NCBI RefSeq assembly: GCF_004217095.1
Contig: NZ_SHKO01000001.1
Location: forward strand, 1,972,234 to 2,036,233
From: Advenella incenata
GTDB lineage: Bacteria; Pseudomonadota; Gammaproteobacteria; Burkholderiales; Burkholderiaceae_B
Length of the DNA stretch: 64,000 nucleotides
Direction: 5' to 3'
Position numbers and translations under genes: made by a program. A model generated the notes under the pieces. That model did not search any database, had not been told where the DNA came from, and saw only the letters and a program-made list of their open reading frames with translations. Below are positions 1 through 64,000 of the stretch, in pieces; the stretch's first letter is position 1; each line of letters starts with the position of its first letter.

Positions 1-33
1 CTGACGCTTGTGCCGTGATAACTGATCGTAATG

Positions 34-921
34 TCAAGTCGACGCTTCACCTAGAATCCAGTCCCTGAATGCAGCTATTTTGGGATTGTCGTCATGGATT
101 TGCGGATAGACCAGATAATAGGCAAACGTTTCCATATGCGTAGGGTTTGCCAACTGAACCAGCCGGCCCTGTTCAACGTCAGGCGCTACCATCGCGGCGG
201 GCAGCAAGCCGGCTCCATGACCTGCGATAACTGCGTTGAGCAGCAGGCCTGTATTGTCAACCGAGGTGCCTCGTGCCGGCTCGATATGTTCAACCCCTTG
301 GGCCTGAAACCAAAGACGCCAGCCCTGACGATCGGCATCGTTTACCTTGGGCCATGCCAGCAGTTCGGCGGCTGAGGCCGGCATGCCGAGCCGTGCCACC
401 AGGGACGGAGCGGCAACCGGCACCATTTGGACCGAGACAAGATGATGGCTTCGTAAACCAGGATATCGTCCGACGCCGTGGCGCACCGCGATATCAACAT
501 TGTCATGGGAAAAATCCACAAGCGCGTTGCCAGTGAGCACCTGCAGATTGATATCGGGGTGGGTCTGGCCAAATGAATTGAGTCGTGGAATCAACCAAGC
601 CGAGGCAAAAAATGGCGTAACGCTCAACGTCAGGATGCCGGTGCTTGCGGACATGGTGGCGTGCCTTGATGCTTCGGCAATCTGACGAAAAGCATTGCGG
701 ATGACTGGCAGATAGTCTTGTCCTGCCTGGGTCAGTAGAATGCGCCGGTTCATCCGCTTAAAAAGCTTTACGCCCAAATGTTCCTCCAGCAGCTTGATCA
801 TCTGACTGACCGCGCCTGAAGTGACGCACAGCTCTTCGGCTGCAATCTTTACCGAGAGATGGCGCGCCGCACATTCGAACGCACGCAGCGCATTCAAGGG
901 TGGAAGTTGGCGATAATTCAT
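34..921 (-). CDS. LysR-family transcriptional regulator (GcvA-like)
   Basis: A 295-residue DNA-binding regulator. The N-terminal winged helix-turn-helix (about residues 5-65, reading LPPLNALRAFECAARHLSVK then the recognition helix VTSGAVSQMIKLLEEHLG) is typical of the GcvA/AmpR branch of LysR proteins. Residues 90-290 are the periplasmic-binding-like effector domain. It is divergent from an amidase and a carrier, so it probably controls them in response to an amide or acid substrate; that is inference. No Shine-Dalgarno sequence precedes the ATG. Instead a dyad and a GATAAT hexamer abut the start codon, which suggests a leaderless, autoregulated transcript. The family call is firm; the effector is unknown. 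Confidence 0.93.
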   Translation of the reverse strand: MNYRQLPPLNALRAFECAARHLSVKIAAEELCVTSGAVSQMIKLLEEHLGVKLFKRMNRRILLTQAGQDYLPVIRNAFRQIAEASRHATMSASTGILTLSVTPFFASAWLIPRLNSFGQTHPDINLQVLTGNALVDFSHDNVDIAVRHGVGRYPGLRSHHLVSVQMVPVAAPSLVARLGMPASAAELLAWPKVNDADRQGWRLWFQAQGVEHIEPARGTSVDNTGLLLNAVIAGHGAGLLPAAMVAPDVEQGRLVQLANPTHMETFAYYLVYPQIHDDNPKIAAFRDWILGEAST

Positions 922-936
922 TTTAGATTATCTAAA
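922..936. promoter_or_regulatory. LysR-type dyad abutting the regulator start codon
   Basis: The 15 bases form an inverted repeat TTTAGA-N3-TCTAAA, which contains the T-N11-A pattern recognised by LysR proteins. It begins on the base next to the start codon of the minus-strand regulator. It also overlaps a GATAAT -10-like hexamer read on that strand. Binding here would block the regulator's own transcription. The operator role is inferred from position and symmetry only. Confidence 0.45.
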
Positions 937-1078
937 TTAAATTGATAAAAAATATGGTTTGTTTATGGCAGCATCTAACGAGTATATTAGCAACAAATAG
1001 CATCAGCAGATGATTATTCAGGCATATTTTTAATATCTATAAACTAAACTATTTTTAAGATCTGCATGGGGACGTGAA

Positions 1079-2485
1079 TTGACCGGCAAAACGACCGCTG
1101 TACATTATCTCGGGCTTGCGCAAACCGCAGCCCTCATTCGCAACCGGGAGGTCTCGTCGCGGGAAGTAACGCAATTGCTCCTGGATCGCATTGGCGGGCT
1201 TGACGGCCAGTTACGCAGCTATGCGCTGGTCATGGCTGAGACTGCCCTGGAGCAGGCAGCGGCGGCTGATGCAGAAATGTGTTCAGGATATGTACGCGGG
1301 CCGGTGCACGGAGTGCCAATCCTTGTTAAAGACCTGTGCCAAATTCAGGGTTTTCCTACGGGTGCGGGAATGCAGGCAGGCATGTACCCGGTGGCTGCCG
1401 AAGACGCGACGGTGGTGCATCGTTTGAAAGAAGCCGGTGCGGTTCTGCTGGGCAAATCGCAGCTGACTGAAGGCGCGTATTCGGACCATCATCCATCGAT
1501 CACGCCACCTCGAAATCCCTGGAATGCCAGTTATTGGCCCGGCATTTCCTCTAGCGGCTCCGGTGTGGCAATAGCGGCCGGCCTGGGGTACGGCTCACTC
1601 GCATCAGACACTGGCGGCTCTATTCGCTGGCCCGCTGCGGCTAATGGCGTGACCGGCCTGAAACCGACCTGGGGCCGGGTCAGTCGCCACGGCGTGATTG
1701 AACTGGCAGCTTCGCTGGATCACGTGGGGACGATGGCGCGCAGCGCGGTGGATGCCGGCATATTGCTTGGAGTGATTGCCGGTAGCGATCCGAAAGATCC
1801 AACGACCCTGCTGGCGCCGGTGCCGGATTATCTTGCGGCTATCAAAGGTAACCTGCGGGGCCTGCGCCTTGGCGTTGACCGTGCCTGGAACAGTGAAGGC
1901 GTGGACAGCGTTACCCAGGCTGTACTTGCAGAGGCAACCCGGACATTTGCAGGACTGGGCGCGCAAATTATCCCGATCGACTTTCCTGATGTTGCACAAA
2001 TTGTCGCCGACTGGATACCCAATTGTGCGATCGAGGCCGCTGTTGCGCACAAAACAATGTACTCGGCACGCAAGCAAGCATACGGCAGTATTCTGGCCTC
2101 GGTCATTGAAGCCGGGCTTGCACTGTCGGCATCAGAGTATCAGCAAATCCTGCTCAGGCGGATGGCATTTCGTGGCCGTGTCGCGCATCTGTTTGACTCG
2201 ATCGATGTCCTTCTGACGCCAGTCCAGCCGTTCGCACCCTTGACGCTTGTTCAGGTCAATACCCTGGGCGAACAACCTGGCTTGGTGGCGATGCTACAGC
2301 GCTACACCTGTCCGTTCGATATGTCCGGTCATCCGACGCTGGCCATGCCCGCGGGTTTTACGCAGGCGGGCATGCCGATAGGCATTCAACTGGTTGCCGG
2401 ACATCTGGAGGAACCCATTCTGGTTCGTGCTGCTGCGGCGTTTCAAGGCATCACAGACTGGCATCATCGACATCCGGTGGCATAA
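1079..2485 (+). CDS. Amidase (amidase-signature family)
   Basis: A 468-residue amidase-signature hydrolase that should cleave a carboxamide to acid and ammonia. The Ser-cisSer-Lys triad is visible: Lys84 in GVPILVKDL, the cis-serine at about residue 157 in the SSSGSG stretch, and the nucleophile Ser181 in DTGGSIRWPAA. The start is a TTG, chosen because GGGGA lies 6 bases upstream and no in-frame ATG fits. The following carrier gene starts one base after this stop codon, so the two are an operon, plausibly uptake plus hydrolysis of one amide substrate. A lone amidase with no GatB or GatC neighbour argues against the GatCAB transamidase. The substrate cannot be read from sequence. Confidence 0.92.
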   Translation: MTGKTTAVHYLGLAQTAALIRNREVSSREVTQLLLDRIGGLDGQLRSYALVMAETALEQAAAADAEMCSGYVRGPVHGVPILVKDLCQIQGFPTGAGMQAGMYPVAAEDATVVHRLKEAGAVLLGKSQLTEGAYSDHHPSITPPRNPWNASYWPGISSSGSGVAIAAGLGYGSLASDTGGSIRWPAAANGVTGLKPTWGRVSRHGVIELAASLDHVGTMARSAVDAGILLGVIAGSDPKDPTTLLAPVPDYLAAIKGNLRGLRLGVDRAWNSEGVDSVTQAVLAEATRTFAGLGAQIIPIDFPDVAQIVADWIPNCAIEAAVAHKTMYSARKQAYGSILASVIEAGLALSASEYQQILLRRMAFRGRVAHLFDSIDVLLTPVQPFAPLTLVQVNTLGEQPGLVAMLQRYTCPFDMSGHPTLAMPAGFTQAGMPIGIQLVAGHLEEPILVRAAAAFQGITDWHHRHPVA

Positions 2486-2486
2486 G

Positions 2487-3728
2487 ATGATTCAGAAAAC
2501 GATGAAAGGTCAGTGGTTTTACGGTTGGGTGGTTGTCGCTGCTGCGTTTGCTGTCACCTTTGTGGGTTTTGGCAGCGCCTATACATTCAGTGTATTTGTG
2601 CCGTCATTGCAATATGATTTTGGTGCGTCACGTGGCGCTGTCTCGCTTGTTTTTTCTCTGGCCGGGTTTCTCTACTTTGCTCTGGGTGTTGTTAGTGGGC
2701 CGCTGGCAGACCGATGGGGCGCACGCAGCCTGGTCATACTTGGCATGTTGCTGGTGGGTGCAGGACTGGCGCTGGCCAGCGTTGCGCGCACCATTGTTGA
2801 GGTTTATCTGGCTTATGGGCTGGGTATCGGTCTGGGTGTCGGATGCGCTTATGTGCCAGTCATCGGCGCCGTGCAGCGCTGGTTTGTGAAGCGTCGCGGT
2901 TTTGCTTCAGGTATTGCGGTCAGTGGGATTGGTGTGGGGACCCTGGTGATGCCGCCGTTCGCGTCCTGGTTGATCGATATTCTGGGATGGCGCGGCGCTT
3001 ATTCGGTGCTTGCCGCGATCGTTACTTCGATAGGCATCGGGATGGCGTGTTTCATTGTCAACGATCCCCGCAGCAAGGGAACCGGACCGGATGGGGCGCC
3101 ACTGGCAATCGGTGATGCCGTGGCCATTGCCGCTGGCGTTTCGACAGGGCAGGCGATACGGTCGCGGCAATTTATTGGGCTGTATGTCGCATGCCTGATC
3201 TGTTCATTCGGTGTGTTCGTCCCGTTTGTTCACCTGGTCCCATATGCTCTGGATCATGGCATTGATCATTCTGCCGCTGTATTGCTTCTTGGTGCTATTG
3301 GGGTTGGTAGTACGCTGGGCCGGTTCTTTCTGGCCGATCTTGCAGATCGGATCGGTCGACAGGTTTTTCTTCTGATGATGTTTGCGGGTATGGCGTTGGC
3401 GCTTGCGATCTGGGCTATAGCGACAGACTTTTGGTCGCTTGCCGCTTTCGCATTGATATTTGGTGTCTTTTATGGGGGATGGGTGGCGATATTACCTGCG
3501 GTTGTCATGGATTGCTTTGGCGGGCGTCATGTGGGCAGCATTATCGGCATTCTTTATACCAGTGTTGCGATTGGCACGCTCATCGGTCCTGCAGCAGCCG
3601 GCTTTATCTTCGATGCAAGCGACAGCTATACCGTACCTATTCTGACCAGCACCATCGCCAATCTGGTCGCAACCGGCATTGCGGCACTGGCTTTAAGAAG
3701 CCCCACGCAAAGGGGCGTGCCTGGTTAA
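2487..3728 (+). CDS. MFS transporter, monocarboxylate/OFA-like
   Basis: A 413-residue inner-membrane carrier with about 12 hydrophobic helices. The FYGWVVVAAAF start, the loop GPLADRWGAR between helices 2 and 3, and a second ADLADRIGR loop in the C-terminal half place it in the monocarboxylate/oxalate-formate branch of the major facilitator superfamily. The ATG one base after the amidase stop is preferred; a longer frame reaches back into the amidase gene. It is co-transcribed with the amidase, so it probably imports the amide or its acid product, or exports a product. The substrate is inferred from context only. Confidence 0.88.
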   Translation: MIQKTMKGQWFYGWVVVAAAFAVTFVGFGSAYTFSVFVPSLQYDFGASRGAVSLVFSLAGFLYFALGVVSGPLADRWGARSLVILGMLLVGAGLALASVARTIVEVYLAYGLGIGLGVGCAYVPVIGAVQRWFVKRRGFASGIAVSGIGVGTLVMPPFASWLIDILGWRGAYSVLAAIVTSIGIGMACFIVNDPRSKGTGPDGAPLAIGDAVAIAAGVSTGQAIRSRQFIGLYVACLICSFGVFVPFVHLVPYALDHGIDHSAAVLLLGAIGVGSTLGRFFLADLADRIGRQVFLLMMFAGMALALAIWAIATDFWSLAAFALIFGVFYGGWVAILPAVVMDCFGGRHVGSIIGILYTSVAIGTLIGPAAAGFIFDASDSYTVPILTSTIANLVATGIAALALRSPTQRGVPG

Positions 3729-3900
3729 TGCGAATAGAAAGCGCTGCATAGGGCAACGGCTAGGCCAGGCAATCACAACAGTGGGTTGCAACCGTGCTGG
3801 CCGATGGCAGGTCTGTCCTGATGCGCTCCGGACATGATCCTATTGGGATCCATGGCGGTGACCCAATCAGGCGCTTGGTCCCGGATATAAGCGAGGACGG

Positions 3901-4284
3901 TTATTTGCTGTCTGTTTTGCCGACCGATAACGCCAGGCATAGCCAGCCTGCCAGAAAGCACAGACCTCCGATCGGAGTGATGGCGCCCAGCCACTTCACA
4001 TTGCTCAGTACCAGCACGTACAGGCTGCCACTAAATATCACAATACCCGCTGTAAATAACCTGCTGGTCCAGCGCAGCGCATGCCGGTTGATATGAGCAG
4101 CCAGACCCACCAGCATCAACAGCGCCAGTGTATGGATGAGTTGATAGAGTACGGCGGTATGCCAGACGGGCAGCAGCGCCGGATCCACATGGTTTTTCAG
4201 GCCATGGGCACCGAATGCGCCGGCAGCCACACCGATAAAACCGCTGATGGCGGCGCCGCGAATTAAAGCAGAGAAGGTAGTCAT
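3901..4284 (-). CDS. DUF423 (YgdD-type) small membrane protein
   Basis: A 127-residue protein with about four membrane helices. It matches the DUF423/YgdD family by the N-terminal GVAAGAFGAHGL motif, the W-HTAVLYQLIHTLALL second helix and the GSLYVL and TPIGGLCFLAGW segments. Family function is unknown. The start at MTTFSALIRG is chosen because the frame upstream of it shows no membrane or signal character and the family begins here. It is divergent from the aminopeptidase gene across a 137-base gap. Confidence 0.88.
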   Translation of the reverse strand: MTTFSALIRGAAISGFIGVAAGAFGAHGLKNHVDPALLPVWHTAVLYQLIHTLALLMLVGLAAHINRHALRWTSRLFTAGIVIFSGSLYVLVLSNVKWLGAITPIGGLCFLAGWLCLALSVGKTDSK

Positions 4285-4421
4285 AGGGCAACGTGTTGGA
4301 AAGTATCTGGGCCGACCGCATGTTTTTTTTGCGGTGATGGTGTATTGTAAATGTTTGCGCACCACTGTGATGTCTGTTGCGGTGATGCATATATGATTGT
4401 TTCCCGGAGTTCCAGTTTATT

Positions 4422-6209
4422 ATGTCAACCGCTTCTGAACGCCTGCAGCAATTGCGTATTGCGATGGCCGCCCAGCATATTGATGCCTACCTTATTCTGT
4501 CTGCAGATCCCCACCAGTCTGAGTATCTTCCGGGGTACTGGCAGGGACGACGCTGGCTCAGCGGCTTCACCGGCTCTGTTGGGACCATCGTCGTTACCAG
4601 TGATTTTGCCGGGCTCTGGGTCGATTCGCGCTATTGGGAGCAGGCGGAAAAACAACTAGGCCACAGTGGCATGAGGCTGATGAAACAGGGCCAGGCCGAT
4701 GTGCCCAGTGTTAATGCATGGCTGGAGGCGCACCTTGCAAACCGGCAGATCGTTGGCGTGGACGGCCACGTGCTCAGCCTGAAAGCGGCGCAGGAATTGC
4801 GCCAGTCTCTGACGCGCAGCGACAGCATATTGAAAACCGACAGTGACCTGCTGGCCGCAATCTGGCCAGACAGGCCGGGTTTACCGGCAGCGCCCGTTGT
4901 TGAACATAGTGCACCCTTTGCCACACGCAGCCGCCAGCAGAATTTGCAGGCGGTGCGCCAGGCCATGACCCAGGCTGGCGCGCAATGGCATTTAATCAGC
5001 GCGCTGGACGATATTGCCTGGGTGTTGAATCTGCGTGGTTCCGACGTTTCCTACAATCCGGTCTTTCTGTCGCATTTGTTGATCGGACCAGACAGTGCTG
5101 TACTTTTCGTCGATAAAACAAAAATGGGTCCCGAATTGATCGCCCGGCTGGCAGCCGATGGTGTCACTGTAGAGGGATACGATGATATTCAAGGCGCATT
5201 AACGGCATTGCCTCACGAGGCGCTGCTGGTTGACCCGGCCCGGACGACGGTTGGGCTGCTTGCTCATGCCCGTTCGGCATCATTGATAGAAAAACTCAAT
5301 CCCTCGCAACGCTTCAAGTCCGTCAAAAACCAGGCCGAGATTGCGAACGTCAGGCAGGCTATGGAGCAGGACGGCGCGGCACTGTGTGAATTTTTTGCCT
5401 GGTTCGAGGCGGCCATGGAAAAAGGCGAGGTAGTAACAGAGCTAACTATTGATGAACAGATCACCGCAGCCCGTGCTCGCCAGCCGCATTTTGTCTCGCC
5501 CAGTTTTTCTACCATTGCCGGTTTCAACGCCAATGGCGCTATGCCACATTACATGGCAACGCCCGAATCATTTTCCGTTATTGAAGGCGATGGCTTGTTG
5601 CTGATCGATTCAGGTGGGCAGTATCTGAACGGCACCACCGATATCACACGGGTGGTCCCCGTCGGTACGATTGGCGCTGACCATCGTCGCGATTTTACGC
5701 TGGTGCTCAAGGGTATGATAGGCTTGGCAGCAGCCGTTTTTCCGGAAGATTATCCGGCGCCTTTGCTCGATACGCTGGCGCGTGCGCCGTTATGGGCCCA
5801 GTTGCTCGATTTCGGTCACGGGACCGGGCATGGAGTCGGGTACTTTATGAATGTGCATGAAGGTCCGCAAATGATCTCGCATCGCGCCTACCGTTTTCCC
5901 GACACCGAGATGAAAGCCGGCATGATTACTTCGGATGAGCCCGGCCTGTATCGTCCGGGTCAGTGGGGCATTCGTATTGAAAACCTGATCTGCGCAGTAC
6001 CGGCGGGCCAGTCAGAATTTGGCCATTACCTTAAGTTTGAAACGTTGACGTTATGCCCGATCGATACGCGCTGTATTGAACGGCAATTGCTGAGTGAGCA
6101 GGAACTGTCTTGGTTGAACGCCTATCATGAAGAGGTTTATCGCCGGCTTGCACCGCGAGTATCCGGCCCTGCATTGGCGTGGCTGCAGGCCAGAACGGCA
6201 GCGATCTGA
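4422..6209 (+). CDS. Xaa-Pro aminopeptidase (M24B, long form)
   Basis: A 595-residue cytosolic metallopeptidase predicted to release N-terminal residues before proline. Two creatinase-type N-terminal domains (about residues 1-300) precede the pita-bread catalytic domain. Metal and active-site elements visible are LLIDSGGQYLNGTTDITR, FGHGTGHGVG, NVHEGPQ, TSDEPGLY and GIRIEN. The length matches the three-domain form found in many bacteria and in eukaryotic XPNPEP1, not the roughly 440-residue E. coli PepP. A terminator-like hairpin follows about 100 bases downstream. Confidence 0.93.
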   Translation: MSTASERLQQLRIAMAAQHIDAYLILSADPHQSEYLPGYWQGRRWLSGFTGSVGTIVVTSDFAGLWVDSRYWEQAEKQLGHSGMRLMKQGQADVPSVNAWLEAHLANRQIVGVDGHVLSLKAAQELRQSLTRSDSILKTDSDLLAAIWPDRPGLPAAPVVEHSAPFATRSRQQNLQAVRQAMTQAGAQWHLISALDDIAWVLNLRGSDVSYNPVFLSHLLIGPDSAVLFVDKTKMGPELIARLAADGVTVEGYDDIQGALTALPHEALLVDPARTTVGLLAHARSASLIEKLNPSQRFKSVKNQAEIANVRQAMEQDGAALCEFFAWFEAAMEKGEVVTELTIDEQITAARARQPHFVSPSFSTIAGFNANGAMPHYMATPESFSVIEGDGLLLIDSGGQYLNGTTDITRVVPVGTIGADHRRDFTLVLKGMIGLAAAVFPEDYPAPLLDTLARAPLWAQLLDFGHGTGHGVGYFMNVHEGPQMISHRAYRFPDTEMKAGMITSDEPGLYRPGQWGIRIENLICAVPAGQSEFGHYLKFETLTLCPIDTRCIERQLLSEQELSWLNAYHEEVYRRLAPRVSGPALAWLQARTAAI

Positions 6210-6308
6210 TTCTGGCCGGCGGCAAGGAAGGCACAACCAGGCTGCTGCTGAGGCCAGGCACAGTGTATGTTTATCCCTTGCATCTACCTGTTGGCAATTT
6301 AAGTGTCG

Positions 6309-6349
6309 AAAAAAAGACCGCCTCCGATAAAACCGGCGCGGTCCTTTTT
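6309..6349. terminator. Bidirectional intrinsic terminator
   Basis: GACCGC (6316-6321) pairs with GCGGTC (6338-6343), flanked by an A run on the left and a T run on the right. The stem can therefore end transcripts from either strand. It sits between the convergent aminopeptidase and YeiH-type genes. Confidence 0.6.
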
Positions 6350-6375
6350 ACAGGCCCAGACAGATGGCAACGCTT

Positions 6376-7464
6376 CTACATCTGACCCATGGCGTATTGC
6401 ACAATCAGGCTGCTGACCGATACGGCCATCCATACCAGAAAACCCAGCAGGATAGGGCGCGGGCCGGTCGCAAAGATCTTGCGCATATCGGCCGACAACC
6501 CAACGGCGACCAGCGCGACCACGATCAGGAATTTGGCGGCGACATTGATCCAGTCAAGCATGATCTCGGGCAAAACACCGGTGCTGCGCGTGAGCGAAGC
6601 GAGCAGAAACCAGACGATAAACCATGGAAATATTTTTGCCAGGCTGACAGACTGATTGCCCTGGCGACGATTGCGCATGCCGACCAGAACGACTAGAAAC
6701 AGACAGATCGGGATAATGAGCGTCGCGCGGGTCAGTTTGACAATCGTGGCGAAATCTCCGGCCGCATGACTATAGGCATAACCTGCAGCTACGACAGAAG
6801 AGGTATCGTTAATGGCGGTGCCAGCCCACATGCCGAAACCGTAGTTACTCAATCCCAGCATATGCCCCAAAGCCGGAAAGGTGAGTACTGCGACAATATT
6901 GAACAGAAAAATGGTGGAGATGGCAAAGGCCGTGTCGTGCTCCGAAGGCTTCAAAATGGGGGTGACAGCGGCAATGGCCGACCCACCACAAATGGCGGTG
7001 CCCACGCCGATCAGTGTCGTTAGGTCGGACGGCGTGCGCAGTAGGCGCCCGAGCAACCAGGCGCTCACAAACGCCACCGTCACGGTCACCAGCGTGACCG
7101 CCAACGATTCTCCACCTGTTGCCATGATCTGGGTAAAACTCAGGCCGAAACCCAGCAGGACAATAGAGACTTGCAAAATCTTCTTGGAAGAAAAGCTGAT
7201 GCCAGGTTGCAATGTGGCATGCAGGCCGAATGTGCTTCGGTACACTATCCCTAACAGGATGCCGAAAACAGGTCCACCAATAATGGGCAAGGCACGCCCG
7301 GCAAACTCAGCAACCAGGGCAATCGCCACCGATAAAAACAGTCCTGGCCAGAGGGAATTTTTACGTGGCCGGGCTGCGCTGCTGCCTTTGGCGGGATGCA
7401 CGCTGCTCGCAGCAGGTGTGACAGTCGCTGACAAAGCGTGGGAGGACGTGGCTGTGAGTGTCAT
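6376..7464 (-). CDS. YeiH/YadS-type putative sulfate exporter family protein (UPF0324)
   Basis: A 362-residue membrane protein with 9-11 helices. The family is recognised by GRALPIIGGPVFGILLG, IVLLGFGLSFTQI, the CGGSAIAAVTPIL loop, the GLSNYGFGMWAGTAINDTSS region and the C-terminal VGLSADMRKI. Family members are annotated as putative sulfate exporters (PSE family), with little direct biochemistry. The gene is divergent from a YeiE-like LysR gene, the same arrangement as yeiH-yeiE in enterobacteria, which supports both calls. No clear ribosome site precedes the ATG. Confidence 0.9.
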   Translation of the reverse strand: MTLTATSSHALSATVTPAASSVHPAKGSSAARPRKNSLWPGLFLSVAIALVAEFAGRALPIIGGPVFGILLGIVYRSTFGLHATLQPGISFSSKKILQVSIVLLGFGLSFTQIMATGGESLAVTLVTVTVAFVSAWLLGRLLRTPSDLTTLIGVGTAICGGSAIAAVTPILKPSEHDTAFAISTIFLFNIVAVLTFPALGHMLGLSNYGFGMWAGTAINDTSSVVAAGYAYSHAAGDFATIVKLTRATLIIPICLFLVVLVGMRNRRQGNQSVSLAKIFPWFIVWFLLASLTRSTGVLPEIMLDWINVAAKFLIVVALVAVGLSADMRKIFATGPRPILLGFLVWMAVSVSSLIVQYAMGQM

Positions 7465-7569
7465 AATATATCAAATATCCATTAGCTTATTACTGATTGG
7501 TATTGATGATAGTCCTGGATATGGTATAAGTAAAGTTACAATAGTTTATAAGTAGAATAAGGAAAGCTG

Positions 7570-8469
7570 ATGGCTTCATTCAGTCCGAAACAGCTTGATG
7601 TTTTTATCAGCATCGCGCGTCTGGGCAGCGTCAAGGCTGCTGCCGATTCTTTGCATTTGACTCAACCTGCTGCCAGCATGGCACTGGCTGAACTGGAAAA
7701 GCAACTGAGTGGTCCGTTGTTTGATCGTGACAAAGGCAGACTGTACTTGAATGAAAAGGGCAGACGATTGTTGCCCCTGGCCCAGGAAATCATAGAAAGA
7801 ATGATTGAATTTCGCCAGCGTGCCGATGATCAGGCAGACGTCCTGACAGGGGAATTTCGGATTGGCGCCAGCAACACTGTTGGCAATTATCGGGTTGGTG
7901 ATCTGTTGAGCGGTTTTGTGCTCAATAATGACAGGGTTACGATTTATCTGAATGTTGCAAATACTGATGAAATTGTCCGGCAGATCGTCGACCACAGCAT
8001 AGATGTGGCCTGTGTCGAGGGCGCGGTGCATCACGAAGCGATCGAGTCGGTGCATTGGATGGACGACTCCCTGTGCGTATGTACCCGGCCGGATCACCCG
8101 CTGGCGGCAATCGCCAATCTGCAGCCGGCTGATTTTATAGATGCGCGTTGGATTTTGCGTGAACGAGGGTCAGCTACGCGGGCGGTCAGTGATGTGGAGC
8201 TGGATAAATTACCACAGGCCAAGGTGGTGATGGAACTGGGGCAGATCGAGGCCATTAAGCAGGCAGTGATTGCCGGACTGGGTATTGCATTTTTACCGCA
8301 AGTGGCTGTAACCCACGCGGTCAGTTCCGGTCGGCTGGCTTTGCTTCACACGCCTTTTTTGAATCTGACGCGGCAACTGTCGATTATTTATCATCGGTCG
8401 CGCTATCAGGGTAGACTGATGCGCAGTTTTCTGGATTCAGTGAAATCTTCGGCCCGGCCCGAGCGGTAA
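7570..8469 (+). CDS. LysR-family regulator, YeiE-like
   Basis: A 299-residue LysR regulator with an N-terminal helix-turn-helix (LDVFISIARLGSVKAAADSL, then LTQPAASMALAELEKQL) and a CysB/CbbR-like effector domain. YeiE in enterobacteria is reported to respond to sulfite and to sit beside yeiH. Here the gene is divergent from a YeiH-type exporter across 105 AT-rich bases. Control of that exporter in response to a sulfur oxyanion is a reasonable inference. AAGGAA lies about 8 bases before the ATG. Confidence 0.88.
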   Translation: MASFSPKQLDVFISIARLGSVKAAADSLHLTQPAASMALAELEKQLSGPLFDRDKGRLYLNEKGRRLLPLAQEIIERMIEFRQRADDQADVLTGEFRIGASNTVGNYRVGDLLSGFVLNNDRVTIYLNVANTDEIVRQIVDHSIDVACVEGAVHHEAIESVHWMDDSLCVCTRPDHPLAAIANLQPADFIDARWILRERGSATRAVSDVELDKLPQAKVVMELGQIEAIKQAVIAGLGIAFLPQVAVTHAVSSGRLALLHTPFLNLTRQLSIIYHRSRYQGRLMRSFLDSVKSSARPER

Positions 8470-8481
8470 GACAGTCCACAC

Positions 8482-8534
8482 AAAAAAAGCCCCGCATTTG
8501 CGCTGCTTTTGTGAAAAGCAGGCGGCTGCGGGGC
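8482..8534 (-). terminator. Terminator of the L28-L33 operon
   Basis: On the minus strand GGCCCCGCA pairs with TGCGGGGC around an inner hairpin (GCTTTTCACAAAAGC), followed by a run of seven T. It lies just past the L33 stop codon and also faces the end of the convergent LysR gene. Confidence 0.7.
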
Positions 8535-8556
8535 CTGGTGTTGGGTAACCAGCAGA

Positions 8557-8724
8557 TTACTTCAGTTTTGTTTCTTTGTAATCTACGTGTTTGCGCGCAA
8601 CAGGATCAAATTTTTTGATCAGCATTTTTTCTGGGGTGTTGCGTTTGTTTTTGGTCGTTGTGTAGAAGTGACCAGTACCAGCTGTGGATTCCAGCTTGAT
8701 TTTTTCGCGAATGCCTTTTGCCAT
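8557..8724 (-). CDS. rpmG: 50S ribosomal protein L33
   Basis: A 55-residue basic protein that starts [13 protein letters not shown], continues with [13 protein letters not shown] and ends with VDYKETKLK, the standard L33 pattern. It lacks the zinc-binding CxxC pairs, so it is the cysteine-free form usual in Gram-negative bacteria. It lies 36 bases downstream of rpmB, and GGAG precedes the ATG. Component of the large ribosomal subunit near the E site. Confidence 0.96.
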
Positions 8725-8760
8725 GATGGGCTCCTGGAGTTAATCGTTAGTAGGAATGAA

Positions 8761-8997
8761 TTAAACGCTTTGGCCGTTGGCGCGCATTTCAGCAAGAATG
8801 ACATCAATGCCTTTCTTGTCGATTGTGCGCAGGGCGTTTGTAGAAACGCGCAGACGAACCCAGCGATTTTCGCTTTCAACCCAGAAACGACGGCTCTGCA
8901 GGTTAGGCAGGAAACGGCGTTTTGTTCTATTGTTTGCGTGTGAAACATTATTACCGGACATTGGGCGTTTGCCGGTGACTTGGCATACTTTTGCCAT
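8761..8997 (-). CDS. rpmB: 50S ribosomal protein L28
   Basis: A 78-residue protein starting [20 protein letters not shown] with [12 protein letters not shown] and the C-terminal [16 protein letters not shown], the full-length L28 pattern. It is the first gene of the usual rpmB-rpmG pair. GAGG sits about 6 bases before the ATG. The leader upstream is unusually long (see the upstream gap). Confidence 0.97.
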
Positions 8998-9315
8998 GAT
9001 CGTGACCTCGTTAAGTTTGAAGACCTGATTTTTGGCCCAGGCCAGCCTTCTGTGGGGGTTTCTGGCCGCAGGTGAACCCTGAAGGCAGAAACTGAAAAAA
9101 AGTTACCCTGAAAACGTTTTGCCACAAGACTTGACATTTATGATGCTGATGTTCATCTTGTTACTGGCATTTAGTGAACGGCGTTTTAATCAACGGCGCT
9201 CGGATCAAGGTTAGCCATAGATTATAAGACGAAAAACGAAATAAATTCAAGTATTTATTGCCAAACCGTGGGATTGTGCCCACGCTGCGTACCGATTTTG
9301 CGACTACGGCGCGGT
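8998..9315. other. Gap upstream of rpmB
   Basis: About 318 bases without a gene. The part next to rpmB holds its leader and a candidate minus-strand promoter at 9100-9127. The rest, up to the end of the Bcr-type pump gene, shows no coding frame with family resemblance. A TTGACA at 9131-9136 on the plus strand has no matching -10 and no plus-strand gene after it. Confidence 0.6.
9100..9127 (-). promoter_or_regulatory. Candidate rpmB-rpmG promoter
   Basis: On the minus strand TTGTGG (9122-9127) and TAACTT (9100-9105) are 16 bases apart, which fits a sigma-70 promoter of moderate quality. The transcript would carry a leader of about 95 bases before rpmB. Prediction by eye only. Confidence 0.35.
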
Positions 9316-10554
9316 TCAGCCGCCAAAATAGCGATCTGCCGGCTTGGCCAGCACCTTGCCACACAGCAGTGCCAGCACGGTGCAAATGGCCAGACCGACG
9401 AAAAGCGGCACGGGAGAGTCGGCCAGGCTGCTGCTGACGATACTGCTGCTGAGGGTGCCGAACAGAAACTGCAGGCAGCCCATTAACGCAGAGGCAACAC
9501 CCAATCGATGTCCCTGGTCCCTTAGTGCCAATGCCGTTGCGTTGGGCAAAATAAAGCCCAGGCTGGTAGTAAAGCCCAGTAGCGTGAGCGTGAGCAATGT
9601 GAGGTTTAGCATGCCGGCCAGGGCCAGTCCAAGGCCAATAAGAATGCTGAGGCACCCGCAGGTGAGGGCGGTGCGCAAAATGCCCAGGGGCGAGTGAACG
9701 CGCAGCAGGCGGGCGCCGATCTGGGAGCCGACAATCAGACCGAATGCATTCAAGCCAAAAAACAGACCAAAATGCTGTTGCGGCACGCCATACATATTAA
9801 TAAAAACAGTCGGAGAGACCGAAATATAGGCAAACAGGCCCGACATGCCAATGCCGCCGGCCAGCGAGAAGCCCATGTAATTGCGATCGCGCAGCAGGCT
9901 GGCATAGTTTTTTGCGATGGTGCGCAAATGCAGCGGTACTGCCTTCTCCGGTGGCATGGTTTCCCTTAGTCGGAAAATCGCCAGAACGAACATGATGGCG
10001 CTATAGAACAACATCACGGCAAACAGGCCGCGCCAGCCCGTGACCGGTGACAGGTAGCCACCCATCAGCGGTGCCAAAATGGGTGCAACACCCATGATCA
10101 GCATCATCATGGACATGGCCATGGCTGAATCCCGGGTATTGAGCTGGTCGCGAATGACGGCGCGCGGGATTACCATGGCAGCAGCAGCGCCGCAGGCCTG
10201 GATGCAGCGGAAAAATAGCAAATACTCGACGCTGCTTGCCAGTGCGCAGCCAATGGTGGCCAGCATGTAAATCATCAGGCCGCCCAGTAACGGTTTTTTC
10301 CGCCCGTAGCGGTCGGCGATCGGACCATAAAACAACTGTGATAGCGCCAGTCCCAGCAGATACGTGGACACGGTCAGTTCGACCCGGTGTTGCGGGACCT
10401 GCAAATCAGCAGAAATTGCAGGAAAAGAGGGCAGATACATATCAATGGTAAGCGGGCCGATGGCGGTCATCAGACCCAACAGCCACAACCAGAGGGGTAC
10501 CTTTTTATCGATTGATTTTGACTTCGTGTTGTGCACGCTATCGTTTTTGGACAT
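9316..10554 (-). CDS. Bcr/CflA-family multidrug efflux transporter
   Basis: A 412-residue inner-membrane proton-coupled exporter with 12 predicted helices. It belongs to the Bcr/CflA drug-resistance branch by TIDMYLPSFPAI in helix 1, the QLFYGPIADRYGRKKPLLGG loop and the RCIQACGAAAAMVIPRAVIRD region in helices 4-5. The ATG at 10554 has GGAAG 8 bases upstream and is preferred over an upstream TTG. Its first 17 bases overlap the end of the MATE gene, so the two are translationally coupled. The substrate is unknown. Confidence 0.92.
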   Translation of the reverse strand: MSKNDSVHNTKSKSIDKKVPLWLWLLGLMTAIGPLTIDMYLPSFPAISADLQVPQHRVELTVSTYLLGLALSQLFYGPIADRYGRKKPLLGGLMIYMLATIGCALASSVEYLLFFRCIQACGAAAAMVIPRAVIRDQLNTRDSAMAMSMMMLIMGVAPILAPLMGGYLSPVTGWRGLFAVMLFYSAIMFVLAIFRLRETMPPEKAVPLHLRTIAKNYASLLRDRNYMGFSLAGGIGMSGLFAYISVSPTVFINMYGVPQQHFGLFFGLNAFGLIVGSQIGARLLRVHSPLGILRTALTCGCLSILIGLGLALAGMLNLTLLTLTLLGFTTSLGFILPNATALALRDQGHRLGVASALMGCLQFLFGTLSSSIVSSSLADSPVPLFVGLAICTVLALLCGKVLAKPADRYFGG

Positions 10555-11935
10555 TGACTGACTTCCAGTACCAAATGGCAAGTGTGATGGCGCAGAGCAG
10601 CATGCTGAAACTGCACATGATCCACAGAGAGGCTACGCCTGGCGGAGCGCCCGGTGTGAGCACTGCGGCAAGGCCGTCCAGCAGGCGGTAGCCTGGGCCG
10701 AAACCGAAATACCAGCCGCCCAGTAGGCCAATACCAAAGAGTGATCCGGTCTGAATCAAAAATGGCATGGTCGCTATTTTGTGCGCTCGCAATATATAGG
10801 AGAGCATGCATTGTAACGCATCGCTGGTATGCAACAGGGGAAGTATTGTCAGCAATGCGTAGGCCATGGCAGCGATCGCCGGATCGGAGGTGTAGATCTG
10901 AATGATCTGTGGCCTGGCCGCCATGACCACCAACAGGCTCAGTGCGACGCCGGTCAGGCCCAGCCCGATGCCGATGCGTGCCAGACGCCTGGCCTGTTCA
11001 GATTGCTGTGCTCCCAGGGACTGTGCCACCAGCGATGAGGTGGCAATGCCGATGGCCAGGGGGAACATATACAGCAATGAGACCAGATTGGCCAGGATCT
11101 GGTGTCCCCCGGAGACAAAGGTACCCTCGCGTGCTGCCAGTAAAGCCATAAAGGTAAAGGAACTGACTTCAGCCAGATAAGAGCCTCCCATAGGCAGGCC
11201 CAGTTGCAAAATTTCTTTTTGCGCCGGCCAGGCTGGTTTGCCCAGCCTGAGTTGAAACTGCCTGTAGAACGGCTCGCGCAGGATAGCCACGATGCCCACT
11301 GTTAGCGCGAGCCAGGACACAATGGCGGTAGAGGTGGCGGCGCCGGCGCTGCCCAGGGCAGGAAAGCCGCCGTATCCGAAAATAAGCAGCCAGTTAAAAA
11401 GCAGTTTGACCAGTACGGAAGCCAGGCTGACATACATCAGCAGGCGCGGGCGCTGTACTGCGGTCGCAAGGGCATAGACGCAGCGGAACATCAATGCCGC
11501 CGGCAGCGCAATGCAGCAAATGCGCAGGTAAACAGCCACTTCCTGCCGGACCTGCAAGGGCAAATCGCCCGAGAAACTGAGCCATATATCAGGAAACAGG
11601 AGCAGGGAGCCGCCCAGCGCGGATAGAAACAGTGAGAGCCAGATCCCCTGGCCAATGAAGCGGCCGATTTCGGCGTGTCGCTGGGCGCCGAACAGTTGCG
11701 CGCAAATGGGCACCAGCGCATGAACGACACCCATCAACCCGATATGGATCGTCATGAAAATCGATACCGAGAGCGCCATGGCCTGCAGTGACACCGGATT
11801 GGTATGGCCAAGCATGGTGCTGTCCAGAACGGCGAAAGCGATCCCCGCCCACTGGCTGATCAGCATCGGCCAGGCCAGGCGCACAATCTTGCGAACAGGG
11901 CCATGTCCGTCCGTCAGGTTGGGGCGTAATGACAT
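10538..11935 (-). CDS. MATE-family efflux transporter (NorM-like)
   Basis: A 465-residue cation-coupled multidrug exporter with 12 helices. MATE features are the N-terminal RLAWPMLISQWAGIAFAVLD, the GHTNPVSLQAMALS stretch, VPICAQLFGAQRHAEIGRF and the repeat-half counterpart SLVAQSLGAQQSEQARRLAR. It starts 6 bases after the stop codon of the upstream glycosyltransferase-like gene and overlaps the downstream Bcr-type pump. The three genes therefore form a tight operon pairing an envelope enzyme with two exporters. Substrates cannot be told from sequence. Confidence 0.93.
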   Translation of the reverse strand: MSLRPNLTDGHGPVRKIVRLAWPMLISQWAGIAFAVLDSTMLGHTNPVSLQAMALSVSIFMTIHIGLMGVVHALVPICAQLFGAQRHAEIGRFIGQGIWLSLFLSALGGSLLLFPDIWLSFSGDLPLQVRQEVAVYLRICCIALPAALMFRCVYALATAVQRPRLLMYVSLASVLVKLLFNWLLIFGYGGFPALGSAGAATSTAIVSWLALTVGIVAILREPFYRQFQLRLGKPAWPAQKEILQLGLPMGGSYLAEVSSFTFMALLAAREGTFVSGGHQILANLVSLLYMFPLAIGIATSSLVAQSLGAQQSEQARRLARIGIGLGLTGVALSLLVVMAARPQIIQIYTSDPAIAAMAYALLTILPLLHTSDALQCMLSYILRAHKIATMPFLIQTGSLFGIGLLGGWYFGFGPGYRLLDGLAAVLTPGAPPGVASLWIMCSFSMLLCAITLAIWYWKSVNVQKR

Positions 11936-11941
11936 GGTCGG

Positions 11942-13684
11942 TTATCTGGCAGGCAGCTGAATCAGGCGAAAGACTTCATGTCGGTCGGGACGGCGTTTTC
12001 CCTGCCAGATCAGTGTCGCATTATCCGGGTAAGGCTCGGCCTCGTCCTCTATTTTTTCAAAAGTCGTCTGCAGCAATACATATTGACACTGGGCATCGAA
12101 GGAAAACTGTAGTCCCTCGAACACATAGAAGGCGGCGCGCTGCCCCAGGCCCACGCCATGCTGGCGAATGCAGTCGGCCGGGATATTGTTTTCGTCAATG
12201 ACCGTAGCCAGTTCTTCGGATACCGCTTTATAACTGCGGTTGTAATTGATCGATGGCAGCCACAACAACGCCAGCAGCATCCAGGTGAGGGTCAGGCCGG
12301 TTGCCGACAAAACGATGCCGCGCCAGAGGACGGCAGGGTTGCTGCGCAGGCGCCAGGACACCGTCCAGATCCAGGCCAGGCAGACTACGAGGGCCAGAAT
12401 TAGCGTAATCGCGGAGATATGGGGCTCAAAACCGGTCAACAGCCGCGTGATATTGTGGTGGATTTTCGGGGGCCAGCCAAAATTGAGCGCGACCCAGCCC
12501 AGCCAGGTGGCGACCATGGCCAGCGACATGATCATGATCGAGAACCAGTCGAGCGTGTTGACGAATGAACGACGCAGGGTTGGCAATGACAGCGAGGCAA
12601 GAATCGCGCATGGCACGGCAAGCATGGCATACTCGGATTCGAACGCGTCTTTCTGAAAAACAACCGTGAGTACGGCTGCGCCGAGCAACAATGCGGGAAT
12701 GAAGATATGCGGCGCATCCATCCATTTGCGCCAGTTCCACAAGGCAATAATCATAAATGGCCAGGTCGGCCACAGGAACCAAGATAGGTCGCGTAGTGTG
12801 GAAAAAATCTCGGTGGGCGAGGGCAGGCTGAATAGCGAGTTGTTCCAGAAAATGTAACTATTGGCCCAGTAACTGCTGGTATTGTTGGCAGCAGCCAGCC
12901 AGACCAGGCAGCAGGCGGCGGCCAATGCGACGCTCCATAGGAGCCACAGCTTTTGTTGCCGGCCGAAGTTGCGAAAAAATAATAGCGCGATCAAGGCTAG
13001 CAACACGGGGACGCCGCCGATTGCGCCGCGCGTCAGAAAAGCGGCACCCAGGCCAAGGCCGGCCAGCGTGCTCCCCTGCACGGGGTGATCAAGCATGCGC
13101 GCCATACCGTAGAACGCCACGGCCTGGCACATCATGATCAAGGGGAAATTGGAGGTCTCGTGCATGCGGATGACGATGCCGATCGTCGCGATGATAAACA
13201 GCACCGCAGCGTCGGCAATCATCCTGCCGTAGTCCTGGGGGTTGGGTTCTCCGCCAAATGGCAGCGCCAGCGGCTGGCATTCCTTGCGCCGTGCCAGAAG
13301 GTAGGTTCCGTACCACGTCGCCCAGATGATCACGAAAAAATAAATGAAGATGGGCAGGCGGGCGGCGGTGATCTGCGCTTCCAGCGGCGCCTGGAATAGC
13401 ATAAAGACAGGGCTGAATACCTGAATGAATAGTGTTCCTATCCAGGTCAGTAGCGGACCTTCCTGGGCATAGGCGTAATTGCCGATCTGCGGCAGCAACC
13501 AGGCATGCTCCTGTCCGCGAAATGCGGTCAGCATGGTGGCAAGGCCGGTCAGGTCATCCGTTTTCCATGGATCGCGATAGAACAGCCCGGCAAAAATATA
13601 CAGCACGCCGACCACCAGCAATGCTGTGCGGGAAAGTTTGCGGGTGGCGATTTCGGTCAGGCGGGAGGGCGTGGTGCGTTGCAT
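11942..13684 (-). CDS. Membrane glycosyltransferase-like protein (GT-C/PMT fold, ArnT-like)
   Basis: A 580-residue protein with about 11-12 membrane helices in the N-terminal two thirds and a C-terminal soluble part. GLFYRDPWKTDDLTGLATML matches the acidic first periplasmic loop of ArnT/PMT-type glycosyltransferases, which take sugars from polyprenyl phosphate carriers. HETSNFPLIMMCQAVAFYGMAR and the AFLTRGAIGG region also fit. It probably modifies lipid A or another envelope glycan, but donor and acceptor are unknown. The ATG at 13684 is chosen over a TTG seven codons upstream. First gene of the operon with the MATE and Bcr pumps. Confidence 0.8.
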   Translation of the reverse strand: MQRTTPSRLTEIATRKLSRTALLVVGVLYIFAGLFYRDPWKTDDLTGLATMLTAFRGQEHAWLLPQIGNYAYAQEGPLLTWIGTLFIQVFSPVFMLFQAPLEAQITAARLPIFIYFFVIIWATWYGTYLLARRKECQPLALPFGGEPNPQDYGRMIADAAVLFIIATIGIVIRMHETSNFPLIMMCQAVAFYGMARMLDHPVQGSTLAGLGLGAAFLTRGAIGGVPVLLALIALLFFRNFGRQQKLWLLWSVALAAACCLVWLAAANNTSSYWANSYIFWNNSLFSLPSPTEIFSTLRDLSWFLWPTWPFMIIALWNWRKWMDAPHIFIPALLLGAAVLTVVFQKDAFESEYAMLAVPCAILASLSLPTLRRSFVNTLDWFSIMIMSLAMVATWLGWVALNFGWPPKIHHNITRLLTGFEPHISAITLILALVVCLAWIWTVSWRLRSNPAVLWRGIVLSATGLTLTWMLLALLWLPSINYNRSYKAVSEELATVIDENNIPADCIRQHGVGLGQRAAFYVFEGLQFSFDAQCQYVLLQTTFEKIEDEAEPYPDNATLIWQGKRRPDRHEVFRLIQLPAR

Positions 13685-13923
13685 GTATAAGTATTGGATG
13701 TACAACTAATGGATTCCCCGCATTTTAGCTGAAAAAGCCGGGCTAAAAACCCTGCTGATGTTTTTGTTTCCCGCCAGGGCTACAAAAGTATGTCACGGCG
13801 CTTCTGTTAACACCGCGGTGCTGCGATGACAGGGCGCAAGAGGCTGTGGCACGCTGTGGGCTCAATCCGGATTGGGCTGGGGCGCGATTGAACGTCACGC
13901 CCATGTTTCTTAGCGCATGCAAA

Positions 13924-13932
13924 GGGGGGGGG
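13924..13932. repeat. Homopolymer run of nine G
   Basis: Nine consecutive G on the plus strand (poly-C on the strand of the downstream operon), about 240 bases upstream of the glycosyltransferase-like start. Tracts of this length can slip during replication. A second run of eight G lies at 14082-14089. Confidence 0.9.
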
Positions 13933-14235
13933 CTACTGCGGCGAGCAATGTGAGGTTGGTGGGGTCGTGGAGCGCCAGTATGATCTTGGCCAGGGCGCTA
14001 TATTGGCAGAATGGCTATGACGGGGCGCCGGGCTGGCAGCAAGGCGAATGCGGATGGAGAAAAGCGAAAACCTGCGCGGAAGGGGGGGGCTGGAGGGAGA
14101 AAGCTAAAACCTGACTATGGCATTATTAATACTGAATAATTAATTAAGACACAAGCTAAATACAGGTACAAGCTAAAGGCGCAAGCTTTATAGGGCAGTG
14201 CAGGCAGGAAAAAACAGCAAGGGAATGATAATGGT

Positions 14236-14284
14236 AAAAGCCAAAAGCCAAAAGCCAAAAGCCAAAAGCCAAAAGCCAAAAGCA
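14236..14284 (+). repeat. Heptamer tandem array (AAAAGCC, six perfect units plus one variant)
   Basis: Six exact copies of AAAAGCC in a row, then AAAAGCA. To its left (14061-14190) are looser relatives such as AAAGCGAAA, AAAGCTAAA and AAGCTAAA. The whole therefore looks like a decayed array with one recently expanded core. A period of seven is out of step with codons and with the helical turn, and no open reading frame uses it. Confidence 0.92.
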
Positions 14285-14333
14285 CATTGGGCATAAACTG
14301 AGCGGTATGCGCTGTTCAGTTTATGCCCAATGT
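14284..14333. repeat. Perfect 18-bp inverted repeat joined to the heptamer array
   Basis: ACATTGGGCATAAACTGA (14284-14301) is exactly complementary to 14316-14333, with 14 bases between. The stem can extend by four more pairs if G-U pairs are allowed, leaving a six-base loop. No T run follows on either strand, so it is not a standard terminator. It touches the last heptamer unit. Confidence 0.85.
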
Positions 14334-14422
14334 AAGCTGGCTAATGCGAGCTGGCCCACGCAAGTTGGCTAATGGCAGTGCTTGTCGAACCCCGATGTTG
14401 CCGCGGGCCCGGTGCACTGAAA

Positions 14423-14689
14423 TTAGGAAGCTTTTTTGCGTGTGCCGGCAGTGGTGGCGAACCGGGCGCGGAATTTCTCAACGCGACCTGTTTCAACGAT
14501 ACGCGTTTGCGCACCAGTATAGAAAGGATGGGACTCGGCAGTCACATCACATTTGAAAAGTGGGTAGGTTTTGCCATCCAGTTCGATGGTTTCGCGTGAG
14601 TTCAGCGTAGAGCGGCTGATGATTTTTGAACCAGTTTGCTGGTCCAGAAACACGACTTCGCGGTATTCTGGGTGAATACTATCTTTCAT
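14423..14689 (-). CDS. rpmE2: 50S ribosomal protein L31 type B
   Basis: An 88-residue L31 of the type B form. It starts MKDSIHPEYREVVFLDQQTG and continues TLNSRETIELDGKTYPLFK and VTAESHPFYTG. It lacks the CxxC zinc site of type A L31, has a lone cysteine, and has the type B length. Type B forms are often induced under zinc limitation as zinc-free replacements. Whether this is the only L31 copy cannot be judged here. The start codon is set by the family N-terminus. A candidate promoter lies about 95 bases upstream. Confidence 0.95.
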   Translation of the reverse strand: MKDSIHPEYREVVFLDQQTGSKIISRSTLNSRETIELDGKTYPLFKCDVTAESHPFYTGAQTRIVETGRVEKFRARFATTAGTRKKAS

Positions 14690-15028
14690 GATTAAGTCCT
14701 GAGGGTTTGACGGGTCGCCAGCCTTGTGCCGCTGTCCAAATAACAGGTGCAAAAAGCAACGTATCCAAAAATTTAATCCGGTATTCTAGCACAGAAGTCA
14801 TTGAATACATAGCATATTCGGTGAAAAAACGACAGGCGGATGCCATTTTTTCACGAACAGCTAAGGATCCTGCGGCTGTTTTCGTTGGAACGGGCGTTTT
14901 ATCGGCGTATGGTCCACCCTGTTGCCCAGGCGTTTTCGGGTGGGTCTGCTGGCTGGTTTCCAGCGATTGACGCCGGCCCATTGTCTGTCTGCAACCAGCA
15001 ACGACAGGCAGCTTGCCCCGTGTCCAGC
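14690..15028. other. Gap upstream of rpmE2
   Basis: About 340 bases. The first 100 hold the rpmE2 leader and a candidate promoter. The remainder, up to the end of a small unknown gene, has only overlapping short frames with no recognisable product. Confidence 0.6.
14783..14791 (-). promoter_or_regulatory. Candidate extended -10 promoter of rpmE2
   Basis: Minus-strand TGC-TAGAAT is an extended -10 element (TGn before a five-of-six TATAAT match). No good -35 is seen 17 bases upstream, which is acceptable for extended -10 promoters. A transcript from here would carry a leader of about 88 bases. Confidence 0.4.
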
Positions 15029-15346
15029 TCAAGCGTTGACTGTCAGCCCTGGTAAATCGACGGTAATGCTGGGCGAGCCCAGTGCATTGATGCAGTGACG
15101 CGCCAGCAATTCTCGCTGATCGGGGTGGTTTTCTAAAAAGTCGTAGCCCATGGCATCGGTGACGCCCATAATCCGGTCTAGCACCAGCACTTTGCCACTG
15201 GGGCGCAGCGGCTCGCATTCGAGTTCTTCCCATTTTTCAACCAGCCATTGCTGCGATTGCGCCGCAAGCGCCGCGGTCGGTTCCATATTAAGCTGAACCT
15301 GTAGAGTCTGGGTCGGGGTAAAAATAAAGTTGACGTCGCAGCGCAT
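15029..15346 (-). CDS. Conserved-looking hypothetical protein
   Basis: A 105-residue protein I do not recognise. It starts MRCDVNFIFTPTQTLQVQLN, has a mixed charged middle (WLVEKWEELECEPLRPSGKV) and ends in a hydrophobic SPSITVDLPGLTVNA. There is no signal peptide or membrane helix; it looks like a small soluble alpha/beta protein. GGAGGT lies just before the ATG, closer than usual but strong, and this decides the start inside a longer open frame. It lies about 345 bases downstream of kynA on the same strand, but no functional link can be shown. Confidence 0.7.
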   Translation of the reverse strand: MRCDVNFIFTPTQTLQVQLNMEPTAALAAQSQQWLVEKWEELECEPLRPSGKVLVLDRIMGVTDAMGYDFLENHPDQRELLARHCINALGSPSITVDLPGLTVNA

Positions 15347-15690
15347 GGGACCTCCGGGCGTGATGGCAAAAGCGCACAAGTTGCACTGTAGAAAAAATGA
15401 CGAAAAAATACTGTCACGATCATGACAATGTCGCGGTGATCGTGCACTGCTCGCCATTAACGTGAATATATTCAGCAATTCGGGATGATACAGCCAGCCG
15501 ATGCTGGATAACGATAACAATGCCTATACCGGGTTTTTTGTAATCGGCGATGATGCATCGACATGACCGTGGCTTAGCAGCACACTGGGATACGCTTATT
15601 GCATCAATCATGCGGCAGGGTCGAGCAGCCGCGCGTGGCGCAGCGCGCGTTCGAGCCGATACGCGGTGCCGTCGGGGCCGGCGTTGCGAA
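15347..15690. other. Gap with a possible decayed ABC-ATPase tail
   Basis: About 345 bases between kynA and a small unknown gene. The minus-strand frame at roughly 15418-15555 reads IADYKKPGIGIVIVIQHRLA then SSRIAEYIHVNGEQ. This faintly resembles the Walker B-to-end part of LivG/LivF-type ATPases (a hydrophobic strand, QH, then a descriptor of the ADR-YVL-G kind). There is no Walker A, no signature motif and no start. If real it is a short remnant; chance is equally likely. Confidence 0.2.
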
Positions 15691-16545
15691 TTACAGATGG
15701 GTGCGTAATGTCCATATTTCGGGAAATAGAACGACATCCAGCATTTTGCGCAAATAGTTAACGCCCGATGTGCCGCCGGTGCCGCGCTTGAAGCCGATAA
15801 TGCGCTCTACGGTGGTGACATGGCGAAAGCGCCACAAGCGGAAGGCGTCTTCGATATCGGTTAGTTTTTCGCCCAATTGGTACAGATCCCAGTGCTGCTC
15901 GGGCTCTCGGTATACCTGCAGCCAGGCATCCATAACGCCGTCACTGGCTGCATAAGGCTGGGTCCAGTCTCGTTCAAGATGATCCCGGGGGACCGCAATG
16001 CCGCGACGCGCCAGCAGTTGCAATGCCTCGTCATAGAGCGATGGCTGTTCATAGGCCTGCAATACCTGCGCGTAACGATCCGGGTGATGCTCATGGGGCC
16101 TGAGCATGGCGGCGTTCTTGTTGCCAAGTAAAAATTCGATTTGTCGATACTGAAAGCTTTGAAAGCCGCTGGAGGCGGCCAGCCACGGCCGCAACGCGGT
16201 ATATTCCGGCGGTGTCATTGTGGCCAGCACGTCCCAGGCATGAACCAGTTGCTCCATGATGCGTCCGACCCGTGCCAGCATTTTGAACGCCGGGTTCAAC
16301 TGGTCATTGCGCAGGCTGCCAATGGCCGCATTCAGTTCGTGCAGCATTAGCTTGATCCACAGTTCACTGGTCTGGTGCTGGATGATGAACAGCATTTCAT
16401 TGTGTTCGGGGGACAGCGGATGCTGCGCGCCCAGCAGTTCATCCAGATGCAGGTAATCACCGTAGCTCATATCGCGCGAGAAATCCAGTTTGGCGTTTTC
16501 ACTGGCCATTGCTTCTGCAGAGGTGGGGGGTGTTGGTTCTTTCAT
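15691..16545 (-). CDS. kynA: Tryptophan 2,3-dioxygenase
   Basis: A 284-residue heme dioxygenase that opens the indole ring of L-tryptophan to N-formylkynurenine, the first step of the kynurenine route. Family motifs are [13 protein letters not shown], the [19 protein letters not shown] segment that lines the active site, SGFQSFQYR, and [20 protein letters not shown] with the proximal heme histidine. The ATG at 16545 is set by AAGGAA 8 bases upstream; earlier starts lack a ribosome site. kynU and kynB lie upstream on the same strand. Confidence 0.96.
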
Positions 16546-16802
16546 GCTTGGATTCCTTTGAACAGGCCGGCATGCCAGGTCTGGGCCTGACATTGTCCAT
16601 AGGGGCGTGTGCAACGTTGCGGTTACCGGTTCAGGACTTTGCAGCTATCGTTTCAGTTTACCCAACCGGCCGGCATGCACCAACCTGATCGCCGGTCCGG
16701 CGGCAAATAAATACCTGCCCGGCGCAGGGCCAGGCAGACAGCAATGCTGCGCGCGAGACCGGCATTATGTTAATTGTGATAACGCCCGATATGCGCAATG
16801 AG

Positions 16803-18059
16803 TCAGGTGACTGTCTGCTTTGCCGAAAATGCGTCGGACCGCCAGGCCTCGCTTTGCAATACCGATTTCAATTGCATTACTGCATCCCACACGTCGGTAT
16901 AACGCAGATATAGTGGCGTAAAGCCGAAACGCAGCACGCCGGGTTCGCGATAGTCGCCAACTACGCCCTGCGCAATCAATGCCTGGATAATAGCGTAAGC
17001 ACCTTCGGGATGGGTCAGGCTGACCTGGCTGGCGCGTTTTTCGGGATCGCGTGGCGATACGAGCGACAGCCCATACCCGGCACATTCTTTTTCGACCAGT
17101 TGAATGAACAGGCTGGTCAGTGTCTGTGCCTTTTTGTAGATTGCCGGCATGCCGCCATAGCCCTGCGCTTTCAAAAATACATCCAGGCTGCTCTCGAGCA
17201 CGGACATGGCTAATATCGAGGGCGTGCCGCAAAGATAACTGCGGATGCCGGTAGCCGGCTGATAATCCGTCTCGAATGCAAAGGGTGCTGCATGCCCCAT
17301 CCAGCCGGTCAGCGGTTGAGTGATCTGATCGACATGTTGCGGATGGACCCAGACAAAGGCGGGAGAGCCCGGGCCGCCATTGAGAAATTTATAAGTACAT
17401 CCCACTGCGAAATCGGCTTGGCAGCCGCTCAAGTCGACCGGAACGGAACCGGCAGAATGGCATAGATCCCAGATCACCAGCGCGTCGTGGGCGTGTGCCT
17501 GACTCGTGATCTGCGCCATATCGTAAATCGCACCGCTGCGGTAGTTCACGTGTGTGAGCAACAATACAGCCAGATCATCATTGATGATCGAGTCGATCTG
17601 CCTGCCGTCGACCAGCTCCAGCGACATGTCAAATTGTGCGCACAGACTTTGTGCAATATAAAGATCGGTCGGAAAATTGGTTTTTTCGCTGACAATTTTT
17701 CGCCGGGCCGGATGGCGCTTGCGGGCGATCTGAATGGCGCTATATAGCACTTTGTACAGATTCAGGGAAGTGGAGTCGCACACCACAATCTCGTCCTGCC
17801 CCGCGCCAACCAGCGGTGCAATTTTGTTGCCCAGTCGCATGGGCAGGTTGATCCAGTCGGCCTTGTTCCAACTGGCAATCAGGTCATCACCCCATTCCTG
17901 CAGCATGACCTGTTTGGCCCTGACCGGTGCGGCCAGGGGCATGATTCCCAATGAGTTGCCGTCCAGGTAAATCGTGTCCGGCGGCAGGTGAAATTCGCTG
18001 CGCAAAGGGTTGAGCGGATCGATGGTGTCAAGATTTTCGTAGAAAGCGCGGTTGGTCAT
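16803..18059 (-). CDS. kynU: Kynureninase
   Basis: A 418-residue PLP enzyme that cleaves kynurenine to anthranilate and alanine. It shows the family opening PLNPLRSEFHLPPDTIYLDGNSLG, WDLCHSAGSVPVDLSGC, and the PLP-lysine motif GCTYKFLNGGPGSPAF, and ends with RFGFTPLYLRYTDVWDAV. It lies between kynA (257-base gap) and kynB (142-base gap) on the same strand. The product anthranilate could feed catabolism or quinolone-type signals; no downstream gene for either is in this window. Confidence 0.97.
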   Translation of the reverse strand: MTNRAFYENLDTIDPLNPLRSEFHLPPDTIYLDGNSLGIMPLAAPVRAKQVMLQEWGDDLIASWNKADWINLPMRLGNKIAPLVGAGQDEIVVCDSTSLNLYKVLYSAIQIARKRHPARRKIVSEKTNFPTDLYIAQSLCAQFDMSLELVDGRQIDSIINDDLAVLLLTHVNYRSGAIYDMAQITSQAHAHDALVIWDLCHSAGSVPVDLSGCQADFAVGCTYKFLNGGPGSPAFVWVHPQHVDQITQPLTGWMGHAAPFAFETDYQPATGIRSYLCGTPSILAMSVLESSLDVFLKAQGYGGMPAIYKKAQTLTSLFIQLVEKECAGYGLSLVSPRDPEKRASQVSLTHPEGAYAIIQALIAQGVVGDYREPGVLRFGFTPLYLRYTDVWDAVMQLKSVLQSEAWRSDAFSAKQTVT

Positions 18060-18173
18060 TGTGGTTCCAGATAGATGGCAATCGCAATTATCGTCACATT
18101 GTCTGCAACTATGGTTATGGCAATGGTGTTACTGCTTTGGTAAAGGGAGTTACGTCTATCGGCAATAGGGTTC

Positions 18174-18187
18174 ATTACACTTGTAAT
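18174..18187. promoter_or_regulatory. Dyad in the kynB-kynU gap
   Basis: ATTACA-N2-TGTAAT is a perfect 6-2-6 inverted repeat about 115 bases upstream of kynU. It could be a regulator site (an Lrp/AsnC-type KynR controls kyn genes in related proteobacteria), but no regulator gene lies nearby. The assignment is speculative. Confidence 0.25.
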
Positions 18188-18201
18188 CATGATGCTTGCA
18201 A

Positions 18202-18834
18202 TTATAGCGATCGCAATACCGCTCTAACTGGGCTGGCGTCGGCGCTGGTCCATTTGAGCGGCAGGGCGATCAGTTCATAGTCGCCCACGGGAACGAGATC
18301 CAGCACCAGATTTTCCAGTACGCGCATGTCGTACTGGCGTATGCGCTGATGGCTCTCGAGTGATTTGCTGGCGGCCGGATCAATGCTGGGCGTGTCGATG
18401 CCAATCAGAACAATGCCATGCTGATGCAGTAAATCCAGCGTTTCTGGGGCAAAGCTGGCAAAGGTTTCCGACCAGTCTCTGGTGCGCGCCCGCTGGCAAC
18501 TGCGCACCAGCAGCCGGGGCGGACACCCGGCCATGGCACCTGCAAGATCGTCGGGATAGATCAGGCCGTCGTCGCGCAAGATATGCAGGACGCGGCATGG
18601 ACCCATAAAGGGCGTGAGCGACAAATGACCTGCGGCACGGCCATCGCTGTCGTAATGCAGGGGTGCGTCGGCATGGGTACCTACATGCGGGCTGAGCGTA
18701 ATTTCACTGACATTGACTGGGCAGTCGGCGGACAGGGTCCAGCTCCATTTCTGGGTGTACGGCGTGTCTCCCGGAAAGACGGGGGACTGCGCATCCACGG
18801 CTGCGGAAATATCCCATATTTGTTCGTTACTCAT
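18202..18834 (-). CDS. kynB: Kynurenine formamidase (bacterial cyclase type)
   Basis: A 210-residue metal-dependent hydrolase that removes the formyl group from N-formylkynurenine. The metal motif HVGTHADAPLHY (HxGTHxDAPxH) identifies the cyclase-type KynB family. Also visible are the N-terminal WDISAAVDAQSPVFPGDTPY and the IGIDTPSIDP segment, with KSLESH contributing a second metal or catalytic site. It is the promoter-proximal gene of kynB-kynU-kynA, which together take tryptophan to anthranilate. Confidence 0.96.
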   Translation of the reverse strand: MSNEQIWDISAAVDAQSPVFPGDTPYTQKWSWTLSADCPVNVSEITLSPHVGTHADAPLHYDSDGRAAGHLSLTPFMGPCRVLHILRDDGLIYPDDLAGAMAGCPPRLLVRSCQRARTRDWSETFASFAPETLDLLHQHGIVLIGIDTPSIDPAASKSLESHQRIRQYDMRVLENLVLDLVPVGDYELIALPLKWTSADASPVRAVLRSL

Positions 18835-18906
18835 GATGTGGGGCCTGCAGAGTCAACTGAGAAGGGCGATGTGCTGAAACAACCAGAACGCGCTGGGCTG
18901 ATAGGC

Positions 18907-18915
18907 AGTATAGCA
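18907..18915 (-). promoter_or_regulatory. Candidate extended -10 promoter of kynB
   Basis: Minus-strand TGC-TATACT is an extended -10 with five of six consensus bases, about 73 bases upstream of the kynB start. It lies just beyond the end of radC. No clear -35 is visible. Confidence 0.4.
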
Positions 18916-18926
18916 GTTGTCATTGC

Positions 18927-19652
18927 TTACAGCTTGCCCAGTTCAGCCAGCGAAATGGCCGTTGCACCGGCGACGATGATATGGTCCACCAGGCGAATCT
19001 CTAGCAGCGCTAGGCCGCGTCGCAATTGCTGCGTAAGCTGGATATCGGCCAGGCTGGGCTGAGCCAGCCCCGAAGGATGATTGTGCGCCAGAATCACGCC
19101 CCAGGCATTGTGGCGTAGCGCCGTGGCGGCAATTTCGCGCGGATAGACTGCCGTCTGGTTCAGCGTGCCGCGTGAGGCTTCTTCGTGGTGAATCAGTTGA
19201 TGGCGCGTATTGACCAGCAGCAACAGGCATTTTTCCACTACTTCATGTGACAGCAGGCTGATGCAAAAATCGCGCACCACTGCCGGACGGTTCAGTTCCG
19301 TATGAAATTGCAAGGTGTCCTGCATATGGCGCCGGGCAAATTCGACTGCGGCCAGAAACGAGCAGATTTTGGCGTCGCCCAGCCCTTTTATTTTTCTCAG
19401 GGATTCATAGTTGCTTAGCACCAGATTACGCGGGCCGCCAGCCTGATCCAGCACATATTGGGAAAATTGCATGATATTCATCTGGGCCGAGCCGGTACGC
19501 AGCAAAATGGCCAGCAATTCGGTATTGGATAGCGCGGCGGCGCCCCGGGCCAGCAGTTTTTCGCGTGGTCGCAACTGGTCATCAGGCATTGCTGGCGCAG
19601 AGTGAGCGGTGTCCTTGGCAGAATCAGGGTAAATGGCGGTGTACGGGTTCAT
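18927..19652 (-). CDS. radC: RadC-family protein (JAB/MPN domain)
   Basis: A 241-residue protein with an N-terminal helix-hairpin-helix-like part (PREKLLARGAAALSNTELLA, KIKGLGDAKICSFLAAVEFA) and a C-terminal JAB metalloprotease-like domain with HNHPSG and the distal acidic residue in SLADIQLTQQL. It was named for DNA repair, but later work questioned a direct role, so the cellular function is uncertain. The start is near the divergent slpA-like gene. Confidence 0.93.
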   Translation of the reverse strand: MNPYTAIYPDSAKDTAHSAPAMPDDQLRPREKLLARGAAALSNTELLAILLRTGSAQMNIMQFSQYVLDQAGGPRNLVLSNYESLRKIKGLGDAKICSFLAAVEFARRHMQDTLQFHTELNRPAVVRDFCISLLSHEVVEKCLLLLVNTRHQLIHHEEASRGTLNQTAVYPREIAATALRHNAWGVILAHNHPSGLAQPSLADIQLTQQLRRGLALLEIRLVDHIIVAGATAISLAELGKL

Positions 19653-19721
19653 TGTCAGTTAAAATGAGGTTTTACAAAAAACGCACTACGGTGACAGATT
19701 TTGACCGCGAATTCCCAGTCC

Positions 19722-20177
19722 ATGAATCCAATTGTCCATGCCCAATCCTACCTGACCCTGCACTATCGCATTACGCTGATGTCCGGGCCGGGCGCCGGGT
19801 CGGTCTTTATTGATACCTTTACCGGCAAGCCAGGCACGCTGCAGTTGAGCACCGGGCAATGGTCTCCTTCCATGGAAGCGCCACTGATCGGCCATGCCGA
19901 AGGTGAATCATTCAGTTATGATTTGCCTGCGCAACAGGCATACGGAGAGCGCAATCCGGAACTGTTGCAGCGGGTTACCCGCCAGATGCTGGATCGTGAC
20001 GCCGGCCCCGATGCGCAATTTGAGCCTGGCGACATGGTCGAGTTTACGGCGCCCAACGGGGGGCGTTATTCCGGTATTTTCCGCGAGTGGGATAACGACA
20101 CTGCGCACTTTGATTTCAATCATCCACTGGCAGGCGTCGATTTGCGTATCGACGTCAAATTGCTCGGAGTTTTGTAA
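19722..20177 (+). CDS. FKBP-type peptidyl-prolyl isomerase (SlpA-like)
   Basis: A 151-residue FKBP domain protein of the SlyD/SlpA type. [11 protein letters not shown], the inserted IF-like region [22 protein letters not shown] and the closing [21 protein letters not shown] (the NHPLAG-L motif) are diagnostic. There is no histidine-rich tail, so SlpA rather than SlyD. It probably acts as a chaperone and proline isomerase in the cytosol. The stop codon overlaps the ispH start by one base (TAATG); slpA-ispH pairing is common in proteobacteria. The ATG at 19722 is preferred over an upstream TTG; both have weak ribosome sites. Confidence 0.92.
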
Positions 20178-21130
20178 TGGCTCAAGACAGCGAAGTGATT
20201 CTGGCTGAACCGCGTGGCTTTTGCGCGGGGGTCGACCGCGCCATCGATATTGTGGAGCGTGCGCTGGAACTGCATGGCGCGCCGATCTATGTGCGTCATG
20301 AAATCGTGCATAACAAATTTGTGGTCGAGAGCCTGCGTAGCAAGGGCGCGATTTTTATTGACGAGCTGGATCAGGCGCCGGCAGGCGCCATCGTGGTGTT
20401 TTCCGCCCATGGCGTCTCGCGTGCAGTGCGTGCAGAAGCGCAATTGCGCGATCTGCGCATTTTCGACGCAACCTGTCCGCTAGTGACCAAGGTACACATC
20501 GAAGTGGCAAAAATGCACGCCGCGGGCCTTGAGATCGTCATGATCGGTCACAAGGGGCATCCGGAAGTGGAGGGTACGCTTGGGCAGGCAGTCGGTCGCA
20601 TGCATCTGGTGGAAACCCCGGAGGATGTGGCAGCATTGCAGGTCGATAATCCCGAAAATACGGCGTTTGTTACCCAGACGACACTTTCTATTGATGACGC
20701 AAGGCGGGTGGCCGACGCGCTCAGGGCAAAATTTCCGAACATTGTCGAACCCAAGAAAAGCGATATTTGCTATGCGACCCAGAACCGCCAGGATGCGGTC
20801 AAGGTGCTTGCGCCGGATTGCGATGTGTTTTTCGTGGTGGGTAGTACCAACAGTTCCAACTCGAACCGGTTGCGTGAAGTGGCTGAACGGCTCGATTGCG
20901 AGGCATATCTGATCGACAATGCCCAGGCTATTCGGCCTGAGTGGGTGCAAAATGCCAAAAAAATAGGCATTACTGCCGGCGCCTCTGCTCCCGAAGTATT
21001 GGTTCAGGAGGTGGTTGAGCGGTTGAAGGAGTTGGGCGCCATTTCGGTTCGCAGAATGGATGGAACAAAAGAGAACGTGACGTTCCCCTTACCAAAGGAA
21101 CTGTCCCGCAAACAACAGGCAGGGAGATAA
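20177..21130 (+). CDS. ispH: 4-Hydroxy-3-methylbut-2-enyl diphosphate reductase
   Basis: A 317-residue iron-sulfur enzyme making IPP and DMAPP in the last step of the methylerythritol phosphate pathway. The three cluster cysteines are visible in [13 protein letters not shown] (Cys16), [12 protein letters not shown] and [14 protein letters not shown]. The [10 protein letters not shown] histidine motif, [12 protein letters not shown] and the TAGASAPE loop are also present. Translationally coupled to the slpA-like gene before it and the isomerase gene after it by one-base overlaps. Confidence 0.97.
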
Positions 21131-21780
21131 TGCAGATGAAGCTATATGGGTATTTCAGAAGTTCAGCGGCCTATCGAGTCAGAATTGCGCTGAACGTCAA
21201 GCAGTTGGGATACGAGTCAGTGCCTGTGCACCTTATTCGTGACGGCGGCCAGCAACTGGCGCAAACTTACCGCGAACTCAATCCAACTGCCCTGGTGCCC
21301 ACCTTTATCGACCAGAATGTGAGCATTGGGCAATCCATTGCCATTATGGAATATCTTGAAGAGGCGTATCCGCAGGTGCCCATTCTTCCTGCAACGCAGG
21401 CGGGCAGGGCGCGCGTGCGTTCACTGGCGCAGTTTATTGCATGTGACATTCATCCGCTGAATAACTTGCGGGTGCTCAAGTACCTTAAGCGTGAGCTGGG
21501 TGTAACCGACGAAGTCAAAAACGAGTGGTATCTGCACTGGATCCGTCAGGGGTTTGATTCGCTCGAAAAAATGCTGGCGTCTTCGATCGATACCGGGGTC
21601 TACTGCCATGGCGATACACCTACCATTGCTGATTTCTGCCTGGTGCCGCAGGTGGCCAATGCCCGCCGTTTCAAACTGGATCTGAATCCGTATCCTACGA
21701 TTGTTCGCATCGATGCCGCCTGCAACAAGGAAGAGGCGTTCATTAATGCGGCGCCGGACAATCAGTCCGACGCTGAATAG
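21130..21780 (+). CDS. maiA: Maleylacetoacetate isomerase (zeta-class GST)
   Basis: A 216-residue glutathione-S-transferase fold enzyme. SSAAYRVRIALNVK is the zeta-class active-site motif, followed by LNPTALVPTFID, QSIAIMEYLEEAYP and the C-terminal helical domain with HGDTPTIADFCLVPQ. It should isomerise maleylacetoacetate to fumarylacetoacetate in tyrosine/homogentisate breakdown; the other genes of that route are not here. The start overlaps the ispH stop (TAATG). An ATG two codons later is possible. The 3' end overlaps the convergent maf gene by 19 bases. Confidence 0.88.
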   Translation: MQMKLYGYFRSSAAYRVRIALNVKQLGYESVPVHLIRDGGQQLAQTYRELNPTALVPTFIDQNVSIGQSIAIMEYLEEAYPQVPILPATQAGRARVRSLAQFIACDIHPLNNLRVLKYLKRELGVTDEVKNEWYLHWIRQGFDSLEKMLASSIDTGVYCHGDTPTIADFCLVPQVANARRFKLDLNPYPTIVRIDAACNKEEAFINAAPDNQSDAE

Positions 21781-22433
21781 GCACGCCCCAGCAGCCGGCA
21801 GGTTTCAAATAGCGGCAGTCCCATGACGCCGCTATAGCTGCCGCTGATCGATTCCACAAAGGCGGAGGCCAGGCCCTGTATACCATAGGCGCCGGCCTTG
21901 CCGATGCCCTCGCCCGAGCGCACATACCAGTCTATCTCGTGGGCAGTAAGGGGCTTCATTATCACACTTGTAATCGATACGTCTTCGTACAGGCGCTCAC
22001 GCCAGGCCAGTACGATGGCGGTATGCACCTGGTGCGTCTGCCCGGACAGGGCTGCTAGCGCATCGCGCACGTCATTGTCGGTATTGGCTTTTCCCAGAAG
22101 AAGCGGGCCCATCATCACGGTTGTATCGGCAGTCAGAATGGGGCGCGGCGACAGGCCGCTGCTGTGCAGGTGCGCCACGGCGCGCTCGGCCTTCTCTCTG
22201 GCGGTGCGTTTCACATAGCTGGCAGGATGTTCGCCGGGTAGCAATGGCTCGTCCTCGCCTGGTGGCGCCGGCACCTGCAGAATGTCATGCACGATGCCCA
22301 TTTGGGTGAGTAATTGGTGGCGACGCGGGCTGGCCGAGGCCAGGAAAATGGGTTGCGTTAGCACCTGCGTCATCTGCAGAGATTCTGCCGGGGCAGGGCC
22401 GGAGCCCGATATAGTGTTGTTCAATGCGGTCAT
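21762..22433 (-). CDS. maf: Maf-family nucleotide pyrophosphatase (YhdE type)
   Basis: A 223-residue Maf protein with the P-loop-like LASASPRRHQLL, the YVKRTAREKAE and TADTTVMM motifs, and GKAGAYGIQG with SISGSYSGVMGLPL. The SPRR form and the GSY-VMGLP ending indicate the YhdE branch (dTTP/UTP pyrophosphatase) rather than YceF. A 20-residue N-terminal extension rich in small residues is odd; a start at the second methionine (22373) would match the family better. Last gene of the minus-strand block led by yebC. Confidence 0.93.
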   Translation of the reverse strand: MTALNNTISGSGPAPAESLQMTQVLTQPIFLASASPRRHQLLTQMGIVHDILQVPAPPGEDEPLLPGEHPASYVKRTAREKAERAVAHLHSSGLSPRPILTADTTVMMGPLLLGKANTDNDVRDALAALSGQTHQVHTAIVLAWRERLYEDVSITSVIMKPLTAHEIDWYVRSGEGIGKAGAYGIQGLASAFVESISGSYSGVMGLPLFETCRLLGRAYSASD

Positions 22434-22464
22434 TATCGAATAGGTTGTGCCGGCACCAGCGCGT

Positions 22465-22935
22465 TCAGGCCCGATGATAGGGATGATTGGTCAGAATAGC
22501 CCAGGCGCGATACAGCTGTTCGGCCAGTACGATGCGCACCATCGGATGCGGCAATGTCAGCGATGACAGGCGGATGAGGCTGGCGCAACGCTTTTTGAGG
22601 TCTGCATCCAGCCCGTCCGGGCCGCCGATCAGAAAGGTGACGTCCTGGCTATTGCCGCGCCAGCCGTCCAGTTGCCGTGACAGGTCCATCGTGGTCAGAT
22701 CGCGACCATGTTCATCCAGTGCAATGACCAGCGTGTCAGCAGAGAGCGCGGCCTGAATGCGACGGCCTTCTGCCTCCATCATTTGGGATGGCGTTTTTCC
22801 GGAGGTTCTGGGTTCAGGCTTGATTTCCCGCAGCTCAATCGTGCAATCGGCAGGCATCCGTTTCGCATAGTCTTTCCATGCGGTAGTGACCCAATCGGGC
22901 ATTCTGTTGCCGACAGCGATAACAATGAGCTTCAT
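22465..22935 (-). CDS. rlmH: 23S rRNA pseudouridine-1915 N3-methyltransferase
   Basis: A 156-residue SPOUT methyltransferase that methylates pseudouridine 1915 in 23S r[38 protein letters not shown] and the knotted SAM site [10 protein letters not shown] are typical, and the length matches the family. It lies 8 bases downstream of rsfS, the common rsfS-rlmH pair. Confidence 0.97.
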
Positions 22936-22943
22936 AGGACGTT

Positions 22944-23351
22944 TTATTCTTCCATGTTGTCATCTTCATCATCGGCAAAGCCCTGCATGACATGGCCCTT
23001 GGATTGCTCCAGCAGCCGGACGCGAACTGGCTTATCGCCCCACACCGCTTCCAGATTGTAGTATTGACGAATGGTCGGTTGCATGCAATGGATGACAATA
23101 TCGCCGATATCGACCAGTACCCATTCACCGGATTCCTGTCCTTCGAGGGCGATAATAGGTATTTTTTGCGCTCGGGCTGCATTGACAACGCTGCTTGCCA
23201 GGGCACGAGTCTGGCGGTTGGAAGTACCGCTGGCGATAACGACCCGGTCAAACAGGCTGGTCAGATGGCTGGTGTTGAACACCCGGATATCCTGGGCTTT
23301 GACGTCCTCCAGCGCATTGATGACCAGACGTTGCAATTTTTGTATATTCAT
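22944..23351 (-). CDS. rsfS: Ribosomal silencing factor RsfS
   Basis: A 135-residue protein that binds L14 and keeps ribosomal subunits apart in starvation. [13 protein letters not shown], the [16 protein letters not shown] segment, [18 protein letters not shown] and the [10 protein letters not shown] motif identify the family. The tail ends in acidic DDEDDNMEE, a common but variable extension. Middle of the nadD-rsfS-rlmH-maf block. Confidence 0.96.
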
Positions 23352-23401
23352 AGGTATTAAGGTTTTCCGGTTTTCGGGGTAAGGGGCAGCAAGACAATCT
23401 G

Positions 23402-23989
23402 CTATCGGTAAAGTCCGTGAGTGTTAATGTAATCCAGAACGGGCGCAGGAACAAACGCCGAGGCATCCTGCCCCTGCTGGATGCGTGAGCGGATCTCGGT
23501 TGAGGACACATCCATGGCCTTGAAGGGAAGGGTAATCAGGCCCTTGCCGTCGCGTCGCAACAGGGTGTCAAGTTCCGGCGGGATATGCAAGGGGTAACCG
23601 GTGCGCCAGGCCACCGTCAGCGTGACGTAGTCGGTAATTTCCTGCCAGTTCTGCCAGGTGCAGAAATTGTTGAGCTGGTCGGTGCCCAATAGCCAATAGT
23701 ATTTTGCGTTGCGCGGCAGGTTGCGCAGCGTATCGATGGTGTAGGTTGCCCCTTCCCGGTTGATTTCAATATCGTTGATCACAATGCCGGGTTCATCGGC
23801 AATCGCCAGCGTCAGCATTTCCAGACGCTGGGCGCCGCTGATCCGTAGCGGCTGTTTCTGCCAGGGATTGCCGGCAGGAATCAACTGCACCTCGTCCAGA
23901 TTCAACGCGCGCAATGCTGTCCTGGCCATGGCCAGGTGGGCCAGATGTACCGGATTGAAGCTGCCGCCCAGGAGTCCGATTTTTTTCAT
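23402..23989 (-). CDS. nadD: Nicotinate-nucleotide adenylyltransferase
   Basis: A 195-residue enzyme that adenylates nicotinate mononucleotide in NAD synthesis. The nucleotidyltransferase HxxH-type motif GGSFNPVHLAHL, the IPAGNPWQKQ loop, LLGTDQLNNF-W and the C-terminal SSTEIRSRI are all visible. The start overlaps the end of purD by four bases (ATGA), so the two are coupled. Confidence 0.96.
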   Translation of the reverse strand: MKKIGLLGGSFNPVHLAHLAMARTALRALNLDEVQLIPAGNPWQKQPLRISGAQRLEMLTLAIADEPGIVINDIEINREGATYTIDTLRNLPRNAKYYWLLGTDQLNNFCTWQNWQEITDYVTLTVAWRTGYPLHIPPELDTLLRRDGKGLITLPFKAMDVSSTEIRSRIQQGQDASAFVPAPVLDYINTHGLYR

Positions 23990-25269
23990 GCGGACTTCAG
24001 GGCACGCCAGCCGATATCCTTGCGGTACTGGCTGCCGTCAAAACGGATCTGCTCAAGGGCCGCATAGGCAATGTCGCGGGCAGCCGCAGGCGTGTCGCCT
24101 AGTGCCGTCACGCATAGCACCCGACCGCCCGAGGTTTGCAGCACACCGTCTTGCAGGCGGGTGCCGGCATGAAAGGTGACGCAGTCGGCACTGGCGCCGG
24201 GGATGCTGGCAATAGCATCGCCCGTACGGGGTGTGCCTGGATAATTGTGCGATGCCATGACGACGCCCAGGGCCGTGCGTGGATCCCAATCAATCTGTGC
24301 CTGGTCCAGCGTGCCGGCGATGGCGTGCTCCACGACTTCGGAAAAGTCGTTCCGGATGCGCATCATGATGGGCTGGGTTTCCGGGTCGCCCATGCGGCAG
24401 TTGAATTCCAGTACTTTAATGGGGCGGGTCGCGTCCGGGCCGTCGCCAATCATCACGCCTGCATACAGAAAGCCGGTATATTCAATCCCGTCGCTGGCCA
24501 TGCCGTTGATGGTCGGCCATATGACTTCGTTCATGATGCGCTGATGCAGTACTTCGCTGACAACCGGAGCGGGCGAGTAGGCACCCATGCCGCCTGTGTT
24601 TGGACCCTTGTCGCCGTCAAGCTGGCGCTTGTGGTCCTGGCTGCTGGCCATGGGCAACACGTGTCTGCCGTCGCACATAACGATAAAACTGGCCTCTTCG
24701 CCTTCCAGGCAGGCTTCGATCACCACGCGAGCGCCGGCGCTGCCCAGAGAGCCATCGCCCAGCATGCTGTCGATGGCTGCATGCGCTTCATCTTCAGTTT
24801 GCGCCACAACCACGCCTTTGCCTGCAGCCAGCCCATCGGCTTTGACCACAATGGGTGCACCCTGATCACGTACATACTGATGCGCGGCTTGCGGGTCGGT
24901 AAAGGTCGCATAGGCCGCCGTGGGAATGTGATGTCGCAGCATGAAAGCTTTGGCAAAGTCCTTGGAGCTTTCCAGTTGCGCGGCAGCCTGGGTGGGGCCG
25001 AAAACCGCCAGGCCTTTGCTGCGAAACAGGTCTACTGCACCGGCGGCCAGCGGCGCTTCGGGGCCGACTACGGTGAGTGCGATCTGTTCGTCCAGCGCAA
25101 ATTGCGCCAGTTGCTGCAAATCGGAAATGGGCAGGCTGGTCAGGGCCGGATCGGTGGCAGTGCCGCCATTGCCGGGAGCGACAAATACAGTTGAAATACG
25201 TGGCGACTGCGCAAGCCGCCAGGCGATGGCGTGTTCGCGGCCACCGTTACCAATAACAAGTGCCTTCAT
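23986..25269 (-). CDS. purD: Phosphoribosylamine-glycine ligase
   Basis: A 427-residue ATP-grasp enzyme making glycinamide ribonucleotide in purine synthesis. It opens with MKALVIGNGGREHAIAWRL and shows IVVKADGLAAGKGVVVA (ATP-grasp lysine region), GSAGARVVIEACLEGEEAS, the KRQLDGDKGPNTGGMGAYSP loop and EFNCRMGDPETQ with metal-binding residues. It is coupled to nadD by a four-base overlap and lies 8 bases downstream of the yebC-type gene. In several related betaproteobacteria hemF sits between purD and nadD (from memory); it is absent here. Confidence 0.97.
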   Translation of the reverse strand: MKALVIGNGGREHAIAWRLAQSPRISTVFVAPGNGGTATDPALTSLPISDLQQLAQFALDEQIALTVVGPEAPLAAGAVDLFRSKGLAVFGPTQAAAQLESSKDFAKAFMLRHHIPTAAYATFTDPQAAHQYVRDQGAPIVVKADGLAAGKGVVVAQTEDEAHAAIDSMLGDGSLGSAGARVVIEACLEGEEASFIVMCDGRHVLPMASSQDHKRQLDGDKGPNTGGMGAYSPAPVVSEVLHQRIMNEVIWPTINGMASDGIEYTGFLYAGVMIGDGPDATRPIKVLEFNCRMGDPETQPIMMRIRNDFSEVVEHAIAGTLDQAQIDWDPRTALGVVMASHNYPGTPRTGDAIASIPGASADCVTFHAGTRLQDGVLQTSGGRVLCVTALGDTPAAARDIAYAALEQIRFDGSQYRKDIGWRALKSA

Positions 25270-25277
25270 GGGGTGTC

Positions 25278-26015
25278 TTATCCTTCTTCCGTTTCATTGA
25301 AGACCGCGGTGGTGTACACCTCCTGCACGTCATCCAGGCTTTCGAGCTGATCAAGAATTTTTTGCATTTTTTTGGCGTCGTCGCCGGTCAGTTCCGTTTC
25401 GTTCAGCGGCTTCATGATGACGCCTTCCATTTCCGGTTTCAGGCCGGCTTTTTCAAAAGCGGCGCGCACATCGGAAAAGAGCGGGGGTTCGCACAGCACT
25501 TCGATCAGGCCTTCCTCGTCGGTCACCACATCTTCGGCGCCGGCTTCCAGCGCCACTTCAATGATCTGGTCTTCGGAGTAGTCGGGGCTGAAAATAAACT
25601 GGCCGCAATGCTTGAACATGAAGGCTACTGAGCCGTCCTGGCCCAGATTGCCGCCATGCTTGGTGAGCGCATGGCGCACATCGGATACCGTACGGGTCCG
25701 GTTATCGGTCATGCAGTCGATGATGACCGCAGCGCCGCTGATGCCATAGCCTTCATAGCGTATGGATTCGTAGTTTTCGCCATCGGCCCCGCCAGCGCCG
25801 CGCGTAATGGCGCGCTGGATGTTGTCTTTTGGCATATTGGCAGCAGTGGCTTTGTCCCACGCCAGGCGCAAGGCCGGGTTGGTATCCGGGTCGGGGCCGC
25901 CGGCACGCGCGGCGACCGTGACCTCACGAATGATTTTTGTCCAGATTTTTCCACGCTTGGCATCCTGGCGACCTTTGCGGTGCTGGATATTTGCCCATTT
26001 ACTGTGACCTGCCAT
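25278..26015 (-). CDS. YebC/PmpR-family regulatory/translation protein
   Basis: A 245-residue protein of the YebC/TACO1 family: [20 protein letters not shown] at the start, [42 protein letters not shown] and the acidic C-terminal domain. Members have been described as transcription regulators and, more recently, as factors aiding translation of proline-rich stretches. The start is fixed by the invariant N-terminus. First gene of the minus-strand block running to maf. Confidence 0.95.
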
Positions 26016-26266
26016 GGTTTGATTAACTCTTGAAGTAGCAAAATAAAGAATTTTACCCTGAACAGTCATAAACTTTTATAGAATACGGCTTGTTTACGTC
26101 GTTTTACCGACATTCGGGCGGGATGGCTGCTCCACGGCAGTGCCGCGTCGCCTCCAGGCTTCATCGTACACGCTTGATCGCGCAGCTGGCGCCGGTATAG
26201 TGCATCGGGTACTGAACCGGGTTTGGAAAGCGTCATCAGCACGTTAATTGATACAAAGGGAAACTC

Positions 26267-27760
26267 ATGGCAGATCCGGTACTTATTGCAAAAAGTGGTC
26301 AGACAGATGTCGTCATCCTGCCACAGATGGCCAATCGTCACGGTTGTATCACGGGGGCGACCGGCACCGGCAAAACGGTCACGCTTCAGGTGCTGGCTCA
26401 GTCGTTTTCCCGCCTGGGAGCGCCGGTATTCATGGCAGACGTCAAGGGTGACCTTACCGGGATCTCCCAGGCCGGTGCGGACAGCCCCAAATTGCAGGAG
26501 CGCCTGCAGAAATACGGCCTGCCAACGCCGCAGTGGGGGGCCGCGCCCACCGTCTTGTGGGATGTGTTCGGCGAGCAGGGGCATCCGGTACGGGCCACGA
26601 TCTCAGACATGGGGCCACTGTTGCTTTCCCGCATGCTGGATTTGAACGATACCCAGGCAGGCGTGTTGAACCTGGTGTTCAAGGTGGCCGATGATGAAGG
26701 GCAATTACTGCTCGATCTCAAGGACCTGCGGGCCATGCTGCAAAACGTGGCGGACCGCGCCAGCGAACTGCGGCAGAACTATGGCAACGTGTCAGCCGCT
26801 TCGGTGGGCGCCATTCAGCGCGCATTGCTACAACTGGAGTCGCAGGGCGCCGATCATTTTTTCGGTGAACCGATGCTCGATATCCATGATCTGCTTCGCA
26901 CCGATGCCAGCGGTCAAGGCATTGTCAATATCCTGGCAGCCGACAAGCTGATGCAGTCGCCCAAGCTGTATGCGGTATTTTTGTTATGGTTGCTGGCCGA
27001 GATATACGAAGCGCTGCCGGAAATTGGCGACCCGGAGAAACCCCGCCTGGTGTTTTTCTTTGACGAAGCCCATTTGCTGTTTACCGATGCCCCCGAGGCG
27101 CTGCTGCAGAAAATCGAGCAGATTGTGCGGCTGGTGCGTTCCAAGGGTGTAGGCGTGTTTTTTGTGACCCAGAACCCGCTGGACATACCCGATACGGTAC
27201 TGGGGCAACTGGGTAACCGGGTGCAGCATGCGCTGCGCGCCTTTACGCCACGGGATCAGCGCGCAGTGAAAACAGCGGCCGAAACCATGCGTCCCAATCC
27301 AGATCTGGATATTACCCAGGCCATTGCGCAACTGGGCGTCGGTGAGGCCCTGCTGTCCTTTCTGGATGCCAAGGGTAGCCCGGGCATTACGCAGCGCGGC
27401 TGGGTTTTGCCACCAGCCAGTCGCATCGGCCCAGCGACCGACGCCGAACGCCAGGCGTTACGCAGTCAGTCGCAATTCGGGGGCAAATACGATAAGACGG
27501 TCGATCGGGAGTCTGCATTCGAAGTGCTGGCCAAGCGAACCGACGAGAAAAATACGGAACAGGGGTCAGCCAAACCGGCAGCAGGCGGACAAGATGACGG
27601 GATTCTGGGTATGGTCAAGGACTTGATGATCGGTTCCACCGGTCCGCGCGGCGGTCGTCGCGACGGCGTGGTCCAGCAAGTGGCCAAAAGCTATGTGCGC
27701 GGCGCTGCACGGCAATTAATCCGCGGCGTGCTGGGGTCGCTGGTCGGTAAAAAACGGTAA
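26267..27760 (+). CDS. HerA-like helicase/ATPase (DUF853, YjgR type)
   Basis: A 497-residue single-gene ATPase of the HerA/FtsK superfamily. Walker A is [12 protein letters not shown] (about residues 29-40), Walker B is [12 protein letters not shown] (about 262-273), and the DUF853 signature appears as [14 protein letters not shown]. The C-terminal part carries [20 protein letters not shown] and [15 protein letters not shown], the usual YjgR ending. The function in bacteria is not known. It has no NurA nuclease partner or anti-phage neighbour here, so a defence role is not supported. The ATG follows GGGAAACTC with a GGGA ribosome site. Confidence 0.92.
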
Positions 27761-28099
27761 GTCATCGGCGGCAGGGCGCCGCCGGTCCTGCGCGGCGCCT
27801 GCTTTTGGGCGCGCTTGCGCGGCGTGCCCATCAGAATGGGCTCTTGCGTTAGCCAGGCATGGCGTTTTGAGCATGGCGCCAATGATGGGTCTGGCAATGG
27901 CGAGCTGGAAATGATGGGTTTTAAGTGATGGGCTTAAGTTATAGGCTTAAGTTGACTGGCTTATGCATGGACTGGCAGCCTCTCACACAGTGCATGTTTT
28001 TCTTTGAAGGCCGTCGCGCTATGCGCGGCCGGGAGCATGCCCGTGCCGCTGCGATTCGTGAGACTGTCCCCATTGCGTCTGCTACTGGCCATGTATGAA
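27761..28099. other. Gap downstream of the HerA-like gene
   Basis: About 340 bases between convergent genes. It begins with a terminator-like hairpin, then has a GC-rich part. At 27910-27955 there is a short stretch in which GGCTTAAGTT is repeated with variation. No coding frame is credible. Confidence 0.6.
27771..27806 (+). terminator. Intrinsic terminator of the HerA-like gene
   Basis: GCAGGGCGCCGC (27771-27782) pairs with GCGGCGCCTGC (27792-27802), one G bulged, followed by TTTT. It lies 10 bases past the stop codon. Confidence 0.5.
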
Positions 28100-28714
28100 T
28101 CAGGTCGCAGACGGGTTGTTGTTACAGGACAGGACGCAGCCTTCATCATTTTCGAGTTCTTTGAGCAGGTGCTCGTAGGTCTCGGTGTTGCCATTTTGCT
28201 GCATTCGTTGCAAAAAGCTGATAAGCAGCGTCGTTTCTTCGTTGGTAAAGCCCTTTAGGTGGGCATTAAGGGCACGCGAGACAGCGGGCATCAGCTTTTC
28301 TGTGACCGTATGGCCTTTTTCCGTCAGTTCCAGTTCCACGACACGACGATCATTCGTAGAGCGGCGGCGTTTGAGAAACCCTTTTTTTTCCAGGCGATCC
28401 AGGGTACGCGTCATGGCCCCGGTGTCGACCTCTGCAGTGCGCGCGACGCTGGCCGGGGTATTGGCTTTTTCCATCCCGATAATGGCAATGGGGTGCCATT
28501 GCGAGGCCGTCAGGCCCAGGGGTTCCATTTCAGCTTCAATCATTTGCGATATGGAATGAAAATTCAGTTTGATCAGATAACCGATGTTCTTGAGCCCTTT
28601 ATTGTTCGCCGCGTGGGTGTAAAAAGGGCCACAAGCCTCGCTGACCGCGTTGGATTCGAGCGCAGGATCCTGTTTGGCGACTTCCGGAGAGACGGGGTGC
28701 ATGCCTTTGTTCAT
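28100..28714 (-). CDS. MarR-family transcriptional regulator
   Basis: A 204-residue winged-helix repressor-type protein. The MarR core spans about residues 40-170: LTASQWHPIAIIG, the recognition region TAEVDTGAMTRTLDRLEKKGF and the wing KRRRSTNDRRVVELELTEKG. N- and C-terminal extensions of about 35 residues each are longer than usual. Divergent from a quinone oxidoreductase-like gene, which it probably represses until a quinone or phenolic ligand binds; that is inferred from the arrangement. Confidence 0.92.
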   Translation of the reverse strand: MNKGMHPVSPEVAKQDPALESNAVSEACGPFYTHAANNKGLKNIGYLIKLNFHSISQMIEAEMEPLGLTASQWHPIAIIGMEKANTPASVARTAEVDTGAMTRTLDRLEKKGFLKRRRSTNDRRVVELELTEKGHTVTEKLMPAVSRALNAHLKGFTNEETTLLISFLQRMQQNGNTETYEHLLKELENDEGCVLSCNNNPSAT

Positions 28715-28750
28715 TTTAATTGCTGCCTAAGCAGATTTTGACTGTATCAT

Positions 28751-28760
28751 AATAATTATT
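28751..28760. promoter_or_regulatory. AT palindrome between MarR and oxidoreductase genes
   Basis: AATAATTATT is a perfect 10-base palindrome in an AT-rich stretch 37 bases upstream of the MarR start and about 100 upstream of the oxidoreductase. A MarR operator is plausible here, but the palindrome is short and low in complexity. Confidence 0.25.
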
Positions 28761-28859
28761 TTAACTGACTCCGTTGATTTAATACAGCGTATCGTCTTAA
28801 ATACACTAATCTGTTTCATCCATTGTGGCTAATAGAAAACTCAGGAGGGTAGGGTGGCA

Positions 28860-29840
28860 ATGTCTTCAAGAAAAGTAGAGATCAGCGAACACGGTGATGT
28901 CAGTGTCATGAAAGTGATTACTGAAGAGGTCGGCGCTCCGGCCGATAATGAAGTGCAGATCGCGCAAAAGGCGATCGGCCTTAATTTTATCGATATTTAT
29001 TTTCGAACAGGTCTTTATGCGCAGCCACTGCCGCACGGACTGGGTTTTGAAGCCGCCGGTATCGTCGAGGCCGTCGGCAGCCGCGTTACGCATCTGAAAA
29101 AGGGCGATCGCGTCGCATACGGGCAAAGCCCTATCGGTGCGTATGCCGAACTGCGCAATGTGCCTGCTGTCAACGTGCTTAAGATTCCGGACTTTCTGTC
29201 GTTCGATGAAGCGGCGGCCGTGATGCTCAAGGGGCTGACCGTGCAATATCTGTTCCGGCAAACATATCGGTTACAGGGACATGAAACGATTCTGTTTCAC
29301 GCAGCAGCAGGGGGCGTCGGCCTGATTGCCTGCCAGTGGGCCCGGGCCCTGGGTGTAAAGCTGATCGGTACGGTTTCCAGTCCCGAAAAATCGGATCTTG
29401 CCCTGGCGCACGGCGCATGGGCAACCATCGACTACAGCAAGGAAGACGTGGTCGAACGCGTGCTGTCGCTGACCAACGGCAAGAAAGTGCCGGTGGTCTA
29501 CGATGGCGTGGGCAAAGATACCTGGGAGCGTTCTCTGGACTGCCTGCAGCCGCGTGGCCTGATGGTCAGTTTCGGCAACGCATCGGGGGCGGTTACCGGC
29601 GTCAATCTGGGCATTCTGGCCAGCAAGGGTGCCTTGTACGTAACCCGGCCGACCCTTGGCCCACACGTAGACACCGCAGAAAAACTCAAAGCCGCTTCCG
29701 ATGAGTTGTTTGATATGATTCGCAGCAAGAAAATCAAGGTGCAGATCGATCAGCGCTACAGCCTGGAAGACGTGGGAGAAGCGCATCAGGCGCTGGCCTC
29801 ACGTAAAACGACCGGCGCAACAGTTATTACGCTGGACTAA
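28860..29840 (+). CDS. NADPH:quinone oxidoreductase (zeta-crystallin type)
   Basis: A 326-residue zinc-free medium-chain dehydrogenase/reductase. GLNFIDIYFRTGLYAQPLP and GFEAAGIVEAVGSRV form the substrate-binding domain. The Rossmann motif HAAAGGVGLIACQWA binds NADPH, with KTTGATVITL at the end. It should reduce quinones by one or two electrons. AGGAGGGT lies 9 bases before the ATG at 28860; a GTG two codons earlier would be too close to it. Divergent MarR gene upstream; a terminator follows. Confidence 0.92.
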   Translation: MSSRKVEISEHGDVSVMKVITEEVGAPADNEVQIAQKAIGLNFIDIYFRTGLYAQPLPHGLGFEAAGIVEAVGSRVTHLKKGDRVAYGQSPIGAYAELRNVPAVNVLKIPDFLSFDEAAAVMLKGLTVQYLFRQTYRLQGHETILFHAAAGGVGLIACQWARALGVKLIGTVSSPEKSDLALAHGAWATIDYSKEDVVERVLSLTNGKKVPVVYDGVGKDTWERSLDCLQPRGLMVSFGNASGAVTGVNLGILASKGALYVTRPTLGPHVDTAEKLKAASDELFDMIRSKKIKVQIDQRYSLEDVGEAHQALASRKTTGATVITLD

Positions 29841-29879
29841 GCTGTATAAGGCTGAATCAGGCGGGGCAGGTTTCTGGCA

Positions 29880-29914
29880 GCGGGCCCGGGGTAACCAGGC
29901 CCGCTTTCTTTCTT
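29880..29914 (+). terminator. Intrinsic terminator between oxidoreductase and LysR genes
   Basis: GCGGGCC (29880-29886) pairs with GGCCCGC (29898-29904), followed by TTTCTTTCTT. It lies 40 bases past the oxidoreductase stop, at the convergent junction with a LysR gene. Confidence 0.6.
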
Positions 29915-30860
29915 ACTCATCGCCCATCAACGCCTGACGGGTTGCTTCGCTCTCCAGTTCGGTCAGCCACCATTGCAGGCCTTTGCCGACAGCGCGGCCA
30001 TGAGCAGGTTTGCGCCATGCATAATTGCTTTGTACGACTCGCGGGCAGGCGGCCACTTTTTTGATAATCAGCTCACCGGTTTCCAGGTAAGGCTTGGCGT
30101 GAGAATAGGGTAGAAAACCGCAACCCAGGCCCATTCGATGGGCCAGCACCTTGGCATGCAGATTGGGTACGGTAAAGACTCTTTGCATCGCCTGCACGCC
30201 ATAGGAAATACGGCGCGCATATCTTGCCGAATCTGCGGCCGCCACAGACTGGTATTGGGCAATTAGTTGTTCCTCCAGTGGTTCCGGTGCCGTGGCAAGG
30301 GGATGCTGGGGCGACACGACAAACACAAATGAAATTTTGTTAAGCGGCAGCGAAAGAATATCCGAGCTTTGCAAAGTGCTGCTCACGCCAATGGCCAGAT
30401 CCGAATGGCCGGCGATCAAGGTTTCCCAGGTGCCATCCAGTACCTCTTCGCGAATACGCAATTGCGTAGGTACATTGAGTGCGAAAAATTTTTCACACAA
30501 TTCAAACAGCACCTTGCGCGACACAATCGTATCCGCGCTGATGGTCAGCAGCGGTTCCCAGCCGGTGGCAATGCGCTTGACGCGGTGGGCAATCTGTTCC
30601 ACCGTGTTCAGCAACTGCCGTCCTTCGTCGATCAATTCCCTGCCTGCGGGCGTGAGCGCCGCATGGCGGGACTTGCGATCAAACAGCAGGACGTCCAGCG
30701 CATCTTCAACCTGCCTGACGCGATAGGTCAGGGCGCTGGGCACCAGATTCAATTCGCGAGCGGCTGCGGCAAAACTGCCTTTTTCCGCGATAAGCACAAG
30801 CATCTGGATGGTTTCCGGCGTCAGAACCTGGTGGATTTCTCTGGTGGGGGGCGTATTCAT
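29913..30860 (-). CDS. LysR-family transcriptional regulator
   Basis: A 315-residue LysR protein with helix-turn-helix LIAEKGSFAAAARELNLVPS then ALTYRVRQVEDALDVLLFDR, and an effector domain from about residue 100. The LVPSALTYRV recognition helix resembles the YafC/DsdC-like group that often controls a divergent reductase. Here it is divergent from an aldo/keto reductase gene across 105 bases. The inducer is unknown. Confidence 0.9.
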   Translation of the reverse strand: MNTPPTREIHQVLTPETIQMLVLIAEKGSFAAAARELNLVPSALTYRVRQVEDALDVLLFDRKSRHAALTPAGRELIDEGRQLLNTVEQIAHRVKRIATGWEPLLTISADTIVSRKVLFELCEKFFALNVPTQLRIREEVLDGTWETLIAGHSDLAIGVSSTLQSSDILSLPLNKISFVFVVSPQHPLATAPEPLEEQLIAQYQSVAAADSARYARRISYGVQAMQRVFTVPNLHAKVLAHRMGLGCGFLPYSHAKPYLETGELIIKKVAACPRVVQSNYAWRKPAHGRAVGKGLQWWLTELESEATRQALMGDE

Positions 30861-30965
30861 GTCGCTTTCGCTGGAAGATAGATATTCTGATTATAAGTTC
30901 AAAATTTTTGCTGCACCGAAGTCGCATTACAATCGGATAAGTTCTCTTAATTGCGAAGGATGGTT

Positions 30966-32030
30966 ATGCAGAAAGTAAAGTTGGGTAAAAGTGATCTGGA
31001 GGTGACCGATATCTGCCTGGGCACGATGACGTTCGGCGAGCAGGTCAGCGAGTCTATTGCATTTGAAATAATGGACCTGGCTGTTGACCAGGGTGTCAAT
31101 TTTCTGGATACGGCCGAAATGTACGCCGTGCCAACTCGTGAACAAACCTATGGTGCGACCGAGACAATTATCGGCAACTGGTTCAGCCGCCGCCCGCAAG
31201 TGCGCCAGACAGTCGTTCTGGCCAGCAAGGTTGCCGGGCCGTCGCGCGGCATGCCCTGGGTGCGCGACGGTGAAGGTCTGACAGCGGCCGATATCATTCG
31301 TTCCTGCGAAGGGAGTCTGAAACGGCTGCAGACCGATTACATTGACCTGTATCAGATTCACTGGCCAGCCCGGCCTGTGCCGGCGTTTGGCAATCGCTAT
31401 TTCGACCCGGACAAAACCAATCCTGACCAAAGCAGTATCGAAGAACAACTGCAGGCCATGGACAGGCTGGTGCGAGAGGGAAAAATCCGCTATGTTGGCC
31501 TGTCCAATGAAACGCCTTACGGGGTCAGCGAGTTCATCCGTATTGCCCAGGCTGAAAATCTGCCCAGAGTGGCCACCATACAAAACCCGTTCTGCTTGCT
31601 GAATCGTTCCTACGAAAACGGACTGGACGAGACGTGCCATCATCAAGATGTGTCGCTGCTGGCCTATTCACCACTGGGTTATGGCTTGCTGACCGGAAAA
31701 TATGATGAGTCTGGTACGACCGGCGAGCAGGCCCCCAAAGAGGCCAGGATCACTCTGTACGAGTCGGTGCGCAAGCAACGGTGGGGCCGCCCGGCTTCGC
31801 TGGAGGCAGCGCGTGTATATAATGCGCTGGCCCGCAAGCATCAGTTAACACCGGTACAGCTGGCGCTGGGGTTCTGTAATACCAAATGGCAGGTGGCCAG
31901 CACCATTATCGGGGTCCGGACAACGGAGCAGCTTAAAGAAAATCTGGCTGTCAGCGGATTTAAGCTGGACAGCCAGATCATGCAGGAAATAGATGCAATC
32001 CGGTTAAATCACTTCGATCCGGCGCAGTAG
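30966..32030 (+). CDS. Aldo/keto reductase, Tas-like
   Basis: A 354-residue NADPH-dependent aldo/keto reductase. [23 protein letters not shown] (catalytic Asp and Tyr), LASKVAG, the HWP segment with the active-site histidine, and the cofactor part [14 protein letters not shown] identify the family. The Tas branch is suggested by length and by the [11 protein letters not shown] insert. The ATG at 30966 has AAGGA five bases before it; upstream TTG and ATG codons lack this. The 3' end overlaps the convergent fbp gene by 22 bases. The natural substrate is unknown. Confidence 0.9.
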
Positions 32031-33022
32031 TCCTTAACCCGGGCCACTTCGTTTTTGGAGCCCAGCACCACGCCTACGCGCTGGTGCAACTCGGTCGGCT
32101 GGATATCCATGATGCGGTTGACCGAGTCGGTGGCCATGCCGCCAGCCTGCTCGATGATAAAGCTCATCGGGTTGGCCTCATACATCAGGCGCAGCTTGCC
32201 CGGTTTTTTCGGATCACGCGCATCCCAGGGATACATGAAAATGCCGCCGCGTGTCATGATACGGTGTACATCGGCTACCATCGAGGCGATCCAGCGCATG
32301 TTGTAGTCTTTTTCCAGCGGTCCGGTGGTGCCTGCCAGGCAGTCTTCGATGTACTGGCGCATCGGTGGCGCCCAGTGGCGCATATTGGACATATTGATGG
32401 AAAATTCCTTGGTATCTTCCGGAACACGCATATTCTCGTGCGTCAGTACCCAACTGCCCAGTTCGCGATCCAGCGTAAAGCCCATCACGCCATTGCCGAT
32501 CGTGAGCACAAGCATGGTTTGCGGACCGTACACCGCATAGCCGGCCACAACTTGCCGGCTGCCCGGTTGCAGAAAATCCTTTTCGGTCACTTCGCGGCCT
32601 GAAATATCGGCCGGCGCCTTCAGCACAGAGAAAATCGTGCCGATGGACACATTCACATCGATATTGGATGAGCCATCCAGGGGGTCGAACAACAACAGGT
32701 ATTCGCCCTTGGGATAGCGATTGGGAATGTGATGGATGGTTTCCATCTCTTCGGACGCCATGCCCGCCAGATGGCCGCCCCATTCGTTGGCCTCCAGCAG
32801 AATTTCATTTGACATTACGTCAAGCTTTTTTTGCACTTCGCCCTGAACGTTTTCGCTTTCCAGGCTTCCCAGTACGCCGCCCAGCGCACCTTTGCTGACA
32901 GCATGGCTGATGGCCTTGCAGGCGCGTGAGACTACTTCTACCAACAGGCGCACTTCTGCCTCGATGGCATTATTGTTGCGCTGCTGCTCTACCAGATACT
33001 GGGTAAGGGTTTTTCGTGACAT
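32009..33022 (-). CDS. fbp: Fructose-1,6-bisphosphatase class 1
   Basis: A 337-residue gluconeogenic phosphatase. [21 protein letters not shown] is the metal-binding signature. [19 protein letters not shown]-like substrate residues, [23 protein letters not shown] and [15 protein letters not shown] complete the class 1 pattern. It lies 18 bases downstream of pepN on the same strand, so it is probably co-transcribed with it. Confidence 0.96.
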
Positions 33023-33040
33023 AAGGTCTCCGGAAAATAA

Positions 33041-35779
33041 TTAAATACGCAAAGCTTTGGAAACAATCTCGCTCACATTGCTGGACAGACCCTCGTGATC
33101 GCGGACCTGCTCAAGCGATGATTTCATTTGTGATTGCAGTGCAGGAGTATAGCGCGCCCAGTTATCCATGACACGCGCCAGACGCGATGCGACTTCAGGA
33201 TTGATGGCATCGAGCGCCAGCACGGCTTCGGTCCACAAGGCATAGCCGGAACCATCCTGGTTATGGAATCCTTGTGCATTGTTCATGCAGAACTGGAAGA
33301 TCAGGGAGCGGGCGCGATTGGGGTTGCGCAATGCAAATGCCGGATGCGCCATCAGCCCGCGGATTGTTTCCGTGCGGGTGTCGGCGGCAGTGGCCTGCAG
33401 GGCAAACCATTTGTCGATGACCAGCGGATTGTGCTGCCATTTCTCGTAGAAATCAACGATGGCTTCCTGGCGTTTATCCCCGTGGTGATAGTTGACGATG
33501 GCGCCAAGCGCACCCATGCAATCGGTCATGTTCTGCGCTGCCTGGTACTGGACCAGCGCTTGCTGGCATGCTGCCAGATCGCCTGCCGCCATGAGGTAGG
33601 CCAGTGCCAGATTTTTCAGACTGCGACGGCCGGCGCTGATCGGATCGGGGCTATAAGGCCCAGGCGTGTCGTTGCCCTGCAGGGTTGCGTTCCATTCGGA
33701 CGCAGCCGCTTTGCCCAGATTTTCCCGGACAGCGTGGCGGGCCTTGGCCAGCCATATCGGTTCTATCGGATCCATTTGCTCTGCCAGGAATTTTTCCGAA
33801 GGCAGTGTCAGCAGGCGGGCGCGATAACCGGCGTCCAGGCCTGCATCTTGCAGATTGTTCTTCCAGACTTGCACAAATGTCTCGGACAGGGCCGCTTGCT
33901 CACCTTTTTGCAGTGCTTCGGCAAGGCCCAGAATTTCGCGGGTTGCCAGCGCCTGGCCCGCTTCCCAGCGGGCAAATGGATTGGGATCAGACTGGGCCAG
34001 GACCGCCAGTTCCTCTGCTGTCCAGTCATAGTGCACAGTGACTGGCGCGGAAAAATCGCGCAACAGCGAAGGCACAGGCTTGGCGGCGATGCCGGTAAAG
34101 GTCCAGGACTGACTTTGCTCTGTGAGTTCAAGCAGGCGTGTGTGTTCGCCGGCCAGGTCGGGGGCAGCGTCGTGGCTCGCACTGTCGTTGATCTCGCTGA
34201 GCGCCAGCGGTTGTCCGTCAGCCGAGAGCAGACCGACAGCAAAGGGAATATGAAAAGGTTTTTTCACAAAATCCTTGCGGATTTTTTCAACCCCCACCAG
34301 CGGTGTTTGTTGCGACAGGGTCAAGGTCACCGTTTGCTGCCCTGCATCGTGGCTCATGGTCACCTGCACTCGCGGCGTGCCTGCCTGCGAATACCAGCGC
34401 CTGAAGACGGACAGATCGCGTTGCGGATGGGATTTTGTGTATACGTATTCCATGGCATTGACAAAATCATCGCAAGTGACGGCCTGCCCGTCATGGCGGC
34501 GGAAGTATTCGTCCATGCCATCGCGAAAACCGGGCGCGCCCAGCAGCGTGTGCTGCATGCGGATCACTTCGGCGCCTTTTTCATAAACGGTTGCGGTGTA
34601 GAAGTTGCCAATGGATTCGTAGCTGTCGGGACGGATGGGATGCGCCATGGGGCCTGCATCCTCGGGAAACTGACCGGCGCGCAATACGCTTACGTCGTCA
34701 ATGCGCTTGACCGCGCGGGCACTGGCGGCTGCCTGATCATCCAGGCCGGCGGCCATCATGTCGGCTGTAAATTCCTGATCGCGAAAGACGGTCAGGCCTT
34801 CCTTGAGGCTGAGCTGAAACCAGTCGCGGCAAGTGACGCGATTGCCGGTCCAGTTGTGAAAATATTCGTGACCGATCACGGCTTCGACGGCAGAAAAATT
34901 GGCATCGGTGGCGGTATCGGGATCGGCCAGCACATATCCGGAATTGAAAATGTTCAACCCCTTGTTTTCCATGGCGCCCATATTGAAGTCGCGCACGGCC
35001 ACAATCATGAAGCGATCCAGATCCAGTTCCAGGCCAAAGCGCTTTTCGTCCCAGACCAGGGAGCGCTCAAGCGAAGCCAGTGCCCATTCGGTCTTGTCGC
35101 GGCTTCCCTTGTCGCTGTATATCTGCAACAGCACGTCGCGGCCATTATGGGTTTTGACGGTTTTTTCGCGAACGTCGAAGTCGCCGGCGACCAGTGCGAA
35201 AAGATAACTGGGCTTATGAAAGGGATCATGCCAGACTGCCTGGTGGCGGCCGTCGGGAAGATCAGTGGACGACAGCAAATTGCCGTTGGACAGCAGATAG
35301 GGATATTTTTCCTTGTCGGCGGCGAGCGTGACGGTATAAATGCTCATCACGTCCGGGCGATCCGGGAAGTAGGTAATGCGGCGAAAGCCTTCGGCCTCGC
35401 ACTGAGTGAAAAAGCCGCTCCCCGACTTATACAAACCCATGAACAGGGAGTTGGCTGCCGGATCCAGTGTGGTGCATACACGCAGTTCAAATGAACCGGA
35501 CAGTTGCGCAATGACCAGTTGGTTCTGGTCCAATTCATAGGCGTCTGCGTCCAGCGCCTGGCCATTCAGATACAGGGCATCCAGGCTGATGTCTTCGGCG
35601 TTGAGCACCAGATCGGCCGGCGTCTTGTCTTTTGCGGTGAATGTCAGGGTAGAGGTGACGACAGTGCGGTTTTCGTCCAGGTCGAAATTGAGCGCCACCG
35701 CATCAAGCGTAAATGGATAGGGCTGATAGTCGCTGCGATAGACGGTTGGACTGGTTTCTTCGATCAATTCTGTAGGCAT
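33041..35779 (-). CDS. pepN: Aminopeptidase N (M1 family)
   Basis: A 912-residue zinc aminopeptidase that trims N-terminal residues from peptides in the cytosol. The exopeptidase motif GAMENKG and the zinc motif HEYFHNWTGNRVTCRDWFQ (HExxH with the distal Glu in LKEGLTVFRDQEF) are visible. The C-terminal helical superdomain fits E. coli PepN, which is about 870 residues long. The ATG at 35779 is chosen over a GTG three codons upstream. Paired with fbp downstream. Confidence 0.96.
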   Translation of the reverse strand: MPTELIEETSPTVYRSDYQPYPFTLDAVALNFDLDENRTVVTSTLTFTAKDKTPADLVLNAEDISLDALYLNGQALDADAYELDQNQLVIAQLSGSFELRVCTTLDPAANSLFMGLYKSGSGFFTQCEAEGFRRITYFPDRPDVMSIYTVTLAADKEKYPYLLSNGNLLSSTDLPDGRHQAVWHDPFHKPSYLFALVAGDFDVREKTVKTHNGRDVLLQIYSDKGSRDKTEWALASLERSLVWDEKRFGLELDLDRFMIVAVRDFNMGAMENKGLNIFNSGYVLADPDTATDANFSAVEAVIGHEYFHNWTGNRVTCRDWFQLSLKEGLTVFRDQEFTADMMAAGLDDQAAASARAVKRIDDVSVLRAGQFPEDAGPMAHPIRPDSYESIGNFYTATVYEKGAEVIRMQHTLLGAPGFRDGMDEYFRRHDGQAVTCDDFVNAMEYVYTKSHPQRDLSVFRRWYSQAGTPRVQVTMSHDAGQQTVTLTLSQQTPLVGVEKIRKDFVKKPFHIPFAVGLLSADGQPLALSEINDSASHDAAPDLAGEHTRLLELTEQSQSWTFTGIAAKPVPSLLRDFSAPVTVHYDWTAEELAVLAQSDPNPFARWEAGQALATREILGLAEALQKGEQAALSETFVQVWKNNLQDAGLDAGYRARLLTLPSEKFLAEQMDPIEPIWLAKARHAVRENLGKAAASEWNATLQGNDTPGPYSPDPISAGRRSLKNLALAYLMAAGDLAACQQALVQYQAAQNMTDCMGALGAIVNYHHGDKRQEAIVDFYEKWQHNPLVIDKWFALQATAADTRTETIRGLMAHPAFALRNPNRARSLIFQFCMNNAQGFHNQDGSGYALWTEAVLALDAINPEVASRLARVMDNWARYTPALQSQMKSSLEQVRDHEGLSSNVSEIVSKALRI

Positions 35780-36004
35780 GATGGTCACTGTGGTGCTGGT
35801 GAACGGAAAGTGAAATTGCGGTACAAACGGCAGGGTTCACTTGAAAAAAAGCGATTCGTAGCTATTTGTCCTAATTATAGGGGCTTGCCCTGAATTGGAA
35901 CCTTAAAAGACGTTTTGTGTCAAAATTGAAGTACAGTTTGCGGCGCGTGTCGGGCGCGGCAGGCCGTCTATGATATTGGCGTGTGATTGGCAGGAGAAAG
36001 AAGC

Positions 36005-36697
36005 ATGCGACATCTGCAAGTGCCCCGTATCTGGAACCTCGTTTTGGCTGGGTTGTTTTTGGCGGGATTGACCGCCTGCTCGACAACCAGTGAATTTACG
36101 ACCCAGGTGACCTCGTTTCAGCAATGGCCTGCTGCCGTTGCAGGACAGCACTACCGCTTTGTCGACAGCAAACAGCAGAATCTGGAGCAGGCTGCCTATA
36201 CCGGCTATATTCGCAATAACATGTTCCGCACCGGCCTGATCGAAGCAATGGGCCGCCAGAGCGCCCGTTTTGAAGTTGGCTTTACTACCGGGACCGAAGT
36301 GCGGCAGCAAATGGTCCAGCGGGACACCGGCAATTATGATTTGTATCCGACACTGGGGCTGGGCATGGGCTTTCCCTATGGTTATTATGGCAACCCGTTC
36401 TACAGTAGCTTCGGCTTTGCCATGACGCCACGCTATCAGTTAGTTCCGGTGCCTTACCATCGCTATTCGCTTACTGTGTATATTCGTGACAGGCAGCAAA
36501 ATGGCAATGAGGTATTTCGCTCCAGTGCCGTGGCAGATTCACGCGAGCGCAGCCTGCCCGAAGTCATGCCTTATCTGGCCGCGTCGGTGTTTGACCAGTT
36601 CCCCGGCCATAACGGTCAGGTTCGCACCGTTGAGTTTGAACGCAACAAGGCAGGCGTCGCAGGTACAGCGCCTCCCATTACAGTAAAGAAACCTTAG
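36005..36697 (+). CDS. DUF4136-type lipoprotein
   Basis: A 230-residue predicted lipoprotein. The signal peptide ends in the lipobox LTAC with Cys25. The mature part has the DUF4136 pattern (FQQWPA... YRFVDSKQQNLEQAAYTGYI, then a C-terminal RYSLTVYIRDRQQNGNEVFRSSAV and the MPYLAASVFDQFPGHNG ending). A glycine/tyrosine/phenylalanine-rich central stretch (GMGFPYGYYGNPFYSSFG) is typical. Probably in the outer membrane; no known role. tldD follows 13 bases later, so they share a transcript. Confidence 0.85.
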   Translation: MRHLQVPRIWNLVLAGLFLAGLTACSTTSEFTTQVTSFQQWPAAVAGQHYRFVDSKQQNLEQAAYTGYIRNNMFRTGLIEAMGRQSARFEVGFTTGTEVRQQMVQRDTGNYDLYPTLGLGMGFPYGYYGNPFYSSFGFAMTPRYQLVPVPYHRYSLTVYIRDRQQNGNEVFRSSAVADSRERSLPEVMPYLAASVFDQFPGHNGQVRTVEFERNKAGVAGTAPPITVKKP

Positions 36698-36710
36698 AAG
36701 ACACCCTTAC

Positions 36711-38168
36711 ATGAAACCTATTGAATCCGATCTCCAGGCAGTCGCAACGGCAAAATCCCTGCTGCTGGATCCCTGGGACCTGAACGAAAACCACATGGCC
36801 GCCGCGCTGGCCGAGATTTTTACCCATAAGGTCGATTACGCCGACCTGTACTTTCAATATACACGCAGCGAAAGCTGGAGTCTGGAAGAGGGTATCGTCA
36901 AGACCGGCAGTTTCTCCATCTCCCAGGGCGTAGGCGTGCGGGCGCTGGCGGGCGAGAAAACCGCCTTTGCCTATTCAGACAAACTCTCGCCCGAGGCCCT
37001 TATGGAGTCGGCAACGACAGTCAAGGCGATTGCGCGGCAGGGCGAAGGGCACATGAAGGTGGTCGGCAACGGCAAAAGCAAGGCGCACGATCTGTACGGC
37101 CAGGATGACCCGATTGCCGCCATGCCAGCCACTGAAAAAGTGGCGCTGCTGGGACGGGTTGAAACCATTGCCCGCGCCAAAGACCCTCATGTGATTCAGG
37201 TCATGGCCGGGCTGGGTTCGGAATATGACGTGGTGATGATTGTCGGCAGCGACGGCCGTCTGGCTGCTGATATCCGACCGCTGGTGCGACTGTCTGTCAC
37301 CGTGATCGTCGAGCGCAATGGCCGGCGTGAAATGGGGCATGGCGGTGGCGGTGGCCGTCTGGGCCTGAACTATTTCTCGGATGCGCTGCTGCATGAATAT
37401 GTAGATAAAGCGGTACACGAAGCGCTGACGAATCTGGATGCCAGGGACGCGCCGGCTGGGGAAATGACAGTTGTGCTGGGTTCCGGCTGGCCGGGTATTT
37501 TGCTGCACGAAGCCGTCGGCCACGGTCTTGAAGGTGATTTTAACCGCAAGGGCTCCAGCATTTTCTCGGATCGTATCGGTGAGCGCGTTGCCTCCAAGGG
37601 GGTTACCGTCATTGATGACGGCACGATCAAGGATCGCCGCGGCTCGCTGAATGTGGACGACGAAGGCAATCCGACACAGCGCAATGTGCTGATCGAAGAC
37701 GGTATTTTGCGTGGTTACATGCAGGATTCACTGAATGCACGCCTGATGAAGACTAAAGTCACTGGCAACGGTCGCCGTGAATCTTATGCCCATCTGCCCA
37801 TGCCTCGTATGACCAATACCTTTATGCTGGGCGGAGACCACAACCCGCAGGATATTGTTGCCTCGGTCAAGAAGGGCCTGTATGCCGTCAATTTTGGCGG
37901 TGGGCAGGTCGATATCACCAGCGGCAAATTCGTGTTTTCGGCCAGTGAAGCCTATATGATCGAAAATGGCCGCATCACCTATCCAGTCAAGGGTGCGACA
38001 CTGATCGGCAACGGCCCCGACGCCATGAACCGGGTGTCGATGATCGGCAACGATCTGTCGCTCGATTCGGGTGTGGGCACTTGCGGTAAGGAAGGTCAAA
38101 GTGTGCCGGTAGGGGTTGGCATGCCCACCATTCGCATGGACGGACTGACGGTCGGTGGAACGGCCTGA
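36711..38168 (+). CDS. tldD: Metalloprotease TldD
   Basis: A 485-residue subunit of the TldD/TldE (PmbA) protease. The zinc motif HEAVGHGLEGD (HExxxH) is in the middle, with the conserved RKGSSIFSDRIGERVAS and the C-terminal GKEGQSVPVGVGMPTIR containing a metal-ligand cysteine. The heterodimer degrades unfolded peptides and, in some bacteria, matures antibiotic peptides or antidotes. The TldE partner is not in this window. Co-directional with the lipoprotein gene before it. Confidence 0.96.
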   Translation: MKPIESDLQAVATAKSLLLDPWDLNENHMAAALAEIFTHKVDYADLYFQYTRSESWSLEEGIVKTGSFSISQGVGVRALAGEKTAFAYSDKLSPEALMESATTVKAIARQGEGHMKVVGNGKSKAHDLYGQDDPIAAMPATEKVALLGRVETIARAKDPHVIQVMAGLGSEYDVVMIVGSDGRLAADIRPLVRLSVTVIVERNGRREMGHGGGGGRLGLNYFSDALLHEYVDKAVHEALTNLDARDAPAGEMTVVLGSGWPGILLHEAVGHGLEGDFNRKGSSIFSDRIGERVASKGVTVIDDGTIKDRRGSLNVDDEGNPTQRNVLIEDGILRGYMQDSLNARLMKTKVTGNGRRESYAHLPMPRMTNTFMLGGDHNPQDIVASVKKGLYAVNFGGGQVDITSGKFVFSASEAYMIENGRITYPVKGATLIGNGPDAMNRVSMIGNDLSLDSGVGTCGKEGQSVPVGVGMPTIRMDGLTVGGTA

Positions 38169-38383
38169 GCTTTTTGATCGGCCCGACGTCCGCTTGCGGC
38201 GCCGGGCTTTGCAGGCTGCCTGGCCGAGCCAGGGCGTTGTGGAAGAACCTTGGGGTTATGTGATGATCATGGTCGGGTAAACCGGCTTTTTTCGCGATAT
38301 CCGGTTGATCCCTCCGAAAATGGCGCATTTTGTGGTCCGGCGGGTACAGTCCCGCTATATTTTCGGCCTGACGGCAGATTGAT

Positions 38384-38413
38384 GTGCCAATGAGCGAAAA
38401 CCTGTGCTAGGAT
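38384..38413 (+). promoter_or_regulatory. Candidate promoter for the aroG leader
   Basis: GTGCCA (38384-38389) and an extended -10, TGC-TAGGAT (38405-38413), are 18 bases apart. The expected start of transcription is at or within two bases of the leader ATG at 38421, which would make the leader peptide mRNA leaderless. Alternatively the AGGA inside the -10 is the ribosome site of a transcript begun further upstream. The two readings exclude each other. Confidence 0.4.
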
Positions 38414-38420
38414 TGCTCTT

Positions 38421-38477
38421 ATGAAACAAGTTAGCCACGTCTTTTTCTTTTTTTATTTTACATTTTCGACGCGATAG
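38421..38477 (+). CDS. Phenylalanine-rich leader peptide of aroG
   Basis: An 18-codon frame reading MKQVSHVFFFFYFTFSTR, with six Phe and one Tyr codon in a nine-residue stretch. This is the hallmark of a phe-type attenuation leader, similar in design to E. coli PheL, which controls pheA. It lies 55 bases upstream of a strong terminator and 170 upstream of aroG. When charged Phe-tRNA is short, a ribosome stalled on these codons should free the sequence after the stop codon. AGGA lies 8 bases before the ATG. Too short for routine gene callers. Confidence 0.82.
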   Translation: MKQVSHVFFFFYFTFSTR

Positions 38478-38543
38478 GCGGAGGAAAGGACGTTGCGTAC
38501 TTAGCGAAAGCAGAAACAAGCTACAAGACACCAAAAGGCCGCC
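38477..38543 (+). promoter_or_regulatory. Possible antiterminator pairing
   Basis: GGCGG at 38477-38481, directly after the leader stop codon, can pair with CCGCC at 38539-38543, which is the core of the terminator's left arm. A ribosome at the leader stop would cover the first partner and let the terminator form. A ribosome stalled at the early Phe codons would leave it free. The pairing is short and was judged by eye. Confidence 0.4.
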
Positions 38544-38570
38544 AGAATATCTGGTGGCCTTTTTTGTTTT
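38533..38570 (+). terminator. aroG attenuator terminator
   Basis: AAGGCCGCCAG (38535-38545) pairs with CTGGTGGCCTT (38551-38561), with one G-U pair, around a five-base loop. TTTTTTGTTTT follows. A classical intrinsic terminator in front of a gene rather than behind one, as expected for attenuation. Confidence 0.85.
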
Positions 38571-38645
38571 GGGCGATGCACTGCCTGGCTGGGCGAACTT
38601 ATAACCGATTCGATTGATTGATTAACGATATATCTGGAGTTTTCC

Positions 38646-39719
38646 GTGTCCTACAATACCGACGATTTACGTATCCGCGAAATTAAAGAGCTTAGCCCGC
38701 CGTCCCATCTGATGCGCGAATTTACCTGTTCCGCTCAGGTGTCCAGCCTGGTGCACGATACGCGCGAGGCAATCCATCGCATTTTGCATGCCAAAGATGA
38801 CCGGCTGGTTGTCATTATTGGCCCGTGCTCAATTCACGATCCGGCTGCGGCGCGCGAATATGTAAAGCGCCTGAAGGAACAGCGTGACCGCTTTGGCGAC
38901 GATCTGGAAATCGTCATGCGCGTGTATTTCGAAAAGCCCCGCACGACAGTGGGCTGGAAAGGCCTGATTAACGATCCGGATCTGGACGGCAGTTTCAATA
39001 TCAACAAGGGCGTGCGACTGGCGCGTGAATTGCTGCTGGAAGTCAATGAAAGCGGTGTGCCTGCGGGCTGCGAATTCCTGGATATGATCACTCCGCAATA
39101 TATTGCCGACCTGGTGTCCTGGGGCGCGATCGGTGCGCGTACGACAGAAAGCCAGGTGCACCGTGAACTGGCTTCGGGCCTGTCGTGCCCGGTCGGGTTC
39201 AAAAACGGGACCGACGGCAATATCAAAATTGCCATCGATGCCATCAATGCTGCGTCGCAGCCTCATCATTTTCTGTCGGTAACCAAGGGCGGCCATTCGG
39301 CAATCGTCTCTACCGTTGGTAATGACGATTGTCATGTCATTCTGCGCGGCGGCAAGGCGCCCAATTATGACGCCGAAAACATCAACCTGATGTCCGAGCA
39401 ATTGTCCAAGGCGGGTCTGGCCAGCCGTATCATGATCGATGCCAGCCATGCCAACAGCAACAAGAAATATGAGAATCAGCCGCAGGTGATCGACGATGTG
39501 GCCCAGCAGATCGAAACCGGCGACCACCGCATTTTCGGTGTCATGGTCGAGAGCCACCTGGTTGCTGGTCGTCAGGATCTCAAAGAAGGTGTCGAACTCA
39601 CTTACGGGCAGAGTATTACGGACGGCTGCATCGGCTGGGACGCATCGGTCCAGGTGCTGGAGCGTCTGGCCCAGGCAGTGCGTACGCGCCGTGAGCAGAA
39701 AACAGATATCAACACCTGA
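38646..39719 (+). CDS. aroG: 3-Deoxy-7-phosphoheptulonate synthase (type I)
   Basis: A 357-residue DAHP synthase that joins PEP and erythrose 4-phosphate in the first step of aromatic amino acid synthesis. The AroFGH family pattern is clear: VIIGPCSIHDPAAA, MRVYFEKPRTTVGWKGLINDP, DMITPQYIADLVSWGAIGARTTESQ, SGLSCPVGFKNGTDG and DASHANSNKK. The GTG start has GGAG 7 bases upstream. The Phe-rich leader points to the Phe-regulated isoenzyme, so I use aroG; aroF or aroH cannot be fully excluded. A hairpin follows at 39780-39802. Confidence 0.93.
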   Translation: MSYNTDDLRIREIKELSPPSHLMREFTCSAQVSSLVHDTREAIHRILHAKDDRLVVIIGPCSIHDPAAAREYVKRLKEQRDRFGDDLEIVMRVYFEKPRTTVGWKGLINDPDLDGSFNINKGVRLARELLLEVNESGVPAGCEFLDMITPQYIADLVSWGAIGARTTESQVHRELASGLSCPVGFKNGTDGNIKIAIDAINAASQPHHFLSVTKGGHSAIVSTVGNDDCHVILRGGKAPNYDAENINLMSEQLSKAGLASRIMIDASHANSNKKYENQPQVIDDVAQQIETGDHRIFGVMVESHLVAGRQDLKEGVELTYGQSITDGCIGWDASVQVLERLAQAVRTRREQKTDINT

Positions 39720-39779
39720 GTTTTGCATGCTGGATGCAGCGGCAACAGCACCAACTGACGCTTCGCTGCCGCTATCTGT

Positions 39780-39802
39780 TTCGGGGCATTATATGCCCCG
39801 AA
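39780..39802 (+). terminator. Hairpin downstream of aroG
   Basis: TTCGGGGCAT and ATGCCCCGAA are perfectly complementary over 10 bases with a three-base loop. Only a weak T-containing tail follows (GTCATTTC), so it may be an inefficient or processing-type terminator. Confidence 0.5.
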
Positions 39803-39916
39803 GTCATTTCGCTTTGCCGCGGGAGTGAACAATCATTAGGGTTAATCACGTTTTGGTTCGTGGCCGGGCAGGGTATACTTTGACGTTTATACCAGTTGTC
39901 ATAAAAAAGGGTTGTC

Positions 39917-41422
39917 ATGGATGTGAGTGCGCAGCTGCGACATGCGCCGCAGGACGCTGAAAGCGGACCGGATTTTTCTGAATTGATCGCTCAATTGCAT
40001 CGCGGTTTGCCGGCGCATTGTGTGCTATCCCGTGTTGAAGAAAAAAAACCGTTTGAATGTGATGGGCTGACGCTTTTCAAGGAAATGCCAGGCGTGGTTG
40101 TGCTTCCGGAAAACGAGGAGCAAATCATTCACGTTCTGAAAACCTGTAAAAAAATGGGGGTGCCTGTGGTGCCGCGTGGCGCAGGTACAGGCCTGTCGGG
40201 CGGCGCGACGCCGCATTCGCAGGGTGTGTTGCTGGGCGTATCCAAACTCAACAAAATCAGACATATCGACGCGCAGGCAGCGACCGCTATCGTTGAACCA
40301 GGCGTGCGCAATCTGGCGGTGTCCGAGGCGGCTGCAGCATATGGTCTGTATTATGCGCCTGACCCATCCAGTCAGATTGCCTGTTCAATCGGCGGCAATA
40401 TTGCCGAGAATGCGGGTGGTGTGCATTGCCTTAAATATGGACTGACGGTTCATAATGTCATCCGCCTGCGGATTGTGACGATTGATGGCGACATTGTCGA
40501 ATTGGGCGCTGACGCACCCGACGCACCGGGTCTGAATCTGCTGCCGGTCTTCATCGGTTCGGAAGGCATGCTGGGCATTGTGACCGAAGTCAAGGTCAAA
40601 CTCATTCCCAAGCCGCAACTGGCTCGCGTCATCATGGCAAGCTTCGCTTCTGTTGAGGCGGCGGGCGAGGCGGTCAAGAATATTATCGGATCGGGCATCA
40701 TTCCTGCCGGTCTTGAAATGATGGACAAGCGCGCAACCCGCATGGTCGAGCCCTTTGTGAATGCCGGTTATGACCTGGATGCCGAGGCGATTCTGCTGTG
40801 TGAATCGGACGGCACCGAGGCCGAGGTTGAAGACGAAATCGTACGCATGGAAAAAGTATTTTCCGATTGCGGTGCAACGCGTTTGCAAACGTCCAGTTCC
40901 GAAGAGGAACGCTTGCGTTTCTGGGCCGGCCGCAAGAATGCATTTCCTGCCGCCGGCCGCATATCACCTGATTATTACTGCATGGACGGCACGATTCCCA
41001 AAAGCCAGTTGGCCTATGTGCTCAATGAAATGGTGAAGATGGAAGCGAAGTATCAATTGGGTTGCGCCAATGTGTTCCATGCGGGCGATGGCAATTTGCA
41101 TCCACTGATTTTGTTCGATGCGAACGATCCGGACTCAGTGCGACGCGCTGAAGATTTCGGCGCCGATATCCTGGAGCTGTGCATCAAGGTGGGCGGTACG
41201 GTTACCGGTGAGCATGGCGTGGGTCTGGAGAAAATCAACCAGATGTGTTCGCAGTTTACTCGCGAAGAACTCGATGCCTTCACCGCGCTGAAAAAAGCGT
41301 TCGACCCCGATATGTTGCTCAATCCGACCAAGCAGATTCCGACACTGAATCGTTGCGCCGAATATGGTCGCATGCATGTGCACGGCGGTCAGATCGCTTT
41401 TCCCGATATCGAACGTTTCTAA
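39917..41422 (+). CDS. glcD: Glycolate oxidase subunit GlcD (FAD-linked)
   Basis: A 501-residue FAD-binding subunit oxidising glycolate (or D-lactate) to glyoxylate. FAD contacts are in VPVVPRGAGTGLSGGATPH and DPSSQIACSIGGNIAENAGG, then GLTVHNV and VGTEG-like GSEGMLGIVTEVKVKL. The C-terminal domain has NVFHAGDGNLHPLILFD and GGTVTGEHGVGLEK. First gene of glcDEF; glcE starts 7 bases after the stop. No glcC regulator or glcG is adjacent. Confidence 0.95.
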   Translation: MDVSAQLRHAPQDAESGPDFSELIAQLHRGLPAHCVLSRVEEKKPFECDGLTLFKEMPGVVVLPENEEQIIHVLKTCKKMGVPVVPRGAGTGLSGGATPHSQGVLLGVSKLNKIRHIDAQAATAIVEPGVRNLAVSEAAAAYGLYYAPDPSSQIACSIGGNIAENAGGVHCLKYGLTVHNVIRLRIVTIDGDIVELGADAPDAPGLNLLPVFIGSEGMLGIVTEVKVKLIPKPQLARVIMASFASVEAAGEAVKNIIGSGIIPAGLEMMDKRATRMVEPFVNAGYDLDAEAILLCESDGTEAEVEDEIVRMEKVFSDCGATRLQTSSSEEERLRFWAGRKNAFPAAGRISPDYYCMDGTIPKSQLAYVLNEMVKMEAKYQLGCANVFHAGDGNLHPLILFDANDPDSVRRAEDFGADILELCIKVGGTVTGEHGVGLEKINQMCSQFTREELDAFTALKKAFDPDMLLNPTKQIPTLNRCAEYGRMHVHGGQIAFPDIERF

Positions 41423-41429
41423 ACATCTT

Positions 41430-42527
41430 ATGAAATTCATTAAAGAAGATCTGGCAGAACAGGTTGCAGCCGCTGTGGCAGGCCGCAAGCAGATTGTCAT
41501 TCGCGGTGGCGGCACCAAAAGCTTCTACGGCAACGCGATTGCCGAAACCGAACAATTGGTGGAACTGGACGTGACACCGTACACCGGGATCAGCAGTTAT
41601 GAACCGTCAGAGCTGGTCATGACTGCCCGTTGCGGTACGCCGCTGCGCGACATCGAAGCGGCACTGGATCAGGAGAATCAACGCCTGGCATGGGAGCCGC
41701 CGCATTTTGGCCAGCAGGCAACCATTGGCGGGGCCATTGCCACAGGGCTGGCCGGTCCTGGACGCATGGCTGCCGGCGGAGCCAGTGACTTTGTGCTGGG
41801 CACCGTGTTGCTCAATGCAGAAGGGCAGCAATTGCATTTTGGCGGCACGGTGATGAAGAATGTGGCCGGCTACGATATGTCGCGGCTGCTCACCGGATCC
41901 ATGGGCGTGTTCGGCCCTATTCTGGAAGTCTCGTTCAAGGTGCTGCCCAAGCCGATTTGCGAAGTCACACTGCAGCGGCAATGTACCCTGAAGGAAGCGT
42001 TCGAATGCTTCCGCCAGTGGCAGGCCAAGGCGCTGGGTATCAGTGCCTCGGCCTGGATCCCGGAGGGCGATACACAGCAAGGCGTGCTCTATCTGCGCGT
42101 ATCCGGTGCGCAGCCTGCTGTCAAACAGGCATGCGGCGTCCTGGGCGGCGAGCGGGTAGATGAGCAGACGGCTAAAGATTTATGGCTGTCGCTCAGAGAG
42201 CATACTCATCCGTTTTTTGGTGATACTGTCTGGCGCGTATCGGTGCCGCCTTTGGCCGACACGGTGAACGAATCGGTGCCGCTACTGGAGTGGGGCGGCG
42301 CGCAGCGCTGGCTGCGACAGGTCAGCGATGTGACCAACATTCGTCACGCCGCTGCGCAACGCGGTGGTCATGCGACATTGTTTCGCGCCGGCGCAGGTGT
42401 CAGTCAGCCCGTCGATGGTGTGTTCCAGCCGCTCAGCAGCGGGATTGCCGCCATTACCCGCCGTCTCAAGAGCAATCTTGACCCGTTGGGCACATTTTAC
42501 TCAGGCCGGTTACTCAGGAATATCTAA
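41430..42527 (+). CDS. glcE: Glycolate oxidase subunit GlcE (FAD-binding)
   Basis: A 365-residue second FAD-binding subunit. It starts MKFIKEDLAEQVAAAVAGRK, has the shortened FAD motif IVIRGGGTKSFYG, then PPHFGQQATIGGAIATGLAGPGR and the KNVAGYDMSRLLTGSMG stretch typical of GlcE. The start is set by family alignment; a longer frame runs back into glcD. glcF begins 6 bases after the stop. Confidence 0.94.
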   Translation: MKFIKEDLAEQVAAAVAGRKQIVIRGGGTKSFYGNAIAETEQLVELDVTPYTGISSYEPSELVMTARCGTPLRDIEAALDQENQRLAWEPPHFGQQATIGGAIATGLAGPGRMAAGGASDFVLGTVLLNAEGQQLHFGGTVMKNVAGYDMSRLLTGSMGVFGPILEVSFKVLPKPICEVTLQRQCTLKEAFECFRQWQAKALGISASAWIPEGDTQQGVLYLRVSGAQPAVKQACGVLGGERVDEQTAKDLWLSLREHTHPFFGDTVWRVSVPPLADTVNESVPLLEWGGAQRWLRQVSDVTNIRHAAAQRGGHATLFRAGAGVSQPVDGVFQPLSSGIAAITRRLKSNLDPLGTFYSGRLLRNI

Positions 42528-42533
42528 CGTATC

Positions 42534-43760
42534 ATGCAGACCAATCTTGCCGACTGGGCAAAAAACAGCAGCTATGGCGAAGAAGTGGATGCAATCTTGC
42601 GCAAATGCGTGCATTGCGGCTTCTGTTCTGCCACCTGTCCCAGCTATCAGATACTTGGCGATGAGCGCGACAGTCCGCGTGGGCGCATTTACCTGATCAA
42701 GGAAATCGTCGAAGGCAAGGAGCCCACCAGCATTACCCAGAAGCACCTGGACCAGTGCCTTACTTGCCACAACTGCGAAACCACTTGTCCGTCGGGTGTG
42801 CAGTACGGCCATCTGGTTGATATCGGCCGCGAACTGGTCGCAGAACGCGTTACCCGTACGCCGACCGACCGTTTTCGGCGCACCCTGCTGGCGGCCGGGC
42901 TGAACTCCCAAGCCTTTGCACCTGCGGTGAAACTGGGCCGCATGTTGCGCTCCTTCATGCCGGCCACACTGGCGGCCAAGCTGCCGGAGGCCCGCCCGGC
43001 CGGGGCGCTGCCGGTCGGCCGCCACCAACGGCAGGTGCTGGTGCCGCTGGGGTGTGTTCAGCCTGCGCTGATGCCTTCGATTGATGCGGCGACCATAAGG
43101 GTGCTGGATGCCGCGGGAATTTCATCTGTGGATGTCAGTCGCAATACATGTTGCGGCGCCGTCAATTTTCACCTGGATAAAGTAAACAGCAGCATCGCCC
43201 AGATGAAAAGCAATATCGACGCCTGGGTGCCGTTGCTGGAGTCTGGCCAGGTAGAGGCCGTCATCATGAACGCGTCCGGTTGCGGTGCGTTCGTCAAAGA
43301 GTATCCATTTTATCTTCGTAACGAACCGGGGTATGTGGAAAAAGCGCGCTACCTGGTTCAGCATGTAAAGGATATTGCCGAAGTGATTGCGCCCGAAGCG
43401 GCGACACTGAAGGCCAAATTCAAAAAACCGCTACCGGCCTCAGCCGCATTTCATCCACCCTGTACGCTTCAACACTGGCAGGGACTGCGCCCACTGACCG
43501 AGTCGTTACTGGCAGATCTGGGATTTGACCTCAAGGCCTTTGGCGAGGCCAATCTGTGTTGCGGTTCTGCAGGGACGTATTCGGTGCTTCAGCCGGAAAT
43601 TGCTACTGGCCTGCGCGATCGCAAGCTGGAAGCCATCGGCAAGACCTCGCCTGAAGTCATCATTACCTCCAATATGGGCTGTATGTCCCATTTGCAAACC
43701 GGAACGCAGACACCGGTACGCCATTGGGTCGAAGTGGTTGATGCTGCCTTAAGTGCTTAG
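42534..43760 (+). CDS. glcF: Glycolate oxidase iron-sulfur subunit GlcF
   Basis: A 408-residue subunit passing electrons from GlcD/E to the quinone pool. Two 4Fe-4S motifs are near the N-terminus: CVHCGFCSATCPSYQ and CLTCHNCETTCPSGV. Two CCG domains follow (SRNTCCGAVNFH and EANLCCGSAGTYS), as in heterodisulfide-reductase-type proteins. Completes the glcDEF operon. Confidence 0.96.
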   Translation: MQTNLADWAKNSSYGEEVDAILRKCVHCGFCSATCPSYQILGDERDSPRGRIYLIKEIVEGKEPTSITQKHLDQCLTCHNCETTCPSGVQYGHLVDIGRELVAERVTRTPTDRFRRTLLAAGLNSQAFAPAVKLGRMLRSFMPATLAAKLPEARPAGALPVGRHQRQVLVPLGCVQPALMPSIDAATIRVLDAAGISSVDVSRNTCCGAVNFHLDKVNSSIAQMKSNIDAWVPLLESGQVEAVIMNASGCGAFVKEYPFYLRNEPGYVEKARYLVQHVKDIAEVIAPEAATLKAKFKKPLPASAAFHPPCTLQHWQGLRPLTESLLADLGFDLKAFGEANLCCGSAGTYSVLQPEIATGLRDRKLEAIGKTSPEVIITSNMGCMSHLQTGTQTPVRHWVEVVDAALSA

Positions 43761-43809
43761 AAGACGCTGATTTCCCCGTTTGGGCAGCCAGGACGGTAAA
43801 ATATCGTCC

Positions 43810-44928
43810 ATGACTGAACAAACCTCTGTAAAACCTCGTGTAGTGGTGGGCATGTCCGGCGGCGTAGATTCGTCGGTCAGCGCCTGGCTGCTCAAAGAGC
43901 AGGGTTATGAAGTCATCGGGCTTTTCATGAAAAACTGGGAAGATGACGATGATTCTGAATACTGCTCAACCCGTCAGGACTGGCTCGATGCGGCCAGCGT
44001 TGCCGATCTGGTCGGCGTGGACATCGAAGCGGTCAATTTTTCCGCCGACTATAAGGATCGCGTATTTTCGGAGTTCCTGCGGGAATATTCGGCCGGACGC
44101 ACGCCCAATCCCGATGTCCTGTGCAATGCCGAGATCAAGTTCAAGGCGTTTTTGGACCACGCATTAACCCTGGGAGCCGATTACATCGCGACCGGGCATT
44201 ATGCTCGCGTGCGGGCGGTGCAACGGGATGGCGCCACTGAATATGAACTGCTCAAGGGGCTGGACGCCAGCAAGGACCAGAGCTATTTCCTGCACCGGCT
44301 TAATCAGGCGCAATTGTCCAAGGCCTTGTTTCCCCTGGGTGAAATAGACAAAACCGAAGTGCGTCAGATGGCCCATAAGCTGGGACTGCCCAATGCGGCG
44401 AAAAAGGATTCCACAGGTATTTGCTTTATCGGCGAGCGCCCCTTTCGGGAATTTCTGAATCGTTATCTGCCTACCAATCCCGGCCCGATTCTTACTGATG
44501 ATGGGCAGCAGGTAGGGCAGCATCACGGGCTTGCCTTCTACACCCTGGGCCAGCGCAAGGGATTGGGCATAGGCGGCATTAAGGGCCGTCAAAATGACGA
44601 CGGCATCGCCGACGCCTGGTATGTGGCCCGCAAGGATTTGCAAAACAATACCCTGTATGTGGTGTCGGGTCATGATCATCCGTGGCTGCTGCAGCACGAG
44701 GTGCGTGCCGACGATGTCAGCTGGGTGGCCGGACATGCGCCTGTGGCAGGACTGTACGGGGCCAAGACACGTTATCGGCAGGCAGACGCGCCGTGCGAAT
44801 TGCTCCCGGGCAGCGATCCGGGCCTATTACATTTGAAATTTTCCCAGGCGCAATGGGCTGTTACACCCGGTCAGTCCAGCGTTTTATACGACGGCGATAT
44901 TTGCCTGGGTGGCGGCATTATTGCCTGA
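43810..44928 (+). CDS. mnmA: tRNA-specific 2-thiouridylase MnmA
   Basis: A 372-residue enzyme that thiolates U34 of Lys, Glu and Gln tRNAs. The PP-loop [18 protein letters not shown] binds ATP. The catalytic cysteines are in [14 protein letters not shown] and [13 protein letters not shown], with KDQSYFL between them. The ATG at 43810 fits the family; an upstream TTG frame does not. The 5-bp inverted repeat GGACG/CGTCC just before the ATG may lower ribosome access. It lies 49 bases after glcF and may be read through from it. Confidence 0.95.
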
Positions 44929-44964
44929 AGTTCGTCCGGCAGGGCAACGACCGTCTGCCGGTAA

Positions 44965-46368
<1,404 letters not shown>

Positions 46369-46491
46369 ACACCACATCAGATGGCTACATCAGTGAGCTG
46401 TTACTGAACCGATACTGGTTCCGGTCTGGCGAGGCATGATGTGACGTGACAGCTGGATGACAGGCCGGACATCCGTATCAGGCGGGCCAGC

Positions 46492-46533
46492 AAGGGGCAG
46501 TCGACAGAATGTTCGACTGCCCCTTGTGCTTTT
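46492..46533 (+). terminator. Intrinsic terminator after purB
   Basis: AAGGGGCAGTCGA (46492-46504) is perfectly complementary to TCGACTGCCCCTT (46513-46525) with an eight-base loop. GTGCTTTTT follows. The stem is long and the T run is slightly displaced. Confidence 0.65.
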
Positions 46534-46599
46534 TGGCGATGGCAAGCAATGACGCATTTGCGCTATCATAGGCGAGTCATTTATCCGGGAGTCAATGTA

Positions 46600-47046
46600 A
46601 TGAAAACATCGGTTATAGTTGCTGCTACCTGTTTGACCTTGCTGTCCCTGACAGCAAATGCTCAGTTTCTCAAAACCAAGGAAGCGCAGGATTATCGTCA
46701 TCACGGCATGGAATTTATTGGAGATAATTTCAAGCGCATGGGCCATATGGTCAAGGGCGAGCAGCCTTACGACAAGGAAGCGTTCATCAAATATGCGAAT
46801 CTGCTCAAGACGCTTGCGCCGTTGCCTTTTGAAGCTTTCTACAAAGGCACCGAGGGCGGGGATGCAAAAGATGAGGTGTTTTCAGACCCTGAGGGCTTTA
46901 ACAAGGCCAAAGATAAAATGCTGGTTGCGGTAGATCGGCTTGCCGCCGAAGCGCCATCTGGCGATATGAAAAAAATCAAGGTGGCGTTCGGCGGAGTTGG
47001 CCAAAGCTGCAAGGCCTGTCATGACAATTACCGCAAGGACGATTAA
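46600..47046 (+). CDS. Cytochrome c' (periplasmic)
   Basis: A 148-residue protein with a cleavable signal peptide (MKTSVIVAATCLTLLSLTAN, then AQ) and one heme-binding motif CKACH at residues 137-141, close to the C-terminus as in the four-helix cytochrome c' family. The proteins bind NO and may protect against it. The start at 46600 is set by the signal peptide and GGGAG upstream. Convergent with a cytochrome b561 gene about 200 bases on; the two hemoproteins often neighbour each other. Confidence 0.92.
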   Translation: MKTSVIVAATCLTLLSLTANAQFLKTKEAQDYRHHGMEFIGDNFKRMGHMVKGEQPYDKEAFIKYANLLKTLAPLPFEAFYKGTEGGDAKDEVFSDPEGFNKAKDKMLVAVDRLAAEAPSGDMKKIKVAFGGVGQSCKACHDNYRKDD

Positions 47047-47250
47047 AGTGTCAAACGGTTGTGCCGGCCCGCTGGCGATTCCGGCTGCCGGCACACTGCC
47101 GATAGTATATTGTTGCGCTAAAGGAACACCCATCCGGCAGACGGATCACATTGGGCGTAAACGGATATTCCAGATGTAAAGGAACGTCACAGACAGCCTG
47201 ACTGGCGCCGTCAACGGTTCACGCTGGCAGTGATGCGTGATCTGGCCAGT

Positions 47251-47940
47251 TCACCATTGCGAGAGCCAGAATACCAAAGCGGCGCAGATTAGCAATACGA
47301 TGCACGCGCGGACGGCGGTAGCTGCATTATCCTGGCTGCGTACTGGCGCTTTTGCATCCGCGTGCCCCTGGGCCGGAGCGTCGCCGGTCACCATGGCGCG
47401 TATCAGGGGCTGACGGTGAAACACACTGTAATAGGCAATTGCACACAGATGCAGCGCTACCAATGCGACCAGCACCCATTCGCTGGCGTGGTGAACGCTG
47501 TTGAGAAAGCCGCTGGCCACCGGATTGAGTCTGCTTAGCGGGCCTTCGAAAAGGATGTCATCACTGGCAAAGAGCCCGCTGGCTGCCTGCACGCCAAAGG
47601 CCAGCAACATGGCAATGACAGACCAGGCGCCCAGTGGGTTGTGGCCCGCTGTCCATTGTGTTGTACGTAAATAGGCGGCAATTTTCCGTGGACCCACGAC
47701 AAACTGTGTAAACCGCGCGTAATAGGGGCCGATGACGCCCCAGACGAGACGGAAAAGAATGAGGGTCAGCACGGCATAGCCGAAACGCGAATGCCAGGTC
47801 ATCCAGTCCAGGCCGGTTTCCGACAACCAGCCCTCGGTAATGCCGGCAGACTTGACGCAAAAATAAGCGCCCGACACGCAGACAACCAATAACCAGTGAA
47901 ACAGTCGCAAAGGCAGATCCCAGACTCTGATGTTATTCAT
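47251..47940 (-). CDS. Cytochrome b561-type membrane protein
   Basis: A 229-residue inner-membrane diheme protein with four core helices. RLFHWLLVVCVSGAYF, DWMTWHSRFGYAVLTLILFRLVWG, GHNPLGAWSVIAML and HHASEWVLVALVALHLCAIAYY carry the histidines that ligate heme. The family moves electrons between quinol and periplasmic partners. The tail has one more hydrophobic helix. Convergent with cytochrome c', its plausible redox partner (inference). Confidence 0.92.
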   Translation of the reverse strand: MNNIRVWDLPLRLFHWLLVVCVSGAYFCVKSAGITEGWLSETGLDWMTWHSRFGYAVLTLILFRLVWGVIGPYYARFTQFVVGPRKIAAYLRTTQWTAGHNPLGAWSVIAMLLAFGVQAASGLFASDDILFEGPLSRLNPVASGFLNSVHHASEWVLVALVALHLCAIAYYSVFHRQPLIRAMVTGDAPAQGHADAKAPVRSQDNAATAVRACIVLLICAALVFWLSQW

Positions 47941-48074
47941 TTGTCATTTTCCAGCAGGTTGCTTTCAGGCTGATTTCCGTTGCCCGACTTTACCGTTATT
48001 TTAACATTTGCAGTGTATTTGCCCCGGAGTTAGTCTATGATAAGCGAACTATTCAAATCAGCTTACAGGTACTC

Positions 48075-48638
48075 ATGTCGCGTTCAACCAAAGTCCTTCT
48101 TGCGATCATTGCAGCGGCCGTGCTGGCAGGGTGTTCCTCTACCAAAACAGGCAAGGACCGTTCGATCAGCCATTCTCCACGAGACCAAGTGGTGCGAATC
48201 GGGTATGACGAAAGCGCCTACGCTCTGCCGATAGGGCAGCCTACCATGCTGGTGGGGCGCGCGTTCATTTACGATGCCATCAATGGCGGAGAACGCAGCG
48301 GCGGAAATGTCGATGTCGTGCTCAATCCCGTTTCGGCCATGAGCGACCAATGGTTCAACGAGGTGTGTCGTCGTGGTAATGTGCTGGCGGGCAAAGCAGA
48401 TCCGCGCTATGCCGCCAGGGCCTATGCGTCCAAAACCAACTCTTTCGGTCAGTTTGCCTTCACCAACGTGCCGTCGGGCGAGTATTACCTTACCACGCGG
48501 CTCTACTGGATGGATACCAAACCCTTCTCGGGTGCCGTCCAGTATGGCGGATTGCTGGCCAAAAAAGTACGGCTTATTCCGGGAACAAATACGATCAATC
48601 TGTCTGACAGCGACAAATGCCGGGGCTATTTTCATTGA
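48075..48638 (+). CDS. Predicted lipoprotein with carboxypeptidase-regulatory-like fold
   Basis: A 187-residue lipoprotein with lipobox LAGC (Cys20). The mature part has AFIYDAINGG, then TNSFGQFAFTNVPSGEYYLTTRLYW, which is the pattern of a carboxypeptidase regulatory-like or transthyretin-like beta-sandwich that often binds envelope partners. No enzyme residues are seen. First of three lipoprotein genes in a row; the gaps of about 160-205 bases suggest separate promoters. Confidence 0.75.
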   Translation: MSRSTKVLLAIIAAAVLAGCSSTKTGKDRSISHSPRDQVVRIGYDESAYALPIGQPTMLVGRAFIYDAINGGERSGGNVDVVLNPVSAMSDQWFNEVCRRGNVLAGKADPRYAARAYASKTNSFGQFAFTNVPSGEYYLTTRLYWMDTKPFSGAVQYGGLLAKKVRLIPGTNTINLSDSDKCRGYFH

Positions 48639-48843
48639 TCATGCGGGGTTTCCGGCTGATCTGTGGCAACGGACGGGATCGTCCATGTTATCCGACGCTT
48701 TTCCCTTTTTTCTCCACATACAACTTGCTTCATTTCACATTATGTAATGAATTTACCCGGCTTTAATGATTAAATTTCAGGCAGGCAAAAGTTCTGTTTT
48801 GTGTTCTTGCAGCATTTTTTTCATTTTATTAGAAAGGCAAACT

Positions 48844-49380
48844 ATGAAATTAATTACGCTTGTTACGGTCGTTGCAGTGACGACCGCTGTTGCCGGATGC
48901 AGTTTTTTCGAGAAAAAGGCCACATCCGCAACCGTAGCACCAATGGGTCCTGGCTCCTCAGCGACTGCCGTCCAGACGACCGGCGCCGGTAATCTGGAAG
49001 TTTACGTTGGTTCAACTGCCCAGCCAAAAGCGACCAAGGGCAAGTCAGCCAAAACGATTCCACTTCAGGTTGGAGACCAGACTTACCAGGGGGTCGGCCC
49101 AATTCTCACCCGTGCCGATATCAAGAACGTCTTCGTGACCAAGGCCGGTGATCGTCCCGCGTTGGGGCTGCGCGTCACACCCGAAGGCGCCCGCAAGCTG
49201 AATGCCGAAATTTCCGGTAAAGCCATCAAGGGAAAAATGGTTTTGGCCAGCCTGAATGATTCCATTTTTTCGACGACAATTGCTTCACCTGGTGCCGTGG
49301 ATGACGGCGTGCTGCTGATGCCCATGGCCACGCTGAACAATGCCAAGACGGCAGCAGACATTATTCGCGGTAAAAAGTAA
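48844..49380 (+). CDS. Lipoprotein with SecD-head-like pattern, paralogue 1
   Basis: A 178-residue predicted lipoprotein with lipobox VAGC (Cys19). After a threonine/serine-rich linker, residues 50-170 follow the layout of the P1-head domain of SecD: QGVGPILTRADIKNVFVTKA, GLRVTPEGARKLNAEISGK, then KGKMVLASLNDSIFSTTIA and AADIIRG. The next lipoprotein aligns along the same segments (PI-TR, then a V-P-G-LNA region). SecD resemblance was judged by eye; function unknown. The start at 48844 is set by the signal peptide. Confidence 0.72.
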   Translation: MKLITLVTVVAVTTAVAGCSFFEKKATSATVAPMGPGSSATAVQTTGAGNLEVYVGSTAQPKATKGKSAKTIPLQVGDQTYQGVGPILTRADIKNVFVTKAGDRPALGLRVTPEGARKLNAEISGKAIKGKMVLASLNDSIFSTTIASPGAVDDGVLLMPMATLNNAKTAADIIRGKK

Positions 49381-49427
49381 TATCGCCTGGGTCTTCGGTT
49401 TTGTCGTGCCGGTTGCGTTGCGTGCAG

Positions 49428-49442
49428 TGTTCACTCTGAACA
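49428..49442. promoter_or_regulatory. TGTTCA-N3-TGAACA dyad between twin lipoproteins
   Basis: A perfect 6-3-6 inverted repeat about 100 bases upstream of the second lipoprotein and 48 past the end of the first. It has no T tail, so it looks more like a protein-binding site than a terminator. The regulator is unknown. Confidence 0.3.
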
Positions 49443-49543
49443 TTGTTAACATTTGAGCGTTGTTTTTTCTCTGAATCTGTTGTAACGTAATCGGACGACT
49501 TTATGCGAAGTTGTTCTCAAATTAGTTTTAATTAGGAAATACT

Positions 49544-50035
49544 ATGAAATTATCCAGAAAAGTTGCGTTGATTGTGCTTCCTCTGGCTGCGGTTCTGGCT
49601 GGATGTAACACAATGAAGACTGGTACCGAGAGCAATCCCGGCACCACTGCACAGACCCCTGCTGCTAAAGGTACTGCAGTAGACGTATTCCTGGCTTCTG
49701 ACAAAGTCATCAAAAGTTATCGTCCTGTTAAGCTGAGTGAGAAACAGACCATTTATGTCAGCAAAACACCGATCATTACTCGTACCAATCTGACGAGTGT
49801 TGACCGTGTTCGCGACAGTCAGGGCCGCTCTTTTGTCAAACTGTCTCTGAATCCCGCCGGTGTTGCTGCTTTGAATGCAGCGCCCAAGGAACAGGGCTAT
49901 GCGACAACCGTAGGTGGTCAGTTGGCTTCCCTCACAGGTATTCGCCAGAATAACGATTTCCTCTTCATGGTCCGGGATGATCAGGTTGCGGGATCCGTTG
50001 TCGAGGCCATCGCACCAAAAACAGCAGCCAAATAA
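49544..50035 (+). CDS. Lipoprotein with SecD-head-like pattern, paralogue 2
   Basis: A 163-residue lipoprotein with lipobox LAGC (Cys21) and a short Thr/Ala-rich linker. Residues 45-155 run VDVFLASDKVIKSYRPVKL, VSKTPIITRTNLTSVDRVRD, GRSFVKLSLNPAGVAALNA and NNDFLFMVRDDQVAG. This order matches the SecD P1-head domain (strand, LT/D helix, peptide-like strand, NPAG helix start, then a VxDG-like strand). It is a diverged tandem paralogue of the gene before it. AGGAAA lies 9 bases before the ATG and a strong terminator follows. Confidence 0.75.
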   Translation: MKLSRKVALIVLPLAAVLAGCNTMKTGTESNPGTTAQTPAAKGTAVDVFLASDKVIKSYRPVKLSEKQTIYVSKTPIITRTNLTSVDRVRDSQGRSFVKLSLNPAGVAALNAAPKEQGYATTVGGQLASLTGIRQNNDFLFMVRDDQVAGSVVEAIAPKTAAK

Positions 50036-50050
50036 TATCGGCTGCGTGCA

Positions 50051-50106
50051 TTGCCACCTGCCTTGTAAGTGGCAATACAAGCCTCGCCCTGCGGCGAGGC
50101 TTTTTT
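50051..50106 (+). terminator. Double hairpin terminator after the second lipoprotein
   Basis: TTGCCAC...GTGGCAA (50051-50075) is followed by GCCTCGC (50081-50087) pairing with GCGAGGC (50094-50100) and TTTTTT. The second hairpin is a canonical intrinsic terminator. Its position shows that the next gene must start downstream of it. Confidence 0.8.
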
Positions 50107-50173
50107 ACGACCTTTGATCTTGTCATGTATAAGGCGTATTCTATGCTACCCGATGTCCAATAAAAGGTGCACA

Positions 50174-51883
50174 ATGCTGTCGTTTTTTCCAGTCCGCTTC
50201 CTGGCATTTTTCCTTGTCATTCTTGGCACGGTGGTGTGCCTGGCCCTTGGCATGACCGTGTCCGCGGTGTGGTATGTGGCTGCGCTGGTTTGCCTGCTAC
50301 TCACATTGATTGGCATCCATGATCTCGTTCAGTCTCGCCATTCGGTCAAGCGCAATTATCCGGTCATCGGCAATTTGCGGTTTCTGCTGGAATTTATTCG
50401 GCCTGAGTTGCGTCAGTACTTCATCGAAAGCGATACCGATTCGCTGCCTTTTTCGCGTGCCCAGCGTTCTATTGTTTACCAGCGGGCCAAACAGCAAATT
50501 GACAAGCGTCCCTTTGGCACGATCGAGAACGTCTACAGCGATGATTACGAATGGGTCAATCATTCCATGATGCCCAGCCATATTCCTGACCGCAATTTCC
50601 GGATTACCGTGGGGCAAGGTCAGTGCAGTCAACCCTATGACATTTCGGTGTTCAATATTTCTGCAATGAGTTTCGGCGCGCTATCTGCCAACGCCATCCG
50701 CTCTCTCAATCGCGGGGCCAAGGCCGGTGGGTTCGCCCACGATACAGGAGAAGGCGGGATCAGCAGTTATCACCTTGAAGCCGGCGGTGATCTGATCTGG
50801 AACATTGGTTCCGGTTACTTTGGCTGCAGGGACGAAAACGGACATTTTTCCGATAGCGCATTTGCCCAGAAAGCGACATTGCCCAATATAAAAATGATTG
50901 AAATCAAGTTGTCGCAGGGTGCCAAACCGGGGCATGGCGGCATCCTGCCGGGTGCCAAAGTCACAGCCGAAATAGCACAGGTGCGTGGTGTCACGCCAGG
51001 CGTCGATTGTGACTCGCCCGCGGCGCATTCGGCGTTCAGCACACCGGTTGAACTATTGCAATTTGTCCAGCGCTTGCGCACGTTGTCCGGTGGCAAGCCC
51101 GTTGGCTTCAAGCTGTGTATCGGTCATCCCTGGGAGTGGTTTGCCATCGTCAAGGCCATGCTGGAAACTGGTATTACACCAGACTTTATTGTGGTGGACG
51201 GTTCCGAAGGTGGAACCGGGGCAGCACCTGTGGAGTTCGTCGATCATATGGGCGTGCCGCTCAAAGAAGCGTTAAGGTTGGTACACAATGCTTTGGTGGG
51301 GGCCGGTTTGCGCGAACGCATCAAGATTGGTGCATCGGGAAAAATTATTTCCGCCTTTGATATACTCAGAACGCTGGCGCTGGGCGCCGACTGGTGCAAC
51401 AGCGCACGTGGTTTTATGTTTGCTGTAGGCTGTATTCAGGCGCAGGCCTGTCATACCGGCAAGTGTCCTTCCGGCGTGGCGACCCAGGATCCATCGCGGC
51501 AGCGCGCCATTGTTGTGACGGACAAGGCCGACCGGGTAACCCATTTTCATCGCAATTCGGTGCACGCTCTGGCTGAGTTGCTGCAGGCTGCCGGACTGAC
51601 TCATCCCGAACAATTGCGGGCACATCATGTGGTGCGGCGCATATCCAGTTCCGAGGTCAAAGTGCTATCGGCCATTTATCCGGAGCTGGAAAAGGGCGAT
51701 TTGCTCAAGGGCAATTATCGACTGAAGATTTTCGAGATCTGCTGGCCGCTGGCTCAGGCGCATTCTTTTCAGCCTGCGCGCTCCATTGATCTGGTTGCCA
51801 GCGAAGTCAATACCGGTTATCAGGCCGGTGAGAAATCGGCAGAAAAGGACGCGCCGGTCTATAACGCGTTGCAACCGCTTTAA
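50174..51883 (+). CDS. Membrane-anchored FMN-binding glutamate-synthase-like protein
   Basis: A 569-residue protein. The first 60 residues form two membrane helices (FLAFFLVILGTVVCLALGM, YVAALVCLLLTLIGIHDLV). The rest is the FMN/iron-sulfur domain of the large glutamate synthase subunit: DTGEGGISSYH, GAKPGHGGILPGAKVTAEIA, DGSEGGTGAAPVEF and the 3Fe-4S cysteines in CIQAQACHTGKCPSGVA. It lacks the glutamine amidotransferase domain and any GltD partner, so it is not a complete glutamate synthase. Electron donor and substrate are unknown. The ATG at 50174 has AAGGTG just upstream and lies past a terminator. Confidence 0.88.
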   Translation: MLSFFPVRFLAFFLVILGTVVCLALGMTVSAVWYVAALVCLLLTLIGIHDLVQSRHSVKRNYPVIGNLRFLLEFIRPELRQYFIESDTDSLPFSRAQRSIVYQRAKQQIDKRPFGTIENVYSDDYEWVNHSMMPSHIPDRNFRITVGQGQCSQPYDISVFNISAMSFGALSANAIRSLNRGAKAGGFAHDTGEGGISSYHLEAGGDLIWNIGSGYFGCRDENGHFSDSAFAQKATLPNIKMIEIKLSQGAKPGHGGILPGAKVTAEIAQVRGVTPGVDCDSPAAHSAFSTPVELLQFVQRLRTLSGGKPVGFKLCIGHPWEWFAIVKAMLETGITPDFIVVDGSEGGTGAAPVEFVDHMGVPLKEALRLVHNALVGAGLRERIKIGASGKIISAFDILRTLALGADWCNSARGFMFAVGCIQAQACHTGKCPSGVATQDPSRQRAIVVTDKADRVTHFHRNSVHALAELLQAAGLTHPEQLRAHHVVRRISSSEVKVLSAIYPELEKGDLLKGNYRLKIFEICWPLAQAHSFQPARSIDLVASEVNTGYQAGEKSAEKDAPVYNALQPL

Positions 51884-51999
51884 TTAGAATGCTGCTTGGC
51901 ACCGATGCATCGTGGTGCACTGCAGTGCAAGGCGAACATATTAGATATGCCACTTTGCACGCAGGGCCCCGGGCTTTCAGTGCCGGCTGCTGTTGTAGC

Positions 52000-52542
52000 T
52001 TATTGGGCAGCGGGCGTAGCAGGCTTGGCAGGTGTATCCGGCGCTGCAGGCGCAGGGGTTGCTGGCGCAGACGAGGCCGCTTTAGCCAGTTTTTCGCAGT
52101 TTGCTGTGAAATCCTTGATAAAACGATTTTTTTCTGCGATTTTATCCCTGGGAGTAGACCACAGCAGCTCAACAAACTCAATAAATGAAGAGACACGTTC
52201 GTCTGGAATGGCCGTGTTGTTGCTGACGGCTTCGTTTGCTTCGTCCTGCGTTTTGCCGTTTACGCGCATATCATAGAGCTGTGCAATGATCTTGCTTGCA
52301 TCGATGCAGGTAAGCGTGACGGGCGTCGTATCATTGCTGGCGTCTTCGCCTTGCGCATTCTGATAGGGATCGTCCTGCTTCGGTGGCGGCACCGGCGCGG
52401 GAGGAGGCTGACGCAGTTCTGACTGCTGGGGTGGTTCGACATCGTCGTCATTGAAAAGTGTTGTCTCAATAATTTTCCATGCACCAAATGCAATGGCTGC
52501 TGCAACCAGCAACAAAATGAGCAACTTTATGAACGATTTCAT
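52000..52542 (-). CDS. Anchored hypothetical protein with Pro/Ala-rich ends
   Basis: A 180-residue protein I do not recognise. The N-terminal segment KLLILLLVAAAIAFGAWKII is a membrane anchor or uncleaved signal. It is followed by a proline-rich linker (PPPAPVPPPKQDD) and a core of about 75 residues holding two cysteines (LTCIDASKIIAQLYDMRVNG and FTANCEKLAK), possibly joined by a disulfide in the periplasm. A Pro/Ala tail of PATPAPAAP type ends the protein. Convergent with the flavoprotein gene. Confidence 0.7.
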   Translation of the reverse strand: MKSFIKLLILLLVAAAIAFGAWKIIETTLFNDDDVEPPQQSELRQPPPAPVPPPKQDDPYQNAQGEDASNDTTPVTLTCIDASKIIAQLYDMRVNGKTQDEANEAVSNNTAIPDERVSSFIEFVELLWSTPRDKIAEKNRFIKDFTANCEKLAKAASSAPATPAPAAPDTPAKPATPAAQ

Positions 52543-52973
52543 GTATATCCTTACGCTTGTTTACGGGGTACGAACCGCCGTTCCTGACTATGACGAATCA
52601 ATATACTATAACTTATTTGTGGCGGTCAGAAAATTCAGTAACCGATAAACATATTTACGAAATCATACGGTCATCCTACGGCGGCAAGCAGGGTGTTGGA
52701 ATTGTCACAATTTGCCTGTTTCGCAGAAAAATAAGAGGCTGACGGTATCCTGTCGGCGGTCACTCGGCGGCTTTTGCATCGATTTTTGCGCCGGCTTTTT
52801 CAGGGTATTGCCGGCAATTGCGGTTGCCGCAAGCCGCTCATTGCCGTTGTGGGTCGCTCAGGGCTGGGCATGCACCCTTAATTTAATGCCAAAGAGCCCG
52901 CAAGGCGCAGCACACGTCACAAATAGCACAAACTGCAAGATGGACGAGAGCAAAAGCAATCGCGCCGGATCGC
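52543..52973. other. Gap between an unknown gene and cdh
   Basis: About 430 bases. The part next to the unknown gene is AT-rich and should hold its promoter. The part next to cdh is GC-rich with overlapping short frames but no recognisable product, hairpin terminator or repeat. Confidence 0.55.
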
Positions 52974-53765
52974 CTAACGCCCAGCCAACAATTGCGGGCA
53001 GCGATGGTCCTGAAAGTCTCCTTCAGCCGACGCCCCCGGGCGGTGGGTTGCAAACAGCACAAACTGCTGTTCGGACAGGGGGTACAGGGCCAGACTTACA
53101 TTGGCCATGTCCTGCCGCGCGTGTGCAAGTGAGGCAATGGTCAATGCAATGGCGCCATGCTGCTCGAGCTCGTCCAGCGACACGGTTCGTGCCTGGTATG
53201 GATGGCCATTGATGCCTCCAGGCATCGGCTTCCACTGTGAATTGAGCTGCGATTGCAAGCCGGCCAGGCGCTCGCGCAGGGCGGGGCGGATACACGAAAT
53301 GTGGATATGCAGATGATTTTGGCTGCGGCCCGATTTTGAATTGACGGTAAAGGAATAGTCCTGCACTGCGATGGCTCTGCCCAGCAATCGGTCCATATAG
53401 CGGCGGGCATGCCATGCCTGTGCAAAATATGGCGTGCGGCTTGCGCTCAGCAGCGCAGAATCTTCCAGACCTGTCACGTGGCGGGTGGGCATGTGCAAAT
53501 ACTGCAGGGGGCCGTTTTTATCCTTGAAGATGACATAGCCGTTGTCCATGTCAACTTTGATGCACGGCAGCGGAGGATTCTTGCCAGCCAGCTGATTGGG
53601 GACGCATTGGTCATGCACAAAATGCCAGAGTATGTCGCCGCGTGCCACCTGTTTGGTAGGTACTGCCGCCTTTGGTTCGGGAACCGAAGCGCTGTTACAT
53701 GCTGTCAGCAGACCGCCAGCAAAAAGTAAAGTGGCGGTAAACCCGCAACGGGACCGGACAGACAT
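52974..53765 (-). CDS. cdh: CDP-diacylglycerol pyrophosphatase
   Basis: A 263-residue HIT-like hydrolase that splits CDP-diacylglycerol to CMP and phosphatidate. The family motif is SGRSQNHLHIHISCIRP, with the upstream pairs QCVPNQ and PCIKVDMDNGYVIFKDKNGP and the downstream INGHPYQARTV. The N-terminus has a lipobox-like LTAC (Cys23) after a hydrophobic helix, so it may be a lipoprotein. The start at 53765 has GGAG upstream. The gene follows an LplT-like carrier by 28 bases, forming a phospholipid-salvage pair. Confidence 0.9.
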   Translation of the reverse strand: MSVRSRCGFTATLLFAGGLLTACNSASVPEPKAAVPTKQVARGDILWHFVHDQCVPNQLAGKNPPLPCIKVDMDNGYVIFKDKNGPLQYLHMPTRHVTGLEDSALLSASRTPYFAQAWHARRYMDRLLGRAIAVQDYSFTVNSKSGRSQNHLHIHISCIRPALRERLAGLQSQLNSQWKPMPGGINGHPYQARTVSLDELEQHGAIALTIASLAHARQDMANVSLALYPLSEQQFVLFATHRPGASAEGDFQDHRCPQLLAGR

Positions 53766-53793
53766 ATTTACTCCTTGTTCGGTGTGCTTGCCA

Positions 53794-55140
53794 TTACTCC
53801 ATGGGTTCGCGCATTTCAGTAATGTACGAATGGTCAGAGCGCATGACGACAAATACGAAAATGGCGTTGGCGATGCCAAGAAAAAGAACAATCAGCGGCA
53901 CGGTACTAAAGGCAATAAGCAGGCCGGTAATGACCGAACTGGCCACCAGGAAAATGGCATTCATGATGTTGTTGGCGGCAATCACACGCGAGGAATGGGT
54001 TTTCGGTGTTTTTTGCTGGATCAGCACATAAAGCGGTACGCTGTACAGTCCGGCCGACATGCTCAGCAGGAACAACCCGGTGATTAACAGCCAGTTTGCG
54101 GGTAGCCTGACAAATTCGTGCAGCGCCAGCAGATGCGTGGCATTCAAATCATGGGCCAGAAAATACAGCGCAACGGAAAAGATGGTCATGCCGGCGGCGC
54201 CGACGGGGACAAGCTTGAGTACGTTCAGCCCTTTCTTGCCGATCCAGCCACAAAGGACAGAGCCAAACCCAACGCCGATTGAAAATACGCCCAGAAGCAG
54301 CGTGGCAACCTGTTCGTCACCACGCAGGATTTCCTTGGCAAAAACCGGGAATATATTCAGATACACCGCACCAAAAAACCACATCCAGCTGATCAGCAGA
54401 ATGCTTTTGAACACATGCCGGTCATGGAAGGCGTACTTGAGGTTTTCTATGGTGCCGCCGATCGGATTCCAGTTCAATTTCAGATCGGCAGAAGATACGG
54501 GCGTAGGCGGAACCAGCCCTGAGCAGAGCCGGCCTGCGACCGCAATCAATACGCAACAGGCCGCCACATAATGGTAGCCGAAGCCTTCTATGCCGGCCAT
54601 GAATCCGCCCGCCATATTGCCCAGCAGAATCGCGACAAAAGTGCCCATTTCGACCCAGCCATTACTGCTGACCAGGGTGGTGCCGTGAAAGACCTGCGGC
54701 AGATAGGCAAACTTGACCGGTCCGAAAACGGTGGAATGGATGCCCATCAGCAGCACGCAGAGCAGCAGGATGTACACTTGCTGGTAAATGAGCGCAAAAG
54801 CGGCCAGCCCCATAATCCCGATTTCAGCCGTTTTGATCCAGCGCATGAATCGCGCTTTCTCGAATTTATCTGACATTTGTCCGCTCACTGCGGACAGCAG
54901 CAAAAACGGGATAATGAACATGCCATTGATGACGACGCCAGCCATTTCCGGCGGCAGCCAGCTTACCGAAACATGATACGTAAGCATGATCGTGACTGCG
55001 AACTTGAACAGATTGTCATTGGCCGCACCCGATATCTGTGTCCAGAAATACGGAGCAAAACGCCGTTGCAGCATGATATGGGTCGCATCGTCGGCCGCAG
55101 CGCCGTCTTTGGCAGTATCGTGGGAAGAGGGATTTGTCAT
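53794..55140 (-). CDS. LplT-like MFS carrier (lysophospholipid transporter family)
   Basis: A 448-residue MFS protein with about 12 helices. RRFAPYFWTQISGAANDNLFKFAVTIM, then FIIPFLLLSAVSGQMSDKFEKA and GIHSTVFGPVKFAYLPQVF match the LplT branch and the MFS half of LplT-acyltransferase fusions. LplT flips lysophospholipids into the cytosol for re-acylation by Aas. No acyltransferase gene or domain is present here. The pairing with cdh supports a phospholipid role; the exact substrate is inferred. Confidence 0.85.
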   Translation of the reverse strand: MTNPSSHDTAKDGAAADDATHIMLQRRFAPYFWTQISGAANDNLFKFAVTIMLTYHVSVSWLPPEMAGVVINGMFIIPFLLLSAVSGQMSDKFEKARFMRWIKTAEIGIMGLAAFALIYQQVYILLLCVLLMGIHSTVFGPVKFAYLPQVFHGTTLVSSNGWVEMGTFVAILLGNMAGGFMAGIEGFGYHYVAACCVLIAVAGRLCSGLVPPTPVSSADLKLNWNPIGGTIENLKYAFHDRHVFKSILLISWMWFFGAVYLNIFPVFAKEILRGDEQVATLLLGVFSIGVGFGSVLCGWIGKKGLNVLKLVPVGAAGMTIFSVALYFLAHDLNATHLLALHEFVRLPANWLLITGLFLLSMSAGLYSVPLYVLIQQKTPKTHSSRVIAANNIMNAIFLVASSVITGLLIAFSTVPLIVLFLGIANAIFVFVVMRSDHSYITEMREPME

Positions 55141-55331
55141 GAAAATATATGTTACAGCAGCGGAATTGGCCGGACAGAAACAACAGTCGCAACATTAAAC
55201 CAAATTGCCGGTTCGTGGTTAAGGAATAGCAGTTTAGTTAAAATGTATCATTGGATGTGTCAGAATTTCGTCATTCTGTCAACACAATCGGCTACACTCT
55301 GAGCACCAAAAACACGTTTGCGAGTAGCGAT

Positions 55332-55835
55332 ATGCAACGGTTCCTGTCGACATTAATATTAGCATTCTGCGCGCCAGCGTATGCCATGGGCTGGGCTGCG
55401 CCCGGCTCGGCTCCTGTCAAGGACGGTAACGCTTTGGCTGGCGGCGCCGATCGCTGTGAAGTCGTGCTCGATACGTTCAACAAGGCCACGCTCGGCGGCC
55501 AGATCGATACTGCGCAACTGACCGACATTGTGCGCTCGCTGACATCCCGCAAGCAGTTGCCTGCCAACTTTGTAACCAAGAAGCAGGCCCGTCAAGCAGG
55601 CTGGTCGCCAGGGCAGTATTTTTCCGATATACCTGCATTGCGTGGTAAATCTATTGGCGGTGACCATTTTGGCAATTATGAGCGTCGCCTGCCACGGGGG
55701 CAATGGAAAGAAGCCGATTTGGACTACCGTGGAAAAAAGCGCAACGCCAAACGGTTGGTCTTTGCCCAGGCCGGCCAGCAGTATGTGACCGTGGATCATT
55801 ATGAGACATTTCACAAGGTGCCAGCATGTCGATGA
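55332..55835 (+). CDS. Secreted barnase-type guanyl ribonuclease
   Basis: A 167-residue ribonuclease with a signal peptide (MQRFLSTLILAFCAPAYA). Residues 66-165 align with barnase, with all catalytic residues kept: Lys83 (barnase K27) in FVTKKQARQAGW, Glu127 (E73) in QWKEADLDY, Arg137 and Arg141 (R83, R87) in KRNAKRLVF, and His156 (H102) in TVDHYETF. The GKSIGGDHFGNYERRLP loop also matches. Cys42 and Cys166 might form a disulfide after export. The barstar-type gene overlaps its last 10 bases, as expected for a toxin and its inhibitor. Confidence 0.92.
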   Translation: MQRFLSTLILAFCAPAYAMGWAAPGSAPVKDGNALAGGADRCEVVLDTFNKATLGGQIDTAQLTDIVRSLTSRKQLPANFVTKKQARQAGWSPGQYFSDIPALRGKSIGGDHFGNYERRLPRGQWKEADLDYRGKKRNAKRLVFAQAGQQYVTVDHYETFHKVPACR

Positions 55836-56155
55836 GAACTTCGAAACGCAGGAGAATGAAGACCGTACGCCGCACCCCCGCGCCGCTCAAGACCTGCGAA
55901 TTAACGCATATTCATTCGATTGATGATGTTTATGACCAATTGCAAATCGCGCTGCATCTGCCCCAGTATTTCGGCCGCAATCTTGATGCGCTCTACGATA
56001 GCCTGAGTGCGGATGTAAAGGGCCCTTACCGGATTGTCTGGCACGGTCATGCCAGAAGCGCGATCGAGCTGGGCGAATTGTATTATGAAGGATTGCTGGA
56101 TATTTTCAGGGCGGTGGCCGGCGAACGTGACGACGTGCAGCTTGAACTGGACTGA
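55826..56155 (+). CDS. Barstar-family ribonuclease inhibitor
   Basis: A 109-residue protein. LHLPQYFGRNLDALYDSL is the barstar core; Asp54 and Asp58 match barstar D35 and D39, which plug the barnase active site, while barstar W38 is Tyr here. Barstar E76 appears replaced in IFRAVAGERDD. A basic N-terminal extension (MSMRTSKRRRMKTVRR) is absent from Bacillus barstar; it is either real or a sign that the true start is later. AAGGTG lies 5 bases before the ATG at 55826. It protects the producer before the ribonuclease is exported (inference from the pair). Confidence 0.9.
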   Translation: MSMRTSKRRRMKTVRRTPAPLKTCELTHIHSIDDVYDQLQIALHLPQYFGRNLDALYDSLSADVKGPYRIVWHGHARSAIELGELYYEGLLDIFRAVAGERDDVQLELD

Positions 56156-56361
56156 GCCTGTAAGCGTGATAGAACAAGGCTAATTTGTTCACGGCTGGTC
56201 TGGCGTTGACGTCCTGCAAACAGCTATGTGGCGCGCGCTATATCGGTCTGGCCAGGCGTAAAGACCGCAGCATGTTCAGCTAGACGGGTTGATCAGCGCA
56301 GACGGGCATAGTGCGCAGAGGGCGCCTTTGCCGGTGTTCCTTTTCATCGAATATACTGCAG

Positions 56362-56400
56362 AAAAAAAACCGGCCATGGGCAGACCCATGAGCCGGTTTG
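56362..56400 (-). terminator. Intrinsic terminator of sstT
   Basis: On the minus strand AACCGGCTCATGGG pairs with CCCATGGCCGGTT (one bulged base), a long stem with a TCTG loop, then eight T. It lies 35 bases past the sstT stop. Confidence 0.8.
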
Positions 56401-56434
56401 CTGTTTGTCAGTGCTGCTCATGCAGCATGCGGTT

Positions 56435-57673
56435 TCAGAGTGCAATTTCGCGTTCTGCTGCTCCCGGGTTTTGCATGGCTTTGTCCGCGGCGGCTGTAAA
56501 CAGTACATCGGTGGATGAGTTGAGTGCGGTCTCACAGGAGTCCTGCACCACACTGATGATGAAGCCGACCGTCACCACTTGTGCGGCCAGGTCATTGTTG
56601 ATGCCAAACAGGCTGCAGGCCATCGGAATCAACAGCAGCGAACCACCGGGCACGCCCGAGGCGCCGCAGGCGCCGATTGTTGCCAGCACACTGAGCAACA
56701 GTGCTGTCGGAATATCAACCGGAATGTTCAATGTATGGACGGCAGCCAATGTCAAAACAGTGATGGTAACGGCTGCCCCGGCCATATTGATGGTTGCACC
56801 CAGCGGGATCGACACCGAGTAGGTATCTTCGTGCAGGCCCAGTTTTTTGCACAGGAGCAGATTCACCGGAATGTTGGCGGCTGAACTGCGCGTAAAAAAG
56901 GCGGTGACGCCGCTTTCAGCCAGGCACCGGAATACCAGCGGGTAGGGGTTGCGGCGAAGCTTGAAATACACGATAAGTGGATTGACCACCAGGGCGACAA
57001 ACAGCATGCAGCTGACCAGAACCAGCAGCAGCCGGCCATAGGCTTTGAGCTCGCCCAGGCCGGTTGTGGCCACAGTAACTGCAATCAGACTGAAAATGCC
57101 CAATGGCGCCAGGCGGATTACCCAGCGCACGACATTGGTCACTGCTTGCGCTGCGTCGTTCAGGATAGCCTTGGTGCCGGCGCTCGCGTGACGCAGGCTG
57201 ATGCCCAATAAAATGGCCCAGCTCAGAATACCGATATAATTGGCTGTCAGGATGGCATTGACGGGGTTATCTATCAGGTTGAGCACCAGCGATCGCAATA
57301 CTTCCACAATCCCTGCCGGGGCACTTTGCGTGACCTGACTGGTCACCAGTGTAAGCGTCGTCGGAAAGGCAAAGCTGGCCACGACGGCAATCAATGCCGC
57401 CGCAAACGTACCCAGTACATAGAGTAATAAAATTGGCTTGATATAGACTTCAGTGCCACTGCGATGCTGGGCAATTGCCGCTATGACCAGCACGAAGACC
57501 AGCACCGGTGCGACTGCCTTAAGGGCGCCGGTAAAGAAGGTACCGATAATCTGGCTCGATTGGGCAGCCTGTGGAAAAAATACGCCAAATAAAATACCAA
57601 GAACCAGACCGATGATGATCTGCCGAACGAGATTACCGCGAGCGATAGCGGCCAATAAATGCTGCAAATTCAT
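56435..57673 (-). CDS. sstT: Serine/threonine:sodium symporter SstT
   Basis: A 412-residue carrier of the dicarboxylate/amino acid:cation symporter family. It starts [21 protein letters not shown] and has [14 protein letters not shown] (the serine-rich re-entrant loop), [20 protein letters not shown] and [15 protein letters not shown]. These forms, with the family length, fit SstT rather than GltP or DctA. It imports serine and threonine with sodium. A clear terminator follows. Confidence 0.93.
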
Positions 57674-57948
57674 GACATTGTTCCAAAATGCATGTGATCC
57701 CGCAGAACCGTGGGCAGCACAACCACTATGTCAGGCCGAACGCGTACGCGCGGGCAAAGGCTGATCCGTCGCTGCAGGAAAACGATAGAAGCGTTGCTGT
57801 CGGGCAACGTAAAAAAGGGAAGCGCCGCTCAGGATTGCCCTGAAAAAGTGCACTGGGCGTCATGTTAGCTGCTTTTTTGCCGCTTGTGTTTCGAAATGAT
57901 GACGTCAGGGCAAAACGGGTTTATGCGCAGGAAGGTCGATTTCGCCGG

Positions 57949-58533
57949 CTATTGGTCGCTATCGTCCCAGGTCCGGGTCGCTGCGATTGTGGCGTGCTGA
58001 CCGGCTTCGGGTTGCGCACTGGCGCTGCCTGTACCGCCAGCGCTGTTATGCTTGTCCACCTTGATGACGCTGATTTCGCCATTGGCTTCCAGAAACGCGC
58101 GTTTGACCTGCATCAACTCATCAATCCCGTTAATGCGTAGCTGCTCCAGCAATTCGGCGCGGGTGACATATTCGCGGCGCATATTTTTCAGTTGCAGGAT
58201 ACCGTCCTTGACAAGCAACAGCTGGTCAGGTGAAAGCACACGGCTTACTGCTGGAAAGAAATATCCCAGACGGTCAACCAGGAATGACCACAGAACAATA
58301 CCGGCGGCCACTATCAGGCCATCTGTGACCGTATCTGAAGATCCGGACAGCCCATTGCCGACGGCTTCCGATACCAGCATCACAACGACGATATCGGCAA
58401 AGCCCAGTGAGCCGATGTTACGCCGCCCGCCGAACCTGAACAGCAGATAAATACCCCAGTAAATGGCCGTGCTGCGCAAAAAGGCCTCGCCGAAGGTTTG
58501 CTGCATTTGAAATACGTCACTGAGCATACTCAT
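57949..58533 (-). CDS. DUF421 (YetF-type) membrane protein
   Basis: A 194-residue protein with three N-terminal membrane helices followed by a DUF421 cytosolic domain. AIYWGIYLLFRFGGRRNIGSLGFADIVVVMLVSEA and the LLVKDGILQLKNMRREYVTRAELLEQLR-NGI part are diagnostic. The C-terminal tail is Ala/Gly/Gln-rich and family-unlike. Function is poorly known; some Bacillus members respond to spore or acid stress. The start at 58533 agrees with the family; a longer frame has no helix. It follows tctA on the same strand behind a terminator. Confidence 0.88.
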   Translation of the reverse strand: MSMLSDVFQMQQTFGEAFLRSTAIYWGIYLLFRFGGRRNIGSLGFADIVVVMLVSEAVGNGLSGSSDTVTDGLIVAAGIVLWSFLVDRLGYFFPAVSRVLSPDQLLLVKDGILQLKNMRREYVTRAELLEQLRINGIDELMQVKRAFLEANGEISVIKVDKHNSAGGTGSASAQPEAGQHATIAATRTWDDSDQ

Positions 58534-58609
58534 AGGGAAATTCCTGTGAAAGAAGGAACGATACAAACAGGGGCTAGTCTGCAAAGTATACCGTGCGATC
58601 CGCGTCCAT

Positions 58610-58645
58610 AAAAAAACGCCCCGTACCGGTAGCGGCACAGGGCGG
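58610..58645 (-). terminator. Terminator of the tctBA operon
   Basis: On the minus strand CGCCCTGTGCCG pairs with CGGTACGGGGCG (12 pairs, two G-U) around CTAC, followed by seven T. It lies about 55 bases past the tctA stop and 75 before the DUF421 start. Confidence 0.7.
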
Positions 58646-58698
58646 TTGTTGTCTGCAGTCAGGCGAACCGCAAGGCGCGGTCAGCCAGCAACTGCAGT

Positions 58699-60207
58699 TT
58701 ACTCTTCTTCGACGAAGGTCTCTTCGCGTTTCTTGCGAATCGAGGGCAGTGCGACCAGCACCACCAGCGCAGCGGCCAGGATAAGCAATGACATGGACAG
58801 AGGGCGAGTGACGAACGTACTGAATTCGCCGCGGGACAACAGCAGGGCGCGACGGAAATTCTCTTCCATCATCGGACCCAGCACCAATCCGAGCAGTAGC
58901 GGGGCACCTTCACATTTGAGTTTGCTCCACACATAGCCCACGATACCGAAAATGGCCATGATGTAAATATCAAACACGTTATAGTTCAGCGAGTACACTC
59001 CGATAGTGCAGAACAGGACAATAGCCGGGAACAGGACACGGTAGGGGACTTTCAACAGCTTGACCCACAGGCCGATCAGCGGCAGGTTCAGAATCACCAA
59101 CATCAAGTTGCCGATCCACATGGACGCAATCAGACCCCAGAACAGTTCCGGATGGCTGGACATAACCTGCGGTCCTGGCTGAATGTTGTGGATGGTCATT
59201 GCACCTACCATCAATGCCATCACGGCATTGCCGGGGATACCCAGCGTTAGCAATGGGATGAAGGACGTCTGCGCAGCGGCATTATTGGCCGACTCAGGTC
59301 CCGCCAGGCCGGCAGGATGGCCTTTGCCGAAACGATGTGGCTCCCTGGATATTTTCTTTTCCAGCGTATAAGAGGCAAAGGACGACAATACGGCGCCGCC
59401 ACCGGGCAAAATACCCAGCGCAGATCCAAGCAGGGTGCCGCGGATACACGCCGGTGCTGCTTCACGCAATTCCTGCCGGTTCGGATACAGCGCACCAATC
59501 TTGTCTGTAATATCTACCCGGTTTTCTTTCTGCGCCAGGTTGTTCATGATTTCGGCCAGACCGAAAACACCCATGGCAACCACGGCAAAGTCAATGCCAT
59601 CTTGCAGTTCGGGAATGCCGAAGTCAAAGCGGGCCACGCCTGAGTTGACATCGGTCCCTACCATACCGAGCAGCAGACCCAGCAGAATCATGCAGATCGC
59701 TTTGGGCAGGGAGCCAGAGGCCAGTACCACGGCGCCGACAAGACCCAGTACCATGAGCGAGAAATACTCGGCCGGCCCGAACTTGAAGGCAACCTCGGCC
59801 AGTGGTGGCGCAAAGGCGGCCAGCAACAGGGTCGCAAAACAGCCTGCGAAGAACGAACCCATCGCAGCGATTGCCAGCGCAGCGCCGGCCCGACCGTTCT
59901 TGGCCATTTGGTGGCCGTCCAGTACGGTAACCACCGCTGAGGTCTCGCCAGGCAGGGCTACCAGAATAGCCGTTGTCGAGCCGCCATATTGTGCACCGTA
60001 GTAAATACCGGCAAGCATGATCAGGCCGGCGGTCGGCGGCAGAATGTAGGTTAACGGCAGCAGCATGGCAATCGTGGGTACAGGGCCGATACCGGGCAAA
60101 ACGCCGATCAGGGTGCCCAGAATACATCCGAGCAGGGCATAGGCCAGGTTTTCAGGCGTAAAAGCGACCGAAAACCCCAGGGCCAGATGTTGTAATAAGT
60201 CCAGCAT
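58699..60207 (-). CDS. tctA: Tripartite tricarboxylate transporter large membrane subunit
   Basis: A 502-residue 12-helix permease subunit. MLDLLQHLALGFSVAFTPEN, GVLPGIGPVPTIAMLLPLTY, YGAQYGGSTTAILVALPGE and GILPGGGAVLSSFASYTLEK are TctA family hallmarks. With TctB it moves tricarboxylates or similar acids, delivered by a periplasmic TctC. No tctC is present in this window; it may be encoded elsewhere, as many beta-proteobacterial TctC proteins are. Two bases separate it from tctB. Confidence 0.95.
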   Translation of the reverse strand: MLDLLQHLALGFSVAFTPENLAYALLGCILGTLIGVLPGIGPVPTIAMLLPLTYILPPTAGLIMLAGIYYGAQYGGSTTAILVALPGETSAVVTVLDGHQMAKNGRAGAALAIAAMGSFFAGCFATLLLAAFAPPLAEVAFKFGPAEYFSLMVLGLVGAVVLASGSLPKAICMILLGLLLGMVGTDVNSGVARFDFGIPELQDGIDFAVVAMGVFGLAEIMNNLAQKENRVDITDKIGALYPNRQELREAAPACIRGTLLGSALGILPGGGAVLSSFASYTLEKKISREPHRFGKGHPAGLAGPESANNAAAQTSFIPLLTLGIPGNAVMALMVGAMTIHNIQPGPQVMSSHPELFWGLIASMWIGNLMLVILNLPLIGLWVKLLKVPYRVLFPAIVLFCTIGVYSLNYNVFDIYIMAIFGIVGYVWSKLKCEGAPLLLGLVLGPMMEENFRRALLLSRGEFSTFVTRPLSMSLLILAAALVVLVALPSIRKKREETFVEEE

Positions 60208-60209
60208 GA

Positions 60210-60755
60210 TTATTTTCCTTTGATCCGACGTATCAGCATGACAACTGCAATCACGATACCCAGCGGGATCGTGATCTGCGCCAGGGTGCTCCATTCGGCA
60301 ATGGGTTCAGGCCAAAGCGGGAATATCAGACCCAGGCCTTTGACGAAGGCCAGCCAGGCAAACACGGTCAGGAAGATGGCATTGCCCACAGCAATTGTCA
60401 GGCTGAATTCATGACTGGCCAGGCTGCAAAAAATGACCAGCAGTGGAGTGGCAATGTACAGCCCCAGGTGATCCAGCATAATGCCGTACAGGCTGATACT
60501 GCCAATAATCAGAAATAGAATATCCCAGTCGAAATGGCCGACGGCGCTGTCCTCGGCCGGCTTGCCGCGCAGGGAATTGACGGTAACAATCGCGCCCAGC
60601 AATGCCATACAGATGGCCAGCCAGAAAGGGAAATAGCCTGGACCCATGCGGCTTGGTGTGCCCATGTCATAGCTGTATGAAAATATAACGAAGCCCAGGC
60701 CGATGGCCACAAACATCAGGCCGGACCAGAAGTCCTGTTGATTTTTTATCTGCAT
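60210..60755 (-). CDS. tctB: Tripartite tricarboxylate transporter small membrane subunit
   Basis: A 181-residue four-helix TctB protein: NQQDFWSGLMFVAIGLGFVIFSYSYDMGTPSRMGPGYFPFW, then DILFLIIGSISLYGIMLDHLGLYIATPLL. The GTPSRMGPGYFP turn is typical. First gene of tctBA, divergent from a two-component system across 230 bases. AAAAGGT precedes the ATG. Confidence 0.93.
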   Translation of the reverse strand: MQIKNQQDFWSGLMFVAIGLGFVIFSYSYDMGTPSRMGPGYFPFWLAICMALLGAIVTVNSLRGKPAEDSAVGHFDWDILFLIIGSISLYGIMLDHLGLYIATPLLVIFCSLASHEFSLTIAVGNAIFLTVFAWLAFVKGLGLIFPLWPEPIAEWSTLAQITIPLGIVIAVVMLIRRIKGK

Positions 60756-60789
60756 AATTTACCTTTTAAGTCTCCACTAAAATTGCAGG

Positions 60790-60821
60790 TGTATAGACAG
60801 AAGATTGTATAGAGACAAAAG
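60790..60821. promoter_or_regulatory. Direct repeats upstream of tctB
   Basis: TGTATAGACAGAAG (60790-60803) is repeated with changes as TGTATAGAGACAAAAG (60806-60821), a 16-base period. Spaced direct repeats are the usual binding form of OmpR-type regulators. The divergent regulator gene is therefore a candidate for binding here. A nearby imperfect inverted repeat (TGACGAAAAC / GTTTTGTCA, about 60833-60858) is also present. Confidence 0.4.
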
Positions 60822-60985
60822 TCTTGCAGTGGATGACGAAAACATTACCGTTTTGTCATGATTGCATTTGAATAAAAATGTATATTGGAATTCTGGTCGG
60901 TACGGCACGCGTGCCGGCATGAAATTGTATGATGCTCAGGTGGCGGTGCAAAGCCGACAAAATGCATAGGAACGGGGGGACGCTC

Positions 60986-61696
60986 ATGTGGCACTGCTTG
61001 GTCATTGAGGACGATTATGAAAACGCACGATATATTGCCAATGGCCTGAATGAGTTGCGGCACGATGCTGTGGTCTGCGGCAATGGCGCAGACGGCATGC
61101 GACGCGCCAGTGAGCAGCAATGGGACATTATCATCCTGGACCGGATGCTGCCCGGCAATATTGATGGCCTGTCCATTCTTTCCACGCTGCGCGCGCTGGG
61201 CAATAAGACGCCGGTGCTGGTGCTTAGCGCCTTGTCAGGCGTGGATGAGCGCGTTCGTGGTCTGAAATCGGGCGGCGACGATTATCTGACCAAACCCTTT
61301 GCCTTTTCCGAGCTGATCGCCCGGATCGAGGCGCTGATCCGGCGTGCCGGCAGCGACGATACTGTCAAGCAACTGCGGGTTGGCGATCTCAAGTTGGATC
61401 TGATCAGCCGGAAGGTGGAACGTGGCGGCAAACTCATCAACCTGCAGCCCCGGGAATATCGTCTGCTTGTCCACATGATGCAAAATGCGGGCAATGTCGT
61501 GACCCGCACCATGCTGCTTGAAACGGTGTGGGACTATCGTTTTGATCCGCAATCGAATGTGATTGATGTTCAGATCAGTCGCCTGCGACGCAAGATCGAC
61601 ACAGGCTTTCAAACCCAGCTGATTCACACGGTATGGGGCGAGGGCTACGTCCTCGCGGATCAAGGGCAGACGACCGGGCAGGATATCGCGCAGTGA
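60986..61696 (+). CDS. Response regulator, OmpR family (TctD-like)
   Basis: A 236-residue response regulator. The receiver domain has acidic IEDD, phospho-acceptor Asp52 in IIILDRML and Lys in LTKPFAFSE. The DNA-binding winged helix ends with VVTRTMLLETVWDYRFDPQSNVIDVQISRLRRKID and GEGYVL. GGGGGGA lies 5 bases before the ATG. The sensor gene overlaps its stop codon by four bases. Divergence from tctBA suggests control of that transporter, as TctD does in Salmonella; that is inference. Confidence 0.92.
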   Translation: MWHCLVIEDDYENARYIANGLNELRHDAVVCGNGADGMRRASEQQWDIIILDRMLPGNIDGLSILSTLRALGNKTPVLVLSALSGVDERVRGLKSGGDDYLTKPFAFSELIARIEALIRRAGSDDTVKQLRVGDLKLDLISRKVERGGKLINLQPREYRLLVHMMQNAGNVVTRTMLLETVWDYRFDPQSNVIDVQISRLRRKIDTGFQTQLIHTVWGEGYVLADQGQTTGQDIAQ

Positions 61697-63063
61697 TTGG
61701 TCAATTCGTCCGTTTTCTGGACCGGACATGGAATTCGATTTCCTTTCGGCTGACATTCAATTACGGAATGCTGGCCATCTTTTCCATCTTGGTCCTGATG
61801 GCATTTATTTATTTGCAGGTGGTAGGTGCGTTGCATTCCCAATTGCAGCGGCAAATCGCTTCGACGACCCATCGGCTGGTGACCGATTTTGAAGCGGGCG
61901 GGTCTGATCGGTTGATCCGTTCACTGGCCTTTACCCTGTCCGATGATGTCGATTCTGACAAGGGATTGTATCTTTTGCTTAATCAGACTGGTGAAAAGGT
62001 GATCGGCAACCTGGATGCTGCTCCGGTCTCGCGGCTGTCAGAGATCGCGGAAGCTGATGTGAGCAACGAGGGAGTCGCGCTTAGCGGCAGGTTCAAGGTG
62101 TCGATGCTGGATGATGGCAGCACGCTGGTGGTCGGTGTGGACCTGGCCGAGACCAACAGAACCATCGCATTGATCGGACAGGCCTGCCTGGTCACGCTGT
62201 TTGTTGCCCTGATGCTGGTGATTGTGGGTACATTCATTTTCAGGCGCGAACTCGATTACCGGGTCAGCAGCATTCACAAGACAGCCACGCAAATCAGCAG
62301 TGGTCAACTGTCTTCCCGTATACCACTGTCTGAAATCCACGATGAGTTTTACCATCTGAGCTACGAAATCAACTCAATGCTGGACCGTATCGAGGCACTC
62401 ATGAAGGGCGTTCGTCATGTGTCCGATACGATTGCGCATAATCTGCGCACGCCCCTGACGCGCATTATCAGCCGGTTACGCACGGTGCAGCGGCCCGGTC
62501 ATTCTGCGCAGGAAGTGATGCAGGCCACGCATTTTGCCGTTCAGGAAATTGAAAACCTGAATCAGCTGTTTGAGAAGCTACTGCAGATCTCCGAGATTGA
62601 AGCCGGTGTGCATCGGCAACGCTTTCGCATCTGTGATTTTTCCGCAATCGCCGATGACGTCATTGACCTTTACAGCGCCTTCGCCGAAGACCGGCATCAT
62701 CAGTTGTCACTGAATGTCCAGGGCGACTGCCATATCCAGGGGGATGCAGACCTGCTGGCCAGCATGCTGGCCAATCTGGTGGATAATGCACTGAAATATA
62801 CCAGCCAACATGTCTGGGTCAGTTTACAGGGCGAGCAGGGGCAGTTGTCGATTCGGATAGAAGATGACGGTCCGGGGATTCCAGCCAGAGAATATGGCAA
62901 TGTGGGCAAACACTTCTACCAACTGGATCCCAATGCCACCGGCTTTGGGCTCGGGCTCAAAAGCGTTATGGCCATTGTGACCATGCATGAGGGAACCCTG
63001 ACGTTTGAGGACCGCCGGCCCGGGCTCAGAATCACAATTGTGTTTCCGATCGAGCAGGGGTAG
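61693..63063 (+). CDS. Sensor histidine kinase (TctE-like)
   Basis: A 456-residue membrane sensor. Helix 1 is about residues 25-47, a periplasmic domain of about 110 residues follows, then helix 2 (ACLVTLFVALMLVIVGTFIF), a HAMP linker, the H-box VSDTIAHNLRTPLTRI, and the ATPase boxes NLVDNALKYT, IEDDGPGIP and GFGLGLKSV. The GTG start overlaps the regulator stop (GTGA), so they are co-translated. The periplasmic domain could sense the acid carried by tctBA (inference). Confidence 0.92.
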   Translation: MIGQFVRFLDRTWNSISFRLTFNYGMLAIFSILVLMAFIYLQVVGALHSQLQRQIASTTHRLVTDFEAGGSDRLIRSLAFTLSDDVDSDKGLYLLLNQTGEKVIGNLDAAPVSRLSEIAEADVSNEGVALSGRFKVSMLDDGSTLVVGVDLAETNRTIALIGQACLVTLFVALMLVIVGTFIFRRELDYRVSSIHKTATQISSGQLSSRIPLSEIHDEFYHLSYEINSMLDRIEALMKGVRHVSDTIAHNLRTPLTRIISRLRTVQRPGHSAQEVMQATHFAVQEIENLNQLFEKLLQISEIEAGVHRQRFRICDFSAIADDVIDLYSAFAEDRHHQLSLNVQGDCHIQGDADLLASMLANLVDNALKYTSQHVWVSLQGEQGQLSIRIEDDGPGIPAREYGNVGKHFYQLDPNATGFGLGLKSVMAIVTMHEGTLTFEDRRPGLRITIVFPIEQG

Positions 63064-63092
63064 GCGTCGGACACCGGTTGAGATACAGGCCG

Positions 63093-63365
63093 TCAACCGA
63101 AGTAGGGTGCGCGTCTGCCGACCTTGGTTACGCCGTCTTCATCAATCTGATAGAAATCCTTCGGACTGTTCCAGCACTCGTCAAAAAGCGCATCCAGACG
63201 TTCTGGTCCGAATTTTTCATACGCGTTTTCCTTGACCAGAACGAATCCATCCCGGTGGCTGTTCATGTAGTATTTCACAAGTGATAGCTGTTTGCCCACC
63301 CGGTAAGCTTCGTAGACCACGCCTAATGCATCGCCTTTACGTACAGCCCATTTTTCAAATGCCAT
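63093..63365 (-). CDS. Small hypothetical protein
   Basis: A 90-residue soluble protein I do not recognise. It starts MAFEKWAVRKGDALGVVYEA and contains SLVKYYMNSHRDGFVLVKEN, AYEKFGPERLDALFDECWNS and FYQIDEDGVTKVGRRAPYFG. There is no signal or membrane helix, and the charged, aromatic-rich sequence is unlike a shadow frame. The ATG at 63365 is chosen over a later-extended frame that reads through low-complexity sequence. Convergent with the kinase gene; 88 bases after a divergent-oriented acetyltransferase start region. Confidence 0.65.
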   Translation of the reverse strand: MAFEKWAVRKGDALGVVYEAYRVGKQLSLVKYYMNSHRDGFVLVKENAYEKFGPERLDALFDECWNSPKDFYQIDEDGVTKVGRRAPYFG

Positions 63366-63453
63366 CGCTGTCTCCCAGCTTAATTGCTCACTATACAGCA
63401 GATACGGCAACCATTAGCGTTCAATGCGGTGAAACGGTGAGTTGGCCCTGGGA

Positions 63454-63939
63454 TCAGGAAATGGTCGTCGTCTGGTCATTATCCTGGTCCAGCCGCCGCG
63501 TCAGGCGTAGCATGTCATACAGCCGGATGCCGTCTTCGACGATGGGTTCATCGTAGTTGTCGATGAAAAAATTCCGTTCAATGCCGGTTACCCGAAAACC
63601 CTGTTTTTGGTAAAAGGCGAGCTGGTAGCCGAATGATCCGGTTCCCACCTCCAATCGTAGCGCACCAGATCGCCGATAAAAATCGATGATCCACTTAAGC
63701 AGCAACGTGCCCGTACCTGTTTTCTGGTGATCCGGATGCACGGCGATACTCATGATTTCGCAGCATGCGACCCCCATCGGCTGTACCAGGCATGCGCCGA
63801 TCACCATTCCGTCGCGGGAAGCGACAAAGCACTGCGAGTGGGGAAGATACGAGCGAATCTTCTGCTCGGATGGGTCGGCCAGCAGCAAAAGATCAATAGG
63901 CGCTTGCGTTGGTGGTACTTGTTCAATGAGGGGCTGCAT
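63454..63939 (-). CDS. GNAT-family N-acetyltransferase
   Basis: A 161-residue acetyltransferase. The acetyl-CoA motif A is IMSIAVHPDHQKTGTGTLLLKWII (with the Q/RxxGxG/A loop as QKTGTG), and motif B is FYQKQGFRVTG. The N-terminal part is VASRDGMVIGACLVQ. The substrate is unknown. The gene lies upstream of the small hypothetical gene on the same strand. Confidence 0.88.
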   Translation of the reverse strand: MQPLIEQVPPTQAPIDLLLLADPSEQKIRSYLPHSQCFVASRDGMVIGACLVQPMGVACCEIMSIAVHPDHQKTGTGTLLLKWIIDFYRRSGALRLEVGTGSFGYQLAFYQKQGFRVTGIERNFFIDNYDEPIVEDGIRLYDMLRLTRRLDQDNDQTTTIS

Positions 63940-64000
63940 ATTTCAGGTGTGGTTGTGCCAAAGGGCTGGAAAGCCTATGCTGGTTTGGTCGGCTCGGTTC

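Follow-up and report, generated by a model that had tools for sequence, protein, structure and literature searches.

How is entry into aromatic amino acid synthesis governed in a bacterium whose gene for that step is preceded by a run of phenylalanine codons and a terminator? In Escherichia coli the first step of aromatic synthesis is controlled by TyrR and by feedback. The stretch of Advenella incenata DNA analysed here (64,000 nucleotides, referred to as the window) holds a DAHP synthase gene, aroG, and a preliminary description of it proposed that a Phe-rich attenuator controls that gene. Anatomy and conservation support this proposal, and we put the probability that the element is a ribosome-mediated transcription attenuator of aroG at about 0.92, the regulation itself being predicted from sequence. 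The features on which this reading is built are as follows.

38403..38413, + strand: predicted extended -10 element TGTGCTAGGAT, whose end lies 7 nt upstream of the leader ATG; transcription is expected to begin near 38420
38421..38477, + strand: leader peptide ORF MKQVSHVFFFFYFTFSTR, stop TAG at 38475-38477; similar aromatic-rich leaders occur in the genus, the family and beyond
38437..38457, + strand: strand 1, the Phe codons and the bases just 5' of them; would pair with strand 2 if no ribosome covers it
38473..38493, + strand: strand 2, with GGCGG at 38477-38481, beginning just before the stop; its partner would be strand 1 (hairpin 1:2) or strand 3 (antiterminator)
38533..38569, + strand: intrinsic terminator (3:4) with T tail; stem 38533-38563, 14 pairs
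38539..38543, + strand: strand 3 core, CCGCC, which can pair with the GGCGG of strand 2 and belongs to the 5' arm of the terminator
38646..39719, + strand: aroG, class I DAHP synthase, GTG start; NCBIfam AroG match above cut-off

Anatomy of the locus

An attenuator of this kind is recognised by a short ORF with many codons for products of the pathway and by an intrinsic terminator between leader and structural gene, and both are present here. The leader ORF has 18 codons before its stop (ATG AAA CAA GTT AGC CAC GTC TTT TTC TTT TTT TAT TTT ACA TTT TCG ACG CGA TAG), six of them for Phe, one for Tyr and none for Trp. A scan of both strands of the window returned eight short frames with at least five aromatic residues in eight (nested starts counted apart), and of these only 38421-38477 is followed by a terminator, whose stem ends 82 nt before the aroG start. 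Folding of the RNA from 38421 to 38575 yields -58.4 kcal/mol (z -6.6 against shuffles) in a structure where the Phe codons pair with the strand that follows the stop, and the part downstream of strand 2 has a z of -5.4. The 18-residue frame with its six Phe codons, the complementary strand after the stop and the strong terminator before the DAHP synthase gene, all claimed in the preliminary description, are thus found where it placed them, and its bounds for the element (38384-38646) are about right; the antiterminator and the -10-like box by the leader ATG were left undescribed there.

The antiterminator of the query is weak (5 bp): pairing of strands 2 and 3 comprises a GC-rich core of five pairs out of nine, with a duplex energy of -11.1 kcal/mol against -19.9 in relatives such as L011 and L027, and the stretch that holds strands 2 and 3 and omits strand 4 folds no better than its shuffles (z -0.63, 43 of 200 as good). 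The stop codon TAG sits at the start of strand 2, on the site of a TGG or ATG in L007-L010; a ribosome that has reached this codon would mask GGCGG, in keeping with termination under plentiful Phe.

The structural gene belongs to the pathway of the amino acids that would be sensed, being AroG by NCBIfam in the query and a DAHP synthase at all 61 of the strong matches described below. Within its own genome there is one AroG-type match and no class II DAHP synthase, and a second PF00793 match is KDO-8-phosphate synthase; the attenuator precedes the only DAHP synthase found in that genome. Elsewhere in the window, 39917-43760 holds, after aroG, a glcD-like gene (NCBIfam GlcD is its best match, below cut-off). 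The two ORFs after it are putative glcE and glcF, judged by position and sequence. At 33134-35494 (+) a 786-aa open frame lies opposite a 915-aa minus-strand ORF (33041-35788) and is likely a shadow frame.

Conservation and distribution

Conservation was assessed at 110 aroG loci, comprising 10 from the genus, 20 more from the family and 80 named loci, which were best-scoring matches and not a random draw: the family loci are the best 30 of 259 family genomes with a match and the named loci the best 80 of at least 592 candidates. The ORF scan, which was limited to frames that start with ATG, are 9-45 residues long and contain at least four aromatic residues in a stretch of eight, and which required an intrinsic terminator 60-200 nt downstream, found such a leader in 82 of these 110 best-scoring loci. 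Two further loci missed by the scan, L044 and L073, match the covariance model R1 before aroG and raise the count to 84 of 110. All 10 genomes of the genus carry the leader, and carriers include Alcaligenaceae, Burkholderiaceae, Oxalobacteraceae, Xanthomonadales, Devosia and Bradyrhizobium, with peptides such as MSAKFYFYFFWHLRPLADREG... (Caballeronia), MNANRSFYFWYYGFPMPLAEEGVRSP (Xanthomonas), MITVATSYFWYFSYDSSLAAGGSRSI (Bradyrhizobium) and MNLRAAYSYWYFTTGSRWQPKGRV (Devosia). The remaining 26 of the 110 have neither a leader ORF nor an R1 match before aroG; among them are six enterobacterial loci, Photobacterium, several Rhodocyclales and one locus (L095) with just 49 upstream bases, too few to judge. 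A Phe run lacking conservation in relatives, the result named beforehand as speaking against an attenuator, did not occur. The preliminary description had also considered a phe leader before aroG unusual, a view that has to be given up: the element has a wide distribution in Burkholderiales, Xanthomonadales and some Alphaproteobacteria.

Searches of whole genomes with R1 extend this picture. Within the family, 216 of 268 genomes match at E<=0.01 (205 at E<=1e-5) and 52 have no match at E<=0.01. At 1e-5 the model matches 47 of 200 genomes from the order, 45 of 349 from the phylum and 15 of 81 from the order of genome G432, in samples that overlap and with stricter filters in the larger scans that lose weak matches. 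In the class scan 75 of 369 genomes match at E<=0.01, of which 7 reach 1e-5, and many of the weak matches span only the terminator end of the model; the query's own genome has one match at E<=0.01. Of 84 R1-anchored loci that were fetched, the 61 at E<=1e-5 (a set that includes the query's own locus and possibly other training species, and so is not fully independent of the model) all lie upstream of and adjoin a DAHP synthase gene, as do none of the 23 weaker matches. In 58 of these 61 there is an ATG frame in which four or more of eight residues are aromatic, and in the other three (L114, L164, L166) an aromatic-rich frame can be read from GTG in the printed letters.

Two departures from the general pattern were seen. 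The locus of Candidatus Burkholderia humilis (L044:1317-1454) scores 91 bits, yet the ORF scan gave no leader of usual length there, and by reading of the alignment its frame no longer follows that of its relatives beyond the aromatic codons. No R1 match was obtained in family members with small genomes, namely L021 (G077; 2.0 Mb) and eight of genus g21 (0.7-0.8 Mb); L021 has the end of tldD a short distance upstream of aroG and lacks a leader in the gap.

The predicted antiterminator across relatives

Alignment A1, model R1 and all pair counts use 52 rows, obtained by thinning the 82 leader regions by shared words to 53 and leaving out L076, whose strand 3 is divergent. RNAalifold on the 53 rows displayed the terminator alone, and since both 2:3 and 1:2 are alternatives to that terminator, 2:3 was tested explicitly. 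Three blocks of A1 hardly vary: a GGCGG that follows the aromatic codons, the CCGCC in the 5' arm of the terminator, and GGCGG plus T in its 3' arm. Over nine bases CGCUGGCGG, the consensus at columns 65-73, is complementary to CCGCCAGCG of the terminator arm (columns 148-156). The last two bases of this partner (C in 39 of 52 rows, G in 24 of 52) fall within the loop of the terminator, and the modelled stem therefore does not account for their conservation.

Pairing of 2:3 holds in 83.7% of cells, against 80.3% in shuffled and at most 56.7% in slid alignments, and its covariation reaches 0.102, a value that none of 500 shuffles attains (0.062) and that compares with at most 0.039 when slid, the shuffles in both cases not removing relatedness. 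Strand 2 also pairs better with strand 3 of its own row than when rows are permuted (0 of 500 permutations as good). Columns 66-68 contain double changes that preserve pairing, in 6, 1 and 5 cells. Pairs of 2:3 changed on both sides number 3 against 2.8 in shuffles (314 of 500), which is no excess, further pair types give a weak signal (39 of 500 shuffles), and a slide by one column yields as many double-changed cells (13 against 12 for 2:3). With upstream RNA omitted and strand 4 not yet made, as behind a stalled ribosome, 2:3 forms at P>0.5 in 49 of the 52 rows, the query included and L061, L067 and L080 excepted. At equilibrium it outcompetes 3:4 in only 7 of 52 rows, the query not among them, and an equilibrium switch was for this reason rejected in favour of a kinetic one. 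A single strand 1 common to all rows was sought and not found, the partners of GGCGG differing between rows and clades. Across the family, by sequence, antiterminator 2:3 and protector 1:2 are mutually exclusive; in the query 1:2 is seen in the predicted fold.

Aromatic codons and specificity

Among 140 leaders, Phe, Tyr and Trp account for 15.0, 9.6 and 2.6% of codons, against 1.9, 1.8 and 0.9% in aroG of the same loci; because leaders were partly chosen for aromatic density, that choice contributes to how large the excess is, though not to the split between the three. Phe is written as TTT in 423 of 537 leader cases against 167 of 919 in aroG, where TTC prevails (752 of 919). Slow wobble decoding, weak structure and pairing with strand 2 are candidate reasons for this bias.

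The preliminary description spoke of a phenylalanine attenuator. Phe does dominate in this genus, and the conserved property is an aromatic run of Phe, Tyr and often Trp. A refinement compatible with attenuation would have the element respond to Phe, Tyr and Trp alike and not to Phe alone, in this genus as well. Tyr occurs somewhere in 138 of the 140 peptides and Trp in 84, and the single DAHP synthase of the query must serve all three amino acids; against this, the query leader has a single Tyr codon alongside six for Phe and lacks Trp, and the Phe-Tyr-Phe leader of Corynebacterium glutamicum, in the portion of the account drawn on here, answers to Phe and not to Tyr (PMC11802643). We regard this refinement as possible and, for this genus, rather doubtful.

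Predicted promoter and start of the leader

Promoter counts cover 107 of the 140 leaders, namely those left after thinning and a requirement for 50 upstream bases. TA at -15 to -12, often as TGNTA, occurs in 71 of these 107 non-redundant leaders; the other 6-nt windows examined have a TA in 6 to 28 of 107. A Shine-Dalgarno-like 4-mer precedes 12 of 107 leader starts (95 are without one), against 53 of 65 aroG starts. The AGGA at -12 to -9 of the query was considered as a Shine-Dalgarno sequence and set aside, as it overlaps the -10-like box and so few leaders have any such 4-mer. Given the placement of TA and the scarcity of Shine-Dalgarno sequences, many leaders are probably leaderless or nearly so. 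Leaders of Bradyrhizobium (L091) and Devosia (L094) share the order GTGACA, 17 nt, a -10-like hexamer, 7 nt, ATG; in Burkholderia and Oxalobacteraceae the -10-like box lies, by eye, farther from the ATG, and leaders there seem to have a longer 5' end.

A model of the switch and its alternatives

Transcription start, leader translation, effector and switching, as we infer them, would combine as follows. RNA polymerase would start at the leader ATG or a few bases before it, with a ribosome translating the leader behind the polymerase. When charged tRNA-Phe is plentiful, the ribosome would reach the stop and cover or pass strand 2, leaving 3:4 to pair and transcription to end at about 38563-38569. 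When charged tRNA-Phe is scarce, the ribosome would stall in the aromatic codons and cover strand 1, and the freed strand 2 would pair with strand 3 before strand 4 is made, so that no terminator forms and aroG is transcribed. Were the leader not translated at all, hairpin 1:2 and then the terminator would be expected. In relatives, tRNA-Tyr and tRNA-Trp are probably sensed too.

The least probable of the readings considered, and a very improbable one, is that the terminator merely ends the tldD transcript, that the Phe-rich frame arises by chance from a T-rich sequence and that aroG has its own promoter downstream. It draws on the presence of tldD upstream in the query, where terminator-like sites near the end of tldD are weaker (5-6 pairs), and on the fact that a T-rich run alone could yield Phe codons. 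Within flanks of at most 1500 bases, some shorter, only 52 of 145 leader loci showed tldD, however, which ties the element to aroG and not to its upstream neighbour, and four fetched loci have tldD and no leader; moreover, the run keeps its aromatic identity through Tyr and Trp codons and synonymous changes, which would not be expected of a mere run of T.

Improbable to nearly the same degree is a leader peptide or terminated RNA that acts in trans, in the manner of peTrpL and rnTrpL of Sinorhizobium, with attenuation secondary or lost in this genus. Trans-acting products of trp leaders have precedent (PMC10117765, PMC7298713), the C-terminal residues PLAEEG are conserved in many relatives, and the weakness of the query antiterminator would fit. 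Those residues, however, follow strand 2 at the RNA level, the query frame stopping there while GGCGG stays; the peptides of L063 and L067 differ after the aromatic run, and the invariable adjacency of the fetched strong matches to a DAHP synthase also speaks against action in trans.

Evolution and significance

On an AroG tree of 110 rows (midpoint root, some deep forks open) the leader is clustered, with 7 changes against 23.8 in shuffles, a clustering to which near-copies add. The rows from Xanthomonadales and Alphaproteobacteria fall together in a single group of 19 (98/94) in which every row has the leader; this group nests inside one with Alcaligenaceae (96/91), where 50 of 51 have it. 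The easiest reading of the alphaproteobacterial leaders is that aroG may have been transferred together with its leader.

A bolder synthesis, to which we give an even chance, is that one near-leaderless, Shine-Dalgarno-free RNA device senses how far several aromatic tRNAs are charged (those for Phe and Tyr and, in many lineages, for Trp), gates entry into the shikimate pathway in Burkholderiales, Xanthomonadales and some Alphaproteobacteria, and travels with aroG between classes, its codon mix retuned by lineage. An attenuator so widespread would control the first aromatic step in many beta-, gamma- and some alphaproteobacteria. The points of interest are the mixed aromatic codons, the predicted near-leaderless start and the spread with aroG. 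The 52-row alignment and covariance model are ready as a family for RNA databases, with short ORFs to annotate, and the natural series of Phe/Tyr/Trp codon mixes offers material on how attenuators set their amino-acid specificity.

Comparison with known systems

At gathering score, Rfam returned no family in the window or in 20 loci, 19 of them with a leader. The sole informative match below threshold was Phe_leader (RF01859) at 38424-38567, with 28.8 bits and E 0.0069; membership was rejected, as the gathering score is 55. We take RF01859 to comprise the enterobacterial pheA and pheST leaders. It is alike in being a family of Phe leader peptides, and the query would work like a classical Phe attenuator; it differs in that the gene here is aroG and that relatives of the query mix aromatic codons.

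In the open-access literature searched, as far as its accessible text goes, no description of an aroG leader family was found, and Merino's database of predicted attenuators (cited in PMC1173090) may list some of the sites; further background is given in PMC1173090, PMC2965389 and PMC4117421. By these partial sources, attenuation of DAHP synthase is already on record in Corynebacterium and proposed in Acholeplasma, and the present broad family is new. In C. glutamicum, aroR precedes aroF, and stalling on its leader under Phe limitation is reported to raise transcription of the aroF operon (Neshat et al. 2014, as told in PMC11802643; the aroF leader also in PMC4046766). As described in those excerpts, aroR shares with the present leaders a short peptide before a DAHP synthase; it is actinobacterial, whereas the leaders described here have a longer aromatic run and the CGCUGGCGG strand. 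The uORFC-13-1 motif before aroF of Acholeplasma, again compared by its description, has a candidate uORF with at least one Phe codon, an apparent terminator and a DAHP synthase downstream, and in the section available is reported from Acholeplasma and environmental sequences only (PMC8632094). Finally, trpL of Sinorhizobium meliloti is, in the part of the source used, a leader peptide made from an RNA that is leaderless, with the AUG at its very beginning, and it controls trpE through Trp codons (PMC10117765); target and codons differ from those of the present leaders, whose leaderless start is a prediction.
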